Shown here piece by piece: positions 1-64,000 of a DNA stretch of 64,000 bases. The position numbers and the translations under genes were made by a program. Every line of letters starts with the position of its first letter. Within the stretch, counting starts at the first letter, position 1. The notes below the pieces were generated by a model. The model saw only the letters and a program-made list of their open reading frames with translations, had not been told where the DNA came from and ran no database searches. The DNA comes from Actinomycetota bacterium (GTDB lineage Bacteria; Actinomycetota; Thermoleophilia; Solirubrobacterales; Solirubrobacteraceae), in NCBI GenBank assembly GCA_018268595.1, contig JAFDWH010000021.1, forward strand, positions 1-64,000, in the 5' to 3' direction.

Positions 1-675
1 CCGGCCGCGCCCGGCGACCTCGACGCGCGGCTCGCCGCCGCCGGCCGGCCGCTGCGCCTGCGCGCGAGCGACGTGGCGGCGGCGAAGGGGGGAGCGGCCG
101 CGCTCGGACTGGCGCTCGCGCTGCCGCTCGGCTCGCTCGCGCCCGGCCGCCTCGGCCTGCTCGCGCCGTTCGCGCTGCCGCTCGCCGCCTTCCTCGCGCC
201 AGACCTGTGGCTGCGGCGCCGCACCCGCGTTCGCGCCGCCGCGATGGCGCGCGAGCTGCCGGACCTGCTCGACCTGCTGCGCGTCGCGCTCGCCGCCGGC
301 CTGTCGCTCGACCGCGCGCTCGCCGAGGTCGCCCGCCGCGACCGCGGCCTGCTCGCGCGCGAGTGGCGCACGGCCGCGCTCCAGCTCGAGCTGGGCGTCC
401 CGCGCGCGCACGCGCTCGCGGGGATCGCGGTGCGCTGCCCGTGCGAGGGGGTCGTCCCGCTCGTGCGCGCGTTGGAGCGCGGCGCTCGCCACGGCGTGCC
501 GCTCGCCGAGGCGCTCGCCGCGCAGGCGGCCGAGGCGCGCGCCGCGCACGCGCGGCGCATGACCGAGCGGGCGGCGAAGGCAGCGCCGCAGATCCAGCTC
601 GTCGTCGCGCTGCTGCTGGTGCCGTCGGTCCTGCTGCTCGTCGCCGCCGCGCTGCTGGCGAGCTTCACGGGCTGA
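1..675 (+). CDS. TadC-like type II secretion F-domain protein (5' end outside window)
   Basis: The reading frame is open from base 1, so only the last 224 residues are present and the start lies upstream. The protein has a hydrophobic pair near residues 30-65, a cytoplasmic helical core (MARELPDLLDLLRVALAAGL, then a long Ala/Arg-rich stretch) and a C-terminal membrane segment rich in Leu/Val. This is the layout of the T2SSF domain found in TadB/TadC, the inner-membrane platform proteins of Flp/Tad pili. A GTG at 73 could start a shorter product, but the upstream residues continue the same family-like sequence, so truncation by the window edge is preferred. Family call is by pattern; the Tad-type role is inferred. 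Confidence 0.75.
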   Translation, partial: PAAPGDLDARLAAAGRPLRLRASDVAAAKGGAAALGLALALPLGSLAPGRLGLLAPFALPLAAFLAPDLWLRRRTRVRAAAMARELPDLLDLLRVALAAGLSLDRALAEVARRDRGLLAREWRTAALQLELGVPRAHALAGIAVRCPCEGVVPLVRALERGARHGVPLAEALAAQAAEARAAHARRMTERAAKAAPQIQLVVALLLVPSVLLLVAAALLASFTG

Positions 676-700
676 CGCGCGGCGCGCTACGGTCAGCGGC

Positions 701-1744
701 ATGGCCCGCTTCTCGCCGGATCGGCTCGCGCTGCCGATCGTGCAGGCGCCGCTCGCCGGGGGACCGTCGACGCCGGCGCTGGCGGCGGCCGTCAGCGGAG
801 CGGGCGGGCTCGGCTTCCTCGCGGCCGGCTACAAGACGGCCGGCGCCGTCGCCGAGGACGTGGCGGCGGTGCGCGCCGCGACGGACGCGCCGTTCGGGGT
901 CAACCTGTTCGTCCCGCCGGGCCAGCCGGCCGACCACGGCGTCGTCGCGCGCTACGCCGCGACGCTCGTCCACGAGGCGGAGCGGCAGGGCGCGATGCTC
1001 GGCGACCCGCGCCACGACGACGACGACTGGGAGGCGAAGCTCGCGCTGCTGCACGACGCCCGTCCCGCGGTCGCGTCGTTCACGTTCGGCTGCCCCGCGC
1101 CGGAGGCGATCGCCGCGCTCCAGGGCGATGACGTCGCGGTGTGGGTGACCGTCACGACGCCGGCCGAGGCGCGCGCGGCGGCGCACGCCGGCGCCGACGC
1201 GCTCGTCGTGCAAGGCGCCGAGGCGGGCGGGCACCGCGGTGGCTTCGACGACGCCGCGCCGGCGGCGATCGGGCTGCTCGCGCTGCTGCAGCTCGTGCGC
1301 GCCGAGACCGACCTGACCCTCGTCGCGAGCGGGGGGATCATGACCGGCGCTGCCGTCGCCGCGGTGCTGGTCGCCGGCGCGGCCGCCGCGCAGCTCGGCA
1401 GCGCGCTGCTGCTGACGCCCGAGGCGGGGACGAGCGCGCCGCATCGCGCGGCGCTCGCGGCGGAGGGGGAGACCGCGCTCACGCGCGCGTTCAGTGGGCG
1501 CACGGCGCGCGGGATCGTCAACCGCTTCCAGCGCGAGCACGACGACGCGCCGAGCGCCTACCCCGAGGTCCACCACCTCACCGCCCCGTTGCGCGCCGCC
1601 GCGCGCGACCACGGCGACGCCGAGGCGATCAACCTGTGGGCCGGGGAGGCGCACCGCCTCGCCGAGGCCGAGCCGGCCGCCGCGCTGGTCCGCCGCCTCG
1701 CCGCCGACGCCCGCGCCGCCCTGCGCGCCGCCGCCGCCGAGTAG
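701..1744 (+). CDS. nitronate monooxygenase (2-nitropropane dioxygenase family)
   Basis: 347-residue FMN-dependent TIM-barrel enzyme of the NMO/NPD family, which oxidises alkyl nitronates to carbonyl compounds and nitrite. Visible family features are the N-terminal PIVQAPLAGG, the central VVQGAEAGGHRGG segment (flavin/substrate loop) and the phosphate-binding SGGIMTGAAVAAVLVAGA followed by QLGSALLLTPE. The ATG at 701 is chosen because TACGGT (688-693) ends exactly 7 nt upstream, the window's leaderless promoter signature, and there is no Shine-Dalgarno. It stands alone between the Tad-like gene and the dcw operon. A shorter paralogue lies at 51165-52133. Real substrate unknown. Confidence 0.88.
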   Translation: MARFSPDRLALPIVQAPLAGGPSTPALAAAVSGAGGLGFLAAGYKTAGAVAEDVAAVRAATDAPFGVNLFVPPGQPADHGVVARYAATLVHEAERQGAMLGDPRHDDDDWEAKLALLHDARPAVASFTFGCPAPEAIAALQGDDVAVWVTVTTPAEARAAAHAGADALVVQGAEAGGHRGGFDDAAPAAIGLLALLQLVRAETDLTLVASGGIMTGAAVAAVLVAGAAAAQLGSALLLTPEAGTSAPHRAALAAEGETALTRAFSGRTARGIVNRFQREHDDAPSAYPEVHHLTAPLRAAARDHGDAEAINLWAGEAHRLAEAEPAAALVRRLAADARAALRAAAAE

Positions 1745-1760
1745 TCGATCACTGCATCTC

Positions 1761-1781
1761 TTGCCTCGCATAGCGAGGCAA
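1761..1781. other. perfect 9-bp hairpin after the nitronate monooxygenase gene
   Basis: TTGCCTCGC (1761-1769), loop ATA, GCGAGGCAA (1773-1781), starting 16 nt after the stop codon. The position suits a transcript end, but the run following it is AAAACCC, not U-rich, in either orientation. It is therefore a hairpin-only terminator or 3'-end stabiliser at best. Confidence 0.5.
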
Positions 1782-1885
1782 AACCCGCAGTGCTCCATGC
1801 AGGCGCCGCGGATGCACGCCCGCTTGCAGCCCCTCGGCCGCCACGCGCCCCACTCCGTCCCACCGTGCGAACGCCCGCCACACGG

Positions 1886-1947
1886 GCGATTTGGGCCCCC
1901 GCGAACGCCGCTACGCGCCCGCGGTGGGAAGTCCTGTGCGATTTGGG
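1886..1947 (+). repeat. direct repeat GCGATTTGGG upstream of mraZ
   Basis: GCGATTTGGG occurs at 1886-1895 and again at 1938-1947, 52 bp apart, in the dcw upstream region. The second copy abuts the -35 element. Each ends in TGGG, the MraZ half-site core, so the distal copy may be an auxiliary MraZ site. Nothing else recognisable lies in 1782-1937. Confidence 0.4.
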
Positions 1948-1976
1948 TTGCAAAGTGGGAGAGAGTGGGATAGCTT
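1944..1976 (+). promoter_or_regulatory. dcw operon promoter with MraZ boxes in its spacer
   Basis: A sigma70-like promoter: -35 TTGCAA (1948-1953), 17-bp spacer, -10 TAGCTT (1971-1976). TGGG motifs start at 1944, 1956 and 1966. The last two are spaced exactly 10 bp, matching the TGGGA-N5 direct repeats bound by MraZ, and they lie inside the spacer. MraZ, encoded 82 bp downstream of the -10, would block RNA polymerase by binding here, the known autorepression of dcw clusters. Confidence 0.72.
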
Positions 1977-1985
1977 GCTGCGCCT

Positions 1986-2030
1986 CGGACCGGGGTGGCA
2001 GGGCTCCTCCCACCCAGCCACCCCGGTCCG
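1986..2030 (+). promoter_or_regulatory. 14-bp perfect leader hairpin in the dcw 5' UTR
   Basis: CGGACCGGGGTGGC (1986-1999) and GCCACCCCGGTCCG (2017-2030) are perfect inverted repeats around a 17-nt loop. The predicted start of transcription (about 1983) places the hairpin at the very 5' end of the mRNA, ending 27 nt before the mraZ TTG start. There is no U-tract, so it is unlikely to be an intrinsic terminator; RNA stabilisation or translational control is more plausible. Confidence 0.6.
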
Positions 2031-2057
2031 CCTTCGACTTCATGAGGCGAGTCCCCC

Positions 2058-2492
2058 TTGACCTTCCGCGGCACCTTCGACCTCACGCTCGACGCCAAGA
2101 ACCGCCTCACGGTTCCGACGCGCTACCGCGCGGCGTACGCGGAGGGGGTCGTCCTGGCGGCCGGCCTGGAGGACTGCGTCGCGATCTGGCGGCCCGAGGA
2201 CTACGACGCCTGGACGACCGCTGCGCTGGAGGGCAAGAGCCCGCTCTCGCCCGAGTACCGCAAGCTCAAGCGCCACTTCACGGCCAACTCGCACCCCACG
2301 GAGCTGGACGGGGCCGGCCGGGTGATGGTCCCCAGATTCCTGCTCGACAGCGGCAAGCTCACCAAGGACGTGAGCGTCGTCGGCGCGGGGGAGTGCCTCG
2401 AGATCTGGGACCGCGGCAACTGGGCCGCGTACAACGGCGAGGTGCTGGAGAACGTCTCCGAGATCGCCGCTGGGCTCGAGTCCGCCGGCTGA
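2058..2492 (+). CDS. mraZ: MraZ, transcriptional repressor of the dcw operon
   Basis: 144-residue protein with two SpoVT/AbrB-like repeats. It opens with FRGTFDLTLDAKNRLTVP, the family hallmark, and repeats the motif later as DGAGRVMVP. MraZ forms ring oligomers and represses its own operon through TGGGN repeats, which are present at 1956-1970. The TTG at 2058 is chosen because the family begins immediately at this motif; no ATG or GTG fits. First gene of the division and cell-wall cluster, 9 nt before rsmH. Confidence 0.93.
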   Translation: MTFRGTFDLTLDAKNRLTVPTRYRAAYAEGVVLAAGLEDCVAIWRPEDYDAWTTAALEGKSPLSPEYRKLKRHFTANSHPTELDGAGRVMVPRFLLDSGKLTKDVSVVGAGECLEIWDRGNWAAYNGEVLENVSEIAAGLESAG

Positions 2493-2501
2493 CCCCTTCC
2501 C

Positions 2502-3467
2502 ATGACCACACTGCTTGACATGGTCTCCGTCCACATCCCGGTCCTCGCCGGCGAGCTGATCGAGCTGCTCGACCCGCAGCCGGGCGCCGTCGCGGTCGAC
2601 TGCACGCTCGGCGGCGGCGGCCACGCGCGCCTGGTGGCCGACCGGATCGGCCCGGCCGGCACGCTGATCGCGATCGACCGCGACCCGATCGCGGAGGAGC
2701 GCTTCGCCGAGCTGGCGGCCGAGGTCCCCTGCGCCACCCGCTTCATCCGCGCCGACTTCGCGAGCGGGCTGGAGCAGCTCTGCGAGGAGGGCGTCAGAGC
2801 GGACCTTCTCTACATGGACCTCGGCATGTCCTCGATGCAGGTCGACACGTGGGCGCGCGGCTTCTCCTACGCCTACGACGCGCCGCTCGACATGCGCATG
2901 GACCCCGACCAGGAGACGACCGCGGCCGACGTCGTCAACGGCTGGGACGAGCGCCAGCTCACGCGCGTGCTGCGCGAGTACGGCGAGGAGCGCTACGCCG
3001 GCCGCATCGCCCGCGCGATCGTGCGCACGCGCAGAAGCGAGCCGATCGAGACGACGCACGCGCTCGTGGACGTGATCAAGTCCGCGATCCCGACGCCAGC
3101 GCAGTTCGCGGGCGGGCACCCCGCGAAGCGGACCTTCCAGGCGATCCGCATCGCCGTCAACGAGGAGCTGGAGCAGCTCGAGCGCGCGCTCCCGCTCGCG
3201 TGGGACGTGCTGGCGCCCGGCGGCAGACTCGCCGCGATCTCGTTCCACTCGCTCGAGGACCGGCGCGTGAAACGCTTCCTCGCCGAGCGGGCGCGCGGCT
3301 GCATCTGCCCGCCGGACCTGCCCGTGTGCGCGTGCGGTCGCACGCCCGAGGGCGAGCTGCTGAGCCGCCGTGCGATCGCGCCGACGCCCGGCGAGGTCGC
3401 GCACAACCCGCGCGCCAAGTCCGCCCACCTGCGAGGAGCCCGCAAGCTGGAGGGAGCCGCACGATGA
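2502..3467 (+). CDS. rsmH: 16S rRNA m4C1402 methyltransferase RsmH
   Basis: 321 residues; SAM-dependent N4-methyltransferase of 16S rRNA C1402. It has the N-terminal HIPVL.GE segment, the SAM-binding DCTLGGGGHARLV and the downstream D-L-G-x-S motif, here LYMDLGMSSMQVD. The C-terminal FHSLEDRRVKRF is also family-typical. ATG 2502 is used; an internal ATG at 2520 gives MVSVHIP and cannot be excluded. Stop overlaps the ftsL ATG (ATGA at 3464-3467), implying coupled translation. Confidence 0.95.
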   Translation: MTTLLDMVSVHIPVLAGELIELLDPQPGAVAVDCTLGGGGHARLVADRIGPAGTLIAIDRDPIAEERFAELAAEVPCATRFIRADFASGLEQLCEEGVRADLLYMDLGMSSMQVDTWARGFSYAYDAPLDMRMDPDQETTAADVVNGWDERQLTRVLREYGEERYAGRIARAIVRTRRSEPIETTHALVDVIKSAIPTPAQFAGGHPAKRTFQAIRIAVNEELEQLERALPLAWDVLAPGGRLAAISFHSLEDRRVKRFLAERARGCICPPDLPVCACGRTPEGELLSRRAIAPTPGEVAHNPRAKSAHLRGARKLEGAAR

Positions 3468-4237
3468 CGCCGCCCGCCGCCACCGCCGCAGCCCGCCGCG
3501 CCGTCGTGGCGCCCCGGCCCGCTCGCCGCGTCTCCGGCCCGGTCCGCCGCCCGGTCGCCGTCCCGCGGCCGGCGCCGCGCCGCGCCCCCGAGCAGCCGCT
3601 CGGCGCGCGCGCGCTCGAGTGGCTGCGCGCGCTGCCGGACCACCGCCTGCTCGACCGCCTGATCGGCGGGCGCGTGTGGATCGTGCTGCTGGGGACGCTG
3701 CTGGTCGGGATCGTGACGATGCAGCTCACGCTCTTGAGATGGAACGCCGCGATCGGCCGCGCGGTCGAGCAGAGCAGCCAGCTCGAGCAGCGCAACGCCG
3801 CGCTGCGGCTGTCGATCTCGCAGCTGTCCGACACCGAGCGGATCGTGTCGCTGGCGACGCAGATGGGCTTCGTGATGCCGCCGCAGGGCTCGCCGCGCTT
3901 CCTCACGGCGAGCGCCGGCGACGCCGACAGGGCGCTCACGACGATGCGCGTGCCGGACCCGAACGCGGCGGCGACAGCGGCGGCGCAGCTGGCGGCGCAG
4001 ACGCAGAGCGCGACCGGCACCGCGACCGCGACCGGCACCACGACCGCGACGGGCCCGACGGGCAGCACGACCGCGACCACGACGCCGACCACGACGACGC
4101 CGAGCGCGACGACCGCGCCGGTCGCGGCGACGACGCCGGCGACGGCCACGCCGACGACCGCAGCCGCGCCGGTCACGTCCGCTGCCGCCGGCGGCGCGTC
4201 GGTGCCCCCGACCCAGAACGTCGGCCCGCAGGGCTAG
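3464..4237 (+). CDS. ftsL: FtsL-like divisome protein with long Thr-rich tail
   Basis: 257 residues, longer than usual FtsL (about 100-130). The N-terminus (1-60) is Arg/Pro-rich and cytoplasmic. One transmembrane helix lies at about 71-90 (VWIVLLGTLLVGIVTMQL), followed by a short leucine-rich coiled coil (about 95-125: QSSQLEQRNAALRLSISQLS), which is the FtsL/DivIC layout. Residues after about 170 are an unusual low-complexity Thr/Ala tail built of repeated GTATATGTTT-like units. Position between rsmH and ftsI is the conserved ftsL site. Assigned by topology and context, as FtsL sequences diverge strongly. Confidence 0.8.
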   Translation: MTPPAATAAARRAVVAPRPARRVSGPVRRPVAVPRPAPRRAPEQPLGARALEWLRALPDHRLLDRLIGGRVWIVLLGTLLVGIVTMQLTLLRWNAAIGRAVEQSSQLEQRNAALRLSISQLSDTERIVSLATQMGFVMPPQGSPRFLTASAGDADRALTTMRVPDPNAAATAAAQLAAQTQSATGTATATGTTTATGPTGSTTATTTPTTTTPSATTAPVAATTPATATPTTAAAPVTSAAAGGASVPPTQNVGPQG

Positions 4238-4248
4238 GGTCCGGCGCC

Positions 4249-5907
4249 GTGCCGACCCTGACCGACCGCCGCATCGGGCTCCTCTTCCTCGTCTTCCTCG
4301 CCGCGCTCGGCGTCGCGACGCTGCGCGCCGGCTGGCTCGGCGCCGTGCGCGCGCCGGCGCTCAAGCGCGCCGCCGCGACGCAGCAGGTCCAGACCGTCGC
4401 GCTGCCCGCGCCACGCGGCACGATCACCGACCGCAACGGCACCGTGCTGGCCGTCTCCGAGCCGGCCAGCGACGTCAGCGCGACGCCGTATCTGGTCAGA
4501 AGACCGCTCGCGGCCGCGCAGCAGCTCGCGCCGCTGCTCGGCCTCGACGCGAGCGACGTGCTGGGCAAGCTGTCCGAGCAGACCGGCTTCGTCTACCTCG
4601 CGCGCCGCCTGCCGGCCGCCAGAGCGGACAAGATCGCGAGACTGCGGATCGACGGCATCACGCTCACGCCGGCGAGCCGCCGCACCTACCCGCGCTCGTG
4701 GCTCGCCGCCCAGCTGATCGGCAGCGCCGGCGACCAGCCTGGCACCGGCGTCGGCTTCGAGTACGGCGCGGACAAGCTGCTGCGCGGCCAGGACGGGATC
4801 CGCCGCGTCGTCAGCGACGCGCTCGGCCAGCCGCTCTCGATCGACGACGAGCGCCCCACGATCCCCGGCAGAGACGTCCAGCTGACGCTCGACGCGAACC
4901 TGCAGGACAAGGTCGAGTCGGTCCTCGACGGCGTCGGCCAGGTGTTCCGCCCGAGAAGAGCGACCGCGATCGTGATGGACCCGCAGACGAGCGAGCTGCT
5001 CGCGGTCGCGAACTGGCCGCGCGTGAACGCGAACGACCCGGGCGGCGCGCCGGCGTGGGCGCAGCAGAACTACGCCGTCGGGCTCACGTACGAGCCGGGC
5101 TCGACGTTCAAGGCGTTCACCGTCGCAGGCGCGCTCGCCGACCACGTCGTCGCGCCCGAGACGCCGATCTTCGTGCCGTACGAGCTGAGAGTCGCCGACC
5201 GCACGCTGCACGACGCGGAGGCGCACGGCACCGAGACGCTGAGCGTCGCCGACGTGCTGAAGCAGTCGAGCAACATCGGCGCCGTGCAGATCGCGCTCAA
5301 GATGGGCGCCAGACGCTTCTCGCAGTGGGTCGACCGCTTCGGCTTCGGCAGACGGACCGGCGTCGACCTGTCCGGTGAGGAGCAGGGAATCGTGCCGACC
5401 TACGCGCAGTACTCCGGCTCCTCGATCGCGAACCTGCCGATTGGCCAGGGGCAGGCCGTCACGCCGATGCAGATGATGGCCGCCTACGCTGCGCTCGCGA
5501 ACGGCGGGATTCTGCGCACGCCGCGGATCGTGCGCGCGATCGGCGGCAGAGCGGTGCCGGAGCCGCCCGGGCGGCGCGTGATCTCGCCGGAGGCCGCCGC
5601 GAGCGTGCGCGACATGCTGCGCGGCGTGCTGGCGGCCGGCGGCACCGCCTCGGAGGCCAGCATCCCCGGCTACGACCTCGCCGGCAAGACCGGCACGGCG
5701 CAGAAGGTCGACCCCGACGGCCAGTACTCCAGAACGCGCTACATCGCGTCGTTCATGGGCTTCGCGCCGGCCAGCCACCCGCGCCTGCTGGTCGCGGTCG
5801 TGGTCGACGAGCCGCAGGGCGCGATCTACGGCGGCCAGGTCGCCGCGCCCGCGTTCCAGAAGATCGTGGCGTTCGCGCTGCCCTATCTCGGCATCAGACC
5901 GAGCTGA
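4249..5907 (+). CDS. ftsI: FtsI/PBP3-type division transpeptidase
   Basis: 552-residue class B penicillin-binding protein: N-terminal membrane anchor (about 8-28), pedestal domain beginning PRGTITDRNG, then the transpeptidase domain. Catalytic motifs are S-x-x-K (GSTFK, Ser285), SSN (340-342) and KTG (480-482). It cross-links septal peptidoglycan with FtsW. GTG 4249 is preceded by TAGGGT (4235-4240) 8 nt upstream; its TAG is also the ftsL stop codon, suggesting an internal leaderless promoter. Uses the rare AGA arginine codon about a dozen times, unusual at this GC content. Confidence 0.95.
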   Translation: MPTLTDRRIGLLFLVFLAALGVATLRAGWLGAVRAPALKRAAATQQVQTVALPAPRGTITDRNGTVLAVSEPASDVSATPYLVRRPLAAAQQLAPLLGLDASDVLGKLSEQTGFVYLARRLPAARADKIARLRIDGITLTPASRRTYPRSWLAAQLIGSAGDQPGTGVGFEYGADKLLRGQDGIRRVVSDALGQPLSIDDERPTIPGRDVQLTLDANLQDKVESVLDGVGQVFRPRRATAIVMDPQTSELLAVANWPRVNANDPGGAPAWAQQNYAVGLTYEPGSTFKAFTVAGALADHVVAPETPIFVPYELRVADRTLHDAEAHGTETLSVADVLKQSSNIGAVQIALKMGARRFSQWVDRFGFGRRTGVDLSGEEQGIVPTYAQYSGSSIANLPIGQGQAVTPMQMMAAYAALANGGILRTPRIVRAIGGRAVPEPPGRRVISPEAAASVRDMLRGVLAAGGTASEASIPGYDLAGKTGTAQKVDPDGQYSRTRYIASFMGFAPASHPRLLVAVVVDEPQGAIYGGQVAAPAFQKIVAFALPYLGIRPS

Positions 5908-5939
5908 GTCGGGCCGAGGCCGCCTCTAGACTCGACGCG

Positions 5940-7417
<1,478 letters not shown>

Positions 7418-7421
<4 letters not shown>

Positions 7422-8773
7422 GGTCCTGGACGCCGCAGCAGATCGCCGAGGCGGCCGGCGCGCGGCTCGCGGCGCCCGCGCCGCACGCGGACGGGCCGTC
7501 GCGCGTCACGATCGACTCGCGCGAGGTCGGCCCGGGCGACCTGTTCGTCGGCCTGCCGGGCGCGACGCACGACGGCGGCCGCTTCGCCGCGCAGGCGCTC
7601 GCGGCCGGCGCGTGGGGCGTGCTGGTCGCGCCGCGGCACGGTGAGGACGCCCGCTGTGCGTCCCCGGGCGTGCTGCTCGCCCACGAGGACCCGCTCACCG
7701 CCCTCCAGCAGCTCGCGCGCGCGTGGCGGCGCGCGCTCGGCGCCAAGACGATCGCGATCACCGGCTCGACCGGCAAGACCTCGACGAAGGACATCCTCGC
7801 TGCCCTGCTCCAGCCGCACCGCGCCACCTTCGTCAGCCGCGGCAACTTCAACACCGAGATCGGGCTGCCGCTCGAGCTGCTCGCCGCGCCCGCGGGGACC
7901 GAGGCGCTCGTGCTCGAGATGGGGATGCGCGGCGCCGGCCAGATCGCCGAGCTGGCGCGAATCGCCGAGCCCGACGTCGGCGTGATCGTCAACATCGGCC
8001 CGGCGCACCTGGAGCTGCTCGGCTCGATCGAGGCGATCGCCGCCGCGAAGGCCGAGCTGATCGCCGACCTGCACGCCGACGCCACCGCCGTGATCCCCGC
8101 GAACGAGCCGCTGCTCGAGCCGCACCGCCGCGACGACATCGCGACGGTCACCTTCGGACCGGGCGGCGACGTGACGCTCGCGCGCCAGGATGCGGAGGGC
8201 AACGTCGAGATCGACGCGCAGGGCGAGCGGGTCGCGCTGCGGCTCGACTTCCACCAGCAGCACCTGCGTGGCAACCTGCTGGCCGCGGTCGCCGCGGCGC
8301 GGGCGATCGGCGTCACGCCGGGCGGCGAGCTGACGGTCGCGTTCAGCGGACGGCGGGGCGAGCGGACGCGCCTGCCGAACGGGGTGACCGTCATCGACGA
8401 CTGCTACAACGCCAACCCGATGTCCATGCGCGCGGCCCTCGACGACCTCGCCGCCACCGCCGGCGAGGGGCGCCGCGTCGCGGTGCTCGGCGACATGCTC
8501 GAGCTGGGGCCGGACGAGCTGCGCTTCCACGCCGAGATCGGCGCGCACGCGGCCGCGCAGGGGGTCGACCTGCTCGTCGCCGTGGGCGAGCGCAGCCGTG
8601 CGACGGCCGAGACGTTCGGCGCGGCGGGCGAGGCCCAGCTCGTCGCGGACGCGGCGCAGGCGGCCGCGCTCGTGCCGAAGCTCGTGCGCGCGGGTGACAC
8701 GGTGCTCGTGAAGGCCTCGCGCGGCGTCGGGCTGGAGCGCGTCGCCGAGGCGCTGCTCGACGAGGCCGGCTGA
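7418..8773 (+). CDS. murF: UDP-MurNAc-tripeptide:D-Ala-D-Ala ligase MurF
   Basis: 451 residues. Mur ligase adding the D-Ala-D-Ala dipeptide in the cytoplasm. N-terminal substrate domain, P-loop TGSTGKTSTKD (Lys120), central GxxxxGxI segment (MGMRGAGQIAEL) and NPMSMRAAL typical of MurF. Begins in a 4-nt overlap with murE and shares one base with mraY (TGATG), so it is translated from the operon mRNA by coupling. Confidence 0.94.
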
Positions 8774-9741
8774 TGGGGCGCGTGCTGATCGCGGGGACCG
8801 CCTCGCTGCTGATCTGCATCTTCCTGAGCCCGAAGTTCATCGCGTTCATCCGCGAGCGCGAGTTCGGCCAGCACATCCGCGAGGAGGGGCCGGAAGGGCA
8901 CCACACGAAGGCGGGCACGCCGACGATGGGCGGGCTGATCATCTTCGCCGCCGTCGCGATCCCGTTCCTGATCCTGACGAACTACGACTGGCAGGCGGTC
9001 GGGGTCTTCGGCACCGCGCTCGCGTGCGCGCTGATCGGCTTCGCCGACGACTACACGAAGATCGTGCGGCGCCGCTCGCTCGGGCTGCGCGGGCGCACGA
9101 AGCTGCTGGCGACGATCGCGATCTCGATCGGCCTGTGGCTGGCGGCGACGAGAGGCGCCGGGCTGCAGGAGACGGTGCGGCTGCGGATCGTCGACGCGCA
9201 GATCGACCTCGGCGTCTTCTATCCCGTCTTCATCTACCTCGTCGTCGCCGGCACGACCTCGGGCGTGAACCTGACCGACGGGCTCGACGGGCTCGCCGCC
9301 GGCTGCGCGGCGATCGTGCTGCTCGCCTACATCGGCATCACGTACATCACGACCGGCCAGACCGAGCTGACGCTGCTGGCCGGCTGCCTGATCGGGGCGT
9401 GCGTCGGCTTCCTGTGGTTCAACTCGTTCCCCGCGAACATCTTCATGGGCGACACCGGCTCGCTCGGCATCGGCGGCGCGATCGCCGGGCTGGCGGTGAT
9501 GACGAAGACGGAGGTGCTGCTGCTGATCCTCGGCGGGATCTTCGTGCTGGAGACGCTGTCGGTCGCGATCCAGGTGCTCGCGTTCCAGACGTTCCGCAGA
9601 CGCGTCTTCCTGATGGCGCCGATCCACCACCACTTCGAGATGCGCGGCTGGTCGGAGACGAAGATCATCCTGCGCTTCTGGATCATCGCGTCGGTCTGCG
9701 CGGCGGTCGGCTTCACGATCTACCAGCAGTCGATCCGGTGA
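8773..9741 (+). CDS. mraY: phospho-MurNAc-pentapeptide translocase MraY
   Basis: 322-residue polytopic membrane enzyme (about ten helices) that transfers phospho-MurNAc-pentapeptide to undecaprenyl phosphate, making lipid I. Family motifs: FADDYTK (the Asp-Asp pair), NLTDGLDGLA, FMGDTGS and the conserved IHHHFE loop near the C-terminus. Starts in the TGATG overlap with murF and ends in a GTGA overlap with murD. Confidence 0.96.
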   Translation: MGRVLIAGTASLLICIFLSPKFIAFIREREFGQHIREEGPEGHHTKAGTPTMGGLIIFAAVAIPFLILTNYDWQAVGVFGTALACALIGFADDYTKIVRRRSLGLRGRTKLLATIAISIGLWLAATRGAGLQETVRLRIVDAQIDLGVFYPVFIYLVVAGTTSGVNLTDGLDGLAAGCAAIVLLAYIGITYITTGQTELTLLAGCLIGACVGFLWFNSFPANIFMGDTGSLGIGGAIAGLAVMTKTEVLLLILGGIFVLETLSVAIQVLAFQTFRRRVFLMAPIHHHFEMRGWSETKIILRFWIIASVCAAVGFTIYQQSIR

Positions 9742-11039
9742 GGCCCCCGCTTCCCGGCGGCCCGTACCTCGTCGTCGGGCTCGCCCGCTCCGGCGTCGCG
9801 GCGGCGCTGACGCTGCGCGCGCGCGGCGAGCAGGTGGTCGGCGTGGACGCCGGCGCGCCGGACGCCGGCAGGCTTGCGCACGCCGGCGTCGAAGTGCGCC
9901 TGGATGACTCCGGCGTCCAGCTGCTCGATCGCGTCGCGACCGTCGTCAAGAGTCCTGGCGTCCCGCACACGGCGGCGGTCGTGGAGGCGGCGCGTGCGCG
10001 CGGGCTCGCGCTGGTGGGAGAGCTGGAGCTGGCCTGGCGTCTCCTTCCCAACGACTTCATCGCCGTGACGGGCACGAACGGCAAGACGACGACGACCGAG
10101 TGGATCGGTCACGTCCACCGCGAGGCCGGTCATCCCGTCGCTGTCGCCGGCAACGTGGGAACCCCGGTCTCGTCGCTCGTCGGCGCGCTCGACCCGGCCG
10201 CGACGGTCGTGTGCGAGGCGTCGTCGTTCCAGCTCGAGGACACGACCGCGTTCGCGCCCGACGCGGCCGTGCTGCTCAACATCACGCCCGACCATCTCGA
10301 CCGGCACGGCTCGCTCGTGGCGTACCGCGAGGCGAAGCTGAACGCGTTCCGGCGCCAGGGGCCGGACGCGGTCGCGGTCGCGCCGGCCGACCTCGCGGTG
10401 CCGGGCGGCGCGCGGCGCGTCGCGTTCGGCGCCGGCGGCGAGCTGGGCGTCGAGGCGGAGGCGCTGACGTGGCAGGGCGAGCCGTTCGTCGCGGCCGAAG
10501 AGATCCCGCTGCCAGGCGCGCACAACCTCCAGAACGCCGCCGCCACCGCGGCCGTCTGCCTCGCGCGCGGGATCGACCCGGACGCGGTGCGCGCCGGGCT
10601 GCGCTCGTTCCGCGGCGTCGCGCACCGGCTCGAGCCGGTCGCCGAGCTTGACGGCGTCGCGTACGTGAACGACTCGAAGGCGACGAACGTCGACTCGACG
10701 CTCGTCGCGCTGCGCGCGCTCGGCGAGCGCCGCGTGCACCTGATCCTCGGCGGGCGCACGAAGGCGCAGGACTTCGCGCCGCTCGCGCCGCTCGTCGCCG
10801 AGCGCTGCGCCTCCGTGCACCTGATCGGCGAGGGTGCGGACGAGATCGCCGCCGCGCTCGCCGGCGCGGGCGTCCCGCTGCACCACGACGGCGACCTCGA
10901 GCGCGCGGTCCACGCCGCCCGCGCCGCGGCCCGGCCCGGCGAGGTCGTGCTGCTCTCGCCGGCCTGCGCGAGCTTCGACCAGTACTCCGACTTCGAGGCG
11001 CGCGGCGACTGCTTCCGCGCGCTCGTGGAGGCGCTGTGA
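9738..11039 (+). CDS. murD: UDP-MurNAc-L-Ala:D-Glu ligase MurD
   Basis: 433 residues. Rossmann-like N-terminal domain (YLVVGLARSGVA), P-loop GTNGKTTTT (Lys116), NITPDHLDRHGS, and the C-terminal VNDSKATN and SPACASFDQYSDFEARG motifs are all MurD-specific. GTG 9738 overlaps the mraY stop (GTGA), which fits both the family N-terminus and the coupling style here. Its end overlaps ftsW by 4 nt. Confidence 0.95.
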   Translation: MRPPLPGGPYLVVGLARSGVAAALTLRARGEQVVGVDAGAPDAGRLAHAGVEVRLDDSGVQLLDRVATVVKSPGVPHTAAVVEAARARGLALVGELELAWRLLPNDFIAVTGTNGKTTTTEWIGHVHREAGHPVAVAGNVGTPVSSLVGALDPAATVVCEASSFQLEDTTAFAPDAAVLLNITPDHLDRHGSLVAYREAKLNAFRRQGPDAVAVAPADLAVPGGARRVAFGAGGELGVEAEALTWQGEPFVAAEEIPLPGAHNLQNAAATAAVCLARGIDPDAVRAGLRSFRGVAHRLEPVAELDGVAYVNDSKATNVDSTLVALRALGERRVHLILGGRTKAQDFAPLAPLVAERCASVHLIGEGADEIAAALAGAGVPLHHDGDLERAVHAARAAARPGEVVLLSPACASFDQYSDFEARGDCFRALVEAL

Positions 11040-12307
11040 GACGCCCGCCGCGGCCCGCGCGCCCTCCGCGCCCCGCCCGCCGCAGAGCCGCCGCGCGCCC
11101 GCAGCCGATCGAGCAGCGCATGCTGCTGACGGCGGCGCTGATCCTGCTCGCGTTCGGCGCGGTGATGGTCTACAGCGCCTCCTCGGCGCGCAACGTGCTG
11201 GGCGGCGGCGACGGGACGCAGTTCCTCGTGCGCTTCCTGCTGTTCGGCGCGTTCGGGCTCGTCGTTATGCACGTGATGTCGCGTCGCGGCGTGGCGCTGC
11301 TGCGCCAGCTCACGCCGCTGCTGCTGCTCGGCTCGTTCGGCCTGCTGCTGCTCGTGCTGGTGCCGGGGATCGGCATCTCGGTCAACGGCGCGCGCCGCTG
11401 GATCGGCCCCGGCACGCTGTCGTTCCAGCCGTCGGAGCTGATGAAGCTGTCGCTGATCCTCTACGTCGCGCAGTTCCTCGCAAGCCATCCGCGGCGGATC
11501 CAGACGTTCAAGGGGATGGTCAGCCCGATCGTCGTCGTGACCGGCGCGGCGGCCGCGCTCGTGGCGGCCGAGCCGGACCTCGGCACCGCGCTGGTGATCT
11601 GCTTCTCGGTCGCGTCGCTGCTCGTCGCGGCCGGCGTGCCGCTGCGCTACCTCGGCTACCTCGCCGCCGGCGGCGCCGTGCTGATCGGGCTGCTGGTGCT
11701 GGTCCAGCCCTACCAGCAGGCGCGCCTGACGGCCTTCCTCGACCCGTGGGCGAGCGCCTCCACGAGCGGCTTCCAGTCGGTGCAGGGACAGATCGCGCTC
11801 GGCTCGGGCGGGCTGTTCGGCGTCGGGCTGGGGCAGTCCGTGCAGAAGGCGTTCTTCCTGCCGGAGGCGCACACCGACTTCATCCTCGCGGTGATCGGCG
11901 AGGAGCTGGGCGTCGTCGGCGTCAGCGCCGTGATCGCGCTGTTCGGGCTGATCGCCTGGTCGGGGCTGCGGATCGCGCGAGCGGCGACCGACGCGTATGC
12001 CAAGCTGCTGGCGACCGGCCTCACCGCCCTGATCCTGTGCCAGGCGACGCTCAACATCTTCGTGGTGCTCGGCATCGCGCCGCTGACCGGCGTGCCGCTG
12101 CCGTTCATCTCGTACGGGCCGACGAACCTGACCGTGATCCTCGCGGCCGTCGGGCTGCTGCTGAACGTCGCGGAGGGCAATCGCGCCGGGCTGCGGCTCG
12201 TCGAGCCCTCGCGCCCGCGCCGTGACGCCGCGGATCGCGATCGCCGCCGGCGGGACGGCGGGACACGTCGTGCCGGCGCTGGCGGTCGCCGGCGCGCTGC
12301 GGGCTGA
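11036..12307 (+). CDS. ftsW: SEDS glycosyltransferase FtsW
   Basis: 423 residues, about ten transmembrane helices. SEDS peptidoglycan polymerase working with FtsI at the septum. Motifs: MVYSASSA in helix 1, RRWIGPG, FQPSELMK and the C-terminal PFISYGPTN. The basic N-terminus (1-27) is Arg/Pro-rich. The last 28 codons or so run out of frame through the start of murG, encoding an Arg/Gly-rich tail with no conserved counterpart. Confidence 0.94.
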   Translation: MRRPPRPARPPRPARRRAAARPQPIEQRMLLTAALILLAFGAVMVYSASSARNVLGGGDGTQFLVRFLLFGAFGLVVMHVMSRRGVALLRQLTPLLLLGSFGLLLLVLVPGIGISVNGARRWIGPGTLSFQPSELMKLSLILYVAQFLASHPRRIQTFKGMVSPIVVVTGAAAALVAAEPDLGTALVICFSVASLLVAAGVPLRYLGYLAAGGAVLIGLLVLVQPYQQARLTAFLDPWASASTSGFQSVQGQIALGSGGLFGVGLGQSVQKAFFLPEAHTDFILAVIGEELGVVGVSAVIALFGLIAWSGLRIARAATDAYAKLLATGLTALILCQATLNIFVVLGIAPLTGVPLPFISYGPTNLTVILAAVGLLLNVAEGNRAGLRLVEPSRPRRDAADRDRRRRDGGTRRAGAGGRRRAAG

Positions 12308-13286
12308 GGGCGCGCAGGTCGCGTTCGTCGGCGGCGAGCGCGCCGAGGCGGAGCTGGTCCCGGCCGCCGGCTACGAGCTGCACGGCATCCGCGTCGCCGG
12401 CCTCGACCGCCGCAACCCGCTGCTCGCCGCGCGCGCCGCGCTGCTCGCCGCACGCGCGCTGCTCGTCTCCGTGCGACTGCTGCGGCGGCTGAGAGTGGAC
12501 GCCGTGATGGGCGGCGGCGGCTACGTCGCCGGGCCGGTCGGCCTCGCGGCGGTGCTGCTGCGCAAGCCGCTCGTCCTGACCGAGGCCGACTCGCACCTGG
12601 GGATCGCGAACCGCCTGCTGGCGCCGTTCGCGCGGCGCGTCTGCCTCGCCTTCCCGCTCGCCGGCCGCACGGGCGAGCGCTACCGCGTCACCGGCCGGCC
12701 GGTGCCGGCGCCCGCGACCGACCGCGCCGCCGCCCGCGCGCGCTTCGGCCTCGCGCCGGACGAGACGGTCGTGCTCGTGTTCGGCGGCTCGCTCGGCGCG
12801 CGCTCGATCAACCACGCGGCGATCGACGCGTTCGCCGACGCGCCGTACCGCGTGCTGCACGCGGCCGGCGCGCGCGACTTCGCGACGCTGAGCGCGCCCG
12901 GTCCCCGCTACGACCTGCGCGAGTACGTCCACGAGTTCGGCGAGGCGCTGCTCGCCGCCGACCTCGTCGTCGCCCGCTCCGGCGGCTCGATCTTCGAGGT
13001 GGCGGCGCACGGCAGACCGGCGATCCTGATCCCGTACCCCGCCGCCGCCGCCGACCACCAGACCGCGAACGCGCGCTGGATGGTCGACGGCGGCGCGGCC
13101 GTCGTGATCGCCGACGCCGAGCTGACGGCCGAGCGCCTGCGCACCGAGGTCGACGCGCTGCTCGCCGACCGCGACCGCCTCGCCACGATGGCCGCCGCCT
13201 CCGCCGCGCTCGCCCGCCCCGACGCCGCCCGCGAGATCGCGGACGAGCTGCTGGCGGCGGCCGGTGCCGGCAGGACCGCTCGCTAG
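12222..13286 (+). CDS. murG: lipid II synthase MurG
   Basis: 354-residue GT28 glycosyltransferase adding GlcNAc to lipid I on the inner membrane face. N-terminal GGTAGHVVPALAVA is the first glycine-rich loop; MGGGGYVAGP, LTEADSHLG and FGGSLGARSIN follow; the C-terminal domain has RSGGSIFEVAAHGRPAILIPYP. GTG 12222 is the only start that retains the first loop, so the 86-nt overlap with ftsW is real rather than a start error. The TAG stop forms part of the likely -10 of murC. Confidence 0.94.
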   Translation: MTPRIAIAAGGTAGHVVPALAVAGALRAEGAQVAFVGGERAEAELVPAAGYELHGIRVAGLDRRNPLLAARAALLAARALLVSVRLLRRLRVDAVMGGGGYVAGPVGLAAVLLRKPLVLTEADSHLGIANRLLAPFARRVCLAFPLAGRTGERYRVTGRPVPAPATDRAAARARFGLAPDETVVLVFGGSLGARSINHAAIDAFADAPYRVLHAAGARDFATLSAPGPRYDLREYVHEFGEALLAADLVVARSGGSIFEVAAHGRPAILIPYPAAAADHQTANARWMVDGGAAVVIADAELTAERLRTEVDALLADRDRLATMAAASAALARPDAAREIADELLAAAGAGRTAR

Positions 13287-13296
13287 CCTCCCGCCC

Positions 13297-14679
13297 GTGA
13301 CGGACGAGCGACCGTGGGCCGGGCGGCGGCTGCACTTCATCGGGATCGGCGGCGCCGGCATGAGCGGGCTCGCGCTCGTCGCGCGCGCGCTAGGCGCCGA
13401 CGTGAGCGGCTCGGACCGCGCCGAGTCGCCGGCGCTCGAGCGCCTGCGCGAGGCCGGCTGCGACGCGCGCGCCGATCATGACGCGGCGCACGTCCCGCCG
13501 GACGCCGAGGTCGTCTACTCGACCGCGGTCCCGCCGGAGAACCCGGAGCGCGCGATCGCGCGCGAGCGCGGCCAGCGCGAGCTGCACCGCGCCGACCTGC
13601 TGGCCGAGGTCACCGCGCTGCGGCGCTGCATCGCGGTCAGCGGCACGCACGGCAAGACGACCACCACGAGCATGGTCGTGCACGCGCTGCGCGGCTGCGG
13701 GATGGACCCCGGCTACCTCGTCGGCGGCGAGGTGCGCTCGACCGGCGCGAACGCCGGCTGGGGCGCGGGGGAGTGGGTCGTCGTCGAGGCCGACGAGTCC
13801 GACCGCTCGCTGCTGAAGCTGCACCCCGACGTCGCCGTCCTCACGAACGCCGAGCTGGACCACCACGCCACGTACGCCTCGCAGGCCGACGTGGACGACA
13901 CGTTCCGCGCGTTCCTCGCGAAGGCGACGGAGGCGGTCGTCGTGTGGGACCGCCCGGAGCTGACGGCGCTCGCCACCGGCGGCGCCGCCCCCGCACCGTC
14001 AGCGGCGGGCTTCATGCTCGCCGTGCCGATCGAGCGGGTCGCCTACGACGTCCCCGACCCCCGGCTCGGCCCCGACGGCGTGCGCTTCGACTGGCGCGGC
14101 GTCGAGGTGCGGCTGCGCGTCCCCGGCGCGCACAACGCGCTCAACGCCGTCGCCGCGCTCGAGGCTTGCCGGCTCGCCGGCGCCGACCCCGCGCAGGCGG
14201 CCGCCGCGCTCGCCGACTTCGCCGGCGCCGGCCGCCGCTTCGAGCACCTCGGCACGACGCCCTCCGGCGCCGCCGTCTACGACGACTACGCCCACCACCC
14301 GACCGAGGTCGCGGCCACGATCGCCGCCGCGCGCACGCTCGACGCGCGCCGCGTGGTGGCCGTCTTCCAGCCGCACCTGTACTCGCGCACGCGCGCGCTC
14401 GCACGGGACTTCGGGCGCGCGCTCGCCCACGCCGACGTCGTCGTCGTGCTCGACGTCTACCGCGCGCGCGAGCGCCCCGAGGACTTCCCCGGCGTGGACG
14501 GCAAGCTGATCGCCGACGCGGCCGCCGACGCCGCCAACGGCCGCACCGTCGCGTGGCTGCCCGCGTTCGACGACGCGCAGCGCTTCCTCCAAGCCCAGCT
14601 GCGCGCCGGCGACGTCTGCCTGGCGATGGGCGCCGGCGACGTCGACCAGCTCGGCCGCAGGCTGGTGGCCGCGCCGTGA
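13297..14679 (+). CDS. murC: UDP-MurNAc:L-alanine ligase MurC
   Basis: 460 residues. First Mur ligase: N-terminal HFIGIGGAGMSGLA, P-loop GTHGKTTTT (Lys120), ADESDRS, and the C-terminal YDDYAHHPTEV and FQPHLYSRT motifs. GTG 13297 is preferred: TAGCCT (13284-13289) ends 7 nt before it, and its TAG is the murG stop codon. An upstream GTG at 13264 would add 11 residues and overlap murG; less likely. Confidence 0.94.
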   Translation: MTDERPWAGRRLHFIGIGGAGMSGLALVARALGADVSGSDRAESPALERLREAGCDARADHDAAHVPPDAEVVYSTAVPPENPERAIARERGQRELHRADLLAEVTALRRCIAVSGTHGKTTTTSMVVHALRGCGMDPGYLVGGEVRSTGANAGWGAGEWVVVEADESDRSLLKLHPDVAVLTNAELDHHATYASQADVDDTFRAFLAKATEAVVVWDRPELTALATGGAAPAPSAAGFMLAVPIERVAYDVPDPRLGPDGVRFDWRGVEVRLRVPGAHNALNAVAALEACRLAGADPAQAAAALADFAGAGRRFEHLGTTPSGAAVYDDYAHHPTEVAATIAAARTLDARRVVAVFQPHLYSRTRALARDFGRALAHADVVVVLDVYRARERPEDFPGVDGKLIADAAADAANGRTVAWLPAFDDAQRFLQAQLRAGDVCLAMGAGDVDQLGRRLVAAP

Positions 14680-15602
14680 TGGGCCCGACGCTGCCCGCCG
14701 GCGTCCAGCCGGACTACCCGCTCGCGCGCCTCACGACCGTCCGCACCGGCGGCCACGGCGAGTTCTTCGCGCGTCCGGCCAGCGCGCAGCAGCTCGTGGA
14801 GCTGTTGGCGTGGGCACGCGCGCACGGCCACGAGGTAGGGGTCGTCGGCTCGGGGTCGAACCTGCTCGTAGCGGACGAGGGCGTCCGCGGACTCGTGATG
14901 AAGCTCGACAAGGACCTCGCACAGATCGAACGGGACGGCACGCACCTGCGCTGCGGCGGCGGCGCGCGCCTGCCGGCCGTCTCCGCGCGCGCCGCGAACG
15001 CGGGCCTGACCGGGATCGAGTTCGGCGTCAACATCCCCGGCACGGTCGGCGGCGCCGTGCGCATGAACGCGAACGCCTACGGCGGCGAGCTGGCGCGCGT
15101 GCTTGAGCACGTCGACGTCGCGACCGCCGACGGCGTCGAGCGCCGCACGCCCGAGCGGCTCGGCTTCGCCTACCGCAGGTCGAACCTCACGCATGGCGAG
15201 GTCGTCGCGCACGCCTCCTTCCGCCTCGAGCCGGCGCCGGTCGAGCAGGTGAAGGCGACGCTTGCGGACATGCGGGCGAAGCGCAAGGCGGCGCAGCCGT
15301 CCGGCATCAAGACGTTCGGCTCGACCTTCAGAAACCCGGACGACCCGCGCGCCGAGGGCTGCACCGCCGGCCAGTTGCTCGACGCGGCCGGCTGCCGCGG
15401 CCTGCGCGTCGGCGGCGCCGGCTTCTCCGAGAAGCACGCGAACTTCGTCGAGAACCACGGCAAGGCGACGACCGCCGACGTGCTGGCGCTGATGGCCGAG
15501 GGCCGCCGTCGCGTGCACGAGCGCTGCGGCGTCGTGCTGGAGCCGGAGGTGCAGACGCTCGGCGACGTGCGCTGGCCCGACGCGTGGGAGCTGGCGGCAT
15601 GA
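14679..15602 (+). CDS. murB: UDP-N-acetylenolpyruvoylglucosamine reductase MurB
   Basis: 307 residues. FAD/NADPH enzyme forming UDP-MurNAc. N-terminal TTVRTGG, FAD-binding GSGSNLLVADEGVRG, GIPGT-type loop (GVNIPGTVGGAVRMNANAYG), catalytic GSTFRNP with its Ser, and C-terminal Glu in LEPEVQTLG. The YRRS segment indicates the type II form. ATG 14679 overlaps the murC stop by one base; GTG 14676 is an alternative. A dcw location for murB fits many Gram-positive bacteria. Confidence 0.94.
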   Translation: MGPTLPAGVQPDYPLARLTTVRTGGHGEFFARPASAQQLVELLAWARAHGHEVGVVGSGSNLLVADEGVRGLVMKLDKDLAQIERDGTHLRCGGGARLPAVSARAANAGLTGIEFGVNIPGTVGGAVRMNANAYGGELARVLEHVDVATADGVERRTPERLGFAYRRSNLTHGEVVAHASFRLEPAPVEQVKATLADMRAKRKAAQPSGIKTFGSTFRNPDDPRAEGCTAGQLLDAAGCRGLRVGGAGFSEKHANFVENHGKATTADVLALMAEGRRRVHERCGVVLEPEVQTLGDVRWPDAWELAA

Positions 15603-16519
15603 GCGCGACCGGAGCGCGCGCCGCCGCCGCAGCGCGGCTCGCCCAGGCGCTGCGCGAGCGCGTCCTCGCCGGCCCCGCCCGAAGTCGCGGCCGCAGCAGC
15701 GCGCGCCCGTCGCTCGGCCGCCCGCGCCCCCGCACGCTGCTGGCCGCGGCCACCGCGCTCGTGCTGCTGATCGCCGGCTGGTTCTGGCTGCGCGACTCCT
15801 CGCTCGTCGCGGTGCGCACGGTCGAGGTGACCGGCATCGCGGGGACGCAGGGCGCGCGCGTGCGCGACGCGCTGGAGGAGGCGGCCCGCTCGATGACGAC
15901 GCTGCACGTGCGGCGCGGCGCGCTCGACACGGCCGCGGCGCCGTTCTCGATCGTCAAGCGGATCGAGGTCAGCACCTCCTTCCCGCACACGATGCGGATC
16001 CACGTCGTCACGAACGTCGCCGTCGGCGCGGTCGTCGTCGACGGCAAGCGGATCGCGGTCACGTCCGACGGCACGCTGCTGCGTGACGCGCCCGCGCCGG
16101 TGACGCTGCCGGAGATCCCGGTGCGCTCGACGCCGGCCGGCGCCCGCCTGACGGAGCGGGCCGCGGTCGCCGCGGTCGAGGCGCTGGGCGCGGCGCCGTC
16201 CGCGCTGCGCACACGCGTGGAGGCGGTCCAGACGACCGGCGACCGCGGCCTCACGCTGCAGCTCGCCCACGGTCCGCTGCTCGTGTTCGGCGACGCCGCG
16301 CGCTTCGGCGCCAAGTGGGCGGCGGCCGCTGCGGTGCTGGCGGACCCGCAGTCGGCCGGCGCGAGCGCGATCGACGTCTCCGCGCCCGAGCGGCCGGCCG
16401 TCAGCGGCCTGCCCGACGGCGCCCCCGCGACGGGGGAGTCGGACCTCCCGACGCTCCCGCAGGGGACGACCGATCCGACGGTCACGACGCCGGCCCCGAC
16501 GACCACGACCTCACCCTAA
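15599..16519 (+). CDS. ftsQ: FtsQ/DivIB divisome protein
   Basis: 306 residues: basic cytoplasmic N-terminus (1-45), one membrane helix (about 46-63), POTRA domain starting near VAVRTVEVTGIAG, then a beta domain. This is the FtsQ/DivIB layout; it links FtsI/FtsW to the divisome. The last 25 or so residues are Thr/Pro-rich, echoing the tail of the FtsL protein. ATG 15599 overlaps the murB stop (ATGA). Followed by hairpins and the ftsZ promoter. Confidence 0.88.
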   Translation: MSATGARAAAAARLAQALRERVLAGPARSRGRSSARPSLGRPRPRTLLAAATALVLLIAGWFWLRDSSLVAVRTVEVTGIAGTQGARVRDALEEAARSMTTLHVRRGALDTAAAPFSIVKRIEVSTSFPHTMRIHVVTNVAVGAVVVDGKRIAVTSDGTLLRDAPAPVTLPEIPVRSTPAGARLTERAAVAAVEALGAAPSALRTRVEAVQTTGDRGLTLQLAHGPLLVFGDAARFGAKWAAAAAVLADPQSAGASAIDVSAPERPAVSGLPDGAPATGESDLPTLPQGTTDPTVTTPAPTTTTSP

Positions 16520-16523
16520 AGCT

Positions 16524-16562
16524 GAGGTCGAGAGTGACCTCGACCGAGCGTCAACTCTCGAC
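16524..16562 (+). promoter_or_regulatory. two mutually exclusive hairpins between ftsQ and ftsZ
   Basis: GAGGTC (16524-16529) can pair with GACCTC (16536-16541), or GTCGAGAGT (16527-16535) can pair with ACTCTCGAC (16554-16562). Both use bases 16527-16529, so only one forms at a time. No U-tract follows. Plausibly a weak terminator or attenuation device limiting read-through from ftsQ. Confidence 0.45.
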
Positions 16563-16615
16563 CATCAGTAGAGACTTCGGCGTTCTGCACGATCTCTTGC
16601 GGCGCGCGAGCCGCG

Positions 16616-16645
16616 TTGACAGCCCGCCGAACAAGGCCATAACGT
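16616..16645 (+). promoter_or_regulatory. ftsZ promoter
   Basis: -35 TTGACA (16616-16621, perfect consensus), 18-bp spacer, -10 TAACGT (16640-16645). It predicts a 5' UTR of about 64 nt before the ftsZ ATG. The surrounding sequence is less GC-rich than the coding DNA. This allows ftsZ to be expressed independently of the long dcw transcript. Confidence 0.7.
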
Positions 16646-16715
16646 GCCACACTCTCGCACGCTGGAAGTCGGGCCAAAGTCTCGACGCTAACTCAAGGGT
16701 CGGACGGTAACCATC

Positions 16716-17813
16716 ATGGAAAGCGGCAGCAGCTACCTCGCAGTCATCAAGGTCGTCGGCGTCGGCGGCGGCGGCACCAACGCGGTCAACCGCATGGTCG
16801 ACGCAGGCCTGCGCGGGGTCGAGTTCATCGCCGCGAACACCGACGCCCAGGCGCTCGCGATGTGCGACGCCGACATCAAGCTGAACATCGGCCACGAGCT
16901 GACGAAGGGCCTCGGCGCCGGCGCGAACCCGGAGGTCGGCCACGGCGCCGCCGCCGAGTCGCGCGACGAGATCAAGGAAGCGCTCAAGGGCGCGGACATG
17001 GTCTTCGTGACGGCCGGCGAGGGCGGCGGCACCGGCACCGGCGCCGCGCCCGTGATCGCCGAGATCGCCAAGAACGAGATCGGCGCGCTGACGGTCGGCG
17101 TCGTCACGCGCCCGTTCGGGTTCGAGGGCTCGCAGCGCGGCAGACAGGCCGAGGAGGGCATCCAGCGCCTGCGCGAGCAGGTCGACACGCTGATCGTGAT
17201 CCCGAACGAGAAGCTGCTCGGCATCGTCGAGCGCCGCACGACGATCCTCGAGGCCTTCAAGGAGGCCGACAACGTCCTGCGCCAGGGCGTCCAGGGCATC
17301 ACCGACCTCATCACGATCCCCGGCCTGATCAACCTCGACTTCGCCGACGTGCGCACGATCATGCACAACGCCGGCACCGCCCTGATGGGGATTGGCTCCG
17401 CGTCCGGCGAGACGCGCGCGGTCGACGCGGCGAAGGCGGCGATCGCCTCTCCGCTGCTGGAGGAGTCGGTCGAGGGCGCGACCGGGATCCTGCTCAACAT
17501 CACCGGCGGCCACGACCTCGGCCTGTTCGAGGTCAACGAGGCGGCCGAGGTCGTCAACCAGGCGTCCGACAAGGAGTCGAACATCATCTTCGGCGCCGTG
17601 ATCGACGACTCGATGGGCGACGACGTGCGCGTGACCGTGATCGCGACCGGCTTCGATCACGGCGGCCGCGGCCTCGCTCGCACCGGCGGCGCGCGCGAGG
17701 AGACGCGCCGCACGCGCCGCGACCGCGACGTGACGCTCGACGACCGCCAGCGCTCCTCGCTCGAGATCTCCGACGACGAGATCGACATCCCGTCGTTCCT
17801 GCGCGACAGGTAG
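16716..17813 (+). CDS. ftsZ: cell-division GTPase FtsZ
   Basis: 365 residues. Tubulin-like GTPase that forms the Z-ring. N-terminal [16 protein letters not shown], the tubulin signature [17 protein letters not shown]7-loop [11 protein letters not shown] and the C-terminal conserved peptide ([12 protein letters not shown]), which docks membrane anchors such as SepF. The linker (about 318-350) is short and Arg-rich. No ftsA, ylmE or sepF follows, unlike most actinobacterial clusters. ATG 16716 has only a weak GGACGG upstream. Confidence 0.97.
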
Positions 17814-17859
17814 CGCGCGGGCGTCCGCCGCGGGCTCTCCGCCGGTCCGCGGTCTAACA

Positions 17860-17880
17860 TCCCACCGGCAACCGGTGGGA
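17860..17880. other. 9-bp perfect inverted repeat between ftsZ and the Vps62-like gene
   Basis: TCCCACCGG (17860-17868), loop CAA, CCGGTGGGA (17872-17880). TAACAT (17855-17860) immediately before it could be a -10 for the next gene, in which case the repeat forms the 5' end of that transcript or an operator at its start site. It could also serve as a U-less terminator for ftsZ. Confidence 0.45.
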
Positions 17881-17895
17881 CGCGGGAGGGCGTCG

Positions 17896-19455
17896 ATGGA
17901 GGCAGGGAACGGGGCGCGCAGGCGCCGCCTGATCGAGCGCATCGCGGAGCTGAGCGCGGCCGAGCTGGCGCTGCTCGGCCTCGTCGCGCTCGTCGCCGCG
18001 GCCGGCGGCTTCCTGCTGTGCCGCACGGACCTGATCCCGGAGGGCCACAGCCCCGCGCCGACGGCCTTCTCCGATGTCGCCGAGCCGCAGGCCGGCGCGC
18101 TGGCCGCGCGCTTCCGCCCGTGGCTGCTGTTCGACCGCGGCGAGCTGTGGCGCCCGCTCGACGTGTCGTCCTTCCTGGCGGAGGGCGACCACCGCTTCTG
18201 CACCCGCGCCGCCGGCGCCGTCTCGTGCAGACCGCTGCCCGACGCGACCGCGTTCGACGACCTCGCCAGACCGGGAGCGAGCGCCGGCGCGGCGACCTAC
18301 CTCGACGTCGCAGGCAGCCGGCTCGCCGACTACCGCGGCCCGCAGCGGTGCGGGTCGCTCGACGACTGCGGGACGGGCGCGCGCTCGGCGATCTACTACC
18401 ACGCGACCGAGTCGAACGACCGCTTCTACCTCGACTACTGGTGGTTCCTGCGCTTCAACCACTTCGCGCGCTCGCACCCCGCGATCAGCTGCCGCGTCGG
18501 CGCGACACGCACGAACGGCGTGTGCGACGAGCACGAGGGCGACTGGGAGGGCGTCACCGTCGTCACGCCGCCGGACGACGACCAGCACGTCGACTATGTC
18601 GTCTACGCGGCGCACAAGGGCACGTTCCGCTACGCGGCGAGCACGCTGCAGCTCAGAGACGGCACGCGTCCGGTCGTGTACGTGGCGCAGGGCAGTCACG
18701 CCTCCTACCCGGCGCCGTGCAGGAGCGGCTGCCACCAGCCGCCCGGGCTCGCGGTCGACGGCGTGCTTGAGCTGCCGGAGGGGGACACCGACGGCACCAG
18801 ACCCTGGGCCCGCGACGGCGACGACTGCGTCGCGAACAGACCCGGCAGCTGCCTCGAGTCGCTCGCGCTGCAGCCGTGGAACCAGTGGCCCGGGCAGTGG
18901 GGCGCCGGCTGCGGGGACGCGTGCGGCGGCAACCCGGGCGCCAGCTCGCCGCGCTCGCCGGGATTGCAGCCGCGCTACCAGGCGCCGTGGTGCTCGACGC
19001 AGGGCGGCGCCTTCACGTGCGACAGCCGCGCGCTGCGCTGCGGCGACTGGCTCGGGCCGCAGGTCGTGCTGGTCGCGTGCGACCCGGGCGTGCTGTCGCA
19101 GAGCCAGCGCCGCAGCGACGCGCTCGCGCCCGGCCGGCTGGCGCTCGTCGTCGGCAGGACGGAGCGCTCGCAGGAGACGACCCCCGGCGTGGTGCAGGCG
19201 CTCGGCCCGCCGCTCAGACCGGGGGAGCAGGCGACGGTCGTCGCCGACGGCCCGGCGACGCAGATCCTCGTGCGCTCGGTGCAGGACGGCACGATCGCCG
19301 AGGACCGCTTCGTCGTGCCCGCCGCGAGAGCCGGGCAGCGGATCGCGATCACGGTCACCGCGGGCGCCGACGCGCCGCTCGTGCTGGCGGACGGCCAGCG
19401 CCCGGTCGAGCGCCGCCTCGTCACCGCGGCGACCGCGCCCGCACCCGCCGGTTGA
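17896..19455 (+). CDS. membrane-anchored Vps62-like protein
   Basis: 519 residues. A basic cytoplasmic N-terminus and one membrane helix (about 24-42, LALLGLVALVAAAGGFLL) put most of the protein outside the membrane. The extracellular part is Cys-rich (many C-x(5-15)-C pairs). It carries DEHEGDWEGVTVV and VVYVAQGSHASYP, the two conserved motifs of the Vps62/DUF946 family, which may form a metal or catalytic site. ATG 17896 has a good GGGAGGG six bases upstream. It directly follows ftsZ in the same direction but the family has no known division role. Function unknown. Confidence 0.65.
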   Translation: MEAGNGARRRRLIERIAELSAAELALLGLVALVAAAGGFLLCRTDLIPEGHSPAPTAFSDVAEPQAGALAARFRPWLLFDRGELWRPLDVSSFLAEGDHRFCTRAAGAVSCRPLPDATAFDDLARPGASAGAATYLDVAGSRLADYRGPQRCGSLDDCGTGARSAIYYHATESNDRFYLDYWWFLRFNHFARSHPAISCRVGATRTNGVCDEHEGDWEGVTVVTPPDDDQHVDYVVYAAHKGTFRYAASTLQLRDGTRPVVYVAQGSHASYPAPCRSGCHQPPGLAVDGVLELPEGDTDGTRPWARDGDDCVANRPGSCLESLALQPWNQWPGQWGAGCGDACGGNPGASSPRSPGLQPRYQAPWCSTQGGAFTCDSRALRCGDWLGPQVVLVACDPGVLSQSQRRSDALAPGRLALVVGRTERSQETTPGVVQALGPPLRPGEQATVVADGPATQILVRSVQDGTIAEDRFVVPAARAGQRIAITVTAGADAPLVLADGQRPVERRLVTAATAPAPAG

Positions 19456-19479
19456 CACATTCCCATATGGGTATACGAT
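19452..19479 (+). promoter_or_regulatory. promoter with palindromic operator for the ArsR/AHSA1 pair
   Basis: -35 TTGACA (19452-19457), 16-bp spacer, -10 TACGAT (19474-19479), which ends 7 nt before the ATG at 19487. The spacer contains the perfect palindrome CCCATATGGG (19462-19471). That is a natural operator for the ArsR-type dimer encoded immediately downstream. The TGA stop of the preceding gene lies inside the -35. Confidence 0.7.
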
Positions 19480-19486
19480 GCGCCGC

Positions 19487-19831
19487 ATGGCACGAGCGGC
19501 GACGACGGCGGACGTCTTCAACGCCGTCGCGGAGCCGCGGCGGCGCGCGATCGTGGACGCGCTCGCCGGCGGCGAGCGGCCGGTGACGGCGCTGGCGCAG
19601 GAGCTGGCGCTCGCGCAGCCGCAGGTCTCCAAGCACCTGCGCGTGCTGCGCGAGGTCGGCCTCGTCGCCGTGCGCGAGGCCGGCCGCCGGCGGCTCTACC
19701 GGCTCGACGCGCGCGCGCTCAAGCCGATCCACGACTGGGTGGCCGGCTACGAGCGCCTGTGGAGCGAGCGCTTCGAGCAGCTCGACGCCGTGCTGGACGA
19801 GCTCAAGAGCGAAGGAGGCGATGCGAGATGA
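19487..19831 (+). CDS. ArsR-family winged-helix repressor (SRPBCC-linked type)
   Basis: 114 residues from ATG 19487 (an in-frame ATG at 19478 would add three). Winged-helix fold: VFNAVAEPRRRAIVDALA, recognition helix LAQPQVSKHLRVLREVGLV, wing VREAGRRRLYRLD. No cysteine pair for metal sensing is visible. This subgroup is typically paired with an AHSA1/SRPBCC gene, as here (4-nt overlap), and autoregulates. Probably leaderless. Confidence 0.85.
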   Translation: MARAATTADVFNAVAEPRRRAIVDALAGGERPVTALAQELALAQPQVSKHLRVLREVGLVAVREAGRRRLYRLDARALKPIHDWVAGYERLWSERFEQLDAVLDELKSEGGDAR

Positions 19832-20310
19832 CGAGCAGCGGAACGGCGACGGTGACGTTGCCGACCGACGAGCAGATCATGGTCGTGCGGGAGTTCGACG
19901 CGCCGCGGGAGCTGGTCTTCCGCGCGTGGACCGAGCCGGACCTCGTGCGCCGCTGGTGGCACGCGAACCGCGGCGAGATCCGCTCGATCGAGATCGACCT
20001 GCGCGTCGGCGGGCGCTGGCGCTACGTGATGGTCACGCCCGAGGGCCAGGAGGTCGCCTTCCACGGGATCTACCGCGAGGTCGTGCCGGGCGAGCGGCTC
20101 GTCGCGACCGAGGTCTACGAGGGCATGCCCGACGCGGAGGCCGTCACGACCGTGACGTTCACCGAGGACGACGGCCGCACGACCGTGACGCTGCTCGTCC
20201 AGCACGCGCGCAAGGAGCACCGCGACGCGCACGTCGCCTCCGGGATGGAGGACGGCCTGCAGGACGCGCTCGACCTGCTCGAGCAGGTCGCGCAGTCGCT
20301 CGACCGCTGA
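19828..20310 (+). CDS. AHSA1/SRPBCC domain protein
   Basis: 160 residues with the START-like hydrophobic-cavity fold: VREFDAPRELVFRAWTEPDLVRRWW at the start, GGRWRYVM in the middle and a long C-terminal helix. The family binds hydrophobic ligands; the specific ligand is unknown. Translationally coupled to the ArsR gene upstream, so expression likely rises when the repressor leaves its operator. Converges on ilvD with 13 nt between stops. Confidence 0.85.
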   Translation: MTSSGTATVTLPTDEQIMVVREFDAPRELVFRAWTEPDLVRRWWHANRGEIRSIEIDLRVGGRWRYVMVTPEGQEVAFHGIYREVVPGERLVATEVYEGMPDAEAVTTVTFTEDDGRTTVTLLVQHARKEHRDAHVASGMEDGLQDALDLLEQVAQSLDR

Positions 20311-20323
20311 CGCGCGCGCCCGG

Positions 20324-22219
20324 CTACGCGACCGGCGCGTCCGCGCCGGTCCGCGCCGCCACCGCGACTGCCCGCTCGACCCGCTCGACGTCGCGCACGG
20401 CGCCCGTGTCGGCCGAGGTCGCCATCGCCGCGTACGCGCGCAGCGCGGGGGAGACCGCACGCTCGCGCGCGACCGGCGCGTAGCCGCCCGCCTCCTCGAG
20501 TGCGCGGCGGCGCGCGGCCAGCTCCGCGTCGGCGACCTCGAGCGAGATTGTGCGCGCCGGGATGTCGATCGCGATCGTGTCGCCGTTCTCGACCAGCGCG
20601 ATCGCGCCGCCCGACGCGGCCTCGGGCGAGACGTGCCCGATCGACAGGCCGGAGGTGCCGCCGGAGAAGCGCCCGTCGGTGATCAGCGCGCAGTCTCTCC
20701 CGAGCCCGCGGCCCTTCAGGTAGGAGGTCGGGTAGAGCATCTCCTGCATGCCCGGGCCGCCGCGCGGGCCCTCGTAGCGGATCACGACCACGTCGCCGGG
20801 TCTGACCCCGTCGGCGAGGATCAGCTCGACCGCGTCCTCCTGCGACTCGACCACGACCGCCGGGCCGCTGAAGCGCAGGATCGACTCGTCCACGCCGGCC
20901 GTCTTCACGACGCAGCCGCGCTCGGCGAGGTTGCCGTAGAGGATCGCGAGGCCGCCCTCGACCGAGTAGGCGTGGTCGAGGTCGCGGATGCAGCCGTCGG
21001 CCGCGTCGAGGTCGAGCGACTCCCACCGCTCCGACTGCGAGAACGCGCTCGCGGACCGCCTGCAGCCGGGCGCCGCGTGGAACAGCTCCACCGCGCGCTC
21101 GCTGGGCTTCCCCCCGCGCACGTCCCACTCGCCGAGCCAGGCGTCGATGTCGCGCGCGTGCACGCTCGTGACGTCCTCGTTGAGCAACCCGCCGCGGCGC
21201 AGCTCGCCGAGGATCGCGGGGATGCCGCCGGCGCGGTGCACGTCCTCCATCAGGTACGTGCCGTTCGGCGCGACCTTGCAGATGCACGGCACGCGGCGCG
21301 AGAGCGCGTCGATGTCGGCCATCGTGAAGTCGACCTCGGCCTCCTGCGCGGCGGCGAGCAGGTGCAGGATCGTGTTGGTCGAGCCGCCCATCGCGATGTC
21401 GAGCGTCATCGCGTTCTCGAACGCCTCGCGCGTGGCGACCGAGCGCGGCAGCACCGACGCGTCGTCGTCCTCGTACCAGCGCTTCGCGATCTCCACCACC
21501 GCCCGGCCGGCGTCCTCGTACAGCTGCCGGCGCGCGGTGTGCGTCGCGAGCGTCGAGCCGTTGCCGGGCAGCGAGAGCCCGAGCGCCTCGGTCAGGCAGT
21601 TCATCGAGTTGGCGGTGAACATGCCGGAGCAGGAGCCGCACGTCGGGCAGGCGGCCTCCTCGATCAGGTCCATGTCGGCGTCGCTGACGCTGGGGGAGAC
21701 GGCCTCCGCCATCGCGGTGATGAGGTTCAGGCCCTTGCGGACGGTGCCGTCCACGAGCGTCGCGACGCCGCCCTCCATCGGGCCGCCGGAGACGAACACG
21801 GTCGGGATGTTCAGCCGCAGCGCGGCGTTCAGCATCCCGGGCGTGATCTTGTCGCAGTTCGAGATGCAGATCAGCGCGTCGGCGCAGTGCGCCTGCACCA
21901 TGTACTCGACGCTGTCGGCGATCAGGTCGCGCGAGGGGAGCGAGTAGAGCATCCCGCCGTGGCCCATCGCGATCCCGTCGTCGACCGCGATCGTGTTGAA
22001 CTCGCGCGGCACGCCACCGGCCGCGTGGACCGCCTCGGCGACGACCTCGCCGACCGGCTTGAGGTGCGTGTGGCCGGGGACGAACTGCGTGTAGGAGTTC
22101 GCGACCGCGACGATCGGCTTGCCGAAGTCCTCGCGGGCGACGCCGGCGGCGCGCAGCAGCGCGCGTGCGCCGGCCATGTTGCGGCCGTGGGTGACGGTGC
22201 GGGAGCGGAGAGCGGGCAT
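20324..22219 (-). CDS. ilvD: dihydroxy-acid dehydratase IlvD
   Basis: 631 residues. Iron-sulfur dehydratase of valine, leucine and isoleucine synthesis. Cluster-ligand cysteines sit in [11 protein letters not shown] and [33 protein letters not shown] is the conserved C-terminal motif. Slightly longer than typical (560-615). On this strand TAGTGT (22232-22227) ends 7 nt before the ATG, so it is probably leaderless. It shares its promoter region with the divergent TetR gene. Confidence 0.95.
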
Positions 22220-22225
22220 GGCGTC

Positions 22226-22232
22226 TACACTA
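22226..22232. promoter_or_regulatory. overlapping divergent -10 elements, ilvD / TetR gene
   Basis: TACACT (22226-22231, plus) ends 6 nt before the TetR ATG. TAGTGT (22232-22227, minus) ends 7 nt before the ilvD ATG. The two hexamers share five base pairs within an 18-bp space between divergent start codons. RNA polymerase could therefore initiate only one way at a time. Confidence 0.65.
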
Positions 22233-22237
22233 GCGGA

Positions 22238-22798
22238 ATGGCCATTCCGGTGCCACTGCCCTGGGCCGCGCTGACCGCGGCGGAGAAGCGCTCGCGCGCG
22301 CTCGCGGTCGCCGACGAGCTGTTCGCGCGCGAGGGCACCGCCGTCTCGATGCCGGTGCTGGCCGAGGCGATCGGCGCCGGCGTCGGCAGCATCTACCGCC
22401 AGGTCGGCACGAAGGACGAGCTGATCGCGGCGCTCGTGATCGCGCGCGCGCAGGTGCTGCGCGAGCGCTTCCACGCCGCGCTCGACGCCGACGACGCGTG
22501 GGCGGCGCTGACGCGCGCGACGCACGCGACGGTCGACGACTGCATCGCCGACGCGCTCTCGCAGACCGCGTGGGACGAGGCGGCGTTCGCGAGCGAGGCC
22601 GTGCGCGCCGCGCGCGCCGGCGCGACCGACGCGCTCGCCGCCCTGGTCGAGCGCGCCCGCGACGCCGGCGCGCTGCGCGACGACGCGACGCACGAGGACC
22701 TCCGCCTCGTCTTCTGCGCGCTGCGCGAGCTGGCCGGCATCGGGCCCGAGTCCGCGCACCGGCTCGCCGAGCTGGTGCTGCGCGGCATGCGCGGCTGA
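22238..22798 (+). CDS. TetR-family transcriptional regulator
   Basis: 186 residues. N-terminal TetR helix-turn-helix (residues about 15-60; [28 protein letters not shown]), then an Ala-rich helical ligand-binding domain without a recognisable ligand type. It is divergent from ilvD with only 18 bp between start codons, so binding to its own promoter would also control ilvD. No clear palindrome larger than the -10 overlap is seen. Confidence 0.88.
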
Positions 22799-22823
22799 GC
22801 TGCCGCGAGCAGGAGGGGCCCGC

Positions 22824-23222
22824 TCAGCCGGTCGCGTCCAGCTCGGCGGCGAGCGCGGCGACGCGCCGGGCGATCTCGTCACGGGTCGCGCGCACGTCGG
22901 CGAGCGGGCGACCTTTCGGATCGGGGAGCTGCCAGTCGACGTAGCGCTTGCCGGGCACGTACGGGCAGGCGTCGCCGCAGCCCATCGTGACGACCACGTC
23001 GGCCTGCTCGGCCAGCGCGCGCGTGAGGCGCTGTGGCCGGCGGTCGGAGAGGTCGATCCCCAGCTCGCGCATGACCTCCACGACCTCTGCGTGGACGCGC
23101 TCGGCCGGCGTCGTGCCGGCGCTGAGCGCTCGGTGGCGGCCGCCGGCGGCCTGCTCGAACAGGGCGGCGCTCATCTGCGAGCGGCCGGCGTTGTGGAGAC
23201 AGACGAACAGCGCGGTCGCCAT
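22824..23222 (-). CDS. arsC: arsenate reductase, low-MW phosphatase type
   Basis: 132 residues. The phosphatase loop is close to the N-terminus: [15 protein letters not shown] matches C-x5-[14 protein letters not shown] and the [24 protein letters not shown] segment with further cysteines are typical of thioredoxin/mycothiol-linked arsenate reductases. It reduces arsenate to arsenite. Shares one base with the aquaporin stop (TGATG) as the last gene of arsR-aqp-arsC. Confidence 0.9.
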
Positions 23223-23926
23223 CAGCGCGTCTGCGCCACATTGGCCGGGCGCGGATGCTCGCCGCGCACGAGCTGGTACGCGAGCGCGCCGAGCGCGGCG
23301 CCGACGACGGGGCCGACGACGTAGATCCAGAAGTCGTGCCACGTGCCTGAGGCGAGCGCCGGCCCGAACGAGCGCGCCGGGTTCATCGACGCGCCGGTGA
23401 TCGGGCCGCCGAACAGCGCGTCGAGCCCGACCGTCCCGCCGATCGCGAGCGCAGCGGCGGCGCCGACCGCGCGCGTGTCGGTCGCGACCGCGACGATCAC
23501 GAACATCAGGAACGCCGACAGCACGATCTCGTAGAGCAGCGCCGTGCCCGTGCCGACGCTCGGGAGCGTCGCGCCCAAGTGCGCCGGCTTTGCGCTCCAG
23601 GCGGCGAGCAGCACGAACGCGGCGGCGGTCGCGCCGGCGAGCTGCGCGGCGACGTATGCGAGCGCGTCGCGCAGCGGGAAGTGCCGCGTCAGCGTGAACG
23701 CGAGGGTGACGGCAGGATTGATGTGCGCGCCCGACAGGTGCCCGGTCGCATAGATCATCGCCATGATCACCAGGCCAAAGGTCGCGCTGACGCCGACGCC
23801 GCCGAGCGCTCCGGCGTGGACCGTGTTCGCGACGATCGCACCGCAGCCGGCGAACACCAGCGCGAACGCCGCCAGCCCTTCGGCGAGCGCCCGGCGCGCG
23901 AGCCCGGGACGCTCCCTCACAGCCAT
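23222..23926 (-). CDS. MIP-family aquaporin, probable arsenite channel (AqpS-like)
   Basis: 234 residues with six membrane helices and the two half-helix motifs GAHINPAVT and GASMNPARS (both NPA intact). ATG 23926 gives MAVRERPGLARRALAEGL and overlaps the end of the ArsR gene by 10 nt. Lying between an ArsR sensor and arsenate reductase, it occupies the place of an arsenite pump. Such arrangements let arsenite formed by ArsC flow out by gradient, as known for rhizobial AqpS. Role inferred from context. Confidence 0.85.
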   Translation of the reverse strand: MAVRERPGLARRALAEGLAAFALVFAGCGAIVANTVHAGALGGVGVSATFGLVIMAMIYATGHLSGAHINPAVTLAFTLTRHFPLRDALAYVAAQLAGATAAAFVLLAAWSAKPAHLGATLPSVGTGTALLYEIVLSAFLMFVIVAVATDTRAVGAAAALAIGGTVGLDALFGGPITGASMNPARSFGPALASGTWHDFWIYVVGPVVGAALGALAYQLVRGEHPRPANVAQTR

Positions 23927-24267
23927 CTGCGCAGCTCCTCCAACGCGTCGGGCAGGACGTAGTAGTAGGCCCACAGGCCGCGCCGCTCGACGCCGAGGAT
24001 GCCGGCCTCGCGCAGCTTGCGCAGGTGGTGCGAGAGCGTCGGCTGAGAGATGTCGAACAGCGGCTCCAGCTCGCACACGCAGACCTCGCCCGCATGCCCG
24101 CGCAACACGTCCACGAGCTGCACCCGGACCGGATCGGCGAGCGCCTTCGCCACCGCCGCGATCCGCTCGGCCCCGGCCGCATCGACCTCGGGCAGGACGA
24201 CCGGCTCGCAGCAGCGCTCGCCCGCACCGCGCTTCGCCTTCGGCGCGATCGTTATATCGACACTCAT
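23917..24267 (-). CDS. arsR: ArsR arsenite-responsive repressor
   Basis: 116 residues, winged helix. The metal-binding motif VCVCELEPLF in the DNA-binding helix region matches the classical ELCVCDL As(III) site, and an additional Cys-Cys pair sits at residues 19-20. LSHHLRKLREAG is the recognition helix. On the minus strand TAGCGT (24280-24275) ends 7 nt before the ATG; leaderless promoter and autorepression are likely. Heads the arsenic operon. Confidence 0.92.
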   Translation of the reverse strand: MSVDITIAPKAKRGAGERCCEPVVLPEVDAAGAERIAAVAKALADPVRVQLVDVLRGHAGEVCVCELEPLFDISQPTLSHHLRKLREAGILGVERRGLWAYYYVLPDALEELRRWL

Positions 24268-24290
24268 GAATGGAACGCTAGCGCGTCGGC

Positions 24291-24491
24291 ATGTCGTTGC
24301 GCCGCCCGGTGCGCCCGGTACACGACAACCTGGCGAGGGCCGCGCGGCTGTCAGCCGCCGGGGTCGACGTCGATCTCCGCATCTACCCCGCCTCGCCGCA
24401 CGGCTTCGCCGCCCACCCGACGCCGATGGCGCAGGCCGCGCGCGACGACGTCGAGGCGTGGCTCGGCGACCGCTTGCGTGCAGCCCGCTGA
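24291..24491 (+). pseudogene. C-terminal remnant of an alpha/beta-hydrolase (esterase/lipase)
   Basis: The 66-codon frame reads DNLARAARLSAAGVDVDLRI then YPASPHGFAAHPTPMAQAAR, which is the C-terminal segment of hydrolase-fold-3 esterases including the catalytic His (SPHGF). The nucleophile elbow, oxyanion HGGG and Asp parts are absent. No promoter signature or RBS is visible. Read as the surviving tail of a gene deleted when the neighbouring ars or toxin-antitoxin genes arrived. Confidence 0.7.
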
Positions 24492-24493
24492 GA

Positions 24494-24931
24494 TCAGGGG
24501 CTGTCGCGCGTCGCGTCGGCCGGAAGCAGCGTGAAGCTGCCGCCGCCGAGCGGCGTCACAGCGCGAAAATGGCGCTCGTCGAAGCTGAGGATCCGCTTCG
24601 TCTCATACCGATGGGCGAGCACGACGAGCGCACAGTCGACGAGCCCGAGGCTCAGATCGGCGTAGCGCGATTCGAGGTCGGCGACGGTCGCGTAGTCGTC
24701 CCGTTCGAGTGCCGCGACGGTGAAGCGGCCGGCGGCAAGGTCGGAGAGGAACGCGCGTCGAGCGGAGTCGCCGAGTCGTTGTCCGAGCAGGTAGTCGATT
24801 TCGGCGGTTGTCGGCGCGGGGATGACGAGCGATCCCGGCTCGTCCTGGATCGCCGCGAGGATCGCGGCGCGGCGCGGCTCGCCGGCGTCGGCGAGCGCGA
24901 CGAGTGGGGCGGTGTCGATGAGCAGCGTCAA
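24494..24931 (-). CDS. PIN-domain ribonuclease toxin (VapC family)
   Basis: 145 residues. PIN acidic residues are visible: Asp in LLIDTAPLVALAD, Glu in TAEIDYLL, Asp in LVDCALVVLA and Asp in LSFDERHF. VapC toxins are Mg-dependent RNases. The start is TTG, overlapping the antitoxin stop (TTGA), so toxin translation depends on antitoxin translation and is weak. Second gene of the module. Confidence 0.88.
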   Translation of the reverse strand: MTLLIDTAPLVALADAGEPRRAAILAAIQDEPGSLVIPAPTTAEIDYLLGQRLGDSARRAFLSDLAAGRFTVAALERDDYATVADLESRYADLSLGLVDCALVVLAHRYETKRILSFDERHFRAVTPLGGGSFTLLPADATRDSP

Positions 24932-25164
24932 GCGCCGAAGCCGTCGAGCAGCTCGTGCTCGGGGATCTCCGAGATCGGGCGTGCGTCGCTGTCGATGCGA
25001 CGGAAGCCGGCGGCGAGCGCGAAGCTGCGGTCACGGGAAGAGGGCAGCCGATAGGCGGCAATCGCCTCCCGCAGGATCTCGGCCTGCGGTCGACCGGCCT
25101 CGCGCGCCAGCGCGGCAAGGCGCTCGGCCTGCCGGTCATCGAGGTAAACACTCGTCTTGCGCAC
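24928..25164 (-). CDS. ribbon-helix-helix antitoxin (CopG type)
   Basis: 78 residues: N-terminal ribbon-helix-helix (VRKTSVYLDDRQAERLAALAREA) and an acidic toxin-binding C-terminus (ISEIPEHELLDGF). GTG 25164 is chosen over an upstream ATG (25182) because TACAAT (25176-25171, minus) ends 6 nt before the GTG. Pairs with the PIN toxin. Confidence 0.85.
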   Translation of the reverse strand: MRKTSVYLDDRQAERLAALAREAGRPQAEILREAIAAYRLPSSRDRSFALAAGFRRIDSDARPISEIPEHELLDGFGA

Positions 25165-25238
25165 ACCCTCATTGTAGGGCATGACGTAGGGCGCCACCGG
25201 AACCTCGGCGCGAGAACCGGCGTGATGCGGATGGCTGG

Positions 25239-26105
25239 CTACGCCCGCGGCCGCGTCTCGCGCGTGAGCCGCTCGGCCTCGCTCACGGGGTCGCGGGAGA
25301 GGTGCTGTGCGCCGAGCCGCGCGGCGAGCGCGGGCGTGGCTCCGGCCCCCGCGAGCGCGAGCGGCACGTCGTCGGCGACGCTCCCGAGCTCGGCAGAGCA
25401 GGCGGCGAGGCGCTCCGGCGCTGTCGCGCTGAGGACGAACGCGTCGGCGGGCAGCTCGCGGGCGATTCCGGCCGCGGTGGCGATCGGCGTGTCGGCGCCG
25501 AGATAGGTGATCCGCCAGCCGCGCGCGCGCAGCGCGAGGCCGAAGGCGATCAGCGGCAGGTCGTGCAGCTCTCCCGGCACGCACGCCAGCACCGCACGCG
25601 GGCCGGCGCCGCCATCCCACCCTCGTGCGAGGCCGAGCAGTCGCCCGCGCAGCACGTTGGAAGCGAAGTGCTCCTGTGCGATGGACGCCTCGCCGCGCTC
25701 CCAGCGGGAACCCAGCTCGGCGAGGTAGGGGAGGATCAGCTCGGTCAGGACGGCATCGACCGTCAGGCTTGCCAGTGCCCGGTCGACGACGGCGTGCGCC
25801 ATCGCGTCGTCGAAGCGATCGAGCGCCTCGCGCAGGTCTGCCAGTTGCGCCGAGCCGTTCTGCTTGGGCACCGACGGGGCCGGGCCGGCGAGCGCGAGGG
25901 CGGCGGCCTCGGCCGCGGACAGGCCCGAGGCCAGGTGGGACTGCATCGCGCGCAAGCGCAGCAGGTCGGCCTCGGAGTACAGCCGGTAGCCGCCGTTCGA
26001 GCGGCTCGGCTCGAGCAGCGCGTAGCGCCGCTCCCAGGCACGCAGCAGCTCTGGTGCGATCCCCGTGCGCCGACTCAGCTCGCCGATCCGCATGTAGCCC
26101 GCCAT
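25239..26105 (-). CDS. MerR-family B12-binding regulator (CarH/LitR-like photoreceptor)
   Basis: 288 residues: MerR helix-turn-helix (5-75; RIGELSRRTGIAPELLRAWE), a helical cobalamin-capping domain (about 95-160) and a Rossmann B12 domain (170-288). W135-x9-E145-H146 and the lower-ligand ExH (Glu179, His181) fit the CarH motif. Recalled Thermus CarH residues (Trp131, Glu141, His142, His177) map with a constant offset of 4. The residue equivalent to its His132 is Glu136 here. TACACT (26118-26113) ends 7 nt before the ATG. Probably a light- and B12-controlled repressor; divergent from the DUF378-fasciclin operon. Confidence 0.82.
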   Translation of the reverse strand: MAGYMRIGELSRRTGIAPELLRAWERRYALLEPSRSNGGYRLYSEADLLRLRAMQSHLASGLSAAEAAALALAGPAPSVPKQNGSAQLADLREALDRFDDAMAHAVVDRALASLTVDAVLTELILPYLAELGSRWERGEASIAQEHFASNVLRGRLLGLARGWDGGAGPRAVLACVPGELHDLPLIAFGLALRARGWRITYLGADTPIATAAGIARELPADAFVLSATAPERLAACSAELGSVADDVPLALAGAGATPALAARLGAQHLSRDPVSEAERLTRETRPRA

Positions 26106-26112
26106 GGTCAGG

Positions 26113-26166
26113 AGTGTAACAGACCTTAGACAAACACTTGACAGAGATGGGTCAGGTCCTTACCTT
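26113..26166. promoter_or_regulatory. divergent promoter region, B12 regulator / DUF378 operon
   Basis: Plus strand: -35 TTGACA (26138-26143), 17-bp spacer, -10 TACCTT (26161-26166), with a 5' UTR of about 40 nt and a Shine-Dalgarno (GAAAGGG). Minus strand: TACACT (26118-26113), leaderless for the regulator. The AT-richer stretch between holds GTAACAGACC and CAAACACTTGACAG, the likely operator area. A second TCCTTA follows at about 26177. Exact operator not resolved. Confidence 0.6.
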
Positions 26167-26212
26167 GCGTTGCAGATCCTTATACGAACCCTCTACAACG
26201 AAAGGGATCGCA

Positions 26213-26455
26213 ATGCAAAAGCTCACACCTGTCGCCCTCGTCCTCGTGATCGTCGGCGGCCTCAACTGGGGCCTCGTCGCGCTGGCGAAGTTCGACCTCG
26301 TCGCGTGGATCTTCGGCGAGGACTTCGGCCAGACCAACGTCGCCAGCCGGATCGTCTACGGGCTCGTCGGCATTGCCGCCGTCGTGCTCGCCGGCTCGCT
26401 CATCGGCGCCCGCCGCGGCCACCACGCCGCACGCACGACCGCCAACACCGCCTGA
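26213..26455 (+). CDS. DUF378 small membrane protein
   Basis: 80 residues with two membrane helices. The first contains the DUF378 hallmark VIVGGLNWGLVAL; the second is IVYGLVGIAAVVLAG. Short basic C-terminus. The function of the family is unknown. ATG 26213 follows a good Shine-Dalgarno (GAAAGGGATCGCA), in contrast to the leaderless genes around it. 28 nt upstream of a secreted fasciclin gene. Confidence 0.88.
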   Translation: MQKLTPVALVLVIVGGLNWGLVALAKFDLVAWIFGEDFGQTNVASRIVYGLVGIAAVVLAGSLIGARRGHHAARTTANTA

Positions 26456-26483
26456 GTTGCCCCTCGATCGGAAAGGACACGTC

Positions 26484-26981
26484 ATGACGAGGACCGTCAT
26501 CGCCCTCGCCGCCGTGGCGGCCGTGATCGCCGGGTTCGTCGTCAGCCCGGCGACGGCCGGCACGACACCCAAGCGCGACATCGTCGAGACAGCGGCCGCA
26601 GCCGGCCAGTTCAAGACGCTGGTGCGGCTCGTCAGAACCGCGGGGCTCGCCAAGACCCTGTCGGGCAAGGGTCCGTACACGGTCTTCGCGCCGACGGACG
26701 CGGCGTTCGCGAAGGTCCCGAAGTCGACCCTCCATGCGTTGCTGCACAACCGCGCGAAGCTCCGCGCCGTGCTGCTCTACCACGTCGTGAGCGGCAAGGT
26801 CACCGCGCGGAACGTCGCGAAGCTGCGTTCGCTGACGACCGTCAACGGCGCCAAGGTGCGGATCCGCGTGAAGGACGGCCGCGTGTACGTCAACAAGGCC
26901 AGGGTCGTCACGCCCGACGTGAAGGCGTCGAACGGCATCATCCACATCATCAACCGCGTTCTGATCCCGCCCGCCCGCTGA
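26484..26981 (+). CDS. secreted fasciclin (FAS1) domain protein
   Basis: 165 residues: signal peptide (1-25, hydrophobic core IALAAVAAVIAGFVV, cleavage likely after ATAG), then one FAS1 domain. FAS1 boxes are visible: YTVFAPTDAAFAKVP and VLLYHVVSGKV, ending NGIIHIINRVLIPP. FAS1 domains mediate adhesion. Strong Shine-Dalgarno GGAAAGGA. Co-transcribed with DUF378 and probably controlled by the divergent B12 regulator. Confidence 0.9.
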   Translation: MTRTVIALAAVAAVIAGFVVSPATAGTTPKRDIVETAAAAGQFKTLVRLVRTAGLAKTLSGKGPYTVFAPTDAAFAKVPKSTLHALLHNRAKLRAVLLYHVVSGKVTARNVAKLRSLTTVNGAKVRIRVKDGRVYVNKARVVTPDVKASNGIIHIINRVLIPPAR

Positions 26982-26998
26982 GCGCCGTCCCCCGCCTT

Positions 26999-27031
26999 GC
27001 GGCTCCCGTGGCGATCTGCCGCGGGGGCCGC
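26999..27031 (+). terminator. strong hairpin after the fasciclin gene
   Basis: GCGGCTCCCGTGGC (26999-27012), loop GATCT, GCCGCGGGGGCCGC (27018-27031): a 14-bp stem with two G-U pairs, 17 nt after the stop. No U-tract, as is common for high-GC actinobacterial terminators. It lies between convergent fasciclin and PIN genes. Confidence 0.55.
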
Positions 27032-27066
27032 GAGGCCTCCACATCCACGCGATCTGCGCGACCACT

Positions 27067-27444
27067 TCAGGGGTTGTGCACGTCTACGAGGTCGGCGATG
27101 ACTCGGAAGTCCTTGACGTCGTGCGTCAGGAGCGGCACGCGATGGGCGTTGGCTGTTGCGGCAATCACGAGATCCACAGCGCGTCGGCGCGGCTGCGCCC
27201 CGCGTGACGCGACCGCTGCCGCCAAGCGTCCCCATTCACGGGCGACCGCGGCATCGAAGGGCAACGGATGGAACGTCGCCTCGACGATCCCGAGGCGCTG
27301 TGCTCGCCGGGCGCGTTCGTCATCGTCTTGTGCGACGAGGACACCGAAGTGGAGCTCGGCCAGTGACGCGGCGCTGATCGCGGTTTCGAGGTCGTCCGGT
27401 CCGTCGTCGGCGATCAGCACCGACGTGTCGAGCAGGGCTCTCAC
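27067..27444 (-). CDS. PIN-domain toxin (VapC family)
   Basis: 125 residues. Acidic PIN residues: Asp in ALLDTSVLIADD, Glu in LAELHFG, Asp in VDLVIAATA and Asp in THDVKDF. GTG 27444 lies 3 nt after the antitoxin stop. Predicted Mg-dependent RNase held inactive by the upstream Phd-type antitoxin. Confidence 0.9.
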   Translation of the reverse strand: MRALLDTSVLIADDGPDDLETAISAASLAELHFGVLVAQDDDERARRAQRLGIVEATFHPLPFDAAVAREWGRLAAAVASRGAQPRRRAVDLVIAATANAHRVPLLTHDVKDFRVIADLVDVHNP

Positions 27445-27447
27445 CGG

Positions 27448-27690
27448 CTAGGCGAACGGGTCGACGAGGGTGCCGGGGAGCCGCTCGAGATCCTGCGCGA
27501 GCGTTTCAGGCGTCGGGGTTGCCCAGATGGCACGCAGCCGTGGGCCGCGGACCCACTGCTGTGGGGCGACTGGGCCCAGGTGGGCGGCCGGTCGGCCGGA
27601 CACTGTGATCGTGAACTCCTCGCCGGCCTCTGCCCGGCGCAGCACCTCGCCGATGTTGTTGCGGAGCTCCTTCTGAGGGATCGTCGGCAT
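27448..27690 (-). CDS. Phd/YefM-type antitoxin
   Basis: 80 residues. N-terminal MPTIPQKELRNNIGEVLRRA and FTITVSGRPAAHLGP match the Phd/YefM fold; the C-terminus wraps the toxin. TACCCT (27702-27697) ends 6 nt before the ATG and lies within a perfect inverted repeat, so the antitoxin probably represses its own leaderless promoter. Confidence 0.9.
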   Translation of the reverse strand: MPTIPQKELRNNIGEVLRRAEAGEEFTITVSGRPAAHLGPVAPQQWVRGPRLRAIWATPTPETLAQDLERLPGTLVDPFA

Positions 27691-27696
27691 ATGGGG

Positions 27697-27718
27697 AGGG
27701 TAGCACTGTTGCTACCCT
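27697..27718 (-). promoter_or_regulatory. toxin-antitoxin operator overlapping the -10
   Basis: AGGGTAGCA (27697-27705), CTGT, TGCTACCCT (27710-27718): perfect 9-bp inverted repeat 6 nt upstream of the antitoxin ATG. The proximal arm read on the minus strand contains the -10 TACCCT. A Phd-type dimer binding here would occlude RNA polymerase. Confidence 0.7.
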
Positions 27719-27762
27719 GGCCCAGGGCGCATGCGGTGGGCCCTGTATCGCACGCGCCTCGC

Positions 27763-27785
27763 AGAGAACTTGGCGTCGCACAACC
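27763..27785 (+). repeat. interspersed repeat, copy a
   Basis: AGAGAACTTGGCGTCGCACA and following bases: copy of the core AACTTGGCGTCGCGCAAACC with two or three differences. It lies between the Phd/PIN module and the MazEF-like module, outside any gene. Confidence 0.75.
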
Positions 27786-27824
27786 GGGAGGTCGCCGTGG
27801 CGCTTGCGCTCGCTTGAGCACTGC

Positions 27825-27848
27825 TACCAGGCTGGTACCGTATTGGTA
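27825..27848 (+). promoter_or_regulatory. MazEF-module promoter and operator
   Basis: Perfect palindrome TACCAG-G-CTGGTA (27825-27837), with a third half-site TGGTA ending at 27848 on the start codon. TACCGT (27836-27841) ends 6 nt before the ATG and overlaps the palindrome. Predicted autorepression of a leaderless transcript. Confidence 0.6.
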
Positions 27849-28081
27849 TGAGCAAGCAGATCGCGGTTCGGCTCTCCGATGAGCTGGTCGCGTTTGTCGA
27901 CGAGCTGGTCGAGTCCGGCACCGAGCGCAGCCGCGCCGCCGTGGTCACGCGAGCGCTCGAGCGCGAGCGCCGACGCGCGATTGCCGCGCGCGACGCGGAG
28001 ATCCTGGCGCGGACCGGTTCGGATCCGGAGCTGCGAGGGCTCGCGAAGCATGCGGTCGGACTGCCCTCCGATCTGGCCTGA
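27848..28081 (+). CDS. ribbon-helix-helix antitoxin of a MazEF-type module
   Basis: 77 residues: KQIAVRLSDELVAFVDELVE is a ribbon-helix-helix DNA-binding domain, followed by a charged linker and a C-terminal toxin-binding tail. Shares one base with the downstream toxin gene (TGATG). Probably leaderless from TACCGT. Flanked by repeat copies a and b. Confidence 0.85.
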   Translation: MSKQIAVRLSDELVAFVDELVESGTERSRAAVVTRALERERRRAIAARDAEILARTGSDPELRGLAKHAVGLPSDLA

Positions 28082-28380
28082 TGCGGCCGATCCACATCGC
28101 CCGGCTCGACAGGGCGCGACCGGTCCTGATCCTCACGCGCGAGCTGGTGCGTCCACATCTGACGACGGTGACGATCGTGCCGATCACAACCACGATTCGC
28201 GGGCTCTCCACCGAGGTGCCCGTCGACGCCGTGAACGGGCTCGCGGGACCATCCGTCATCAGCTGCGACAACGTGACCACGATCCCCACCAGCGCGCTGG
28301 GCGAGCAGATCGGCGTGCTGCTCGATCACCAGGAGCGGACGCTCAGCGACGCGATCCGCGCCGCCTTCGACCTCGACTGA
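28081..28380 (+). CDS. MazF/PemK-type endoribonuclease toxin
   Basis: 99 residues. SH3-like barrel family: N-terminal RPIHIARLDRARPVLILTRE, central TVTIVPITTTIRGLSTEVPV and VISCDNVTTIPTSAL, all typical of MazF/PemK mRNA interferases. Co-translated with the antitoxin. Cleavage sequence cannot be predicted from this. Confidence 0.9.
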   Translation: MRPIHIARLDRARPVLILTRELVRPHLTTVTIVPITTTIRGLSTEVPVDAVNGLAGPSVISCDNVTTIPTSALGEQIGVLLDHQERTLSDAIRAAFDLD

Positions 28381-28412
28381 CACAGCGATGCAGCGGACCC
28401 GCGCCACCGCCA

Positions 28413-28436
28413 AGAGAACTCGGCGTCGCGCAAACC
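28413..28436 (+). repeat. interspersed repeat, copy b
   Basis: AGAGAACTCGGCGTCGCGCA then AACC: one difference from the core. It starts 33 nt after the MazF stop, so copies a and b bracket the MazEF module. The rest of 28381-28560 contains no gene. Confidence 0.8.
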
Positions 28437-28560
28437 ATGCGATCGTGCTGCGTGGCCTGCGCATCGCGGCAGAGACCAGGGGCTGATCAGCTCTGTGCCG
28501 GCGATGTAGGTCGCAACCCGGCGCGGATCACGGGTCAGCAGCGGCCGGCGGACCAGACGC

Positions 28561-29616
28561 CTACCGCCGCATCCCGCCGAGCCGATGCTGCGCGCGAAGC
28601 GCAAGGATGACGGGCATGGCCGCGGAGTCGAGCGTCGCCACCACCGGCGGGGCGACCTGTGCGGCGAGGCTTCCGGGCGCGGCGCCGGCGGCGTAGTAGC
28701 CGGCGATGCCCCAGACGATCATCGTGTGGGAGCCGCTGTGACGCAGCAGCTTGGTCGAAGCGATGGAGCGTGTCGCCGCGTTGACGAGCCCGTCGCACAC
28801 GCTGAGGCGGGTGGGGTAGTGCGAGGCGAACGAGAAGTCGCCGCTGAGCGCGTCCTCCTCGTAATCGACGAGGCTGTCGAGCATCGTCGACATCACGCAA
28901 AGGTGGGGCCAGTAGGCGGCGGCGAGCGCGGCGGCGTCGCACCGTGTCGTCACCGGGTCGGCCGCGGCGGCGAGCAGCGCGAGGATCGCAATGCTGGAGT
29001 TGCCGCCGGCCGCGATCTCCCACCAGGAGTAGCCGGCAACTCGGGGTTGCGCGGTGGTCCACTGGCGCAGGTCGTCGGTCGAGCCGAGCGCGGCAGCGGC
29101 GTGGGTGTGGGCGAGGGCCTGGCCGCAGCGCATGGCGGCAATCTTCGCCTCGGGTGCGACGATCGCTGCTGAGGGGAGCTGCCACAGCCGGCCGCGGCAG
29201 GTGGCGACGAGATCGACGAGGTAACCGCCGTCGTCGCCGAGCGTGTCGAGCTGCAGCGCGGAGGCAGGAGTGTCGATCGCGGTCACCAGCGCCATGCCGA
29301 TTTCCAGGCCGCGACGCAGCTCGCCGGCGCAGACGCGCTCGCCGACGGTGTCCACGTAGTCCACGAGCACCTGATAGGCGACGAGCAGCTCGACGGTAGT
29401 GCGGCGTTGGCGCCGCGGTGCGGTCGCCGCCAGCGCGGCGACCGCCTCGGCGTTCCGGCTGTCGACGCGGATCGAGTGCATCGCGTGGTGACGCAGCACG
29501 GGGTCGGGGATCGCTGCGGCGGCTACCGCCCACCTGCGGATCTCGCGACGGGCGCAGGGAACGATCGACACTCCGTAATCGCTGAGTGTTGCCAACGTCT
29601 TGAGCGTGGCGATCAT
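28561..29616 (-). CDS. DUF2600 protein (tetraprenyl-beta-curcumene synthase-like)
   Basis: 351 residues, all-helical. Family features: REIRRWAVAAAAIPDP, AYQVLVDYVDTVGER (Asp-rich D-x-x-D), WWEIAAGGNSSIAILAL and MLDSLVDYEEDA. Bacillus YtpB, the characterised member, cyclises long polyprenyl diphosphates to curcumene-type terpenes. ATG 29616 sits inside a 24-bp perfect palindrome. It begins 48 nt after the permease gene on the same strand, so it may be the last gene of that operon. Substrate here unknown. Confidence 0.82.
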   Translation of the reverse strand: MIATLKTLATLSDYGVSIVPCARREIRRWAVAAAAIPDPVLRHHAMHSIRVDSRNAEAVAALAATAPRRQRRTTVELLVAYQVLVDYVDTVGERVCAGELRRGLEIGMALVTAIDTPASALQLDTLGDDGGYLVDLVATCRGRLWQLPSAAIVAPEAKIAAMRCGQALAHTHAAAALGSTDDLRQWTTAQPRVAGYSWWEIAAGGNSSIAILALLAAAADPVTTRCDAAALAAAYWPHLCVMSTMLDSLVDYEEDALSGDFSFASHYPTRLSVCDGLVNAATRSIASTKLLRHSGSHTMIVWGIAGYYAAGAAPGSLAAQVAPPVVATLDSAAMPVILALRAQHRLGGMRR

Positions 29617-29631
29617 CGCGCGATGATCGCC
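29608..29631. promoter_or_regulatory. 24-bp perfect palindrome over the DUF2600 start codon
   Basis: GGCGATCATCGC (29608-29619) followed immediately by its reverse complement GCGATGATCGCC (29620-29631). The gene's ATG (29616-29614) lies inside. As DNA it is an ideal dimer operator; as RNA it forms a hairpin that would hide the start codon. No factor is identified. Confidence 0.55.
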
Positions 29632-29664
29632 CAGCGCTCGGTGTCGGCTCGGGACCTCGGTGTC

Positions 29665-32253
29665 TCAGCGGCGTTCGATCGCCAGGCGTCCGGCTGGCTG
29701 CGCGGCGAACCATCCCGGCACCGCCGTCACGAGTAGGGCCACTCCGGCCAGCAGCGCGCAGACGGGGAGGACGGCCCCCGGCGACCATGACCACGGCGCC
29801 GGAAACGACGTCGTCAGCTCCAGCCAACGACCGCCGAGGTAGTGACCGTACGTGCCCGCGGCGATGCCCGCGAGACAGCCGGCGAGCAGGATCATCGCCG
29901 TCTCGGCCATCAACGCGCGCCAGAGCGCGGCGCGGCTCCAGCCCTCGATCGCGTAGGCGGCGAGCTGCGGCCGCCGATCCCGGATCGTCGCGATCATCGC
30001 GACGGCGATGGCGGCTGCGGCCGCGATCAGCAGCAGCGTCGAGATCTGCCGCAGCCGGGCGAGCCCGTCGCGCACGATGCCCGCCGCGTCGGCGATGGCC
30101 TGCGGCGTGGTCTTGACCTCCAACCCGGTCGCCGGTCCGAGTGCCTTGCGGATCTCGTCGGCGACGCGAGTTGGGGAGACGCCCGGTCTGACGTCGACCT
30201 CCAGCGCGGTGGGCGCGGTGCTCGCCCAGTCGCGCGCGTAGTCGGCGGCGCTCATCGCGATCGCGCCCGGTCCCCATCCGAGGTTCGTCGTGATCGCGGC
30301 GACACGGTACCTGTGCCGGCCGGTGGGCGTGGGCAACCCGATCGTCCCGCCGGGGGAGATCCCGCCTTGCTCTTGAGCGATCCGGTCGGAGACGGTGACC
30401 CACCCTCCGACGCGCAGACGCGCGTTCGCGGTCGCGTAGTTGCCCTCGCGCACCTGCGACGGCGGGACCATCATCGAGTCCTGCGCGGGATGCGCGACGA
30501 CCCACGCCCGCCGGTCCCCGATGTCCAGCAAGCCGCCGGTGTAGCGCCGGACGGAGGCGACCCCGGGGATCGCGTCGAGTCCTGCGGGTGGCCGGAACGG
30601 CTCGAGGCCGAGCGCGTCGCCCTGCTGGCTGATCCAGATGTCGGCGGTGCCGTAGTACTCGCGCTGATTCAGCCCGTTCAGCAGGTCGTCGCGCGCGCCG
30701 CCGATCGCCAGCGCGCCGGTGACGGCGACGGCGCACGTCGCGGCGAGCGCGAGCGAGCGGACGGGCGCGGCACGCAGCGCGCCGACGGGGATCACGAGCG
30801 GCGGAGCCCGGTCGATCCGGTTCAGCCGGTCGGCGACCGCCAAGACTCCCGCGACGATGACGGGCATCGCCAGGAGCGTTGCCACGATCAGCGCGCCGAC
30901 TGCCAGCAGCGTCGTCGCCGGCCACAGCGCCACGATGACGGAAGCGCCCAGCACGAGCAGTGCTGCGGCGAGGGCAAGCCACCACCGGACGGCGGTAGAG
31001 ATGCTCTGGCCGGGGTGGCTGGCCGTTCCGAAAATCGCGTTGAGCGCTCGGCCGGCCTGAAGGTCGACCAGCGGCGTGGCGGCGGCGACGCAGGTGCAGA
31101 GCGTGCCGCCGACGATCGCCGCGACGACCATCCACGCCTGCACGTCGACGCCCGACCCCAGCGGGAACGCGAACGCGAGGTAGCCCGGCGGTGCCTGGGC
31201 GGAGCTGCGGGCGATGACGTAGCCGGCGAAGACGCCGATGCCCGATGCGGCCAGACCGAGCAGCAGCGCCTGCGAGAGCAGGACCTGCGCCGCTTGGCGC
31301 GCCGTGAAGCCCGCGACGATGCGCATGCGCGCAAGCTCCCGTCGCCGCTCGGGCACGGTCAGCAGCATCGCCATGCCGGTCAGGAGGAGTCCAACGATCG
31401 CGGCGATGGCCGCGAACAGCGTGGTGGACTGGTCGTTCGGCGCGGTCGCGACGTCGAGCGCGCGCAACTCGTCGTCGACCGTGCTCACCTGCACACCTGC
31501 GTCGCGCGCGATCCCTTCGAGCGACTGGCGCGCGCGCTGCTCTTGCCCGGGTCTTGCGACGACGAGGATCCGCGTCGCGCGACCGAGCAGTCCGCTCAAG
31601 CTCTGCGCGCGCGGAAGAGAGGTGGACGAGATCAGCGTGCCGGCCAGGGCTCCGATCTCACTGCGGCCGAGGACGCCGATGACCGGCGTCTGGCGCGCGC
31701 GGCCCCGGACCGAGATCGTGACTGGTCGCGAGGGCGCTTCGCCGACGCGGATCCCAAGAGCGTCGCCGGTGCTCGCCGACAGGTAGATGCCCGGCAGGTT
31801 GAAGATCCCGAACAACGCCGGTCGCGAGGTCACCCCACCGAGCCGCGTGTACGTGTCGTCCAGTCCGACGAGCTCGACGCCCACCTGCCGCCCGTCGTAT
31901 CGCAGCGTGGCGCGGGTCTGAAGGACGGCCGCCGCCGCTCGTACGCCGGGGGCGCTGCGCACTCTGCCCGCCAGGCGCGCGTCGAAGCCCTCGGCGCCGA
32001 TGCTCTTGAGCTGAAGCTGCGCACGCCCCGCGATGCCGTTCGCAACCGCGCGCGCGGAGGTCTTGATGCTCGTGTTCGCCGCGAGCACCCCGAAGACGAG
32101 CATCACGCCGGTGGCGATGCCCGCGCCTGCGAGCAGCTCCTGCAGCCATTGGCGCCGCAGCCGGCCGGCGTAGAGCGTCAGCAGCGTGCCGGGGCGGATC
32201 CACGACGACTGCTCGGCGCGGGCGATCTTGCGTGGCAGTGGCTCGCGGCTCAT
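29665..32253 (-). CDS. FtsX-like ABC transporter permease, two permease repeats
   Basis: 862 residues. N-terminal membrane helix (LLAGAGIATGVMLVFGVLA), a large external domain, a first FtsX core of several helices (about 270-420, with PERRRELARMRIVAGFTARQ), a second external domain, and a C-terminal FtsX core of three helices (about 730-850, with RRPQLAAYAIEGWSRAALW). This is the MacB/LolE-like mechanotransmission type rather than a substrate tunnel. Overlaps the ATPase gene upstream by 4 nt. Substrate unknown. Confidence 0.85.
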   Translation of the reverse strand: MSREPLPRKIARAEQSSWIRPGTLLTLYAGRLRRQWLQELLAGAGIATGVMLVFGVLAANTSIKTSARAVANGIAGRAQLQLKSIGAEGFDARLAGRVRSAPGVRAAAAVLQTRATLRYDGRQVGVELVGLDDTYTRLGGVTSRPALFGIFNLPGIYLSASTGDALGIRVGEAPSRPVTISVRGRARQTPVIGVLGRSEIGALAGTLISSTSLPRAQSLSGLLGRATRILVVARPGQEQRARQSLEGIARDAGVQVSTVDDELRALDVATAPNDQSTTLFAAIAAIVGLLLTGMAMLLTVPERRRELARMRIVAGFTARQAAQVLLSQALLLGLAASGIGVFAGYVIARSSAQAPPGYLAFAFPLGSGVDVQAWMVVAAIVGGTLCTCVAAATPLVDLQAGRALNAIFGTASHPGQSISTAVRWWLALAAALLVLGASVIVALWPATTLLAVGALIVATLLAMPVIVAGVLAVADRLNRIDRAPPLVIPVGALRAAPVRSLALAATCAVAVTGALAIGGARDDLLNGLNQREYYGTADIWISQQGDALGLEPFRPPAGLDAIPGVASVRRYTGGLLDIGDRRAWVVAHPAQDSMMVPPSQVREGNYATANARLRVGGWVTVSDRIAQEQGGISPGGTIGLPTPTGRHRYRVAAITTNLGWGPGAIAMSAADYARDWASTAPTALEVDVRPGVSPTRVADEIRKALGPATGLEVKTTPQAIADAAGIVRDGLARLRQISTLLLIAAAAAIAVAMIATIRDRRPQLAAYAIEGWSRAALWRALMAETAMILLAGCLAGIAAGTYGHYLGGRWLELTTSFPAPWSWSPGAVLPVCALLAGVALLVTAVPGWFAAQPAGRLAIERR

Positions 32254-32942
32254 GAGGTCGGCGCCAGGTCGCTGTCGAGTTCCGCCAGCCGCCCGTCCTC
32301 CAGGCGCAGGACCCGGTCGGCGCGGTGGGCGAGCTGCGGGTCGTGGGTGACGATCAGCACCGCGCGACCCCGCTCGTGGGCGAGCCGGTCGAGCAGATCC
32401 ACGATCTCGCTGCTCGTGTGCGAGTCGAGATTGCCCGTGGGCTCGTCGGCCAGGATCAGCTCGGGATTCGTCGTCAGCGCTCTCGCGATCGCCGCGCGCT
32501 GCCGCTGCCCGATCGAGAGCTGATCCGGTCGATGCTCGAGCCGGTGTCCGAGCCCCACGTCCTCGAGCGCGCGGATCCCATCGAGCCGCGCCTTCGAGCG
32601 GCGCACGCCGCGCGCCTCCAGTCGCAGTCCGGCGCTGCGGTGCAGCGGCACGCCCTCGACGAGCTGCGGGTGCTGGAGCACGACGCCGAGCGTCTCGCGG
32701 CGCCAGCGATCCGCCGCGCGGCCGCTCAGCGGGACAGCGCCACCGTCCCAGGTGACCGTCCCGCGGTCCGGCGGCTCCAGGCCGGCGGCGATCATCAGCA
32801 GCGTCGACTTGCCGGAGCCGCTCGGCCCGTAGAGCGCGATCAGCTCTCCGCGCTCGATCTGCAGCGAGACGTCGTCGACCGCTCGCACGATGTCGCCACC
32901 GACGCTGAAATGCCGGGAGACGTGCTCCAGCCGGAGCGTCAT
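32250..32942 (-). CDS. ABC transporter ATPase, catalytically intact
   Basis: 230 residues, MacB/LolD-type. Walker A GPSGSGKST, Q-loop Gln in VVLQHPQL, signature LSIGQRQR, Walker B LILADEPTGNLD and switch His in LIVTHD are all present. Drives the FtsX-like permease encoded immediately downstream. Coupled by 4-nt overlaps to both neighbours. Confidence 0.92.
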   Translation of the reverse strand: MTLRLEHVSRHFSVGGDIVRAVDDVSLQIERGELIALYGPSGSGKSTLLMIAAGLEPPDRGTVTWDGGAVPLSGRAADRWRRETLGVVLQHPQLVEGVPLHRSAGLRLEARGVRRSKARLDGIRALEDVGLGHRLEHRPDQLSIGQRQRAAIARALTTNPELILADEPTGNLDSHTSSEIVDLLDRLAHERGRAVLIVTHDPQLAHRADRVLRLEDGRLAELDSDLAPTS

Positions 32943-33646
32943 GAGCCCGGCTCGGCTCGCCGCTGCTCCAGCGGGATGACGTCGGCCGGCGGCGCCGGGC
33001 TCGCACCACGCAGGATGCCCCTCTGCATCGTCAGCACGCGCGCGCCAGGCACGAGCGCCGATCCCTCGGCGTCGTCGGTCATCAGCACAGCGATGCCGTC
33101 CCGCACGAGCGACTGCACGAGCTTGAGGAAGCGCTCGCTCTCGGTGTGGGAGAGCCCGGCAGTCGGCTCGTCCATCAGCACGAGACGCGGCTCGCGCACG
33201 AGCGCTCGCGCGAGCAGCACGCGGATTCGCTCGGCGTGTGAGAGCGCGGTCATCGGCGTCTGCCCCAGCTCCTCGACGCCACAGCGACGCAGCGCGGCGT
33301 CGGCCGCGGCCTGGGCGCGCCAGTGCGACATCACACGCGTCGCCGGAAACGCAACCTGGTCGATCACGAGCTTCTCGGCGCCGAGCAGCGCCGCTTCCCC
33401 GCTCGGCACCACCGCGAAGCCCTCGTGCCGGCCGAGGCTCGCGCGCGGCGGCCTGCCCGCGAACGCGGCGGTGCCGCCGGTCGGCTTGCGCCATCCGGCG
33501 GCGACCTCCAGCAGCGTCGTGCGGCCGGAGCGCGCCGGACCCCACACGACGACCAGCTCGCCCGCGACGACCTCGAGCGAAACGTCGGCCAGCGCGGTGA
33601 CCGTCGGGTAGCGGAGCGAGACGCCGGAGAGCGCGAGCAGCGTCAT
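32939..33646 (-). CDS. ABC ATPase with degenerate active site
   Basis: 235 residues from ATG 33646, which has a strong GGGAGGG upstream. Overall ABC fold, but key residues differ: Walker A reads GPARSGRTT (Lys replaced by Arg42), the signature reads LSHAE rather than LSGGQ, and the switch reads LMTDD with no His. Walker B (LVLMDEPTAGL) keeps its Glu. Probably a non-hydrolysing partner in a heterodimer with the intact ATPase, by analogy with asymmetric ABC transporters. Confidence 0.85.
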   Translation of the reverse strand: MTLLALSGVSLRYPTVTALADVSLEVVAGELVVVWGPARSGRTTLLEVAAGWRKPTGGTAAFAGRPPRASLGRHEGFAVVPSGEAALLGAEKLVIDQVAFPATRVMSHWRAQAAADAALRRCGVEELGQTPMTALSHAERIRVLLARALVREPRLVLMDEPTAGLSHTESERFLKLVQSLVRDGIAVLMTDDAEGSALVPGARVLTMQRGILRGASPAPPADVIPLEQRRAEPGS

Positions 33647-34224
33647 CGCGGATCCCTCCCAGTCATCTCCTCGTAGACGATGTCGCGCGCGTGCTGGCAC
33701 CACTGAAGTTGCGCGACCAGCTCACGTCTGTTCCAGAGCAGAGCGATGCGATCGGCGACGTCGGCCGACTCGCCGGGGTCGATCGCATGCTGGACCGCGG
33801 CTTGAAGCGTCGCCTCGTAGCGGTCGATGATCTGAAGCATCGTCGGCACGTCGCCCGGCCGCGCTGCGTACAGCCGCGACAGCGCTCTTGTCATGGCGTC
33901 CGGCATCGTGATCGGCTCGGCAAGCCATGCGCGCCAGTCCGCGACGCCCGACGACGTTGCGGCGAGCAGATCGGTCGGTTCTTTGCCGGGACGGGTCGGC
34001 ACGGTGCCGACGACTCTGATCAGCCCAGCGTCCTTCAGTCTCGGCACGACGTCGTAGGCATGCTGGAGACGCGTGCGGAGGATGCCGTGCTCGCCCCCGA
34101 AGCGCGCTTCGACCCTGCGGGCGACGGCGTACCGCGTCAACGGCTCAGGAGCACATACGACAGTCGCCAACGTCACTCTCGCAACGACCCTGCTTGGTGC
34201 AGCTTTGCCCACCACTCCCGCCAT
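33643..34224 (-). CDS. PadR-family transcriptional regulator
   Basis: 193 residues. N-terminal winged helix (LTRYAVARRVEARFGG, then HAYDVVPRLKDAGLIRVVG) and a helical C-terminal dimer domain, as in PadR regulators. Overlaps the degenerate ATPase gene by 4 nt and heads the transporter operon, so it likely represses the operon. TAGGGT (34253-34248) with TTGCGA upstream could be the promoter, leaving a UTR of about 17 nt. Confidence 0.78.
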   Translation of the reverse strand: MAGVVGKAAPSRVVARVTLATVVCAPEPLTRYAVARRVEARFGGEHGILRTRLQHAYDVVPRLKDAGLIRVVGTVPTRPGKEPTDLLAATSSGVADWRAWLAEPITMPDAMTRALSRLYAARPGDVPTMLQIIDRYEATLQAAVQHAIDPGESADVADRIALLWNRRELVAQLQWCQHARDIVYEEMTGRDPR

Positions 34225-34682
34225 CCCCGAACCGTGACCGTCGCCGCACCCTAAATGACGGCCGCACGGTGTCGCAAACGCAAACGGCTATTTGACGGCT
34301 GAGATGTACCGAGTCGGTATACCGGCCCGAACTAGTAACCGGAGCGCAGCGAAGTCAGTCTGCTCGCGATGGTGCTGCGAGCGTCCCACGGGCAATTCCC
34401 CCACCGCCCGAAAAGCGTGCCGCGGGCCTCGAGTCTCCCCCGGGCGACGAGGCCGCACGAGCGCACGCTGGGACATCGCGGACGCTCCGCGGCCCCGGCG
34501 CCCCCCATCCCCTCTGGCGTCCGGGGTCGCGTGCGTCCGGTCGCCCTGCGCCGTCGCTCCGTGCACGAACCCAGCCCCGTGCACGACGCCTGCCGGTTCC
34601 GGCCGCGCGTCAGCGCCTCCCAGGCCGGGACCGGCAGGCACCGCTTGATCGTGACGACCGCCGCCCGGGCGGCCGGTGCGCG
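34225..34682. other. 458-bp non-coding stretch with several inverted repeats
   Basis: No credible gene. Holds TACCGA-G-TCGGTA (34307-34319) overlapping GGTATACC (34316-34323). Also a 15-bp stem, GCCTGCCGGTTCCGG (34588-34602) with CCGGGACCGGCAGGC (34625-34639, one G-U), and the 14-bp palindrome GCCGCCCGGGCGGC (34660-34673) just before the HTH gene. GTGCACGA is repeated at 34561 and 34579. Likely operators and leader structures between the divergent PadR operon and HTH gene. Confidence 0.5.
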
Positions 34683-35192
34683 TTGACCAGACGGCCGTCG
34701 GAGGACGACTGGCTACGCGCAGTCGGCCACCCGTACCGCGTCGAGATCCTGCGTCACTTCCTCACGACCGGGACGGCTACGCCGACCGACATCGCCGCCG
34801 CGCTCCGGCTAGCGCTCAACACCGTCAGTCACCACGTCCACGCCTTGCGAGAGCGCGGCATCGTCCGGCTCGCGGGGCGCACGCAACGCCGCGGCGCAGT
34901 CACGCACCACTACCAGCTCACCGACCGTGACCGCGTCGCGGCGATCGTCTGGGGCACCCGCGCCGAGCTGCTGGTGACCGACTTCGAGCGTCAGAACGGC
35001 AGAGGCGATGTCACGGTGCGCCTGGACGCCGGAGCGCTCGCCGAGCTGCATGCGCTGACAGCGGTCTACATCGCACGGATCGGCGAGTTGGGGTTGCAGG
35101 CCCGGGAGCGACGGGGGAGAGCGGGGGCTCTAACGCGAGTTGCTGTGTTGCTGGCGATGGAGCCCGGCGGCAAGACGACCATTTCGTCGTAG
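34683..35192 (+). CDS. ArsR-like winged-helix protein
   Basis: 169 residues from TTG 34683, the first start in frame. Helix-turn-helix: WLRAVGHPYRVEILRHFL, TPTDIAAALRLALNTVSHHV and a wing with Arg-rich HHYQL. No metal-binding cysteines. The C-terminal half is unassigned. No leaderless -10 at the usual distance; two strong hairpins precede it. Its target may be itself or the neighbouring transporter operon. Start codon uncertain. Confidence 0.65.
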   Translation: MTRRPSEDDWLRAVGHPYRVEILRHFLTTGTATPTDIAAALRLALNTVSHHVHALRERGIVRLAGRTQRRGAVTHHYQLTDRDRVAAIVWGTRAELLVTDFERQNGRGDVTVRLDAGALAELHALTAVYIARIGELGLQARERRGRAGALTRVAVLLAMEPGGKTTISS

Positions 35193-35330
35193 CGAGCTGG
35201 CATCACGCCGCTCTCTGCATTAGGCAGCAGCATCCAGTTTGCCCATCTGCCGCGTCTCGCGAGTTGGTAACGGCCCGGTTCGTTCTGTTGCGTCGGGGGC
35301 GGCGCGGGCGAAGGGCTGAAACGAAACGAC

Positions 35331-35357
35331 AGAAGCCCCGCGGTGGCGGGGCTTCTT
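35331..35357. terminator. 11-bp bidirectional terminator-like hairpin
   Basis: AGAAGCCCCGC (35331-35341), loop GGTG, GCGGGGCTTCT (35346-35356), then T. It ends 5 nt before repeat copy c and lies 139 nt after the HTH gene. Similar short G/C hairpins sit just before copies d and e. Confidence 0.6.
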
Positions 35358-35361
35358 CCCG

Positions 35362-35389
35362 ATGGAGAGAACTTGGCGTCGCGCAAACC
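35362..35389 (+). repeat. interspersed repeat, copy c
   Basis: ATGGAGAG, then the perfect core AACTTGGCGTCGCGCAAACC. Located between the HTH gene and the AbrB/PIN module. Confidence 0.85.
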
Positions 35390-35421
35390 GTGCAGTCGCA
35401 GCGGATAGGTTCAAGCTGAGA

Positions 35422-35470
35422 TAGGTGGGATGAACGCTTTATGTGGGATCACCTACAGCCGTGGTACGCT
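35422..35470 (+). promoter_or_regulatory. promoter and candidate operator of the AbrB/PIN module
   Basis: TAGGTG (35422-35427) and CACCTA (35450-35455) form an inverted repeat; GTGGGAT recurs directly at 35425 and 35443. TACGCT (35465-35470) ends 6 nt before the ATG at 35477, a leaderless arrangement. Confidence 0.5.
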
Positions 35471-35476
35471 GAGCCC

Positions 35477-35743
35477 ATGGCCCATGCAGAGCGTCAAATC
35501 ATCGTTGGAGATCGCGGCCGGATCGTCCTGCCTTCGGAAGTGCGCTCGGCGCTCGGACTCACGGCCGGCAGCCGCATGCTCCTGAGCACCGAGAAGGACG
35601 GATCGCTGCGGCTGCGTCCCTATCGCTCGGTGGCCGACCACGGGCGCGGCATGCTTGCGGGACTGGCGCCTGCAGGCGAGTCGATGGTGGAGGAGCTGCT
35701 CAAGGAGCGACGCCGCGAGGCTGCACGCGAGGATCGCGAGTAG
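35477..35743 (+). CDS. AbrB/MazE-type swapped-hairpin antitoxin
   Basis: 88 residues. VGDRGRIVLPSEVRSALGL is the AbrB-like swapped-hairpin DNA-binding domain; the C-terminus is acidic and helical. ATG 35477 is preferred to an upstream in-frame ATG (35441) because of the -10 position. Its TAG is directly followed by the toxin GTG. Confidence 0.88.
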   Translation: MAHAERQIIVGDRGRIVLPSEVRSALGLTAGSRMLLSTEKDGSLRLRPYRSVADHGRGMLAGLAPAGESMVEELLKERRREAAREDRE

Positions 35744-36145
35744 GTGCCTTCAGCGATTCTCGACGCGTCAGCGCTGCTGGCGTACCTTCGCGACGAGCCG
35801 GGCGCTGACGTGGTCGCGGATGCGGTCGCGACCGGCGCAGTGATCTCGACGGTGAACCTCGGGGAGGTCCTCAGCCGCGTCGCAGATCGCGACACCGACC
35901 CGGCCCGAGTCGCGCGACAGATGACCGACCGTGGATTGCTTGACGGCGCCATAGCGGTCGAGCCGTTTACAACCTCCGATGCGATCGAGGTCGCACGGCT
36001 ACGGCCGCTCACCCGCGACCTCGGGCTCTCGCTCGGCGATCGAGCATGCCTCGCACTTGCGAAGCGGATGGACGCTCCGGTGCTCACGGCCGACTCGGCA
36101 TGGTCGAAGCTCGACCTACCGCTGGAGTTGCGCCAGATCCACTGA
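35744..36145 (+). CDS. PIN-domain toxin (VapC family)
   Basis: 133 residues. PIN residues: Asp in ILDASALLAYLRDE, Glu in NLGEVLSRV, Asp in LSLGDRACLALA and Asp in LTADSAW. GTG start immediately abuts the antitoxin stop. With the AbrB-type antitoxin it forms the module bracketed by repeats c and d. Confidence 0.9.
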   Translation: MPSAILDASALLAYLRDEPGADVVADAVATGAVISTVNLGEVLSRVADRDTDPARVARQMTDRGLLDGAIAVEPFTTSDAIEVARLRPLTRDLGLSLGDRACLALAKRMDAPVLTADSAWSKLDLPLELRQIH

Positions 36146-36198
36146 AGCCTACGTCCGTCCGGCGACATCACTGAAAGCGCCTGTACCGCAGGCCCTCT

Positions 36199-36266
36199 CA
36201 AACGACCTCTCTCTAGAGGGGGAGCGATTTCTCTATGGAGAGAACTTGGCGTCGCGCAAACCACGG
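36199..36266 (+). repeat. interspersed repeat, copy d (extended form)
   Basis: The perfect core (36243-36262, within ATGGAG 36235 onward) is preceded by AAACGACCTCTCT, a small hairpin and GGGGGAGCGATTT. The same extended arrangement precedes copy e, with TACCGCA a little further upstream in both, giving an element of about 90 bp. Confidence 0.85.
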
Positions 36267-36332
36267 AGTGCGCGCGTCGACGTTGGTCGCGGCGTGAGTT
36301 CGGCGCGGCGATGCGCTCCCGAGAAAGACGGA

Positions 36333-36377
36333 GCCCCAGGGGGATCACCGCCGAAGCGGGAGAGCCTTCCCTGGGGC
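36333..36377 (+). other. 9-bp inverted repeat upstream of the Abi-like pseudogene
   Basis: GCCCCAGGG (36333-36341) and CCCTGGGGC (36369-36377) around a 27-nt centre. Lies about 50 nt before the pseudogene start; possibly its leader structure or operator. Nothing else is recognised in 36270-36425. Confidence 0.4.
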
Positions 36378-36425
36378 ATACACCAGCTAGTCTAGCGCCG
36401 TTGTCTCTGTCTTTCGAGCTTTCGC

Positions 36426-37064
36426 ATGCACTCGTCTCAGGTCGCCACATGGGTAACATCGGCGCGCTTCGCGCCGTACCTCGACGAGACTGACGGCGAC
36501 CACGACGCTGCCGTCGCTCTCTACGTCTGGAACGCGCGAATCTCGGCGGCTGTCTTCGAGACGCTGCACCATGCGGAGGTGCTGCTGCCGCAACGCTGTC
36601 GATGCGCAATTCACGCCGGTCGATCCGACAGCTGCGCCGCGTGAGACGTGGCTTGAGGACCCGGCGATCCTGAACGAGGCGTCGCGCAAGCGGGTGCGCG
36701 AAACCATCAGCCGGATCTCACGGGAGCAGAAGACGCCAACGCGCGGCCGCGTCGTAGCCGGCCTGTCGTTCGGATTCTGGCGGGCGCTGTTCGACAAGAA
36801 GAACAGCCGGCTGTGGGTCTCGCACCTGCACCGCGCCTTCCCCGCTGGTACGGGCGAGCGCGCGGAGGTCGCGGCGCTGATGTCGAGCCTCGTCCCGTTC
36901 CGCAAACGCCTCGCGCATCACGGACGATCATGCGCCGACCGATCCTCGGCCATTACGAGGAGATGCTGACCCTCGCCGGTCTCGTCGACCCCGCCGCCTC
37001 GGCGTGGATCCGCAGCGTCTCACGGGTCGAGCAGCTGCTCGCAGAGCGGCCCCCGACGCGATAG
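36426..37064 (+). pseudogene. Abi-like HEPN protein, broken by two frameshifts
   Basis: Read across three frames the region gives one coherent Abi-like protein of about 210 residues: RFAPYLDETDGDHDAAVALY, NARISAAVFETLHHAEVLL, then SFGFWRALFDKKNSRLW, HLHRAFP and GHYEEMLTLAGLVDP. One extra base near 36592 (CTGCTGCCGCAAC) shifts frame. A base lost near 36923, after the RKRLAHH segment (R-x4-H, the HEPN RNase motif), shifts it back. Abi/HEPN proteins are phage-defence RNases. Flanked by repeats d and e. Two compensating indels could also be sequencing errors. Confidence 0.75.
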
Positions 37065-37130
37065 CCGCCCTTGCCCTCAGTCATCGAGCGAACCGCACCG
37101 CAAATCGTTCGGTACCGCAATCCCCCCGAA

Positions 37131-37190
37131 AACGACCTCTCTTCGGGGGAGCGGTTTCAGTGGAGAGAACTTGGCGTCGCGCAAACCACG
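37131..37190 (+). repeat. interspersed repeat, copy e (extended form)
   Basis: AACGACCTCTCTTCGGGGGA (37131-37150), GCGGTTTCAG, then TGGAGAG and the perfect core ending ACCACG at 37190. Matches copy d over about 60 bp with small gaps. Lies between the Abi pseudogene and the third bracketed toxin-antitoxin module. Confidence 0.85.
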
Positions 37191-37227
37191 CGGCGCTCCA
37201 TGCTCGGGCGATCGAGCTGCGTGGGGA

Positions 37228-37623
37228 CTACGACGGGCTGACTGCGAAGCCGGCTTCGGCGAAGTGCCGATCGAGCGCCAGCGCATGACCGATGTCGCGG
37301 GCACGCATCAGGACGAAGCTTGTGTGGTCCACGAGCGATGTCCGCCGGCGAAGGTCGGCGAGATGTGCATCCACCGCGGCGGCATGCAGCTCTGGCGTGA
37401 TCCAGGCGATCTCCAGCAACGGAACGATGTCCTGCAGCAATCTGCGAGCGGGGCCAGCGCCGTGTCGGCGGTGCACGAGCGCTTCAGCCTCGACTACGAC
37501 GTAGTTGTGGGTCACGCCCGTTCGCTCGGCGAGTACAGGGGTCAGCGCTTGGACCATCTGGCCGTGATGTGTCGCGTCGCGATCAAGGAACGCGAGCAGC
37601 GCGGACGTGTCGACGAACGTCAC
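37228..37623 (-). CDS. PIN-domain toxin (VapC family)
   Basis: 131 residues. PIN residues: Asp in FVDTSALLAFLDRD, Glu in VVVEAEALVHRR, Asp in SLVDHTSFVLM and Asp in LALDRHFAEAGF. GTG 37623 overlaps the antitoxin stop (GTGA). Lies between repeat copies e and f. Confidence 0.9.
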   Translation of the reverse strand: MTFVDTSALLAFLDRDATHHGQMVQALTPVLAERTGVTHNYVVVEAEALVHRRHGAGPARRLLQDIVPLLEIAWITPELHAAAVDAHLADLRRRTSLVDHTSFVLMRARDIGHALALDRHFAEAGFAVSPS

Positions 37624-37856
37624 CGCTCGGCGAGGTAGTCGTCGTGGCGCTCCGCGAGATCCGGAACGCCGGACGCGAAGCTTCCCGCGGCGGCAAGCGC
37701 GCGCTGCAGCGCCTCGTCCTCTGCGGTCTGCTCAGGACCGAGCAGACGTCCAAGCGCCTCGCGCACGACGGCCGCCTTCGACACGCCACGCCGATGTGCA
37801 GCGCGCTCCAGCGCGGCTGCCTGCTCGTCGGAGAGTTGCACGATCGTACGGACCAT
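37620..37856 (-). CDS. ribbon-helix-helix antitoxin
   Basis: 78 residues: VRTIVQLSDEQAAALERAA ribbon-helix-helix start, then RRGVSKAAVVREAL and an acidic C-terminus. TATCAT (37869-37864) ends 7 nt before the ATG. GGCAC (37857-37861) and GTGCC (37873-37877) flank this -10 as a likely operator, with AGTGCC repeated further upstream. Confidence 0.88.
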   Translation of the reverse strand: MVRTIVQLSDEQAAALERAAHRRGVSKAAVVREALGRLLGPEQTAEDEALQRALAAAGSFASGVPDLAERHDDYLAER

Positions 37857-37948
37857 GGCACCGATGATAACAGTGCCGCTCCAAGTGTCATCAGTGCCTG
37901 GGACGGCCGAGACACTCGGATCAGAGCCCAGTCACATGCGCACCACCC

Positions 37949-37964
37949 GTTTGCGCGACGCAAG
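37949..37964 (-). repeat. interspersed repeat, copy f (partial, inverted)
   Basis: GTTTGCGCGACGCAAG on the plus strand, i.e. CTTGCGTCGCGCAAAC on the minus strand, matching the core with one base missing. It starts 8 nt beyond the tRNA-Ala 3' end and is the only copy in this orientation. Confidence 0.6.
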
Positions 37965-37971
37965 GTTTCGA

Positions 37972-38044
37972 TGGAGCTAGCCGGGCTCGAACCGGCGACC
38001 TTCGCGCTGCCAGCGCGACGCTCTCCCAACTGAGCTATAGCCCC
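37972..38044 (-). tRNA. tRNA-Ala (anticodon GGC)
   Basis: 73-nt cloverleaf: acceptor GGGGCTA/TAGCTCC containing the G3-U70 pair that identifies alanine tRNAs, D-arm GCTC/GAGC, anticodon stem TCGCG/CGCGA with loop CTGGCAG (anticodon GGC), T-arm GCCGG TTCGAGC CCGGC, discriminator A. CCA is not encoded. The 3' end faces the accessory region, the usual orientation for an island inserted at a tRNA. Confidence 0.95.
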
Positions 38045-38106
38045 AGGTCGCCTGGGAGTGTACCGCCCTCGGCGCCGACCGGCGGGAGCGCAACGAGGCG
38101 CCTGGA

Positions 38107-39270
38107 TCACGCCGCCTCGCGCACCGCGGCGCCCGCCAGCTCACGGGTTCGCCCGCGCAGCGCTACGAGCGTCCCGGCGCACACGCCGGCGAGCAGCAAG
38201 TAGGGCACCGCATCGCTGGTCGCGCTCGCGAGTCCCGCTCCGACCACCGAGCCGAGCACCTGCCCGCCGCCCCACACGAGGTTCACGATCGCGAAGCCGA
38301 GCGCGTGCTCCAGCCCGGCGTCCTCGACGCCGTCGGACATCAGCGTCATCGCCGGCGTGTTGACGATGCCGCTCAGCACGCAGCCCGCCACGACCACGAC
38401 TGCCAGCAGCCACGCCGCGTCCGGCACCGTCACGACCAGCAGGAACGCGAGCGTCCCCGTCAGCCCCAGCCGGATCGGCGCGCCGCGCCCGAGCCGGTCG
38501 GTGGCCCGCCCCGCGAACACCTGCGCGACGCCCTCGATGCCGGCCGCGACCAGGAACACGCCTCCGATCAGGAGCCCGCTGGCGCCCATGCCGTCCAACG
38601 CCAGCGGCGCCAGCACCTCCACCGCCCCGAACACCAGCGCCGGCACCAGCACGAGCCACGCGCCGAGGCGCACGCGAGTCTCGCGCCACACCGTCACGTA
38701 CGGGTGATCGACGGCGACCAAGCCGGTTCCGGCGGGCGCCGGCATCCGCAGCGCCGCAAGCGCAAGCGACGTCGCGAACACGCCGACGACGCAGAACGGC
38801 ACCTTCGGACCGACGCCCTGCGCCACCGCGCCGAGCACCGGTCCCAGCAGCACGCCCGCCAGCGCAGCGCTCATCGCCGTCCCGATCGTCGTCCCGCGCT
38901 GCTCGGACGGCGTCACCGACACGAGCCAGCCCATCCCGCCGGCCCACGCGCACGCGCCGCCGATCCCGTCGAGGAGTCGCGTCACGTCCAGCACGACGAT
39001 GCTGCCGGCGAACGCGAAGCCCACGCTCGACAGCGCCATCAGCGACAACCCGAGCAGCAGCGTCCGGCGCGACCCCGCGCGCACGGCGAGCCAACCGGCC
39101 GGCAGCGTCCCCAGCACCGCGCCCGCCGCATACGAGCCGGACAGCACGCCGGCGCCCGCCTTCGACAGGTCGAAGCGGTCGACGTAGGTCGGCAGCAGCG
39201 GCGTGATCGCCGAGAAGAACATCGTGTCGACGAGCACGACGGCGCCCACGAGGAGCAGCAGACGTCGCAT
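38107..39270 (-). CDS. major facilitator superfamily transporter
   Basis: 387 residues, twelve predicted helices. MFS loop 2-3 motif: [20 protein letters not shown]; a second related motif [19 protein letters not shown] opens the C-terminal half. Resembles drug/H+ antiporters; substrate unknown. TACCGT (39282-39277) ends 6 nt before the ATG and shares two bases with the leuS -10. Confidence 0.87.
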
Positions 39271-39276
39271 CCCTCC

Positions 39277-39286
39277 ACGGTAGCCT
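39277..39286. promoter_or_regulatory. overlapping divergent -10 elements, MFS gene / leuS
   Basis: The 10-bp ACGGTAGCCT contains TACCGT on the minus strand (39282-39277; 6 nt to the MFS ATG) and TAGCCT on the plus strand (39281-39286; 10 nt to the leuS ATG). Only 26 bp separate the start codons. Confidence 0.65.
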
Positions 39287-39296
39287 TCCCAACCCG

Positions 39297-41759
39297 ATGA
39301 GCGACCTGCGCTACGACCCGAAGGCGATCGAGCCGAAGTGGCAGGACGTGTGGGCGCGCGAGCGCACGTGGGAGGTCTCCAACGACCCCGACGGCCGCGA
39401 CTCCTACTACGTCCTCGAGATGCTGCCCTACCCGAGCGGCGAGCCGCACATGGGCCACCTCAAGAACTACGCGCTCGGCGACGCGGTCGCGCACTTCAAC
39501 CGCCGCGTCGGCCGCCGCGTGCTGCATCCGATGGGGTATGACGCGTTCGGCCTGCCGGCGGAGAACCACGCGATCAGAACCGGCGAGCATCCGCGCGACT
39601 CGACGCAGAAGTCGATCGAGTCCTTCCAGCGCCAGTTCCGCCAGTGGGGGATCTCGATCGACTGGACGCGCGAGTTCGGCACGCACGAGCCGCGCTACTA
39701 CAAGTGGACGCAGTGGCTGTTCCTGAAGCTCTGCGAGCGCGGCCTCGCCTATCGCAAGGAAGCCGCCGTCAAGTGGTGCCCGAACGACCAGACGGTCCTC
39801 GCCAACGAGCAGGTCACGGCCGAGGGCACCTGCGAGCGCTGCGGCGCGGTCGTCGAGGCGCGCCAGCTCGAGCAGTGGTTCTTCCGCATCACCGACTACG
39901 CCGACCGCCTGCTCGACGACCTCGACGGCATCGACTGGCCGGGCAACGTCAAGGTCATGCAGCGCAACTGGATCGGCCGCTCCGAGGGCGCCGAGGTGAC
40001 GTTCCGCTGCGAGCAGTTGGGGATCGACTACCCCGTCTTCACGACGCGTCCGGACACGCTGTTCGGCGCGACCTTCTTCGTGATGGCGCCCGAGCATCCG
40101 GACGTCATGAAGCTGGTCGAGGGAACCGACAGAGAGCAGTCCGTGCGCGACTACGTCAACCACGCGCTGACCGAGTCGAACGAGGAGCGCGGGGCCGCCG
40201 ACAAGCCGAAGACCGGTGTCGCGCTCGGCCGCACGGTCACGAACCCGGTCAACGGCGAGCAGATCCCGATGTATGTCGCCGACTACGTGCTGATGGAGTA
40301 CGGCACCGGCGCGATCATGGCCGTGCCCGGGCACGACGAGCGCGACTTCGCGTTCGCGCAGGCGCACGGGCTGCCGGTCAAGCGCGTGATCGGGGACCCC
40401 GAGGGCGGCGAGCTGCCCTACACGGGCGACGGCCCGCTCGTCGACAGCCACCCGGACTTCGACGGCATGGGCAATCGCGCGGCGCTCGAGGCGATCGTCG
40501 CCTGGCTCGACCGCGAGGGGAAGGGGCACGCCTCCGTCAACTACCGCCTGCGCGACTGGCTCGTCTCGCGCCAGCGCTACTGGGGCTGCCCGATCCCGGT
40601 GATCCACTGCCCCGCGTGCGGGACGGTGCCGGTGCCGGAGGAGGACCTGCCGGTCGAGCTGCCCGACGTGACCGACTACAAGCCGAGAGGGAAGTCGCCG
40701 CTGGCGGCGGTCGACGACTGGGTGAACGTCCCGTGCCCGCGCTGCGGCGGCGCCGCCAGGCGCGACACCGACACGCTCGACACGTTCGTCGACTCCTCCT
40801 GGTACTTCCTGCGCTACTGCGACGCGAACAACGACGACGCTTCGTGGGACCGCAGAGTGCTCGCCGAGTGGATGCCGGTCGACCAGTACATCGGCGGCGT
40901 CGAGCACGCGATCCTGCATCTGCTGTACGCGCGCTTCTTCACGAAGGCGTTCGCCGACATGGAGCTGCTCGACGCGCAGGAGCCGTTCCAGGCGCTCTTC
41001 ACGCAGGGGATGATCACGCGCGACGGCGCGAAGATGTCCAAGTCGAAGGGCAACGTGATCAGCCCGGCGACGTACGTCGACAGATACGGCGCCGACACCG
41101 CCCGCTGCTACATCCTCTTCATCGGTCCGCCCGACCAGGACGCCGACTGGTCCGACGAGGGCGTCGAGGGCGTGCACCGCTTCCTCGCGCGCCTGTGGCG
41201 GGTCGGCGCGGAGCTGGCGGCCGGTGGCGCGCCGGCGGCGGCCGAGTCGCTCGACGCGACGAGGCTGGCGGGCGCCGACCTGACGCTCGTGCGCAAGGCG
41301 CACTGGGCGATCGACAAGGTCACGAACGACATGGCCGGGCGCTTCGCCTTCAACACGGCGATCGCCGCCGCGATGGAGCTGGTCAACGAGGTCTACCGCC
41401 ACCGCGAGTCGGCCGGGGAGGTGGCGCAGCGCTTCGCCGTCGCGACTGCCGCGTCGCTCGTGTTCCCGTTCGCCCCGCACGTCGCGAGCGAGGTGTACGA
41501 GCTGCTGACGGGCGCGCGCGTGTGGGAGCAGCCGTGGCCGTCCGCCGATCCGCAGCTGCTCGAGTCGGACACGTTCGAGCTGGTCTGCCAGGTCAACGGG
41601 AAGGTGCGCGACCGCGTGCCGGCCCCGGCGACCGCCTCGCGCGAGGAGCTGGAGGCGCTGGCGCGCGCGCAGCCCAACGTGCAGGCCCACGTCGACGGCC
41701 ACGAGGTCGTCAAGGCGGTGGTCGTGCCGGGCAAGCTCGTGAACCTCGTCGTGCGCTGA
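39297..41759 (+). CDS. leuS: leucyl-tRNA synthetase
   Basis: 820 residues, class Ia. HMGH (51-54, the HIGH motif) in [24 protein letters not shown] at 579-583 ([13 protein letters not shown]). The CP1 editing domain contains [12 protein letters not shown] and [15 protein letters not shown]. Two CxxC pairs ([14 protein letters not shown]) may bind zinc. ATG 39297; TAGCCT predicts a UTR of about 4 nt. Confidence 0.97.
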
Positions 41760-41858
41760 CGCGAAGCCGCGCAGCGCGCGCGCAACGACGCCGAGGTCGC
41801 GCGCCGACGGCGCGATCCGCGCGCGTGCCGTGACGCGCTCGCACGTAGCGTCGGCGCC

Positions 41859-42485
41859 ATGCCGACCTCCTCGCCCTCCCGCCCGCAGCTCGCCGTCTAC
41901 GCCGCGCTCGCGGTCGCCGTCCTGCTGATCGGCGCACGCTTCCTGCGCGCCGGCGGCGGCGCGCCGCCGGGCGCGACGCCCGCCCTGTCCGCCACGACCG
42001 CCGCCGGCGCGCCCGACGGCCTGAGCGGCGCCGGCGAGCAGCTCGCGTCCGGTCGTCTCGTCGTCGACGTGAAGGGCGCGGTGCGCCGTCCGGGCGTCTA
42101 CCGGCTCGCCGCCGGCGCGCGCGTGTACGACGCTGTGCGCCGTGCGGGCGGGCTGACGGGCCGTGCCGACCGCGTCGGCGTCAACCTGGCGGCGAGAGTC
42201 GCGGACGGGGGAGAGGTCGTCGTGCCGGCGCGGGGCGCGGCCGGCCGCGCGCCCGCCGCCGCGCCGGCCGGCGCGGACGCCCCCGACGCTCCGCTCGCGC
42301 TCGACGTCAACACCGCCAGCGCACAGGAGCTGGAGCAGCTCGACGGCGTCGGGCCGGCGACGGCCGCGAAGATCGTCGCCTACCGTGAGCAGCACGGCGG
42401 CTTCGCCTCGCTCGACGAGTTGGACGAGGTCAGCGGCATCGGCGAGGCGAAGCTCGCTGCGATCCGCGCCCAGTTGGGGCAGTGA
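41859..42485 (+). CDS. comEA: ComEA-like DNA-binding competence protein
   Basis: 208 residues: N-terminal membrane helix (about 7-27), an SLBB domain (LVVDVKGAVRRPGVYRLAAGARVYDAV onward), a Pro/Ala linker and a C-terminal helix-hairpin-helix pair (LDVNTASAQELEQLDGVGPA and IGEAKLAAIRAQLGQ). Binds DNA at the cell surface for uptake. TAGCGT (41846-41851) ends 7 nt before the ATG. GTGA overlap with comEC. Confidence 0.92.
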   Translation: MPTSSPSRPQLAVYAALAVAVLLIGARFLRAGGGAPPGATPALSATTAAGAPDGLSGAGEQLASGRLVVDVKGAVRRPGVYRLAAGARVYDAVRRAGGLTGRADRVGVNLAARVADGGEVVVPARGAAGRAPAAAPAGADAPDAPLALDVNTASAQELEQLDGVGPATAAKIVAYREQHGGFASLDELDEVSGIGEAKLAAIRAQLGQ

Positions 42486-43864
42486 GCGGCGGCGTCGTGG
42501 GCAGCGCGGCCGCCCGCGCGCTCGCCGCGCGCGAGGCGCTGCTCGCGCACCCGCGCCACCTCGTCCTCGCCGCGCTCGTCGGCGGGCTGCTCGCCGGTCC
42601 GCACGCGGCGGCGCCCGTCGTCGTGCTGCTCGCGCTCGCGGCGGCCGGGCTCGCCGGGCGCCCGGTTCCGGCCGCGCTGGCGGCGCTCGCCCTGCTCGCC
42701 GGCGCGCTCGGCGCCCACGCGCGGCTGACGGCGCTCGACCGCACGCAGCTCCCGCCGCTGCTCGGCACCACGGCGACCGCGCGCGTCGTGCTGCTGGAGC
42801 AGCCGCGGCCGGTGCGCTTCGGCCGCACGGCGCTTGCGCGGCTCGACCAGCGCGGCGGCGAGCGGCTGCTGCTGCGGATCGGCCAGGACGTCGCGTGGCC
42901 GCCTGCGCCGACCGGCGCGATCGTGCAGGTGCGCGGCCGGCTGCACGCGCTCGGCCCGTTCGAGCGCCACTACGCACGCCGCGGTGCGCACGCCGCGCTC
43001 ACGCTCGACGCCGCCGTCGCGACCGGCGCGCGGCGCGGCGGCCTCGCGGGCCTGGTCGACGGCATCCGCACGCGCGCCGAGCGCGCCCTGAGCGCCGGCC
43101 TCCCGCCGGCCCAGGCGGCCCTGCTGCGCGGCATGACGCTCGGCCAGGACGAGGCGCTCGACGCGCGCACGCGCGAAGAGTTCCGCGCTGCCTCGCTCGC
43201 GCACGTGCTCGCCGCCAGCGGCCAGAACGTCGCGCTGCTGCTGGCTCTCGCGCTGCCGCTGCTCGCGTGGGCCGGTGCCGGCCTGCGCGGCCGGCTGCTC
43301 GGCGGGATCGCGCTGATCGCGCTGTACGTGCCGCTCGCCGGCGCCGGCCCGTCGATCCAGCGCGCCGGTGCGATGGGCGCCGCCACGACCGTCGCCGCGC
43401 TCGCCGGCCGACCCGCGTCGCGCTGGTATGCGCTGCTGCTGGCCGCCGCCGCGACGCTCGCGCTCAACCCGCGCGCGAGCGGCGACCCCGGCTGGCAGCT
43501 CTCGTTCGCCGCCGTCGTCGCGATCGCGCTGCTCGCGCCGACCACGCGCCGCGCGCTGCTCGCCCGCCGCGTCCCGGCGCCGGTGGCGGACGCGACCGCG
43601 ATGTCGCTCGCGGCGACGCTCGGCACCGCGCCGCTGCTGGCGTGGCACTTCCACCAGCTCTCGCTCGTCGGCGTGCCGGCGAACCTGCTCGCGGCGCCGG
43701 CGATCGCGCCGATCACGTGGCTGGGGATGCTCGCCGGCGCGCTCGGGCAGCTCAGCCCGGCGCTCGCCGCGCCGCTCAACGGGCTCGACGCGTACCTGCT
43801 GGCGTACGTCGGCTGGGTCGCGCACGTCGCCGCCGGCGTGCCGCACGCGTCGCTGTCGTGGTGA
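42482..43864 (+). CDS. comEC: ComEC/Rec2-type DNA-uptake channel without metallo-beta-lactamase domain
   Basis: 460 residues. Membrane helices at the N-terminus, an external OB-like (DUF4131) part, then the competence domain: LLRGMTLGQDEALDARTREE and LAHVLAASGQNVALLLAL are its hallmark. The C-terminal metallo-beta-lactamase-like nuclease domain of longer ComEC proteins (about 700-800 aa) is missing; the protein ends shortly after the last helix. Forms the channel for single-stranded DNA entry. GTG 42482. Confidence 0.9.
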   Translation: MSGGVVGSAAARALAAREALLAHPRHLVLAALVGGLLAGPHAAAPVVVLLALAAAGLAGRPVPAALAALALLAGALGAHARLTALDRTQLPPLLGTTATARVVLLEQPRPVRFGRTALARLDQRGGERLLLRIGQDVAWPPAPTGAIVQVRGRLHALGPFERHYARRGAHAALTLDAAVATGARRGGLAGLVDGIRTRAERALSAGLPPAQAALLRGMTLGQDEALDARTREEFRAASLAHVLAASGQNVALLLALALPLLAWAGAGLRGRLLGGIALIALYVPLAGAGPSIQRAGAMGAATTVAALAGRPASRWYALLLAAAATLALNPRASGDPGWQLSFAAVVAIALLAPTTRRALLARRVPAPVADATAMSLAATLGTAPLLAWHFHQLSLVGVPANLLAAPAIAPITWLGMLAGALGQLSPALAAPLNGLDAYLLAYVGWVAHVAAGVPHASLSW

Positions 43865-43901
43865 GCCGGTCGCGGCCGTCGCGCCGCGTAGACTCGGCCG
43901 C

Positions 43902-44888
43902 GTGCCCGCGTTCAAGCCCGTCTATCTGATCCACGGCGACGACCACGGGCGGATCGCGGAGCGCCGCGCGAGATTGCGCGCGCTGGCCGAGGCCGAGAGC
44001 GGCCAGCAGGGGATCGAGCTGTTCGAGGGGGAGGGAGCGAGCGCCGACGCGGTCGCCGCCGCGCTGTCGGCGATGACGTTCGCGCTCGGCCGCCGCTTCC
44101 TGATCGTCGACGGCGTCGAGCGCTGGAAGGCGGCCGACGTGGCGCTGCTCGCGCCCGCGCTCGCGGCGATCCCGCCGGACACGACGATCGCCTTCTTCGG
44201 CCGCGAGGAGGGCCGCACGAAGGTCCCCGACGCGCTCGTGGAGGCGGTCCGCGCCGCCGGCGGCGACGTCAGCGCGGAGCAGAGCGTCAAGCCGTGGGAG
44301 CTGCCGAAGTGGGCGGCCGCGCAGGCTGCGCAGCTCGGGCTCGACCTGCACCCGGCGGCTGCGCGCGTGCTCGTGCAGCACGTCGGCGAGCGCCAGCAGC
44401 GCCTGCTGCGCGAGCTGGAGAAGCTCGCGCTCGAGCTGGGCGCCGAGCGCTCCGCGCCCGTCACGCTCGACGCCGAGCAGGTCGAGGAGATCACCGCCGG
44501 CTCGGCCGAGCGCAAGAGCTGGACGCTCGCCGACGCGCTCGTCGCCGGCGACGGCGCCGCCGCGACACGCACCTACTACGAGCTGCGCGCGCAGGGGGAG
44601 AGCCTCGGCGGCCTGCTCTACTGGATGGCGCGACGGCTGCGCGAGGCGCTCGACGTCGCCACGCGCCTCGCCGCCGGCGAGTCGGCCGCGCAGGTGCGCC
44701 GCGGGCTGCGGATGCCGCCGAAGGTCGCCGAGCGCTTCGTCGCGGACGTGCAGCGGACCGACGTCCCGGCGTTGCGCGACGCGCTCGCCACGATCGCCGA
44801 CGTCGAGCTGGCCTCGCGCGGCGGCATGCGCGGCGGCCTCGGCGAGGACACGCTCGCGATCGCGGCGATCGCGGCGATCGCCGCCTGA
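43902..44888 (+). CDS. holA: DNA polymerase III delta subunit
   Basis: 328 residues. Opens with FKPVYLIHGDDHGRIAERR, with the AAA-like fold of HolA lacking a real P-loop. KPWELPKWAAAQAAQLGL and HVGERQQRLLRELEKLAL are family-typical. Opens the sliding clamp during loading. GTG 43902 with TAGACT (43889-43894) 7 nt upstream. The C-terminus is a short direct repeat (AIAAIAAIAA). Confidence 0.9.
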   Translation: MPAFKPVYLIHGDDHGRIAERRARLRALAEAESGQQGIELFEGEGASADAVAAALSAMTFALGRRFLIVDGVERWKAADVALLAPALAAIPPDTTIAFFGREEGRTKVPDALVEAVRAAGGDVSAEQSVKPWELPKWAAAQAAQLGLDLHPAAARVLVQHVGERQQRLLRELEKLALELGAERSAPVTLDAEQVEEITAGSAERKSWTLADALVAGDGAAATRTYYELRAQGESLGGLLYWMARRLREALDVATRLAAGESAAQVRRGLRMPPKVAERFVADVQRTDVPALRDALATIADVELASRGGMRGGLGEDTLAIAAIAAIAA

Positions 44889-44938
44889 CCGCTGCCGCCG
44901 GGCTTGGGGAACCGCGCGCGCCTGCCGATAGGGGTCGG

Positions 44939-46663
44939 GTGAGCATCGAGACGCTGCCCGCCGGCTTGACGCCGCCGCCCGCGCGCGGGCGCTCGCATCT
45001 GCTGATCGGTGAGCTGATCGTGGAGCTCGGCTTCGCCAGCCGCGAGGCCGTGCACGACGCCGTCGGGACGGCGCGTGCGAGCGGCCGCCCGACCGGGCAG
45101 GTGCTCGTCGACGACGGCACGATCACGCCGGACCAGCTTGCGCAGGCGCTCGCCCGTCGCATCGGCCTCTACCACGTAGACCTCGCCCGCTTCCCGGTCG
45201 ACATGGGCGCCGCCAACCTGCTCGAGCCGAGCGTCGCGCGCCGCCACGGCGCCGTCCCGATCGGCTTCCTCGACGAGGCGCGCACGACGCTGCTCGTCGC
45301 GATGGCGGACCCCGCCAACGTGCTCGCGGTCGACGACATCGCGCTGCTGACCGGCTGCGAGGTGCAGCCGGCGATCGCCGCCGCCGGCGACGTGCTCGAG
45401 CTGACCGCGAAGCTCGATCGCTTCGGCGAGGCCGCCGAGCAGGCGGTCGCGGACAGCGGCGCGCACGACGAGGCCGACGTCGAGGACCTCGGCGAGGTCG
45501 TCGAAGAGGCGCCGGTCGTCAAGTTCGTGCACTCGATCATCGCCCAGGCGGTCGAGCGCGGCGCCTCCGACGTGCACGTCGCGCCGCACGGCGGCGAGCT
45601 GCGCGGCCAGTACCGCATCGACGGCGTGCTGTCGGACGCCTTCTCGATCCCCGCGCGGATGGCCCCGCACGTCATCTCGCGCATCAAGATCATGGCCGAC
45701 CTCGACATCTCCGAGCGACGGCTCCCGCAGGACGGCCGCCTGCCGTTCACGTTCGGCAGCCGGCGCGTGGACGTGCGCGTCGTGACGCTGCCGCTCGTCG
45801 ACGGCGAGTCGGTCGTGATGCGCATCCTCGACCGCGGCGGCGGCGCCGTCAGCCTCGACGACCTCGGCATGCTGGGCTCCGAGCGGGCCCGCTTCGAGGC
45901 CGCGATCGCCCGTCCCTACGGCGCGGTGCTGGTGACCGGCCCGACCGGCTCCGGCAAGACGACCTCGCTCTACGCGGCGCTGCAGACGCTGAACACGGGC
46001 GAGCGCTCGATCCTCACGCTCGAGGACCCGGTCGAGTACCGCGTCGCGGGCGTCAAGCAGATGCAGGTCAACGTGAAGGCCGGCGTGACCTTCGCGACCG
46101 GGCTGCGCTCGATGGTGCGCGCCGACCCGGACGTGATGCTCGTCGGCGAGATCCGCGACCGCGAGACGGCGCAGATCGCGATCGAGTCGGCGTTGACGGG
46201 ACATCTCGTGCTCTCGACGCTGCACACGAACGACGCGCCGACGGCGATCACGCGCTTGATCGAGATGGGGATCGAGCCGTTCCTGGTCGCCTCGGCGATC
46301 GACTGCGTCGTCGCCCAGCGGCTCGCGCGGCGGCTGTGCGAGCGCTGCCGCAGACCGGTGTCGCTGAGCGCGGAGGTGCTGCGCGCCAACGGCTTCCACG
46401 CGACCGGCGACGTGCACGCGTTCGACCCCGTCGGCTGCGGCACCTGCAACGGCAGCGGCTATCGCGGCCGCATCGGCATCTTCGAGACGATGCCGGTCAG
46501 CGACGCGATCCGCGACCACGTGCTGGCGCGCGACCCCGCGACCACGATCGCCGCGACCGCCGTCGCGGAGGGGATGCGCCGCCTGCGCGACGACGCGCTC
46601 GAGAAGATCCGCGCCGGCCTGACCTCGGCCGCCGAGGCGGCACGGGTCACGGTGGCCAGCTAG
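44939..46663 (+). CDS. PilB/GspE-type assembly ATPase
   Basis: 574 residues. N-terminal MshEN domain (LLIGELIVELGFASREAVHD), then the ATPase: Walker A GPTGSGKTT (Lys340), Asp box LTLEDPVEYRV, Walker B VMLVGEIRDRETA, His box LSTLHTNDAP. A zinc tetracysteine (CERCRRP, CGTCNGSGYRGR) confirms the PilB/GspE class. Powers extension of a type IV pilus or pseudopilus; next to comEA/comEC it suggests competence. GTG 44939 is the best start but lacks a clear signal. Confidence 0.9.
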   Translation: MSIETLPAGLTPPPARGRSHLLIGELIVELGFASREAVHDAVGTARASGRPTGQVLVDDGTITPDQLAQALARRIGLYHVDLARFPVDMGAANLLEPSVARRHGAVPIGFLDEARTTLLVAMADPANVLAVDDIALLTGCEVQPAIAAAGDVLELTAKLDRFGEAAEQAVADSGAHDEADVEDLGEVVEEAPVVKFVHSIIAQAVERGASDVHVAPHGGELRGQYRIDGVLSDAFSIPARMAPHVISRIKIMADLDISERRLPQDGRLPFTFGSRRVDVRVVTLPLVDGESVVMRILDRGGGAVSLDDLGMLGSERARFEAAIARPYGAVLVTGPTGSGKTTSLYAALQTLNTGERSILTLEDPVEYRVAGVKQMQVNVKAGVTFATGLRSMVRADPDVMLVGEIRDRETAQIAIESALTGHLVLSTLHTNDAPTAITRLIEMGIEPFLVASAIDCVVAQRLARRLCERCRRPVSLSAEVLRANGFHATGDVHAFDPVGCGTCNGSGYRGRIGIFETMPVSDAIRDHVLARDPATTIAATAVAEGMRRLRDDALEKIRAGLTSAAEAARVTVAS

Positions 46664-46682
46664 GCGCTGGCCAGCTAGGCGC
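46653..46682 (+). repeat. 15-bp perfect tandem duplication across the PilB stop
   Basis: TGGCCAGCTAGGCGC at 46653-46667 is repeated at 46668-46682. The first copy contains the TAG stop, so the second is untranslated. Looks like a recent slippage event. Confidence 0.85.
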
Positions 46683-46702
46683 GAGGCGCTACGCGAGCAG
46701 CG

Positions 46703-46972
46703 CTACGACTCGCGCGAGGCGAGCGTGCGCGCCGCGCGGGACTTCTTGCGCGCGCCCGTGTTCTTGTGCAGCGCGCCGCGCTTGACGGCCTTGTCGATCG
46801 TCTTGACCAGCTCGCGGTGGGCGGGCTCGGCGTCGGGGGCGTCGCCGCCCTCGCCGACCGCGGCCTCGAGGCGCCGGAAGAGGGTCTTGACCTTCGACGT
46901 GTAGCGGCGGTTCTCGAGCCGCTCACGCTCGGCGCGGAGGATGCGCTTCTTCTGCGAATGAATGTTGGCCAT
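46703..46972 (-). CDS. rpsT: 30S ribosomal protein S20
   Basis: 89 residues. MANIHSQKKRILRAERERLE and LHKNTGARKKSRAARTLA are the S20 termini; basic three-helix bundle binding 16S rRNA. TATAGT (47016-47011, minus) gives a 38-nt leader containing the hairpin CCGCGG-CCCTGA-CCGCGG. Possibly involved in S20 autoregulation. No Shine-Dalgarno. Confidence 0.95.
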   Translation of the reverse strand: MANIHSQKKRILRAERERLENRRYTSKVKTLFRRLEAAVGEGGDAPDAEPAHRELVKTIDKAVKRGALHKNTGARKKSRAARTLASRES

Positions 46973-46983
46973 GACGTAGAGAG

Positions 46984-47016
46984 GCCGCGGTCAGGGCCGC
47001 GGCGCGCCGTACTATA
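46984..47016. promoter_or_regulatory. overlapping divergent -10 elements and leader hairpin, rpsT / murJ
   Basis: TACTAT (47010-47015, plus; 9 nt to the murJ GTG) and TATAGT (47016-47011, minus; for rpsT) share five base pairs. On the rpsT side a 7-bp hairpin, GCCGCGG (46984-46990) with CCGCGGC (46997-47003), lies in the leader. Confidence 0.65.
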
Positions 47017-47024
47017 GCGCGCTC

Positions 47025-48659
47025 GTGACGACCGAGACGGAGACCCCCGCCACGCCCTCCGCCGAGCCTCCCGCCGAGCCGACCCGACGCGCCCGCGGCC
47101 TCGCGCGCAACACGGCGATCTTCTCCGTCGCGACAGGGCTCTCGCGCATCGCGGGGCTCGTGCGCGAGGTGATCGCGTCGAGCTACTTCGGCACCTCCGG
47201 CCCCTTCTCGGCCTTCACGATCGCGTTCCAGGTCCCGAACCTCGTCCGCAGCCTGTTCGCCGACGCGGCGCTCAGCGCGGCGTTCGTGCCGGTCTTCATG
47301 GAGCACATCGCGCACGGCCGCAAGCGCGACGCCGCCCGCCTCGCCTCGACGCTGCTGTTCGTGATGCTCGCGGCGCTCGGCGCGCTGACGGCGCTGTTCA
47401 TCCTGTTCGCGGGCGTGATCATGCCGCTGTTCACGGGCGATCAGTTCACGGCCGAGCTCGACCAGCTGACGATCGGGCTCTCGCGTGTGCTGTTCCCGAT
47501 CGTCCTGCTGCTCGGCATCAACGGGCTCGTCGTCGGGATCCTCAACTCGTACGAGCACTTCGCGATCCCGGCGATCGCGCCGCTCGTGTGGAACGTCGTG
47601 ATCGTCGCCGTGCTGATCGCGATCAAGCCGCTGTTCCACGGCCCGAACGAGATGTACGCGTACGCGATCGGCGTGCTGGCCGGCACGACCGTGCAGCTGC
47701 TGATGTCGCTGCCGATGCTGCCGCGCGTCGGCTTCCACTTCGAGTGGGCGTTCGAGTGGCGCGACCCGCACGTGGCGCGCGTCTTCCGGCTGATGCTGCC
47801 GGTGACGATCGGTCTCGGCGTGATCAACTTCGACCTGCTGATCAACTCCTCGCTCGGGACGCTCGTCTCCGAGCAGGCGCCGCGCGCGATCGACGCCGCG
47901 TTCCGCATCTACATGCTGCCGCAGGGCATGTTCAGCGTCGCGCTCGCGACCGTGCTGTTCCCGACGCTGAGCCGCTTCGCGGCGATGCACGACCTGCCGG
48001 GGCTGCGCCGCACGATGGCGTCCGGCGCGCGGCAGATCTACCTGCTGCTGATCCCGGCGGCGGTCTTCACGGCGGTGCTGGCGACGCCGATCACGCGGCT
48101 CGTCTACCAGCGCGGCGACTTCGGCGTGCACTCGACCGAGCTCGTCTCCTCGGCGCTCTTCTGGTTCTCGTTCAGCCTCCCGTTCGCGGGCGTGAACCTG
48201 CTGCTGACGCGCACGTTCTTCTCGCTGCAGCGGCCGTGGATCCCGACTGCGCTCGCGGTCGGCAACATGGCGCTCGACGTGGCCGTGAGCGTCGCGCTGT
48301 ACAAGCCGCTCGGGATCCCCGGCTTGGTGCTGGGAACGGTCGCCGGCAACGTCGCGATGACGCTCGGGCAGACGTGGCGGCTGCGCGGGCTGCTGGAGGG
48401 CTCGCTCGAAGGCCGCCGCACGCTCACCGCAGTCGCGCAGATGTGCGCCGCCTCGGCCCTGCTCGGCGCTGTCGCGTTCGGCGTGTGGTGGGGGCTCGAC
48501 CAGGCGCTCGGCCGCTCCCTGCCCGCGCAGATCGTCTCGGTCGGCACGGCGCTCGCGGCGGGCGTCGCCGTCTACGTCGGCGCGGTGCTGGCGATGGGAA
48601 TCCCCGAGGCGCACCAGATCCGCACGCTGCTCGCCGGTCGCTTCAAGCGCGGCGGCTGA
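47025..48659 (+). CDS. murJ: lipid II flippase MurJ
   Basis: 544 residues, about 14 helices, MOP superfamily. FSVATGLSRIAGLVREVIASSYFG with conserved Arg and Glu, FRNP-like FQVPNLVRSLFADAALSAAFVPVF and later RIYMLPQGMFSVALATVLFP are MurJ/MviN features. Flips lipid II across the membrane, completing the pathway of the dcw enzymes. GTG 47025 is likely near-leaderless. A strong terminator follows 57 nt after the stop. Confidence 0.94.
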   Translation: MTTETETPATPSAEPPAEPTRRARGLARNTAIFSVATGLSRIAGLVREVIASSYFGTSGPFSAFTIAFQVPNLVRSLFADAALSAAFVPVFMEHIAHGRKRDAARLASTLLFVMLAALGALTALFILFAGVIMPLFTGDQFTAELDQLTIGLSRVLFPIVLLLGINGLVVGILNSYEHFAIPAIAPLVWNVVIVAVLIAIKPLFHGPNEMYAYAIGVLAGTTVQLLMSLPMLPRVGFHFEWAFEWRDPHVARVFRLMLPVTIGLGVINFDLLINSSLGTLVSEQAPRAIDAAFRIYMLPQGMFSVALATVLFPTLSRFAAMHDLPGLRRTMASGARQIYLLLIPAAVFTAVLATPITRLVYQRGDFGVHSTELVSSALFWFSFSLPFAGVNLLLTRTFFSLQRPWIPTALAVGNMALDVAVSVALYKPLGIPGLVLGTVAGNVAMTLGQTWRLRGLLEGSLEGRRTLTAVAQMCAASALLGAVAFGVWWGLDQALGRSLPAQIVSVGTALAAGVAVYVGAVLAMGIPEAHQIRTLLAGRFKRGG

Positions 48660-48694
48660 GCGGCGGACGCCGCCCGCGACCATCAGGTCGTGTG

Positions 48695-49333
48695 CTACCG
48701 TTTGCCTCTGGACCACCCGGCGCCTTCGAGCGCCGGGTCTTTTTTTGGCCAATCGAGCTGCGTGAGCTGCTTGGCGCCGAGTCGCCCCGCCCGCGCGAAC
48801 GCTTCGTCAAGGCGCGCGTCGAGCCACTCCCGTCCCTCGTGCGAGAGGCGCACGGCCGGCTGCTGACGGTAGGCCGCGCGCGGGTCGACGTTGCCGCGGC
48901 CGATGAGCGCGTTGCGCTGCGTCGTCGCGAACGCCTCGGCGCCGAGCGCGTCCATCAGCTCGCCGAGCGAGACCGCGTCGGCCAGCGTGCCCGCGATGAA
49001 CTCGCCGTCCCGCACGCGGACGTAGTGAGGCCAGCGCGCCTTCCAGGGACGCAGCGCGAGGTCCTCGGCGCTCGCGTCGTCGCGCCCCTCGACGTACGCG
49101 AGCGCGAGCGCGCGGCCGAACACCGCGATGTCGGCCGTTCCGCGGCGTGAGACGAGCTGCGCCATGAACATCCGATCGCCCTCGCGCACGCTGCGCGGCC
49201 GCCGGCCCGCGGGGTACGTCCCGGCCCAGTGCGCGCCCGTTCGCGCCAGCACGTCGAGCACGGAGGCGTCCCACGCCGTCCGCGTTCCAGCTCGGCCGAA
49301 GAACTTCACGAACGCCGCCTGCATCGCTCCCAT
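48695..49333 (-). CDS. conserved protein of unknown function (possibly PUA/EVE-like)
   Basis: 212 residues. [40 protein letters not shown] and [13 protein letters not shown] are the most regular parts. The WPHYVRV segment vaguely resembles EVE/PUA-like RNA-binding folds, but I do not recognise the family firmly. Convergent with murJ; the murJ terminator stem lies inside its last 15 codons. Starts back-to-back with lepA, 18 bp apart. Confidence 0.6.
48716..48746 (+). terminator. intrinsic terminator of murJ
   Basis: CCCGGCGC (48716-48723), loop CTTCGA, GCGCCGGG (48730-48737), then TC and seven T residues (48740-48746). The only canonical U-tract terminator seen in the window. TACCGT (48696-48701) upstream could start a very short RNA ending here. 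Confidence 0.88.
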
Positions 49334-49351
49334 CTACCCTGTGTCCCGCCC

Positions 49352-51160
<1,809 letters not shown>

Positions 51161-51164
51161 GCGC

Positions 51165-52133
51165 ATGGTGCCCGGCCTGCTCGAACGGCTGGGGGTCGCG
51201 ACGCCCGTCGTGCAGGCGGGGATGGGCGGCGGGATCAGCCGCCACGAGCTGGCCGCGGCGGTCTCGGAGGCCGGCGGGCTCGGCACGATCGCCGTCAACG
51301 GCGCCGCGGCGATCGAGCGCGAGCTGCGCGCGGCGCGGGCGCTGACGGGCAGGCCGCTGGCGGTCAACCTGCTGCTGCCCTTCGCGCGCCGCGACTGGTT
51401 CGAAGCGGCTGCGCAGGCGGACGTGGTCGTGACGTTCTGGGGGAGGCCGCGGCGCCGCACGCCCGGCGTGTGGCTGCACCAGTGCGGCTCCGTCGAAGAG
51501 GCGCGGGCGGCGGCTGCGGCCGGCGCCGACGGGCTGATCGTGCAGGGCGTCGAGGCCGGCGGCCACGTGCGCGGGACGTTGCCGGCGCACGAGCTGCTCG
51601 CGCGCGTGCGCGACGCGCTCGTGGCGGGCGCGCCGCCGCTGCTGCTGGCGGGCGGGATCGCCGAGCGAGGCGACGTGACGGCGGCGCTTGACGCGGGTGC
51701 GGTCGCCGCGGTCGCCGGCACGCGCTTCCTGCTCTCGCACGAGAGTCGCGCCCACGCCGACTACCGCCGGCGCCTGCTCGACGCCGACGCGACGCTGCTG
51801 ACGGAGCTGTTCGGATTCGGCTGGCCGGCACCGCACCGCGTGGTGCACAACGCCGCGACCGGCCACTGGCTGCGCGGCGGGAAGCGCGCCCCGCTCGCGC
51901 TGCGCGCGCTCAACCGCGCGAGCGGGATCGGCGCGCGCCGGGTCCCACCCGCCGTGCAGGCGCGCTTCGCGCGAGCCCAGCGCCCGGAGGGTCGGCTGCT
52001 GTCGCCCGTGCCGCCGACCGACGACGGGCCGCCGCGGCTCGTCGAGGCCGGCCCGCTCTACGCCGGCGAGACGGTCGCGCGGATTCGCGACGTGCGCTCC
52101 GCCGCGGAGCTGGTCGCGGCGCTCACCCCGTAG
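51165..52133 (+). CDS. nitronate monooxygenase family protein
   Basis: 322 residues. FMN-binding barrel: TPVVQAGMGGGISRHELAAAV, LIVQGVEAGGHVRG and LLLAGGIAERGDVTAALDAGA then GTRFLLSHES. Starts 4 nt after lepA, so probably co-transcribed with it, although no functional link is known. Shorter and diverged from the paralogue at 701-1744. Confidence 0.85.
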   Translation: MVPGLLERLGVATPVVQAGMGGGISRHELAAAVSEAGGLGTIAVNGAAAIERELRAARALTGRPLAVNLLLPFARRDWFEAAAQADVVVTFWGRPRRRTPGVWLHQCGSVEEARAAAAAGADGLIVQGVEAGGHVRGTLPAHELLARVRDALVAGAPPLLLAGGIAERGDVTAALDAGAVAAVAGTRFLLSHESRAHADYRRRLLDADATLLTELFGFGWPAPHRVVHNAATGHWLRGGKRAPLALRALNRASGIGARRVPPAVQARFARAQRPEGRLLSPVPPTDDGPPRLVEAGPLYAGETVARIRDVRSAAELVAALTP

Positions 52134-52146
52134 CGATCCCAACGTA

Positions 52147-52163
52147 AAACCAACATCTGGTTT
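52147..52163. other. short inverted repeat before the deacetylase gene
   Basis: AAACCA (52147-52152), ACATC, TGGTTT (52158-52163), in an unusually AT-rich patch 17 nt before the ATG. TTGACA follows at 52162. Candidate operator. Confidence 0.4.
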
Positions 52164-52179
52164 GACAGGATCGGGCCCG

Positions 52180-53130
52180 ATGGCGGGCTTCGGGGAGCAG
52201 GAGCGGCGTGCCCGGCGCGACGTCTCGCGGCGGCGAACGCGGCGACGGCGACGGGCGACGGCGGCGCTCGCTCTGCTCGTCGCGCTGTCCGGCACGATCG
52301 TGGCGACCGAGGCGCGCGGCGGCCATGCGCGGCGCAGCCGCTCGCGGCGAGCCGCCGTCGGCGTGAGCGTCTCCCGGAGCGGCACGGCGCTCCTCACCGG
52401 CAGGACGCGAGCGCTCTCGCCGCCGCCGCCACGGCAGGTCGTTCGCCTCGGCGCGATCCCGGCGTCGCGCCCCGGCCGGGCGAGCGTGTTCCTGCACGGC
52501 CCCGCGCGCGGCCGCATGGTCGCGCTCACGTTCGACGACGGCTTCTGTCCGAGTTGCGTCGCACGGATCGTGAGGACGCTGCTGCGCACGGGTGCGCACG
52601 CGACCTTCTTCCCGAACGGGCGCTACGCGGCCTCGTGGGACCCGCAGGCGGCGAAGATCCGCACGCTCGTCGCGCGCGGACAGGTGATCGTCGGCAACCA
52701 CACCTTCCATCACGTCGACGCGCCGGTCGTCGGAGCGGCCGTGTTCGGCGCCGACCTGCAGGAGAACGAGCGGTGGATCGAGCGCACCTTCGGGCTCACC
52801 GGCCGTCCCTTCCTGCGGCCGCCCTACGGCGCCTACGACGGCGGCACGCTCGCGGCAGCGGGCGCCGCCGGCTACACCCGCGTGATCATGTGGTCCGGCA
52901 CCGTGGCGGACTCCAGCCTGCGCACGATCTCTTACATCCTGCACGCGATCAGAATCTGGGCGAGACCCGGCGCGATCATCCTCATGCACGGCAACTACCC
53001 GCCGACGTCGATCGCGCTGCCGCGGATCCTTGCGCTGCTGAGACGGATGCGCCTGCGGCCGGTGACGGTCGCCGAGCTGCTCGGCGGCTCGCCGTATCGG
53101 CCGGCGAAGCCGGCATCATCCGTGCCGTGA
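52180..53130 (+). CDS. membrane-anchored or secreted polysaccharide deacetylase
   Basis: 316 residues. Very basic N-terminus followed by a hydrophobic segment (about 28-43, ATAALALLVALSGTIVAT), then a NodB domain: MT1 ALTFDDGF, MT2 GNHTFHH (metal-binding His), MT3 RPPYGAYD, MT5 IILMHGN. Deacetylates cell-wall or other GlcNAc polymers outside the cell. ATG 52180 preferred; TTG 52162 is possible. GTGA overlap with the next gene. Confidence 0.88.
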   Translation: MAGFGEQERRARRDVSRRRTRRRRRATAALALLVALSGTIVATEARGGHARRSRSRRAAVGVSVSRSGTALLTGRTRALSPPPPRQVVRLGAIPASRPGRASVFLHGPARGRMVALTFDDGFCPSCVARIVRTLLRTGAHATFFPNGRYAASWDPQAAKIRTLVARGQVIVGNHTFHHVDAPVVGAAVFGADLQENERWIERTFGLTGRPFLRPPYGAYDGGTLAAAGAAGYTRVIMWSGTVADSSLRTISYILHAIRIWARPGAIILMHGNYPPTSIALPRILALLRRMRLRPVTVAELLGGSPYRPAKPASSVP

Positions 53131-53909
53131 ACCTCGGTCTGAGCGGAGCGCGCTGCGTCGTGACCGGCGCCGGCAGCGGCATCGGGCGGGCGACCGCGGA
53201 GCTGCTCGCCGCCGAGGGCGCGCGCGTGCTGCTCGTCGGGCGGGACGCGGAGCGGCTCACGGCGGCCGCGCCGGAGGGAGCCGCCGCCTTCGCGGCCGAC
53301 GTGATGCAGCCCGACGCCGGCGAGCGCATCGTCGCCGCCTGCCTCGAGCGGTTCGGCGGCCTCGACGTGCTCGTCAACAACGCCGGCACCTCCTCGGTGA
53401 CGCCGCTCGGCGAGCTGACCGAGGAGGACTGGGAGCTGCAGTGGCAGCTCAACGTGCGCGGGCCGGAGCGGCTGATGCGCGCCGCCGCCCCGCGGATGGC
53501 CGCGCAGGGCGGCGGGCGGATCGTCAACGTGACGTCGTCCTCCGGCAAGCGCCCGTCGCTGCGCAACGCCGCCTACTCCGTCACGAAGGCGGCGCAGCTG
53601 TCGCTCTCGCGCGCGTACGCGGACGCGTGGGCCGCGCAGGGCGTGCTCGTCAACGCAGTCGCGCCCGGCCTGACGGCGAGCGAGCTGTGGCAGGGCGCGG
53701 GGGGCCTCGCCGACCAGGAGGTCGCAGCCGGCGGCGCGCCCGACCGCGAGGCTGCGATGGCTGCGGTCGCGGGCAGAGTCCCGCTCGGCCGCTTCGCCGA
53801 GCCGGAGGAGATCGCGTCGGTGATCGTCTTCCTCTGCTCGGCGCGGGCGAGCGACGTCGTCGGCGCCGCCTGGTCGGTCGACGGCGGCGCGGTGCCGACG
53901 ATCCTCTGA
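53127..53909 (+). CDS. short-chain dehydrogenase/reductase
   Basis: 260 residues. Rossmann TGAGSGIG at the N-terminus, NNAG, catalytic Ser (NVTSSSGKR), Y-S-V-T-K catalytic Tyr/Lys, and the classical GRFAEPEEIASVIVFL end. NAD(P)-dependent; substrate unknown. Coupled to the deacetylase gene by a 4-nt overlap. Confidence 0.9.
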   Translation: MNLGLSGARCVVTGAGSGIGRATAELLAAEGARVLLVGRDAERLTAAAPEGAAAFAADVMQPDAGERIVAACLERFGGLDVLVNNAGTSSVTPLGELTEEDWELQWQLNVRGPERLMRAAAPRMAAQGGGRIVNVTSSSGKRPSLRNAAYSVTKAAQLSLSRAYADAWAAQGVLVNAVAPGLTASELWQGAGGLADQEVAAGGAPDREAAMAAVAGRVPLGRFAEPEEIASVIVFLCSARASDVVGAAWSVDGGAVPTIL

Positions 53910-54041
53910 GTCGACGTCTGCGGGTTCGACGCACGCGATGCGGGGGTTGCCACGGATGGCCGCGGGCCTTTGGGGCCGTACCGTGGACACCAGATGAACG
54001 TAGGTGATCAGTGGAGACCTCGACCAGAAGGGAGCGATGAC

Positions 54042-54380
54042 ATGGCTGCCACGAGGACACAGCCACGGGCCGCGCCGGCGAAGCGCACGCGCGCCGCTGA
54101 CGCCCAGCACCGCGGCCGCCACCGGACCCGCGCGGAGCGCACGGAGAAGCTGACCGAGGACCTCTTCGAGGAGGTCGAGGTCGGCCAGCGCGCCGCCATC
54201 AAGGCGGTCAAGCGGTTCGTCGACACCGTCGACCGCACGCTTCCGCCGCAGACGGAGGGCCCGTCCGGGCGGCAGACGGTGGTCGACGCGGCGATGGAGA
54301 TGGCCGACCAGCTCGTCCACGTCCAGTACGACTTCCTGCGCAAGGTCGTCCGCAGCGCGGGCAAGTCGCTGAGCAGGTGA
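54042..54380 (+). CDS. small helical protein, phasin-like appearance (paralogue 1)
   Basis: 112 residues: basic disordered N-terminus (1-35), then amphipathic helices (ERTEKLTEDLFEEVEVGQRA and DQLVHVQYDFLRKVVRSAG). Not recognised as a defined family; phasin-like by eye only. Good Shine-Dalgarno AAGGGAG; TACCGT (53979-53984) may be its -10. The C-terminal motif recurs in the next gene. Confidence 0.7.
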   Translation: MAATRTQPRAAPAKRTRAADAQHRGRHRTRAERTEKLTEDLFEEVEVGQRAAIKAVKRFVDTVDRTLPPQTEGPSGRQTVVDAAMEMADQLVHVQYDFLRKVVRSAGKSLSR

Positions 54381-54640
54381 TGACGATGCCGGCCACGCGG
54401 ACCAACGGCGCCGGGAGCGATGCGCCCAAGACGGGGCGAGCAGGCCGCCTGGCACGGCCGCGCGCGGTGGCCGACGGCGTGCGCGGGACGGCGGACCGCC
54501 TCGCGCACGCGCCGCGCGACCTCGCGCACGTGCAGTACGAGCTGGCGCGCGGTCTCGTCTCCAGTGCGGTCACGGTCGACGTCGACGTGAACGTCGACGT
54601 CGACGTCGCCTCGCCGCGTCAGGTCCCTCCGGGGGCCTGA
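54377..54640 (+). CDS. small helical protein (paralogue 2)
   Basis: 87 residues from GTG 54377 (or 86 from ATG 54380). RDLAHVQYELARGLVSSAVT matches HVQYDFLRKVVRSAG of the preceding protein, so the pair is related. The end is a Val-Asp repeat (VDVDVNVDVDV) from tandem GTCGAC units. Overlaps its neighbour. Function unknown. Confidence 0.6.
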   Translation: MMTMPATRTNGAGSDAPKTGRAGRLARPRAVADGVRGTADRLAHAPRDLAHVQYELARGLVSSAVTVDVDVNVDVDVASPRQVPPGA

Positions 54641-54726
54641 CGCGGCCACCGCGGCCGGCGCCCGCGGGGCATGCAGCGCCGTAGACTCCGCGCCGCTCGA
54701 CACCGCCACGACGAGGAAGGAGCCCG

Positions 54727-55167
54727 GTGCCAGTCAACACGAGCGCCGTCGGCAAGCAGTACCCGCCGGTCACGTACGCCGTCGGGCGCGAGAAGGTCAA
54801 GGAGTACGCGTCGGCCGTGGGCGAGACGAACCCGCTGCACCTCGACCCCGCCGCCGCGCGCGCGGCCGGCTACGACGACGTCGTGGCGCCGCCGATGTTC
54901 GCCGTGGTCTACCAGTCGCAGGCCGTGATGCCGGGGATCTTCGACCCCGAGGTCGGCATCAACTTCGCGATGATGGTGCACAGCGGGCAGGACTTCCGCT
55001 GGGAGCGCGTCGTCGTCGCCGGGGAGGAGCTGACGACCCGCGCCAAGGTTGCGAGCATCGAGGAGAAGGGCGGGATGGGCTTCTACGACTTCGAGGTCGT
55101 GACGCAGGACGCCGGCGGTGCGACGGTCTGCACCGGCATCTGGAAGATGATCGTGCGGGGGGTCTAG
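54727..55167 (+). CDS. HadA-like dehydratase subunit (non-catalytic hotdog)
   Basis: 146 residues, MaoC-N/FAS1-like dehydratase fold. The hydratase motif is altered: GETNPLHLD has Glu in place of catalytic Asp, and the His-Gly pair is replaced by Pro-Pro (VVAPPMF). It corresponds to the inactive HadA subunit of actinobacterial 3-hydroxyacyl-ACP dehydratases. GTG 54727 with Shine-Dalgarno GAAGGAG; TAGACT (54682-54687) may be the promoter, giving a leadered mRNA. Confidence 0.82.
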   Translation: MPVNTSAVGKQYPPVTYAVGREKVKEYASAVGETNPLHLDPAAARAAGYDDVVAPPMFAVVYQSQAVMPGIFDPEVGINFAMMVHSGQDFRWERVVVAGEELTTRAKVASIEEKGGMGFYDFEVVTQDAGGATVCTGIWKMIVRGV

Positions 55168-55171
55168 AGCG

Positions 55172-55567
55172 ATGGCTGCCGATTACGAGACCGGGGCCGA
55201 GCTGCCCGAGCTGAAGGTCACGCCGGACCGCTTCCTGACCGTCCGCTACGCGGGCGCCTCCGGCGACTTCAACCCGATCCACATCGACGAGGAGTTCGCC
55301 AAGTCGGTCGGGCTGCCGGGCCGGATCCTGCACGGGCTGTGGTCGATGGCGCAGGTCGCGCGCGCGCAGACGGAGGCGGCCGGCGGCCCCGAGAAGCTCA
55401 AGGCGCTGTCGGTCCAGTTCCGCGGCATGGGCGTGCTCGAGCAGGAGGTCGTCGTCACCAGCACCGTCAAGGCGGTCGAGGACGGCACGGCGACCGTCGC
55501 CGCCGAGGCGCGCCAGGGCGAGACGCGCATCGTGCGCAACGCCGTGGCGCAGATCGCGTTGGACTGA
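55172..55567 (+). CDS. HadB-like MaoC dehydratase, catalytic subunit
   Basis: 131 residues. Complete hydratase-2 signature: GDFNPIHIDEEFAKSVGLPG followed by RILHG (Asp, His and the His-Gly). Pairs with the upstream HadA-like protein to dehydrate (R)-3-hydroxyacyl-ACP, probably in fatty-acid elongation. 4 nt after the HadA gene. Confidence 0.87.
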   Translation: MAADYETGAELPELKVTPDRFLTVRYAGASGDFNPIHIDEEFAKSVGLPGRILHGLWSMAQVARAQTEAAGGPEKLKALSVQFRGMGVLEQEVVVTSTVKAVEDGTATVAAEARQGETRIVRNAVAQIALD

Positions 55568-55597
55568 CTTGCGGTCCGGTCGGGGAAGGCTCGCTCC

Positions 55598-56329
55598 ATG
55601 ACCTCCCCGACCGCCTCGCCGCGCAAGCAGCACGCGCTGACGCTGTTCGCCGGCCTCCCGCGCCGCTACGACGCGCTCGGCGCCGTCATGAGCTTCGGGC
55701 AGGACCCGCGCTGGCGCGCGGCGCTCGTCGACGCGGTCCCGGTCGGCGCGGGCGCGCACGTGCTCGACGTCGCGACCGGGACGGGCATGGTCGCCGCCGC
55801 GCTCGTGCGGCGCACGGGCGCCCGCGTGACCGCGCTCGACCAGAGCCCGGACATGCTCGCCGGCCTGCGCGCGCGACTGCAGCGCGATCCGCTGCTGGCG
55901 GCGTCGATCGAGCCGCTGCTGGGCGAGGCGGAGGCGCTGCCGTTCCCCGACGCGTCGTTCGACGCGCTCACGTTCACCTACCTGCTGCGCTACGTCGACG
56001 ACCCGGCCGCGGCGCTGGCCGAGCTGGCGCGCGTCGTGAAGCCGGGCGGCTTCGTCGGGATGGTCGAGTTCGGCGTGCCGTCACGGCGTGCCCTGCGCGC
56101 GCTGTGGCGGGTGCACACCCGCCTGGGCCTGCCGCTGCTCGGCCGGCTCGTCTCGCGCGAGTGGGCGGCGGTCGGCCGCTTCCTCGGCCCGAGCGTCGAG
56201 GGCTTCTACGCGCGCTTCCCGCTGCCGGCGCTCGTCGCGCTGTGGGAGCGGGCCGGGCTGACGGACGTGCGCGTGCGGCGGATCAGCTTCGGCGCGGGCG
56301 TCGTGATGACGGCGGTCAAGCGGCCGTGA
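55598..56329 (+). CDS. UbiE/MenG-type methyltransferase
   Basis: 243 residues. SAM-binding VLDVATGTGMVAAALV, ALDQSPDMLAGL, FDALTFTYLLRYVDDPAAALAEL and VKPGGFVGMVEFG match demethylmenaquinone C-methyltransferases. Actinobacteria use menaquinone, fitting the NDH-2 gene nearby. Followed by a coupled membrane-protein gene. Confidence 0.8.
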   Translation: MTSPTASPRKQHALTLFAGLPRRYDALGAVMSFGQDPRWRAALVDAVPVGAGAHVLDVATGTGMVAAALVRRTGARVTALDQSPDMLAGLRARLQRDPLLAASIEPLLGEAEALPFPDASFDALTFTYLLRYVDDPAAALAELARVVKPGGFVGMVEFGVPSRRALRALWRVHTRLGLPLLGRLVSREWAAVGRFLGPSVEGFYARFPLPALVALWERAGLTDVRVRRISFGAGVVMTAVKRP

Positions 56330-57057
56330 CCGCCGCGCGGGAGCGCCCGGCCTTCTACGCGCTGTCCGCCGGCGGATGGCGCGACGTCGTGACGCTGCTG
56401 CACCCGCCGTACACGGCGTGGCATCTGTCGTACGTGGCGCTCGGGGCGGTCGCGGCCTCGCACTTCGACCTGTCCCGCCTGGGCTGGGCGCTCGGCGCCT
56501 TCTTCCTGGCGGTCGGGATTGGGGCGCATGCGCTCGACGAGCTGCACGGGCGGCCGCTGCGCACGCGCCTGTCGAACCGGACGCTGATCGCGCTCGCGAC
56601 GCTCGGCCTCGGCGGCGCCTGCGCGATCGGCGTCGCGGGGGTCGTGACGGTCTCGGCGACGCTGGTCCCGTTCGTGCTGGCCGGTGCCTTCCTCGTGCTC
56701 GCGTACGACCTCGAGCTGCTCGGCGGGCGCTTCCACACCGACTGGACGTTCGCGCTCGGCTGGGGCGGCTTCCCGGCGCTGACGGGCTTCTGGGTCTGCG
56801 CGCTGCGCGTCGAGTGGTCCGGCCTGTTGGTGGCCGCCGCCTGCACGCTGCTGAGCGTCGCGCAGCGCCGCCTCAGCACGCCGGTGCGCGAGCTGCGCCG
56901 GCGGACCGTGGCGGTCGCCGGCGAGCAGCGGCTCGACGACGGGCGCGTCGTCGCGCTCACGGCCGCGCGTCTGCTGGCGCCGCTGGAGGGCGCTCTGCGC
57001 GTGACGTGGTTCGCGCTCGTGCTGCTCGCGGCGGGCCTCGTCGCGATGCGCTCCTAG
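56326..57057 (+). CDS. polytopic membrane protein, possibly UbiA-like
   Basis: 243 residues with about six helices. HALDELHGRPLRTRLSNRTL faintly resembles the Asp-containing loop of UbiA prenyltransferases, and a second polar loop reads AYDLELLGGRFHTDW. Canonical DxxxD motifs are not clear, so the assignment is tentative. Overlaps the methyltransferase gene by 4 nt (GTGA), suggesting a shared lipid or quinone role. Confidence 0.6.
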   Translation: MTAARERPAFYALSAGGWRDVVTLLHPPYTAWHLSYVALGAVAASHFDLSRLGWALGAFFLAVGIGAHALDELHGRPLRTRLSNRTLIALATLGLGGACAIGVAGVVTVSATLVPFVLAGAFLVLAYDLELLGGRFHTDWTFALGWGGFPALTGFWVCALRVEWSGLLVAAACTLLSVAQRRLSTPVRELRRRTVAVAGEQRLDDGRVVALTAARLLAPLEGALRVTWFALVLLAAGLVAMRS

Positions 57058-57067
57058 AATCCCCAGC

Positions 57068-58087
57068 ATGTTGACGCCGCGCCAGGAGCTGATCCTCCGC
57101 AAGGTCGTCGAGGACTACCTCGAGGGCGGCCAGCCGGTGGGCTCGAAGGTGCTCGCGACCGACGCCGAGCTGGAGTGGGGGCCCTCGACGATCCGCAACG
57201 AGCTGGCGATGCTGGAGGAGCACGGGCTGCTGGCGCATCCGCACACGTCGGCCGGCCGCGTGCCGACCGACGCCGGCTACCGCTGGTACGTCGACCAGCT
57301 CCCGCAGCCGGCCGGCGCGCTCGCGCAGCGGCCGCTCGCGCTCCAGCTCGTGCGCCGCGAGGTCGACGAGGCGATGCGCCTGACGACCGAGACGCTGTCG
57401 CAGGTCACGAACCTGCTGGCGATCGTCTCCGCGCCGCCGCTCGAGACGGCGACGATCCGCCACGTCGAGGTGCTGCTGCTGCAGCCACAGGTGCTGATGG
57501 TCGTGACGATCACCTCGACCGGCGGCGTGACGAAGCGGATGCTGACGTTCGACGGGCCGATCGACGCCGGGCTCGTCGACTGGAGCGCGAGCTACCTCAA
57601 CGAGCGGCTCGTCGGCCTCGGCCTCGGCGCGCGGATGCTGCACCAGCGGCTCGACGACGCGCACCTCGGCCCGCGCGAGCGCGCCTTCCTGGCGGCGATC
57701 GCCCCCGCCTTCACGGAGCTGACGGAGACGGCCGAGGAGTCGCTGTACGTGGAGGGCACGTCGCGGCTCGTCGGCAGCTACCGCTTCGAGGACCAGCAGC
57801 AGCTCAACGAGGTGATGGAGATGCTGGAGCGGCGCGTCTCGCTGCTCGGCGTGCTGCGCTCGGCGCTCGACCAGCGCGACGTGTACGTGCGCATCGGGCG
57901 CGAGAACGAGGCGCCGGCGCTGCGCTCGCTCGCGCTCGTGGCGGCCGGCTACGGGCTGCCGGCGCGCAACCTCGGCACGGTGTCCGTGATCGGGCCGCTG
58001 CGGATGGACTACGCGCGCGCGATCGCCTCCGTGCGCGCCGCCGCGTTCGAGCTGTCGCGCTTCGTCGAGGCGGTCTACGAAGCGTGA
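57068..58087 (+). CDS. hrcA: heat-shock repressor HrcA
   Basis: 339 residues: N-terminal winged helix ([51 protein letters not shown] split by the wing), a GAF-like middle and C-terminal [14 protein letters not shown]. Represses chaperone genes through CIRCE; no CIRCE palindrome is visible upstream here. TAGAAT (57055-57060), whose TAG is the previous stop, ends 7 nt before the ATG. Confidence 0.94.
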
Positions 58088-58092
58088 GCGCC

Positions 58093-59208
58093 ATGTCCGC
58101 CGACTACTACGAGCGGCTCGGCGTCGCGCGCGACGCGAGCGAGGGCGAGATCAAGAAGGCCTTCCGGCGGCTCGCGCGCGAGCTGCACCCGGACGTGAAC
58201 GGCCACGACCCGGAGGCGGAGGAGAAGTTCAAGGCGGCTGCGGAGGCGTACGAGGTGCTGTCCGACCCCGAGCGCCGCGCGACGTACGACCGCTATGGAG
58301 CGGAGGGCCTGCGCAGCGGCGGCTACCAGCCGAGCGGCTTCGGCTCCTTCGCCGACATCTTCGACGCGTTCTTCGGCGGCGGCGACATCTTCGGCGGGGG
58401 CGGCGGTCGTCCGGGTCCCGCGCAGGGCGGCGACGTGGCGGTGACGGCGACGATCGAGCTGGCGCAGGCGGCGACCGGCGCCGCGGTCGAGGTCGGCTAC
58501 GACGCGGTCGTGCGCTGCGACGTCTGCCACGGCAACGGCGCCGAGCCCGGCACGCCGATCGAGACGTGCGAGCGCTGCGGCGGCGCCGGGCAGTTGCGCG
58601 CGGTGACGCGCACGCCGTTCGGCCAGGTCGTGCGCGCGACCGTCTGCGACGCCTGCCACGGCGACGGGCGCGTGCCGCGGGAGCCGTGCCGGGCGTGCCG
58701 CGGGCGCGGGCGCAAGGTCGAACGCCTGAACGTGGCGGTCGACGTGCCGGCGGGGATCGCCGACGGGCAGCGCATCCGGCTGGCCGGCCGCGGGCACGCG
58801 GGCGAGCTGGGCGGGCCGCCCGGCGACCTGTACGTGCTGATCCGCGTCGCCGAGGACGCGCGCTTCGTGCGCGACGGCGACGACCTCGTGACCGTCGTCG
58901 ACGTGCCGGCGCCGCTGGCCGCGTTGGGCACCACGATCGCGGTGCCGACGCTGGAGGAGCCGATCGAGCTGGAGATCCCGCCCGGGACGCAGCCGCACGA
59001 CACGCTGACGCTGCGCGGCAGAGGCATGCCGGCGCTGCGCCGCGGCCGCCACGGCGACCTGCGCGCGGTCGTCAACGTCGTCATCCCGCGCCGCCTGACG
59101 GACGAGCAGCGCGAGCTGCTGGAGCGCCTCGCCGGCTCGCTCACGGACGACAACCTGCGCTCCGACGACGGCGTCTTCTCGAAGCTGAAGCGGGCGTTCG
59201 GAGGGTGA
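58093..59208 (+). CDS. dnaJ: chaperone DnaJ
   Basis: 371 residues: J-domain with HPDVN (HPD motif), Gly/Phe-rich linker, four zinc CxxCxGxG-type repeats ([32 protein letters not shown]) and C-terminal substrate domains. Co-chaperone of DnaK. ATG 58093, or GTG 58084 three codons upstream. Lies just after hrcA, with prmA overlapping its stop. Confidence 0.95.
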
Positions 59209-60023
59209 TCCGCCTCGCCCTGCGCGTCGATCGCGCGCATGCGGAGGTCGCGCTGGCGGAGCTGCTGGAGCTGGCGCCGGGCGGGGTGGAGGAGGTCGAC
59301 CTCGGCGACGCGGTCGAGTACGCGGTCTACGGGCCGCCGGGCGAGCTGCCGCTGCTGCCGGACCTCGAGGCGGCGGTCGGCGGCGCGTTGATCGATGTCA
59401 CGACGAGCGAGCTGCCGGACGACTGGTCCGAGCGCTGGAAGGCGTTCCACACGCCGCTCGTGCTGGGCGAGCGCCTCGCCGTGCGCCCGCCGTGGGAGGC
59501 CGCGATCGGCGCGGAGGTCGAGCTGGTGATCGATCCGGCGCAGGCGTTCGGCACCGGCGCGCACGCGACGACGCGGCTGTGCCTGGAGCTGCTGCTCGAG
59601 CTGGCCGACACGGAGCCGGCCGGCGCGCGTGGCCCGCTGCTCGACCTCGGCTGCGGCTCCGGCGTCCTCGCGATCGCCGCCGCCAAGCTCGGCTTCGCGC
59701 CCGTCGCGGCGGTCGACTTCGACCCGCTCAGCGTCGACGCCACGCGCGAGAACGCCGCCGTCAACGGCGTCCGGCTCGACGTCGCCCGCTGCGACCTGCG
59801 CTCCGACCCGATCCCGACCGCGCCGACCGTCCTCGCCAACCTGCTGCGCCCGCTGCTGCTCGACTACGCCGCACGCCTGACCGACCCGCCGCGCACGTTG
59901 ATCGCCTCCGGCCTGCTGACGCACGAGACCGACGAGATCGCCGCCGCCTTCGCCGCCCACGGCCTCCGCGAGGAGGACCGCCGCGAGCGCGGCGAGTGGG
60001 CCGCGCTGCTGCTGCGCGCCTGA
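59205..60023 (+). CDS. prmA: ribosomal protein L11 methyltransferase
   Basis: 272 residues. Central [16 protein letters not shown] and SAM motif [20 protein letters not shown], then [10 protein letters not shown] in place of the usual N-x-L-x motif. The N-terminal L11-binding domain is short. GTG 59205 overlaps the dnaJ stop. dnaJ-prmA is a common gene order. Confidence 0.9.
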
Positions 60024-60077
60024 CGCCGCCGCTCGTGCGGTTCGCCTCTTCCCGCTCGCGGGCATAGCCTCGTAGGC

Positions 60078-61430
60078 ATGGCCTGGGACATCGTCATCGC
60101 CGGCGGCGGGTTCGGCGGCTACTACGCAGCGCGCACGCTGGAGAAGACGCTGCCGCCCCACAGCGCGCGCGTCACGCTCGTCTCCGACGTCAACTTCCTG
60201 CTCTACACGCCGCTGCTGCCGGGCGCGGCGGCCGGCACGCTGGAGCCGCGCCACGTCGTCGTGCCGCTGCGCGAGCAGCTGAAGACGACCGACCTGTGGC
60301 TCGGCCGCGTCAGCGGCGCCGAGCCGGCCGCGAACTGCCTGACGGTCGACTCGCTCGACGGCCGCCGCCACCACCTCCACTACGACCAGCTGATCGTCGC
60401 GCTCGGCTCGACCTCGCGCACGCTGCCGATCCCGGGGCTGGTCGAGCATGCGATCGGCTTCAAGACGCTGAGCGAGGCGATCGCGCTGCGCAACCGCGTC
60501 GTCTCGCTGCTGGAGGTCGCCGAGACCGTCCACGACGCCGAGACGCGCGCCGAGTTCCTCACGTTCGTGTTCGTCGGCGCCGGCTACGCGGGCCTCGAGG
60601 GGCTCGCGGAGCTGCAGGACTTCATGTCCGACGTGATCGACCTCTACCCGCGCTGCCGCGTGCAGGGGATGCGCTGGATCCTCGTCGAGGCGAAGGAGCG
60701 CGTGATGCCCGAGGTCGCCCCCAACCTCGCCGCGTTCGCCGAGCGCGAGCTGCGCGGGCGCGGGATCGAGATCCGCACCGGCACGACGATCGAGGAGGTG
60801 GGGGAGCGCCACGTGCGGCTGAAGGGCGGCGAGACGATCCCCACGCGCACCGTCGTGTGGACCGCGGGCGTCAAGCCGAACCCGGTCGTCGGCAGGCTCG
60901 GCCTGCCGCTCACCGACGGCGGGCGCATCGACGTCGACCGGACGATGCGCGTCAGCGGCCACCGCAACGTGTGGGCGATCGGCGACGCCGCCGCTGTTCC
61001 CGACCCGGCGCGCAAAGGGCACCCGTCGCCGCCGACCGCCCAGCACGCGATCCGCCAGGGCCGCCGCGTCGCGCGCAACGTCGCCGCCGAGCTTGGCGCC
61101 GGCGGGCACGTCAAGCCGTTCACCTATAGAACGCTCGGCGTGTTCGTCGACATGGGACGCCATCAGGCGGTCGCAAGCACGATGGGGATCAAGTGGCGCG
61201 GCTTCCTCGCCTGGTTCCTCGCACGCACCTACCACCTCGCGAACATGCCGGGCTGGAAGCGCAAGGCGCGGCTCGTGGTCGACTGGACGGTCGCGCTGCT
61301 GTTCCGCAGCCGCGACACGAGCGAGCTGGGCCAGCTCGGCCACCCGCCGGTGCTGGAGCAGCACCCCGCCGCGACGCGCGGGGAAGGCGCCGGAGCCGAC
61401 CGCTCCGCGGCTATCCTTGAACGCACGTGA
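60078..61430 (+). CDS. type II NADH dehydrogenase (NDH-2-like)
   Basis: 450 residues. FAD-binding IVIAGGGFGGYYAARTLE at the start, second dinucleotide motif FVFVGAGYAGLEGLAEL (NADH), and WAIGDAAAVPDP near the FAD. The C-terminus is amphipathic, as expected for a monotopic membrane quinone reductase. TAGCCT (60065-60070) ends 7 nt before the ATG. Feeds electrons to menaquinone. Confidence 0.9.
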   Translation: MAWDIVIAGGGFGGYYAARTLEKTLPPHSARVTLVSDVNFLLYTPLLPGAAAGTLEPRHVVVPLREQLKTTDLWLGRVSGAEPAANCLTVDSLDGRRHHLHYDQLIVALGSTSRTLPIPGLVEHAIGFKTLSEAIALRNRVVSLLEVAETVHDAETRAEFLTFVFVGAGYAGLEGLAELQDFMSDVIDLYPRCRVQGMRWILVEAKERVMPEVAPNLAAFAERELRGRGIEIRTGTTIEEVGERHVRLKGGETIPTRTVVWTAGVKPNPVVGRLGLPLTDGGRIDVDRTMRVSGHRNVWAIGDAAAVPDPARKGHPSPPTAQHAIRQGRRVARNVAAELGAGGHVKPFTYRTLGVFVDMGRHQAVASTMGIKWRGFLAWFLARTYHLANMPGWKRKARLVVDWTVALLFRSRDTSELGQLGHPPVLEQHPAATRGEGAGADRSAAILERT

Positions 61431-61861
61431 CCGTCGCAGAGCAGCTCAAGACCGATCTCACCGCCGCGATGAAGGCCGGCGAGAAGGATCGCGTCGGCGC
61501 CCTGCGGATGATCCTCTCCGAGCTGCAGAAGGACGCCAAGGAAGGGGCCGGGGACGAGATCGCCGTGCTGCGCCGCGAGCGCAAGCGCCGCCTCGACGCC
61601 GCCGTCCAGTTCCGCGACGGCGGGCGCGCCGAGCTGGCCGCGCAGGAGGAGGGCGAGGCCGAGCTGATCGCGACCTACCTCCCCAAGGAGCTGTCCGACG
61701 CGGAGCTGGACGCGATCGTCGCCGCGGCCGTCGCCGAGACCGGCGCCAGCTCGCCGAAGGACATCGGCCAGGTGATGAAGGCCGCGATGGGCGTGGTCGC
61801 CGGTCGCGCCGACGGCAAGCGCGTCTCCGCGCGCGTGCAGGGGGCGCTGCAATCGCAGTGA
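61427..61861 (+). CDS. yqeY: YqeY/GatB-like domain protein
   Basis: 144 residues. MKAGEKDRVGALRMILSEL, then ATYLPKELSDAEL and the conserved GQVMKAAMGVVAGRADGKRVS end define the YqeY family, related to the GatB tail domain; role unclear. GTG 61427 overlaps the upstream stop; TATCCT (61412-61417) lies 9 nt upstream. Confidence 0.92.
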   Translation: MTVAEQLKTDLTAAMKAGEKDRVGALRMILSELQKDAKEGAGDEIAVLRRERKRRLDAAVQFRDGGRAELAAQEEGEAELIATYLPKELSDAELDAIVAAAVAETGASSPKDIGQVMKAAMGVVAGRADGKRVSARVQGALQSQ

Positions 61862-62835
61862 AGCGCCAGGTCGAGCTCGACAACGCCGTCGCCGCCGAGC
61901 TGGCGGGCACGCAGGACGCCGTCCTGCGGACGTTGGAGGGCCATCTCGACTGCGACGTGTTCCTGCGCGGCAACGTCCTCACGCTCGAGGGCGACGACAC
62001 GGCGGTCGAGTCGGGCGTCCAGGTCGTGCGCGAGCTGAGCGACCTGATCGCGCAGGGGCACGAGATCGCTCCCGGCACGATCGAGGCGGTGCAGGGCGCG
62101 CTCGACCAGCGCGAGTCGCCGGCGCGGATCCTCGAGGACGTCGTCTGGCGCCACCGCTCCACGAAGGTCGCGCCGAAGACGGTCAACCAGAAGCGCTACG
62201 TCGACTCGATCCGCCGCAACACGATCACGTTCGGCGTCGGTCCCGCCGGCACCGGCAAGACGTTCCTCGCGGTCGCGATGGCGGCCGCCGCGCTCTCCCG
62301 CCGCGAGGTCAACCGCATCATCCTCACGCGCCCGGCCGTCGAGGCGGGCGAGCGGCTCGGCTTCCTGCCCGGCGACCTGATGGCGAAGGTCGACCCGTAC
62401 CTGCGCCCGCTGTTCGACGCGCTGCACGACATGATCGACCCGGAGCGCGTCTCGACGTACCTCGACCGCGGCGTGATCGAGGTCGCCCCGCTCGCGTTCA
62501 TGCGCGGGCGCACGCTCAACGACAGCTTCATCATCCTCGACGAGGCGCAGAACACGAGTCCCGAGCAGATGAAGATGTTCCTGACGCGGCTCGGCTTCAA
62601 CTCGAAGATGGTCGTGACCGGCGACGTGACGCAGATAGACCTGCCGAGCGACCAGCAGTCCGGGCTCGTCGCGGTCGGCGAGGTGCTCGACGAGGTCGAG
62701 GGGATCGAGTTCATCCGCTTCGGCGGCGAGGACGTCGTGCGCCACAAGCTCGTGCAGCGGATCGTCGCCGCCTACGCCGACCACCAGCAGCGGCTCGCGC
62801 CCGAGCTGCGACCCGCCGACCGCCGGCGGGCATAG
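61858..62835 (+). CDS. PhoH-like ATPase (YbeZ)
   Basis: 325 residues. N-terminal KH-like region, then the PhoH ATPase: Walker A FGVGPAGTGKTFLAV, Walker B FIILDEAQNTSPEQMK and the conserved RPAVEAGERLGFLPGDL and TGDVTQIDLP. Acts with YbeY in rRNA and ribosome quality processes. GTG 61858 overlaps the yqeY stop. Confidence 0.93.
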   Translation: MKRQVELDNAVAAELAGTQDAVLRTLEGHLDCDVFLRGNVLTLEGDDTAVESGVQVVRELSDLIAQGHEIAPGTIEAVQGALDQRESPARILEDVVWRHRSTKVAPKTVNQKRYVDSIRRNTITFGVGPAGTGKTFLAVAMAAAALSRREVNRIILTRPAVEAGERLGFLPGDLMAKVDPYLRPLFDALHDMIDPERVSTYLDRGVIEVAPLAFMRGRTLNDSFIILDEAQNTSPEQMKMFLTRLGFNSKMVVTGDVTQIDLPSDQQSGLVAVGEVLDEVEGIEFIRFGGEDVVRHKLVQRIVAAYADHQQRLAPELRPADRRRA

Positions 62836-62836
62836 G

Positions 62837-62998
62837 GTGGCCCCCGCGGTGGGTACACACATCGTTCGACGGTCCCGCATGACCGCCTGGCTGTGTCCTC
62901 GGATCTCGAAATACCGTTGGTATTCCTTCGATCCTGCGTCCTTGCCAGTCGGCCCGCGGGCCTCGTCGAACGACGCGCGTACCCACCGCGGGGACCAC
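62837..62998. ncRNA. 162-nt imperfect hairpin element between phoH and ybeY
   Basis: Outer arms: GTGG plus CCCCGCGGTGGGTAC (62842-62856) pair with GTACCCACCGCGGGG (62979-62993) plus CCAC. Next: CGTTCGACG (62863-62871) with CGTCGAACG (62964-62972). Tip: AATACC-GTT-GGTATT (62910-62924), flanked by CGAA/TTCG and GGAT/ATCC. Nested pairing over the whole intergenic space means a long RNA hairpin or a miniature inverted-repeat element. No known RNA family recognised; no target-site duplication visible. It ends 5 nt before ybeY. Confidence 0.6.
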
Positions 62999-63003
62999 TG
63001 TCG

Positions 63004-63438
63004 ATGATCGAAGTAGAGGTGATCGGCCTCGACGACGGGGTGATCGACGAGCTGACCGCGCTCGACGTCGAGGAGCTGTGCGTGCTCGCGTTCTCCTCGG
63101 CGGGGATCGAAGACGGCCACGTCGCGGTCGCGTTCGTCGACGAGCAGACGATCCAGACGCTCAACCGCGACCACCGCGGCAGAGACGCCCCGACCGACGT
63201 GCTGTCGTTCCCGATCGACGGGGTCGAGGACGGGGCGGCCGGGAGCGGGGCGGCGGGAGCCGGGTCGAACGGCGCGCCGCGCGAGCTGGGCGACGTCGTC
63301 ATCTGCCCGCCCTGCACGGAGGACATCAGCGAGGCGGTCGTGCATGGCGCGCTGCACCTCACCGGGATGGATCACGAGGTCGACGACGGCGAGATGCTCG
63401 CGCTCCAGGCCGAGCTGCTGCGCTGGGTGCGCGAGTGA
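63004..63438 (+). CDS. ybeY: endoribonuclease YbeY
   Basis: 144 residues. Zinc motif H-G-A-L-H-L-T-G-M-D-H near the C-terminus and DAPTDVLSFP in the centre are invariant. A Gly/Ala-rich insert (DGAAGSGAAGAGSNGAP) precedes the ELGDVVIC strand. 16S rRNA maturation and ribosome quality control. ATG 63004 lies directly after the long hairpin. Ends in a GTGA overlap with era. Confidence 0.93.
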   Translation: MIEVEVIGLDDGVIDELTALDVEELCVLAFSSAGIEDGHVAVAFVDEQTIQTLNRDHRGRDAPTDVLSFPIDGVEDGAAGSGAAGAGSNGAPRELGDVVICPPCTEDISEAVVHGALHLTGMDHEVDDGEMLALQAELLRWVRE

Positions 63439-64000
63439 GCGCCGGAGCGGACACCGGCACCGGCACGGGGACCACGCGCAGCGGCTTCGTCGCGCTCGCG
63501 GGGCGGCCGAACGTCGGCAAGTCGACGCTCGTCAACGCGATCGTCGGGCGCAAGGTCGCGATCGTCTCCGACAAGCCGCAGACGACGCGCCGCGCGATCC
63601 GCGGCGTCGCGACGACCGACGACTCACAGCTCGTGCTGGTCGACCTGCCCGGCGTCCAGCGCCCGCGCGACGCGCTGACGGCGCGCATGCAGCGGCGCGT
63701 GGAGAGCGAGTTGGCGGACGCCGACGCGGCGCTGCTGCTCGTCAACGCGATCCAGGGCATCGGCCCGGGCGACCGCTTCATCGCGAGACTGCTGGCGGGA
63801 GCTAGAACGCCGGTCGTGGTGGCGGTCAACAAGGTCGACCGCTGCTCGCGTGCGGAGACGATGGCGGCGCTGGCGGCTGCCGCGGAGCTGGGCGTGGGCG
63901 ACGAGATCTTCCCGATCTCCGCGCGCACCGGCCAGGGCCTCGGCGCGCTCGTGGAGCACCTCGCGGGGCTGCTGCCGGAGGGGCCGTTCTTCTTCCCGCC
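63435..64000 (+). CDS. era: GTPase Era, 3' end outside window
   Basis: 188 codons present. N-terminus has a Thr-Gly repeat (DTGTGTGT), then G1 GRPNVGKST, switch QTTRRAIRGV, G3 DLPGVQ, G4 NKVD and G5 ISARTGQGL. The C-terminal KH domain is beyond the window. Binds 16S rRNA in 30S assembly. GTG 63435 overlaps the ybeY stop; ybeY-era is a conserved pair. Confidence 0.93.
   Translation, partial: MSAGADTGTGTGTTRSGFVALAGRPNVGKSTLVNAIVGRKVAIVSDKPQTTRRAIRGVATTDDSQLVLVDLPGVQRPRDALTARMQRRVESELADADAALLLVNAIQGIGPGDRFIARLLAGARTPVVVAVNKVDRCSRAETMAALAAAAELGVGDEIFPISARTGQGLGALVEHLAGLLPEGPFFFP

What the first reader, a model, noticed from the sequence alone, without database searches (positions are those of the whole stretch)
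22220..22237. Bidirectional leaderless promoter in 18 bp between ilvD and a TetR gene
TACACT (plus) and TAGTGT (minus) overlap by five base pairs, and each lies 6-7 nt from its own start codon. Initiation in the two directions must be mutually exclusive, and a TetR dimer here would control both.
Basis: partly seen in the sequence, partly recalled or inferred. Interest (0 to 1): 0.55.

Follow-up and report, generated by a model that had tools for sequence, protein, structure and literature searches.

The report
Shared leaderless promoter with TetR operator
In a soil actinobacterium an 18-base gap between an amino-acid synthesis gene and a repressor gene appears to be one promoter read in both directions, and the repressor's likely binding site lies across its own start codon, a compact self-controlling switch kept in many relatives but not yet tested at the bench.

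Summary
The 18 bp at 22220-22237 lie between ilvD (ATG complement 22217-22219) and a TetR gene (ATG 22238-22240), and TACACTA (22226-22232) reads TANNNT on both strands, 6-7 nt from each ATG. Comparison supports a promoter shared by both genes: in 14 of 14 compact ilvD-tetR pairs the motif is TANNNTA with seven different middles and the gap is 17-18 bp; published bidirectional start sites are usually 18 bp apart. Leaderlessness is supported: 0 of 14 compact ilvD genes, but 7 of 7 with longer gaps, have a Shine-Dalgarno sequence. Of 30 TetR homologues found by protein search alone, 29 start inside CGGA-ATG-N4-TTCCG; rare codons and retained non-coding copies show selection on DNA. It occurs once in this genome. 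Most likely TetR represses itself and ilvD from this site. Nothing was measured: start sites, binding, repression and ligand are inferred. It works like E. coli PacrA/acrR, but both start codons sit at the predicted start sites and the operator lies inside the repressor's reading frame.

The parts
22220..22237 (.). 18-bp intergenic region between the ilvD and tetR start codons
   Evidence: 17-18 bp in 14 of 21 ilvD-tetR pairs
22226..22232 (.). symmetric -10 element TACACTA (TANNNTA), shared by both directions
   Evidence: TANNNTA in 14/14 compact pairs, seven different middles
22226..22231 (+). tetR -10 (TACACT), 6 nt before ATG
   Evidence: TANNNT 6 nt from ATG in 25 of 30 TetR homologues chosen by protein similarity only, 6-7 nt in 28 of 30
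22227..22232 (-). ilvD -10 (TAGTGT), 7 nt before ATG
   Evidence: TANNNT at 6-7 nt in 14/14 compact ilvD and in 23/27 ilvD orthologues without TetR
22238..22238 (+). predicted tetR transcription start = A of ATG (inferred, leaderless)
   Evidence: inference from -10 spacing; not measured
22219..22219 (-). predicted ilvD transcription start = A of ATG (inferred, leaderless)
   Evidence: inference from -10 spacing and absence of SD
22234..22249 (.). predicted TetR operator: perfect 16-bp palindrome CGGAATGGCCATTCCG spanning the tetR start codon (-4 to +12 of tetR; spacer of the ilvD promoter)
   Evidence: arms 22234-22241/22242-22249, 100%; the only exact site in the genome; CGGA-ATG-N4-TTCCG in 29 of 30 homologues
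22251..22256 (-). weak ilvD -35-like hexamer GTGGCA, spacer 18 (4 of 6 to TTGACA), tentative
   Evidence: not called by the stricter scan
22238..22798 (+). tetR: TetR_N + TetR_C_43 (SbtR-like) regulator, 186 aa
20324..22219 (-). ilvD: dihydroxy-acid dehydratase (NF009103/TIGR00110), 631 codons to the stop of the ORF

Best explanation
One symmetric -10 element (TACACTA) serves tetR to the right and ilvD to the left, and both mRNAs start at or next to the A of their ATG (leaderless). The TetR protein binds the palindrome CGGAATGGCCATTCCG at 22234-22249. Bound there it covers -4 to +12 of its own gene and the spacer just behind ilvD's -10, so one dimer is placed to stop RNA polymerase in both orientations: autorepression plus repression of ilvD, relieved by an unknown ligand. 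Shown by sequence: geometry, palindrome, conservation, DNA-level selection, a single site in this genome. Inferred: start sites, binding, repression of both genes, ligand. The TetR lineage most likely came from a regulator with the same promoter-operator module beside MFS exporter genes and was placed beside an already leaderless ilvD.
For: (1) Shared -10: 14/14 compact pairs have TANNNTA with seven different middles. The base that completes symmetry is present in 14/14 compact ilvD promoters but 1/23 leaderless ilvD promoters without TetR (Fisher 2.5e-9, relatedness not corrected). (2) Spacing: gaps of 17-18 bp put the two predicted starts 18-19 bp apart; PMC10268837 (passages) gives 18 bp as the usual spacing of bidirectional starts and 7-25 bp as the definition. 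(3) Leaderless: 0/14 compact ilvD have an SD, 7/7 with longer gaps do (Fisher 8.6e-6); 23/27 ilvD without TetR also have TANNNT 6-7 nt before ATG; genome-wide enrichment 337 v 116. (4) Operator: 29/30 homologues picked by protein search only start at CGGA-ATG-N4-TTCCG, strict palindrome 25/30. (5) DNA selection: codon 3 is ATT in 35/35 Ile and GTT in 12/12 Val cases, against 4/251 and 13/649 in the rest of the same genes (48 rows, four of them repeats of other rows' proteins). (6) Non-coding copies: in L085/L043 (Patulibacter HTM.34) tetR has been moved away by an inserted gene, yet TACGGTA and the operator remain beside ilvD, where that ATG opens only a 25-codon stub; second copies lie upstream in several MFS-linked loci. 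(7) Operator pattern over 146 genomes: sites in 46 genomes, 3 places in the control (control total is my hand count). (8) The TetR stretch around the predicted recognition helix (GVGSIYRQ) is nearly constant (helix assignment recalled). (9) Precedent: PacrA/acrR, a bidirectional promoter repressed both ways by the TetR-family AcrR (PMC12825309 passages).
Against: No start-site, binding or expression data exist here. tetR has no convincing -35 in most of the 14 compact pairs (best match 2-3 of 6 in 13, 4 of 6 in one), so promoter strength is unknown. TANNNTA is also present in 22 of 27 TetR loci without ilvD, so the symmetric base is a trait of the tetR promoter and not specific to the ilvD pairing. 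2 of 50 examined homologues lack the motif at their start (L058, L195). The rows are related, so the Fisher values overstate independence. In 7 of 21 ilvD-tetR pairs the two genes lie further apart, so close sharing is not essential to the pair.
Confidence: 0.78

Rival explanations
1. TetR binds the operator and represses only its own gene; ilvD uses the same DNA but is not usefully regulated, for instance because RNA polymerase displaces TetR or ilvD is strong and constitutive. The pairing is then mainly an accident of gene order.
For: The operator covers the tetR start (-4 to +12) and is kept whatever the neighbour. ilvD orthologues without TetR keep the same kind of leaderless promoter. Seven pairs lie further apart.
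Against: In L085/L043 an operator copy stays beside ilvD although tetR lies about 930 bp away and has its own copy. L036 and L037 keep an extra operator-like palindrome in the long ilvD leader (the L036 copy is an exact pattern match). The operator fills the spacer of the ilvD promoter.
Confidence: 0.14
2. Only ilvD uses a leaderless promoter here. tetR starts elsewhere (inside ilvD, or at an internal GTG) and the symmetry is chance.
For: Leaderless ilvD promoters exist without TetR (23/27). The bare divergent pattern is only about twofold over control in the family. No convincing -35 is seen for tetR.
Against: TANNNT 6 nt before the tetR ATG is kept in 25/30 homologues chosen without regard to it, 6-7 nt in 28/30, also where ilvD is absent. 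Compact pairs have TANNNTA 14/14 against 1/23 for ilvD alone.
Confidence: 0.06
3. The palindrome is a by-product of a conserved TetR N-terminus (M-x-I/V-P), not an operator.
For: The palindrome encodes M-A-I-P here and M-x-I/V-P in the aligned relatives.
Against: Codon 3 uses rare ATT/GTT in 47 of 48 rows; the next residues vary freely in length and sequence; the upstream CGGA is non-coding yet conserved; non-coding copies occur.
Confidence: 0.02

Closest known systems
E. coli PacrA/acrR bidirectional promoter (Warman et al., Nucleic Acids Res 2026, PMC12825309; passages read)
   Same: Shared symmetric -10 drives a TetR-family repressor gene one way and its target the other; the repressor lowers both RNAs.
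   Different: Here the gap is 18 bp, both mRNAs are predicted to be leaderless, the predicted operator spans the repressor's start codon, and the target is a biosynthetic gene and not an efflux pump.
Bidirectional promoters in general (Warman et al. 2021, PMC7612053, not held and not read; spacing and definition from PMC10268837, passages)
   Same: Symmetry of the -10; start sites usually 18 bp apart, defined as 7-25 bp apart; predicted spacing here 19 bp.
   Different: Start sites here are predicted, not mapped; both would fall on start codons.
Leaderless actinobacterial promoters (M. smegmatis, PMC6448022, passages: 24% leaderless; ANNNT in 79% of promoters, 63% of those TANNNT)
   Same: TANNNT just upstream of the start codon, no SD.
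   Different: The passages describe promoters gene by gene; here two divergent genes share one.
MFS-linked TetR homologues of the same family in Solirubrobacterales (L051, L055, L060-L062, L064, L185, L186, L188, L193, L196, L197 and others)
   Same: Mostly the same TANNNTA, same operator on the start codon, same HTH region.
   Different: Their divergent neighbour looks like an MFS transporter (my reading of the translations, not profile-searched), often with a second operator about 23 bp upstream of the tetR ATG.

Membership tests
Bidirectional promoter | Divergent start sites 7-25 bp apart on opposite strands | not testable with these tools
   Predicted 19 bp from -10 spacing; definition from PMC10268837
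Bidirectional promoter | -10 elements that overlap on opposite strands through symmetry | tested here: met
   TACACTA; TANNNTA 14/14 in compact pairs
Leaderless gene | -10 about 6-7 nt before the start codon and no SD | tested here: met
   ilvD by script (0/14 compact ilvD with SD), tetR by reading the sequence
Leaderless gene | mRNA 5' end at the start codon | not testable with these tools
   No transcript data
TetR family regulator | TetR_N helix-turn-helix domain above the gathering score | tested here: met
   PF00440 32.0 bits, cut-off 24; PF21597 36.4 bits, cut-off 27
TetR family regulator | Palindromic operator near its own promoter | tested here: met
   (sequence only)
TetR family regulator | DNA binding and ligand-released repression | not testable with these tools
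   No assay
Dihydroxy-acid dehydratase IlvD | Equivalog score above the curated cut-off | tested here: met
   NF009103 1023.8 v 710; TIGR00110 742 v 618.15

The most novel reading that the evidence does not exclude
A minimal self-controlling divergon. Within 33 bp (22217-22249) lie both start codons, both predicted leaderless start sites, one shared -10 and the only operator of the genome. The repressor's first four amino acids (M-x-I/V-P) are dictated by its operator, and one TetR dimer shuts both directions. The module arose beside MFS exporter genes and later took over an already leaderless ilvD.
Probability: 0.55. Interest if true: 0.55.

Novelty: new variant of a known kind. Interest (0 to 1): 0.45.

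Why it matters
It would show that a bidirectional promoter can be the whole gap between two protein genes, with translation starting at both transcription starts, which makes RNA polymerase exclusion and leaderless translation testable in one small fragment. It also gives a predicted operator for a TetR clade in Solirubrobacterales, including its exporter-linked relatives, and suggests an unknown signal that controls one of this genome's two DHAD-like genes.

Tried and rejected
Divergent pattern with wrong spacing (31 genomes) missed the site itself and was replaced. A BLAST run of my own gave empty results because the database step failed and was repeated. A sigma-70 scan needing both hexamers found nothing at 22100-22400, as expected for weak -35s. 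A wider regulon was looked for and not found: with up to two mismatches the genome has three further places, all with two mismatches, against one in the control. 'Palindrome is protein conservation' was rejected by codon use and non-coding copies. Control of 16 more distant TetR genes (read): strict operator 0 of 16; looser start motif in 2 of 16 (L238 on the + strand of the stretch, L240 on the - strand). A genome-collection scan with the 16-letter start motif gave 104 stretches; 37 of 104 hold a TetR homologue, 18 of these also ilvD; the rest look like chance hits, many from unrelated phyla. One search used 50 loci: 30 from protein search and 20 found with a motif pattern, so biased; the unbiased counts are those on the 30. 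Hits among L145-L168 were seen only and not added to the counts. Tree: 43 of 48 proteins, four dropped as repeats and one as short; the ilvD-linked TetRs fall on one side of one branch (support 87/72), so a single capture is likely, not proven. Literature: seven answered searches (one search found no paper); none of the listings that I saw showed a leaderless bidirectional TetR promoter, but listings were cut and most subscription papers are missing.

Full report
What is there. The 18-bp gap GGCGTCTACACTAGCGGA at 22220-22237 lies between ilvD (minus strand, ATG 22217-22219) and a TetR gene (plus strand, ATG 22238-22240). TetR matches PF00440 and PF21597, SbtR-like C-terminus; IlvD passes the NF009103 and TIGR00110 cut-offs. 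The genome is a 3.57-Mb assembly. G005, of the same genus, has a contig of the same length (1,837,847) as the Conexibacter arvalis DSM 23288 record found, so the window most likely comes from a Conexibacter relative (inference).

Leaderless promoters are normal in this genome. TANNNTN{6,7}ATG occurs 337 times against 116 for the reversed pattern. Among 27 ilvD orthologues without a neighbouring TetR, 23 have TANNNT 6-7 nt before the ATG. Among 21 with TetR, the 14 compact ones have it and none has an SD, while the 7 with longer gaps have an SD and not this -10.

The -10 is shared. In 14 of 14 compact pairs it is TANNNTA, with middles CAC, GGC, CGC, ACC, GCC, AGG and AGA. Only the outer TA pairs are fixed, which is what reading on both strands needs. 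The completing base is present in 1 of 23 leaderless ilvD promoters without TetR. Gaps of 17-18 bp give predicted starts 18-19 bp apart; 18 bp is the usual spacing of bidirectional starts in PMC10268837 (passage). Against a reading specific to ilvD: the symmetric motif is present in 22 of 27 TetR loci without ilvD, whose divergent genes may use it with a leader.

The operator. CGGAATGGCCATTCCG (22234-22249) is a perfect palindrome that contains the tetR start codon. It occurs once in the genome. Of 30 homologues brought in by protein similarity only, 29 start at CGGA-ATG-N4-TTCCG and 25 fit the strict palindrome; the exception without the start motif is L058. Of 16 more distant TetR genes none has the strict palindrome. 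Codon 3 is ATT or GTT in 47 of 48 rows, although these codons make up 4 of 251 Ile and 13 of 649 Val codons in the rest of the same genes (four rows repeat another row's protein). In Patulibacter HTM.34 an inserted gene separates tetR from ilvD, yet TACGGTA plus the palindrome remain beside ilvD, where the ATG opens only a short stub. Several MFS-linked loci have a second, non-coding copy about 23 bp upstream of the tetR ATG.

How it likely works. Bound at 22234-22249, TetR would cover -4 to +12 of tetR and lie in the 18-bp spacer (22233-22250) between ilvD's -10 and a weak -35-like GTGGCA. One dimer could therefore block both directions, as AcrR does at PacrA/acrR (PMC12825309, passages). Polymerase bound one way excludes the other, but in that paper basal competition was negligible at the five promoters tested (abstract). 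Signal and sign of regulation are not known.

Origin. The ilvD-linked TetRs lie on one side of one branch (87/72). Their relatives are mostly divergent from genes whose translations look like MFS transporters, some from UspA-like genes (my reading). Because ilvD is leaderless without TetR too, a TetR module with its promoter-operator probably came to lie next to it once (inference).

Verdict.

Noticed in passing
22827-24267 (-): ArsR regulator, aquaporin-type MIP channel and LMWPc phosphatase/arsenate-reductase-like gene in a row: an arsenic-type operon with an aquaporin, convergent with tetR.
   Followed up: partly
19490-20310 (+): ArsR-type regulator followed by an AHSA1/SRPBCC gene.
   Followed up: partly
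25239-26105 (-): MerR regulator with B12-binding domains, possibly a light- or cobalamin-responsive regulator.
   Followed up: no
24494-25176 (-): RHH protein and PIN-domain protein, a VapBC-like toxin-antitoxin pair.
   Followed up: no
G000:C11:32071-33546: A second, about 40% identical IlvD-like gene in the same genome; many family genomes seem to have only this type.
   Followed up: no
L186 (G080:C152:20757-20779): An independent compact TANNNTA pair with the same operator but an MFS-like divergent gene 17 bp away.
   Followed up: partly
L155: TACACTAGCGGAATGATCGTTCCG on a contig without a detectable TetR homologue: a possible orphan operator.
   Followed up: no
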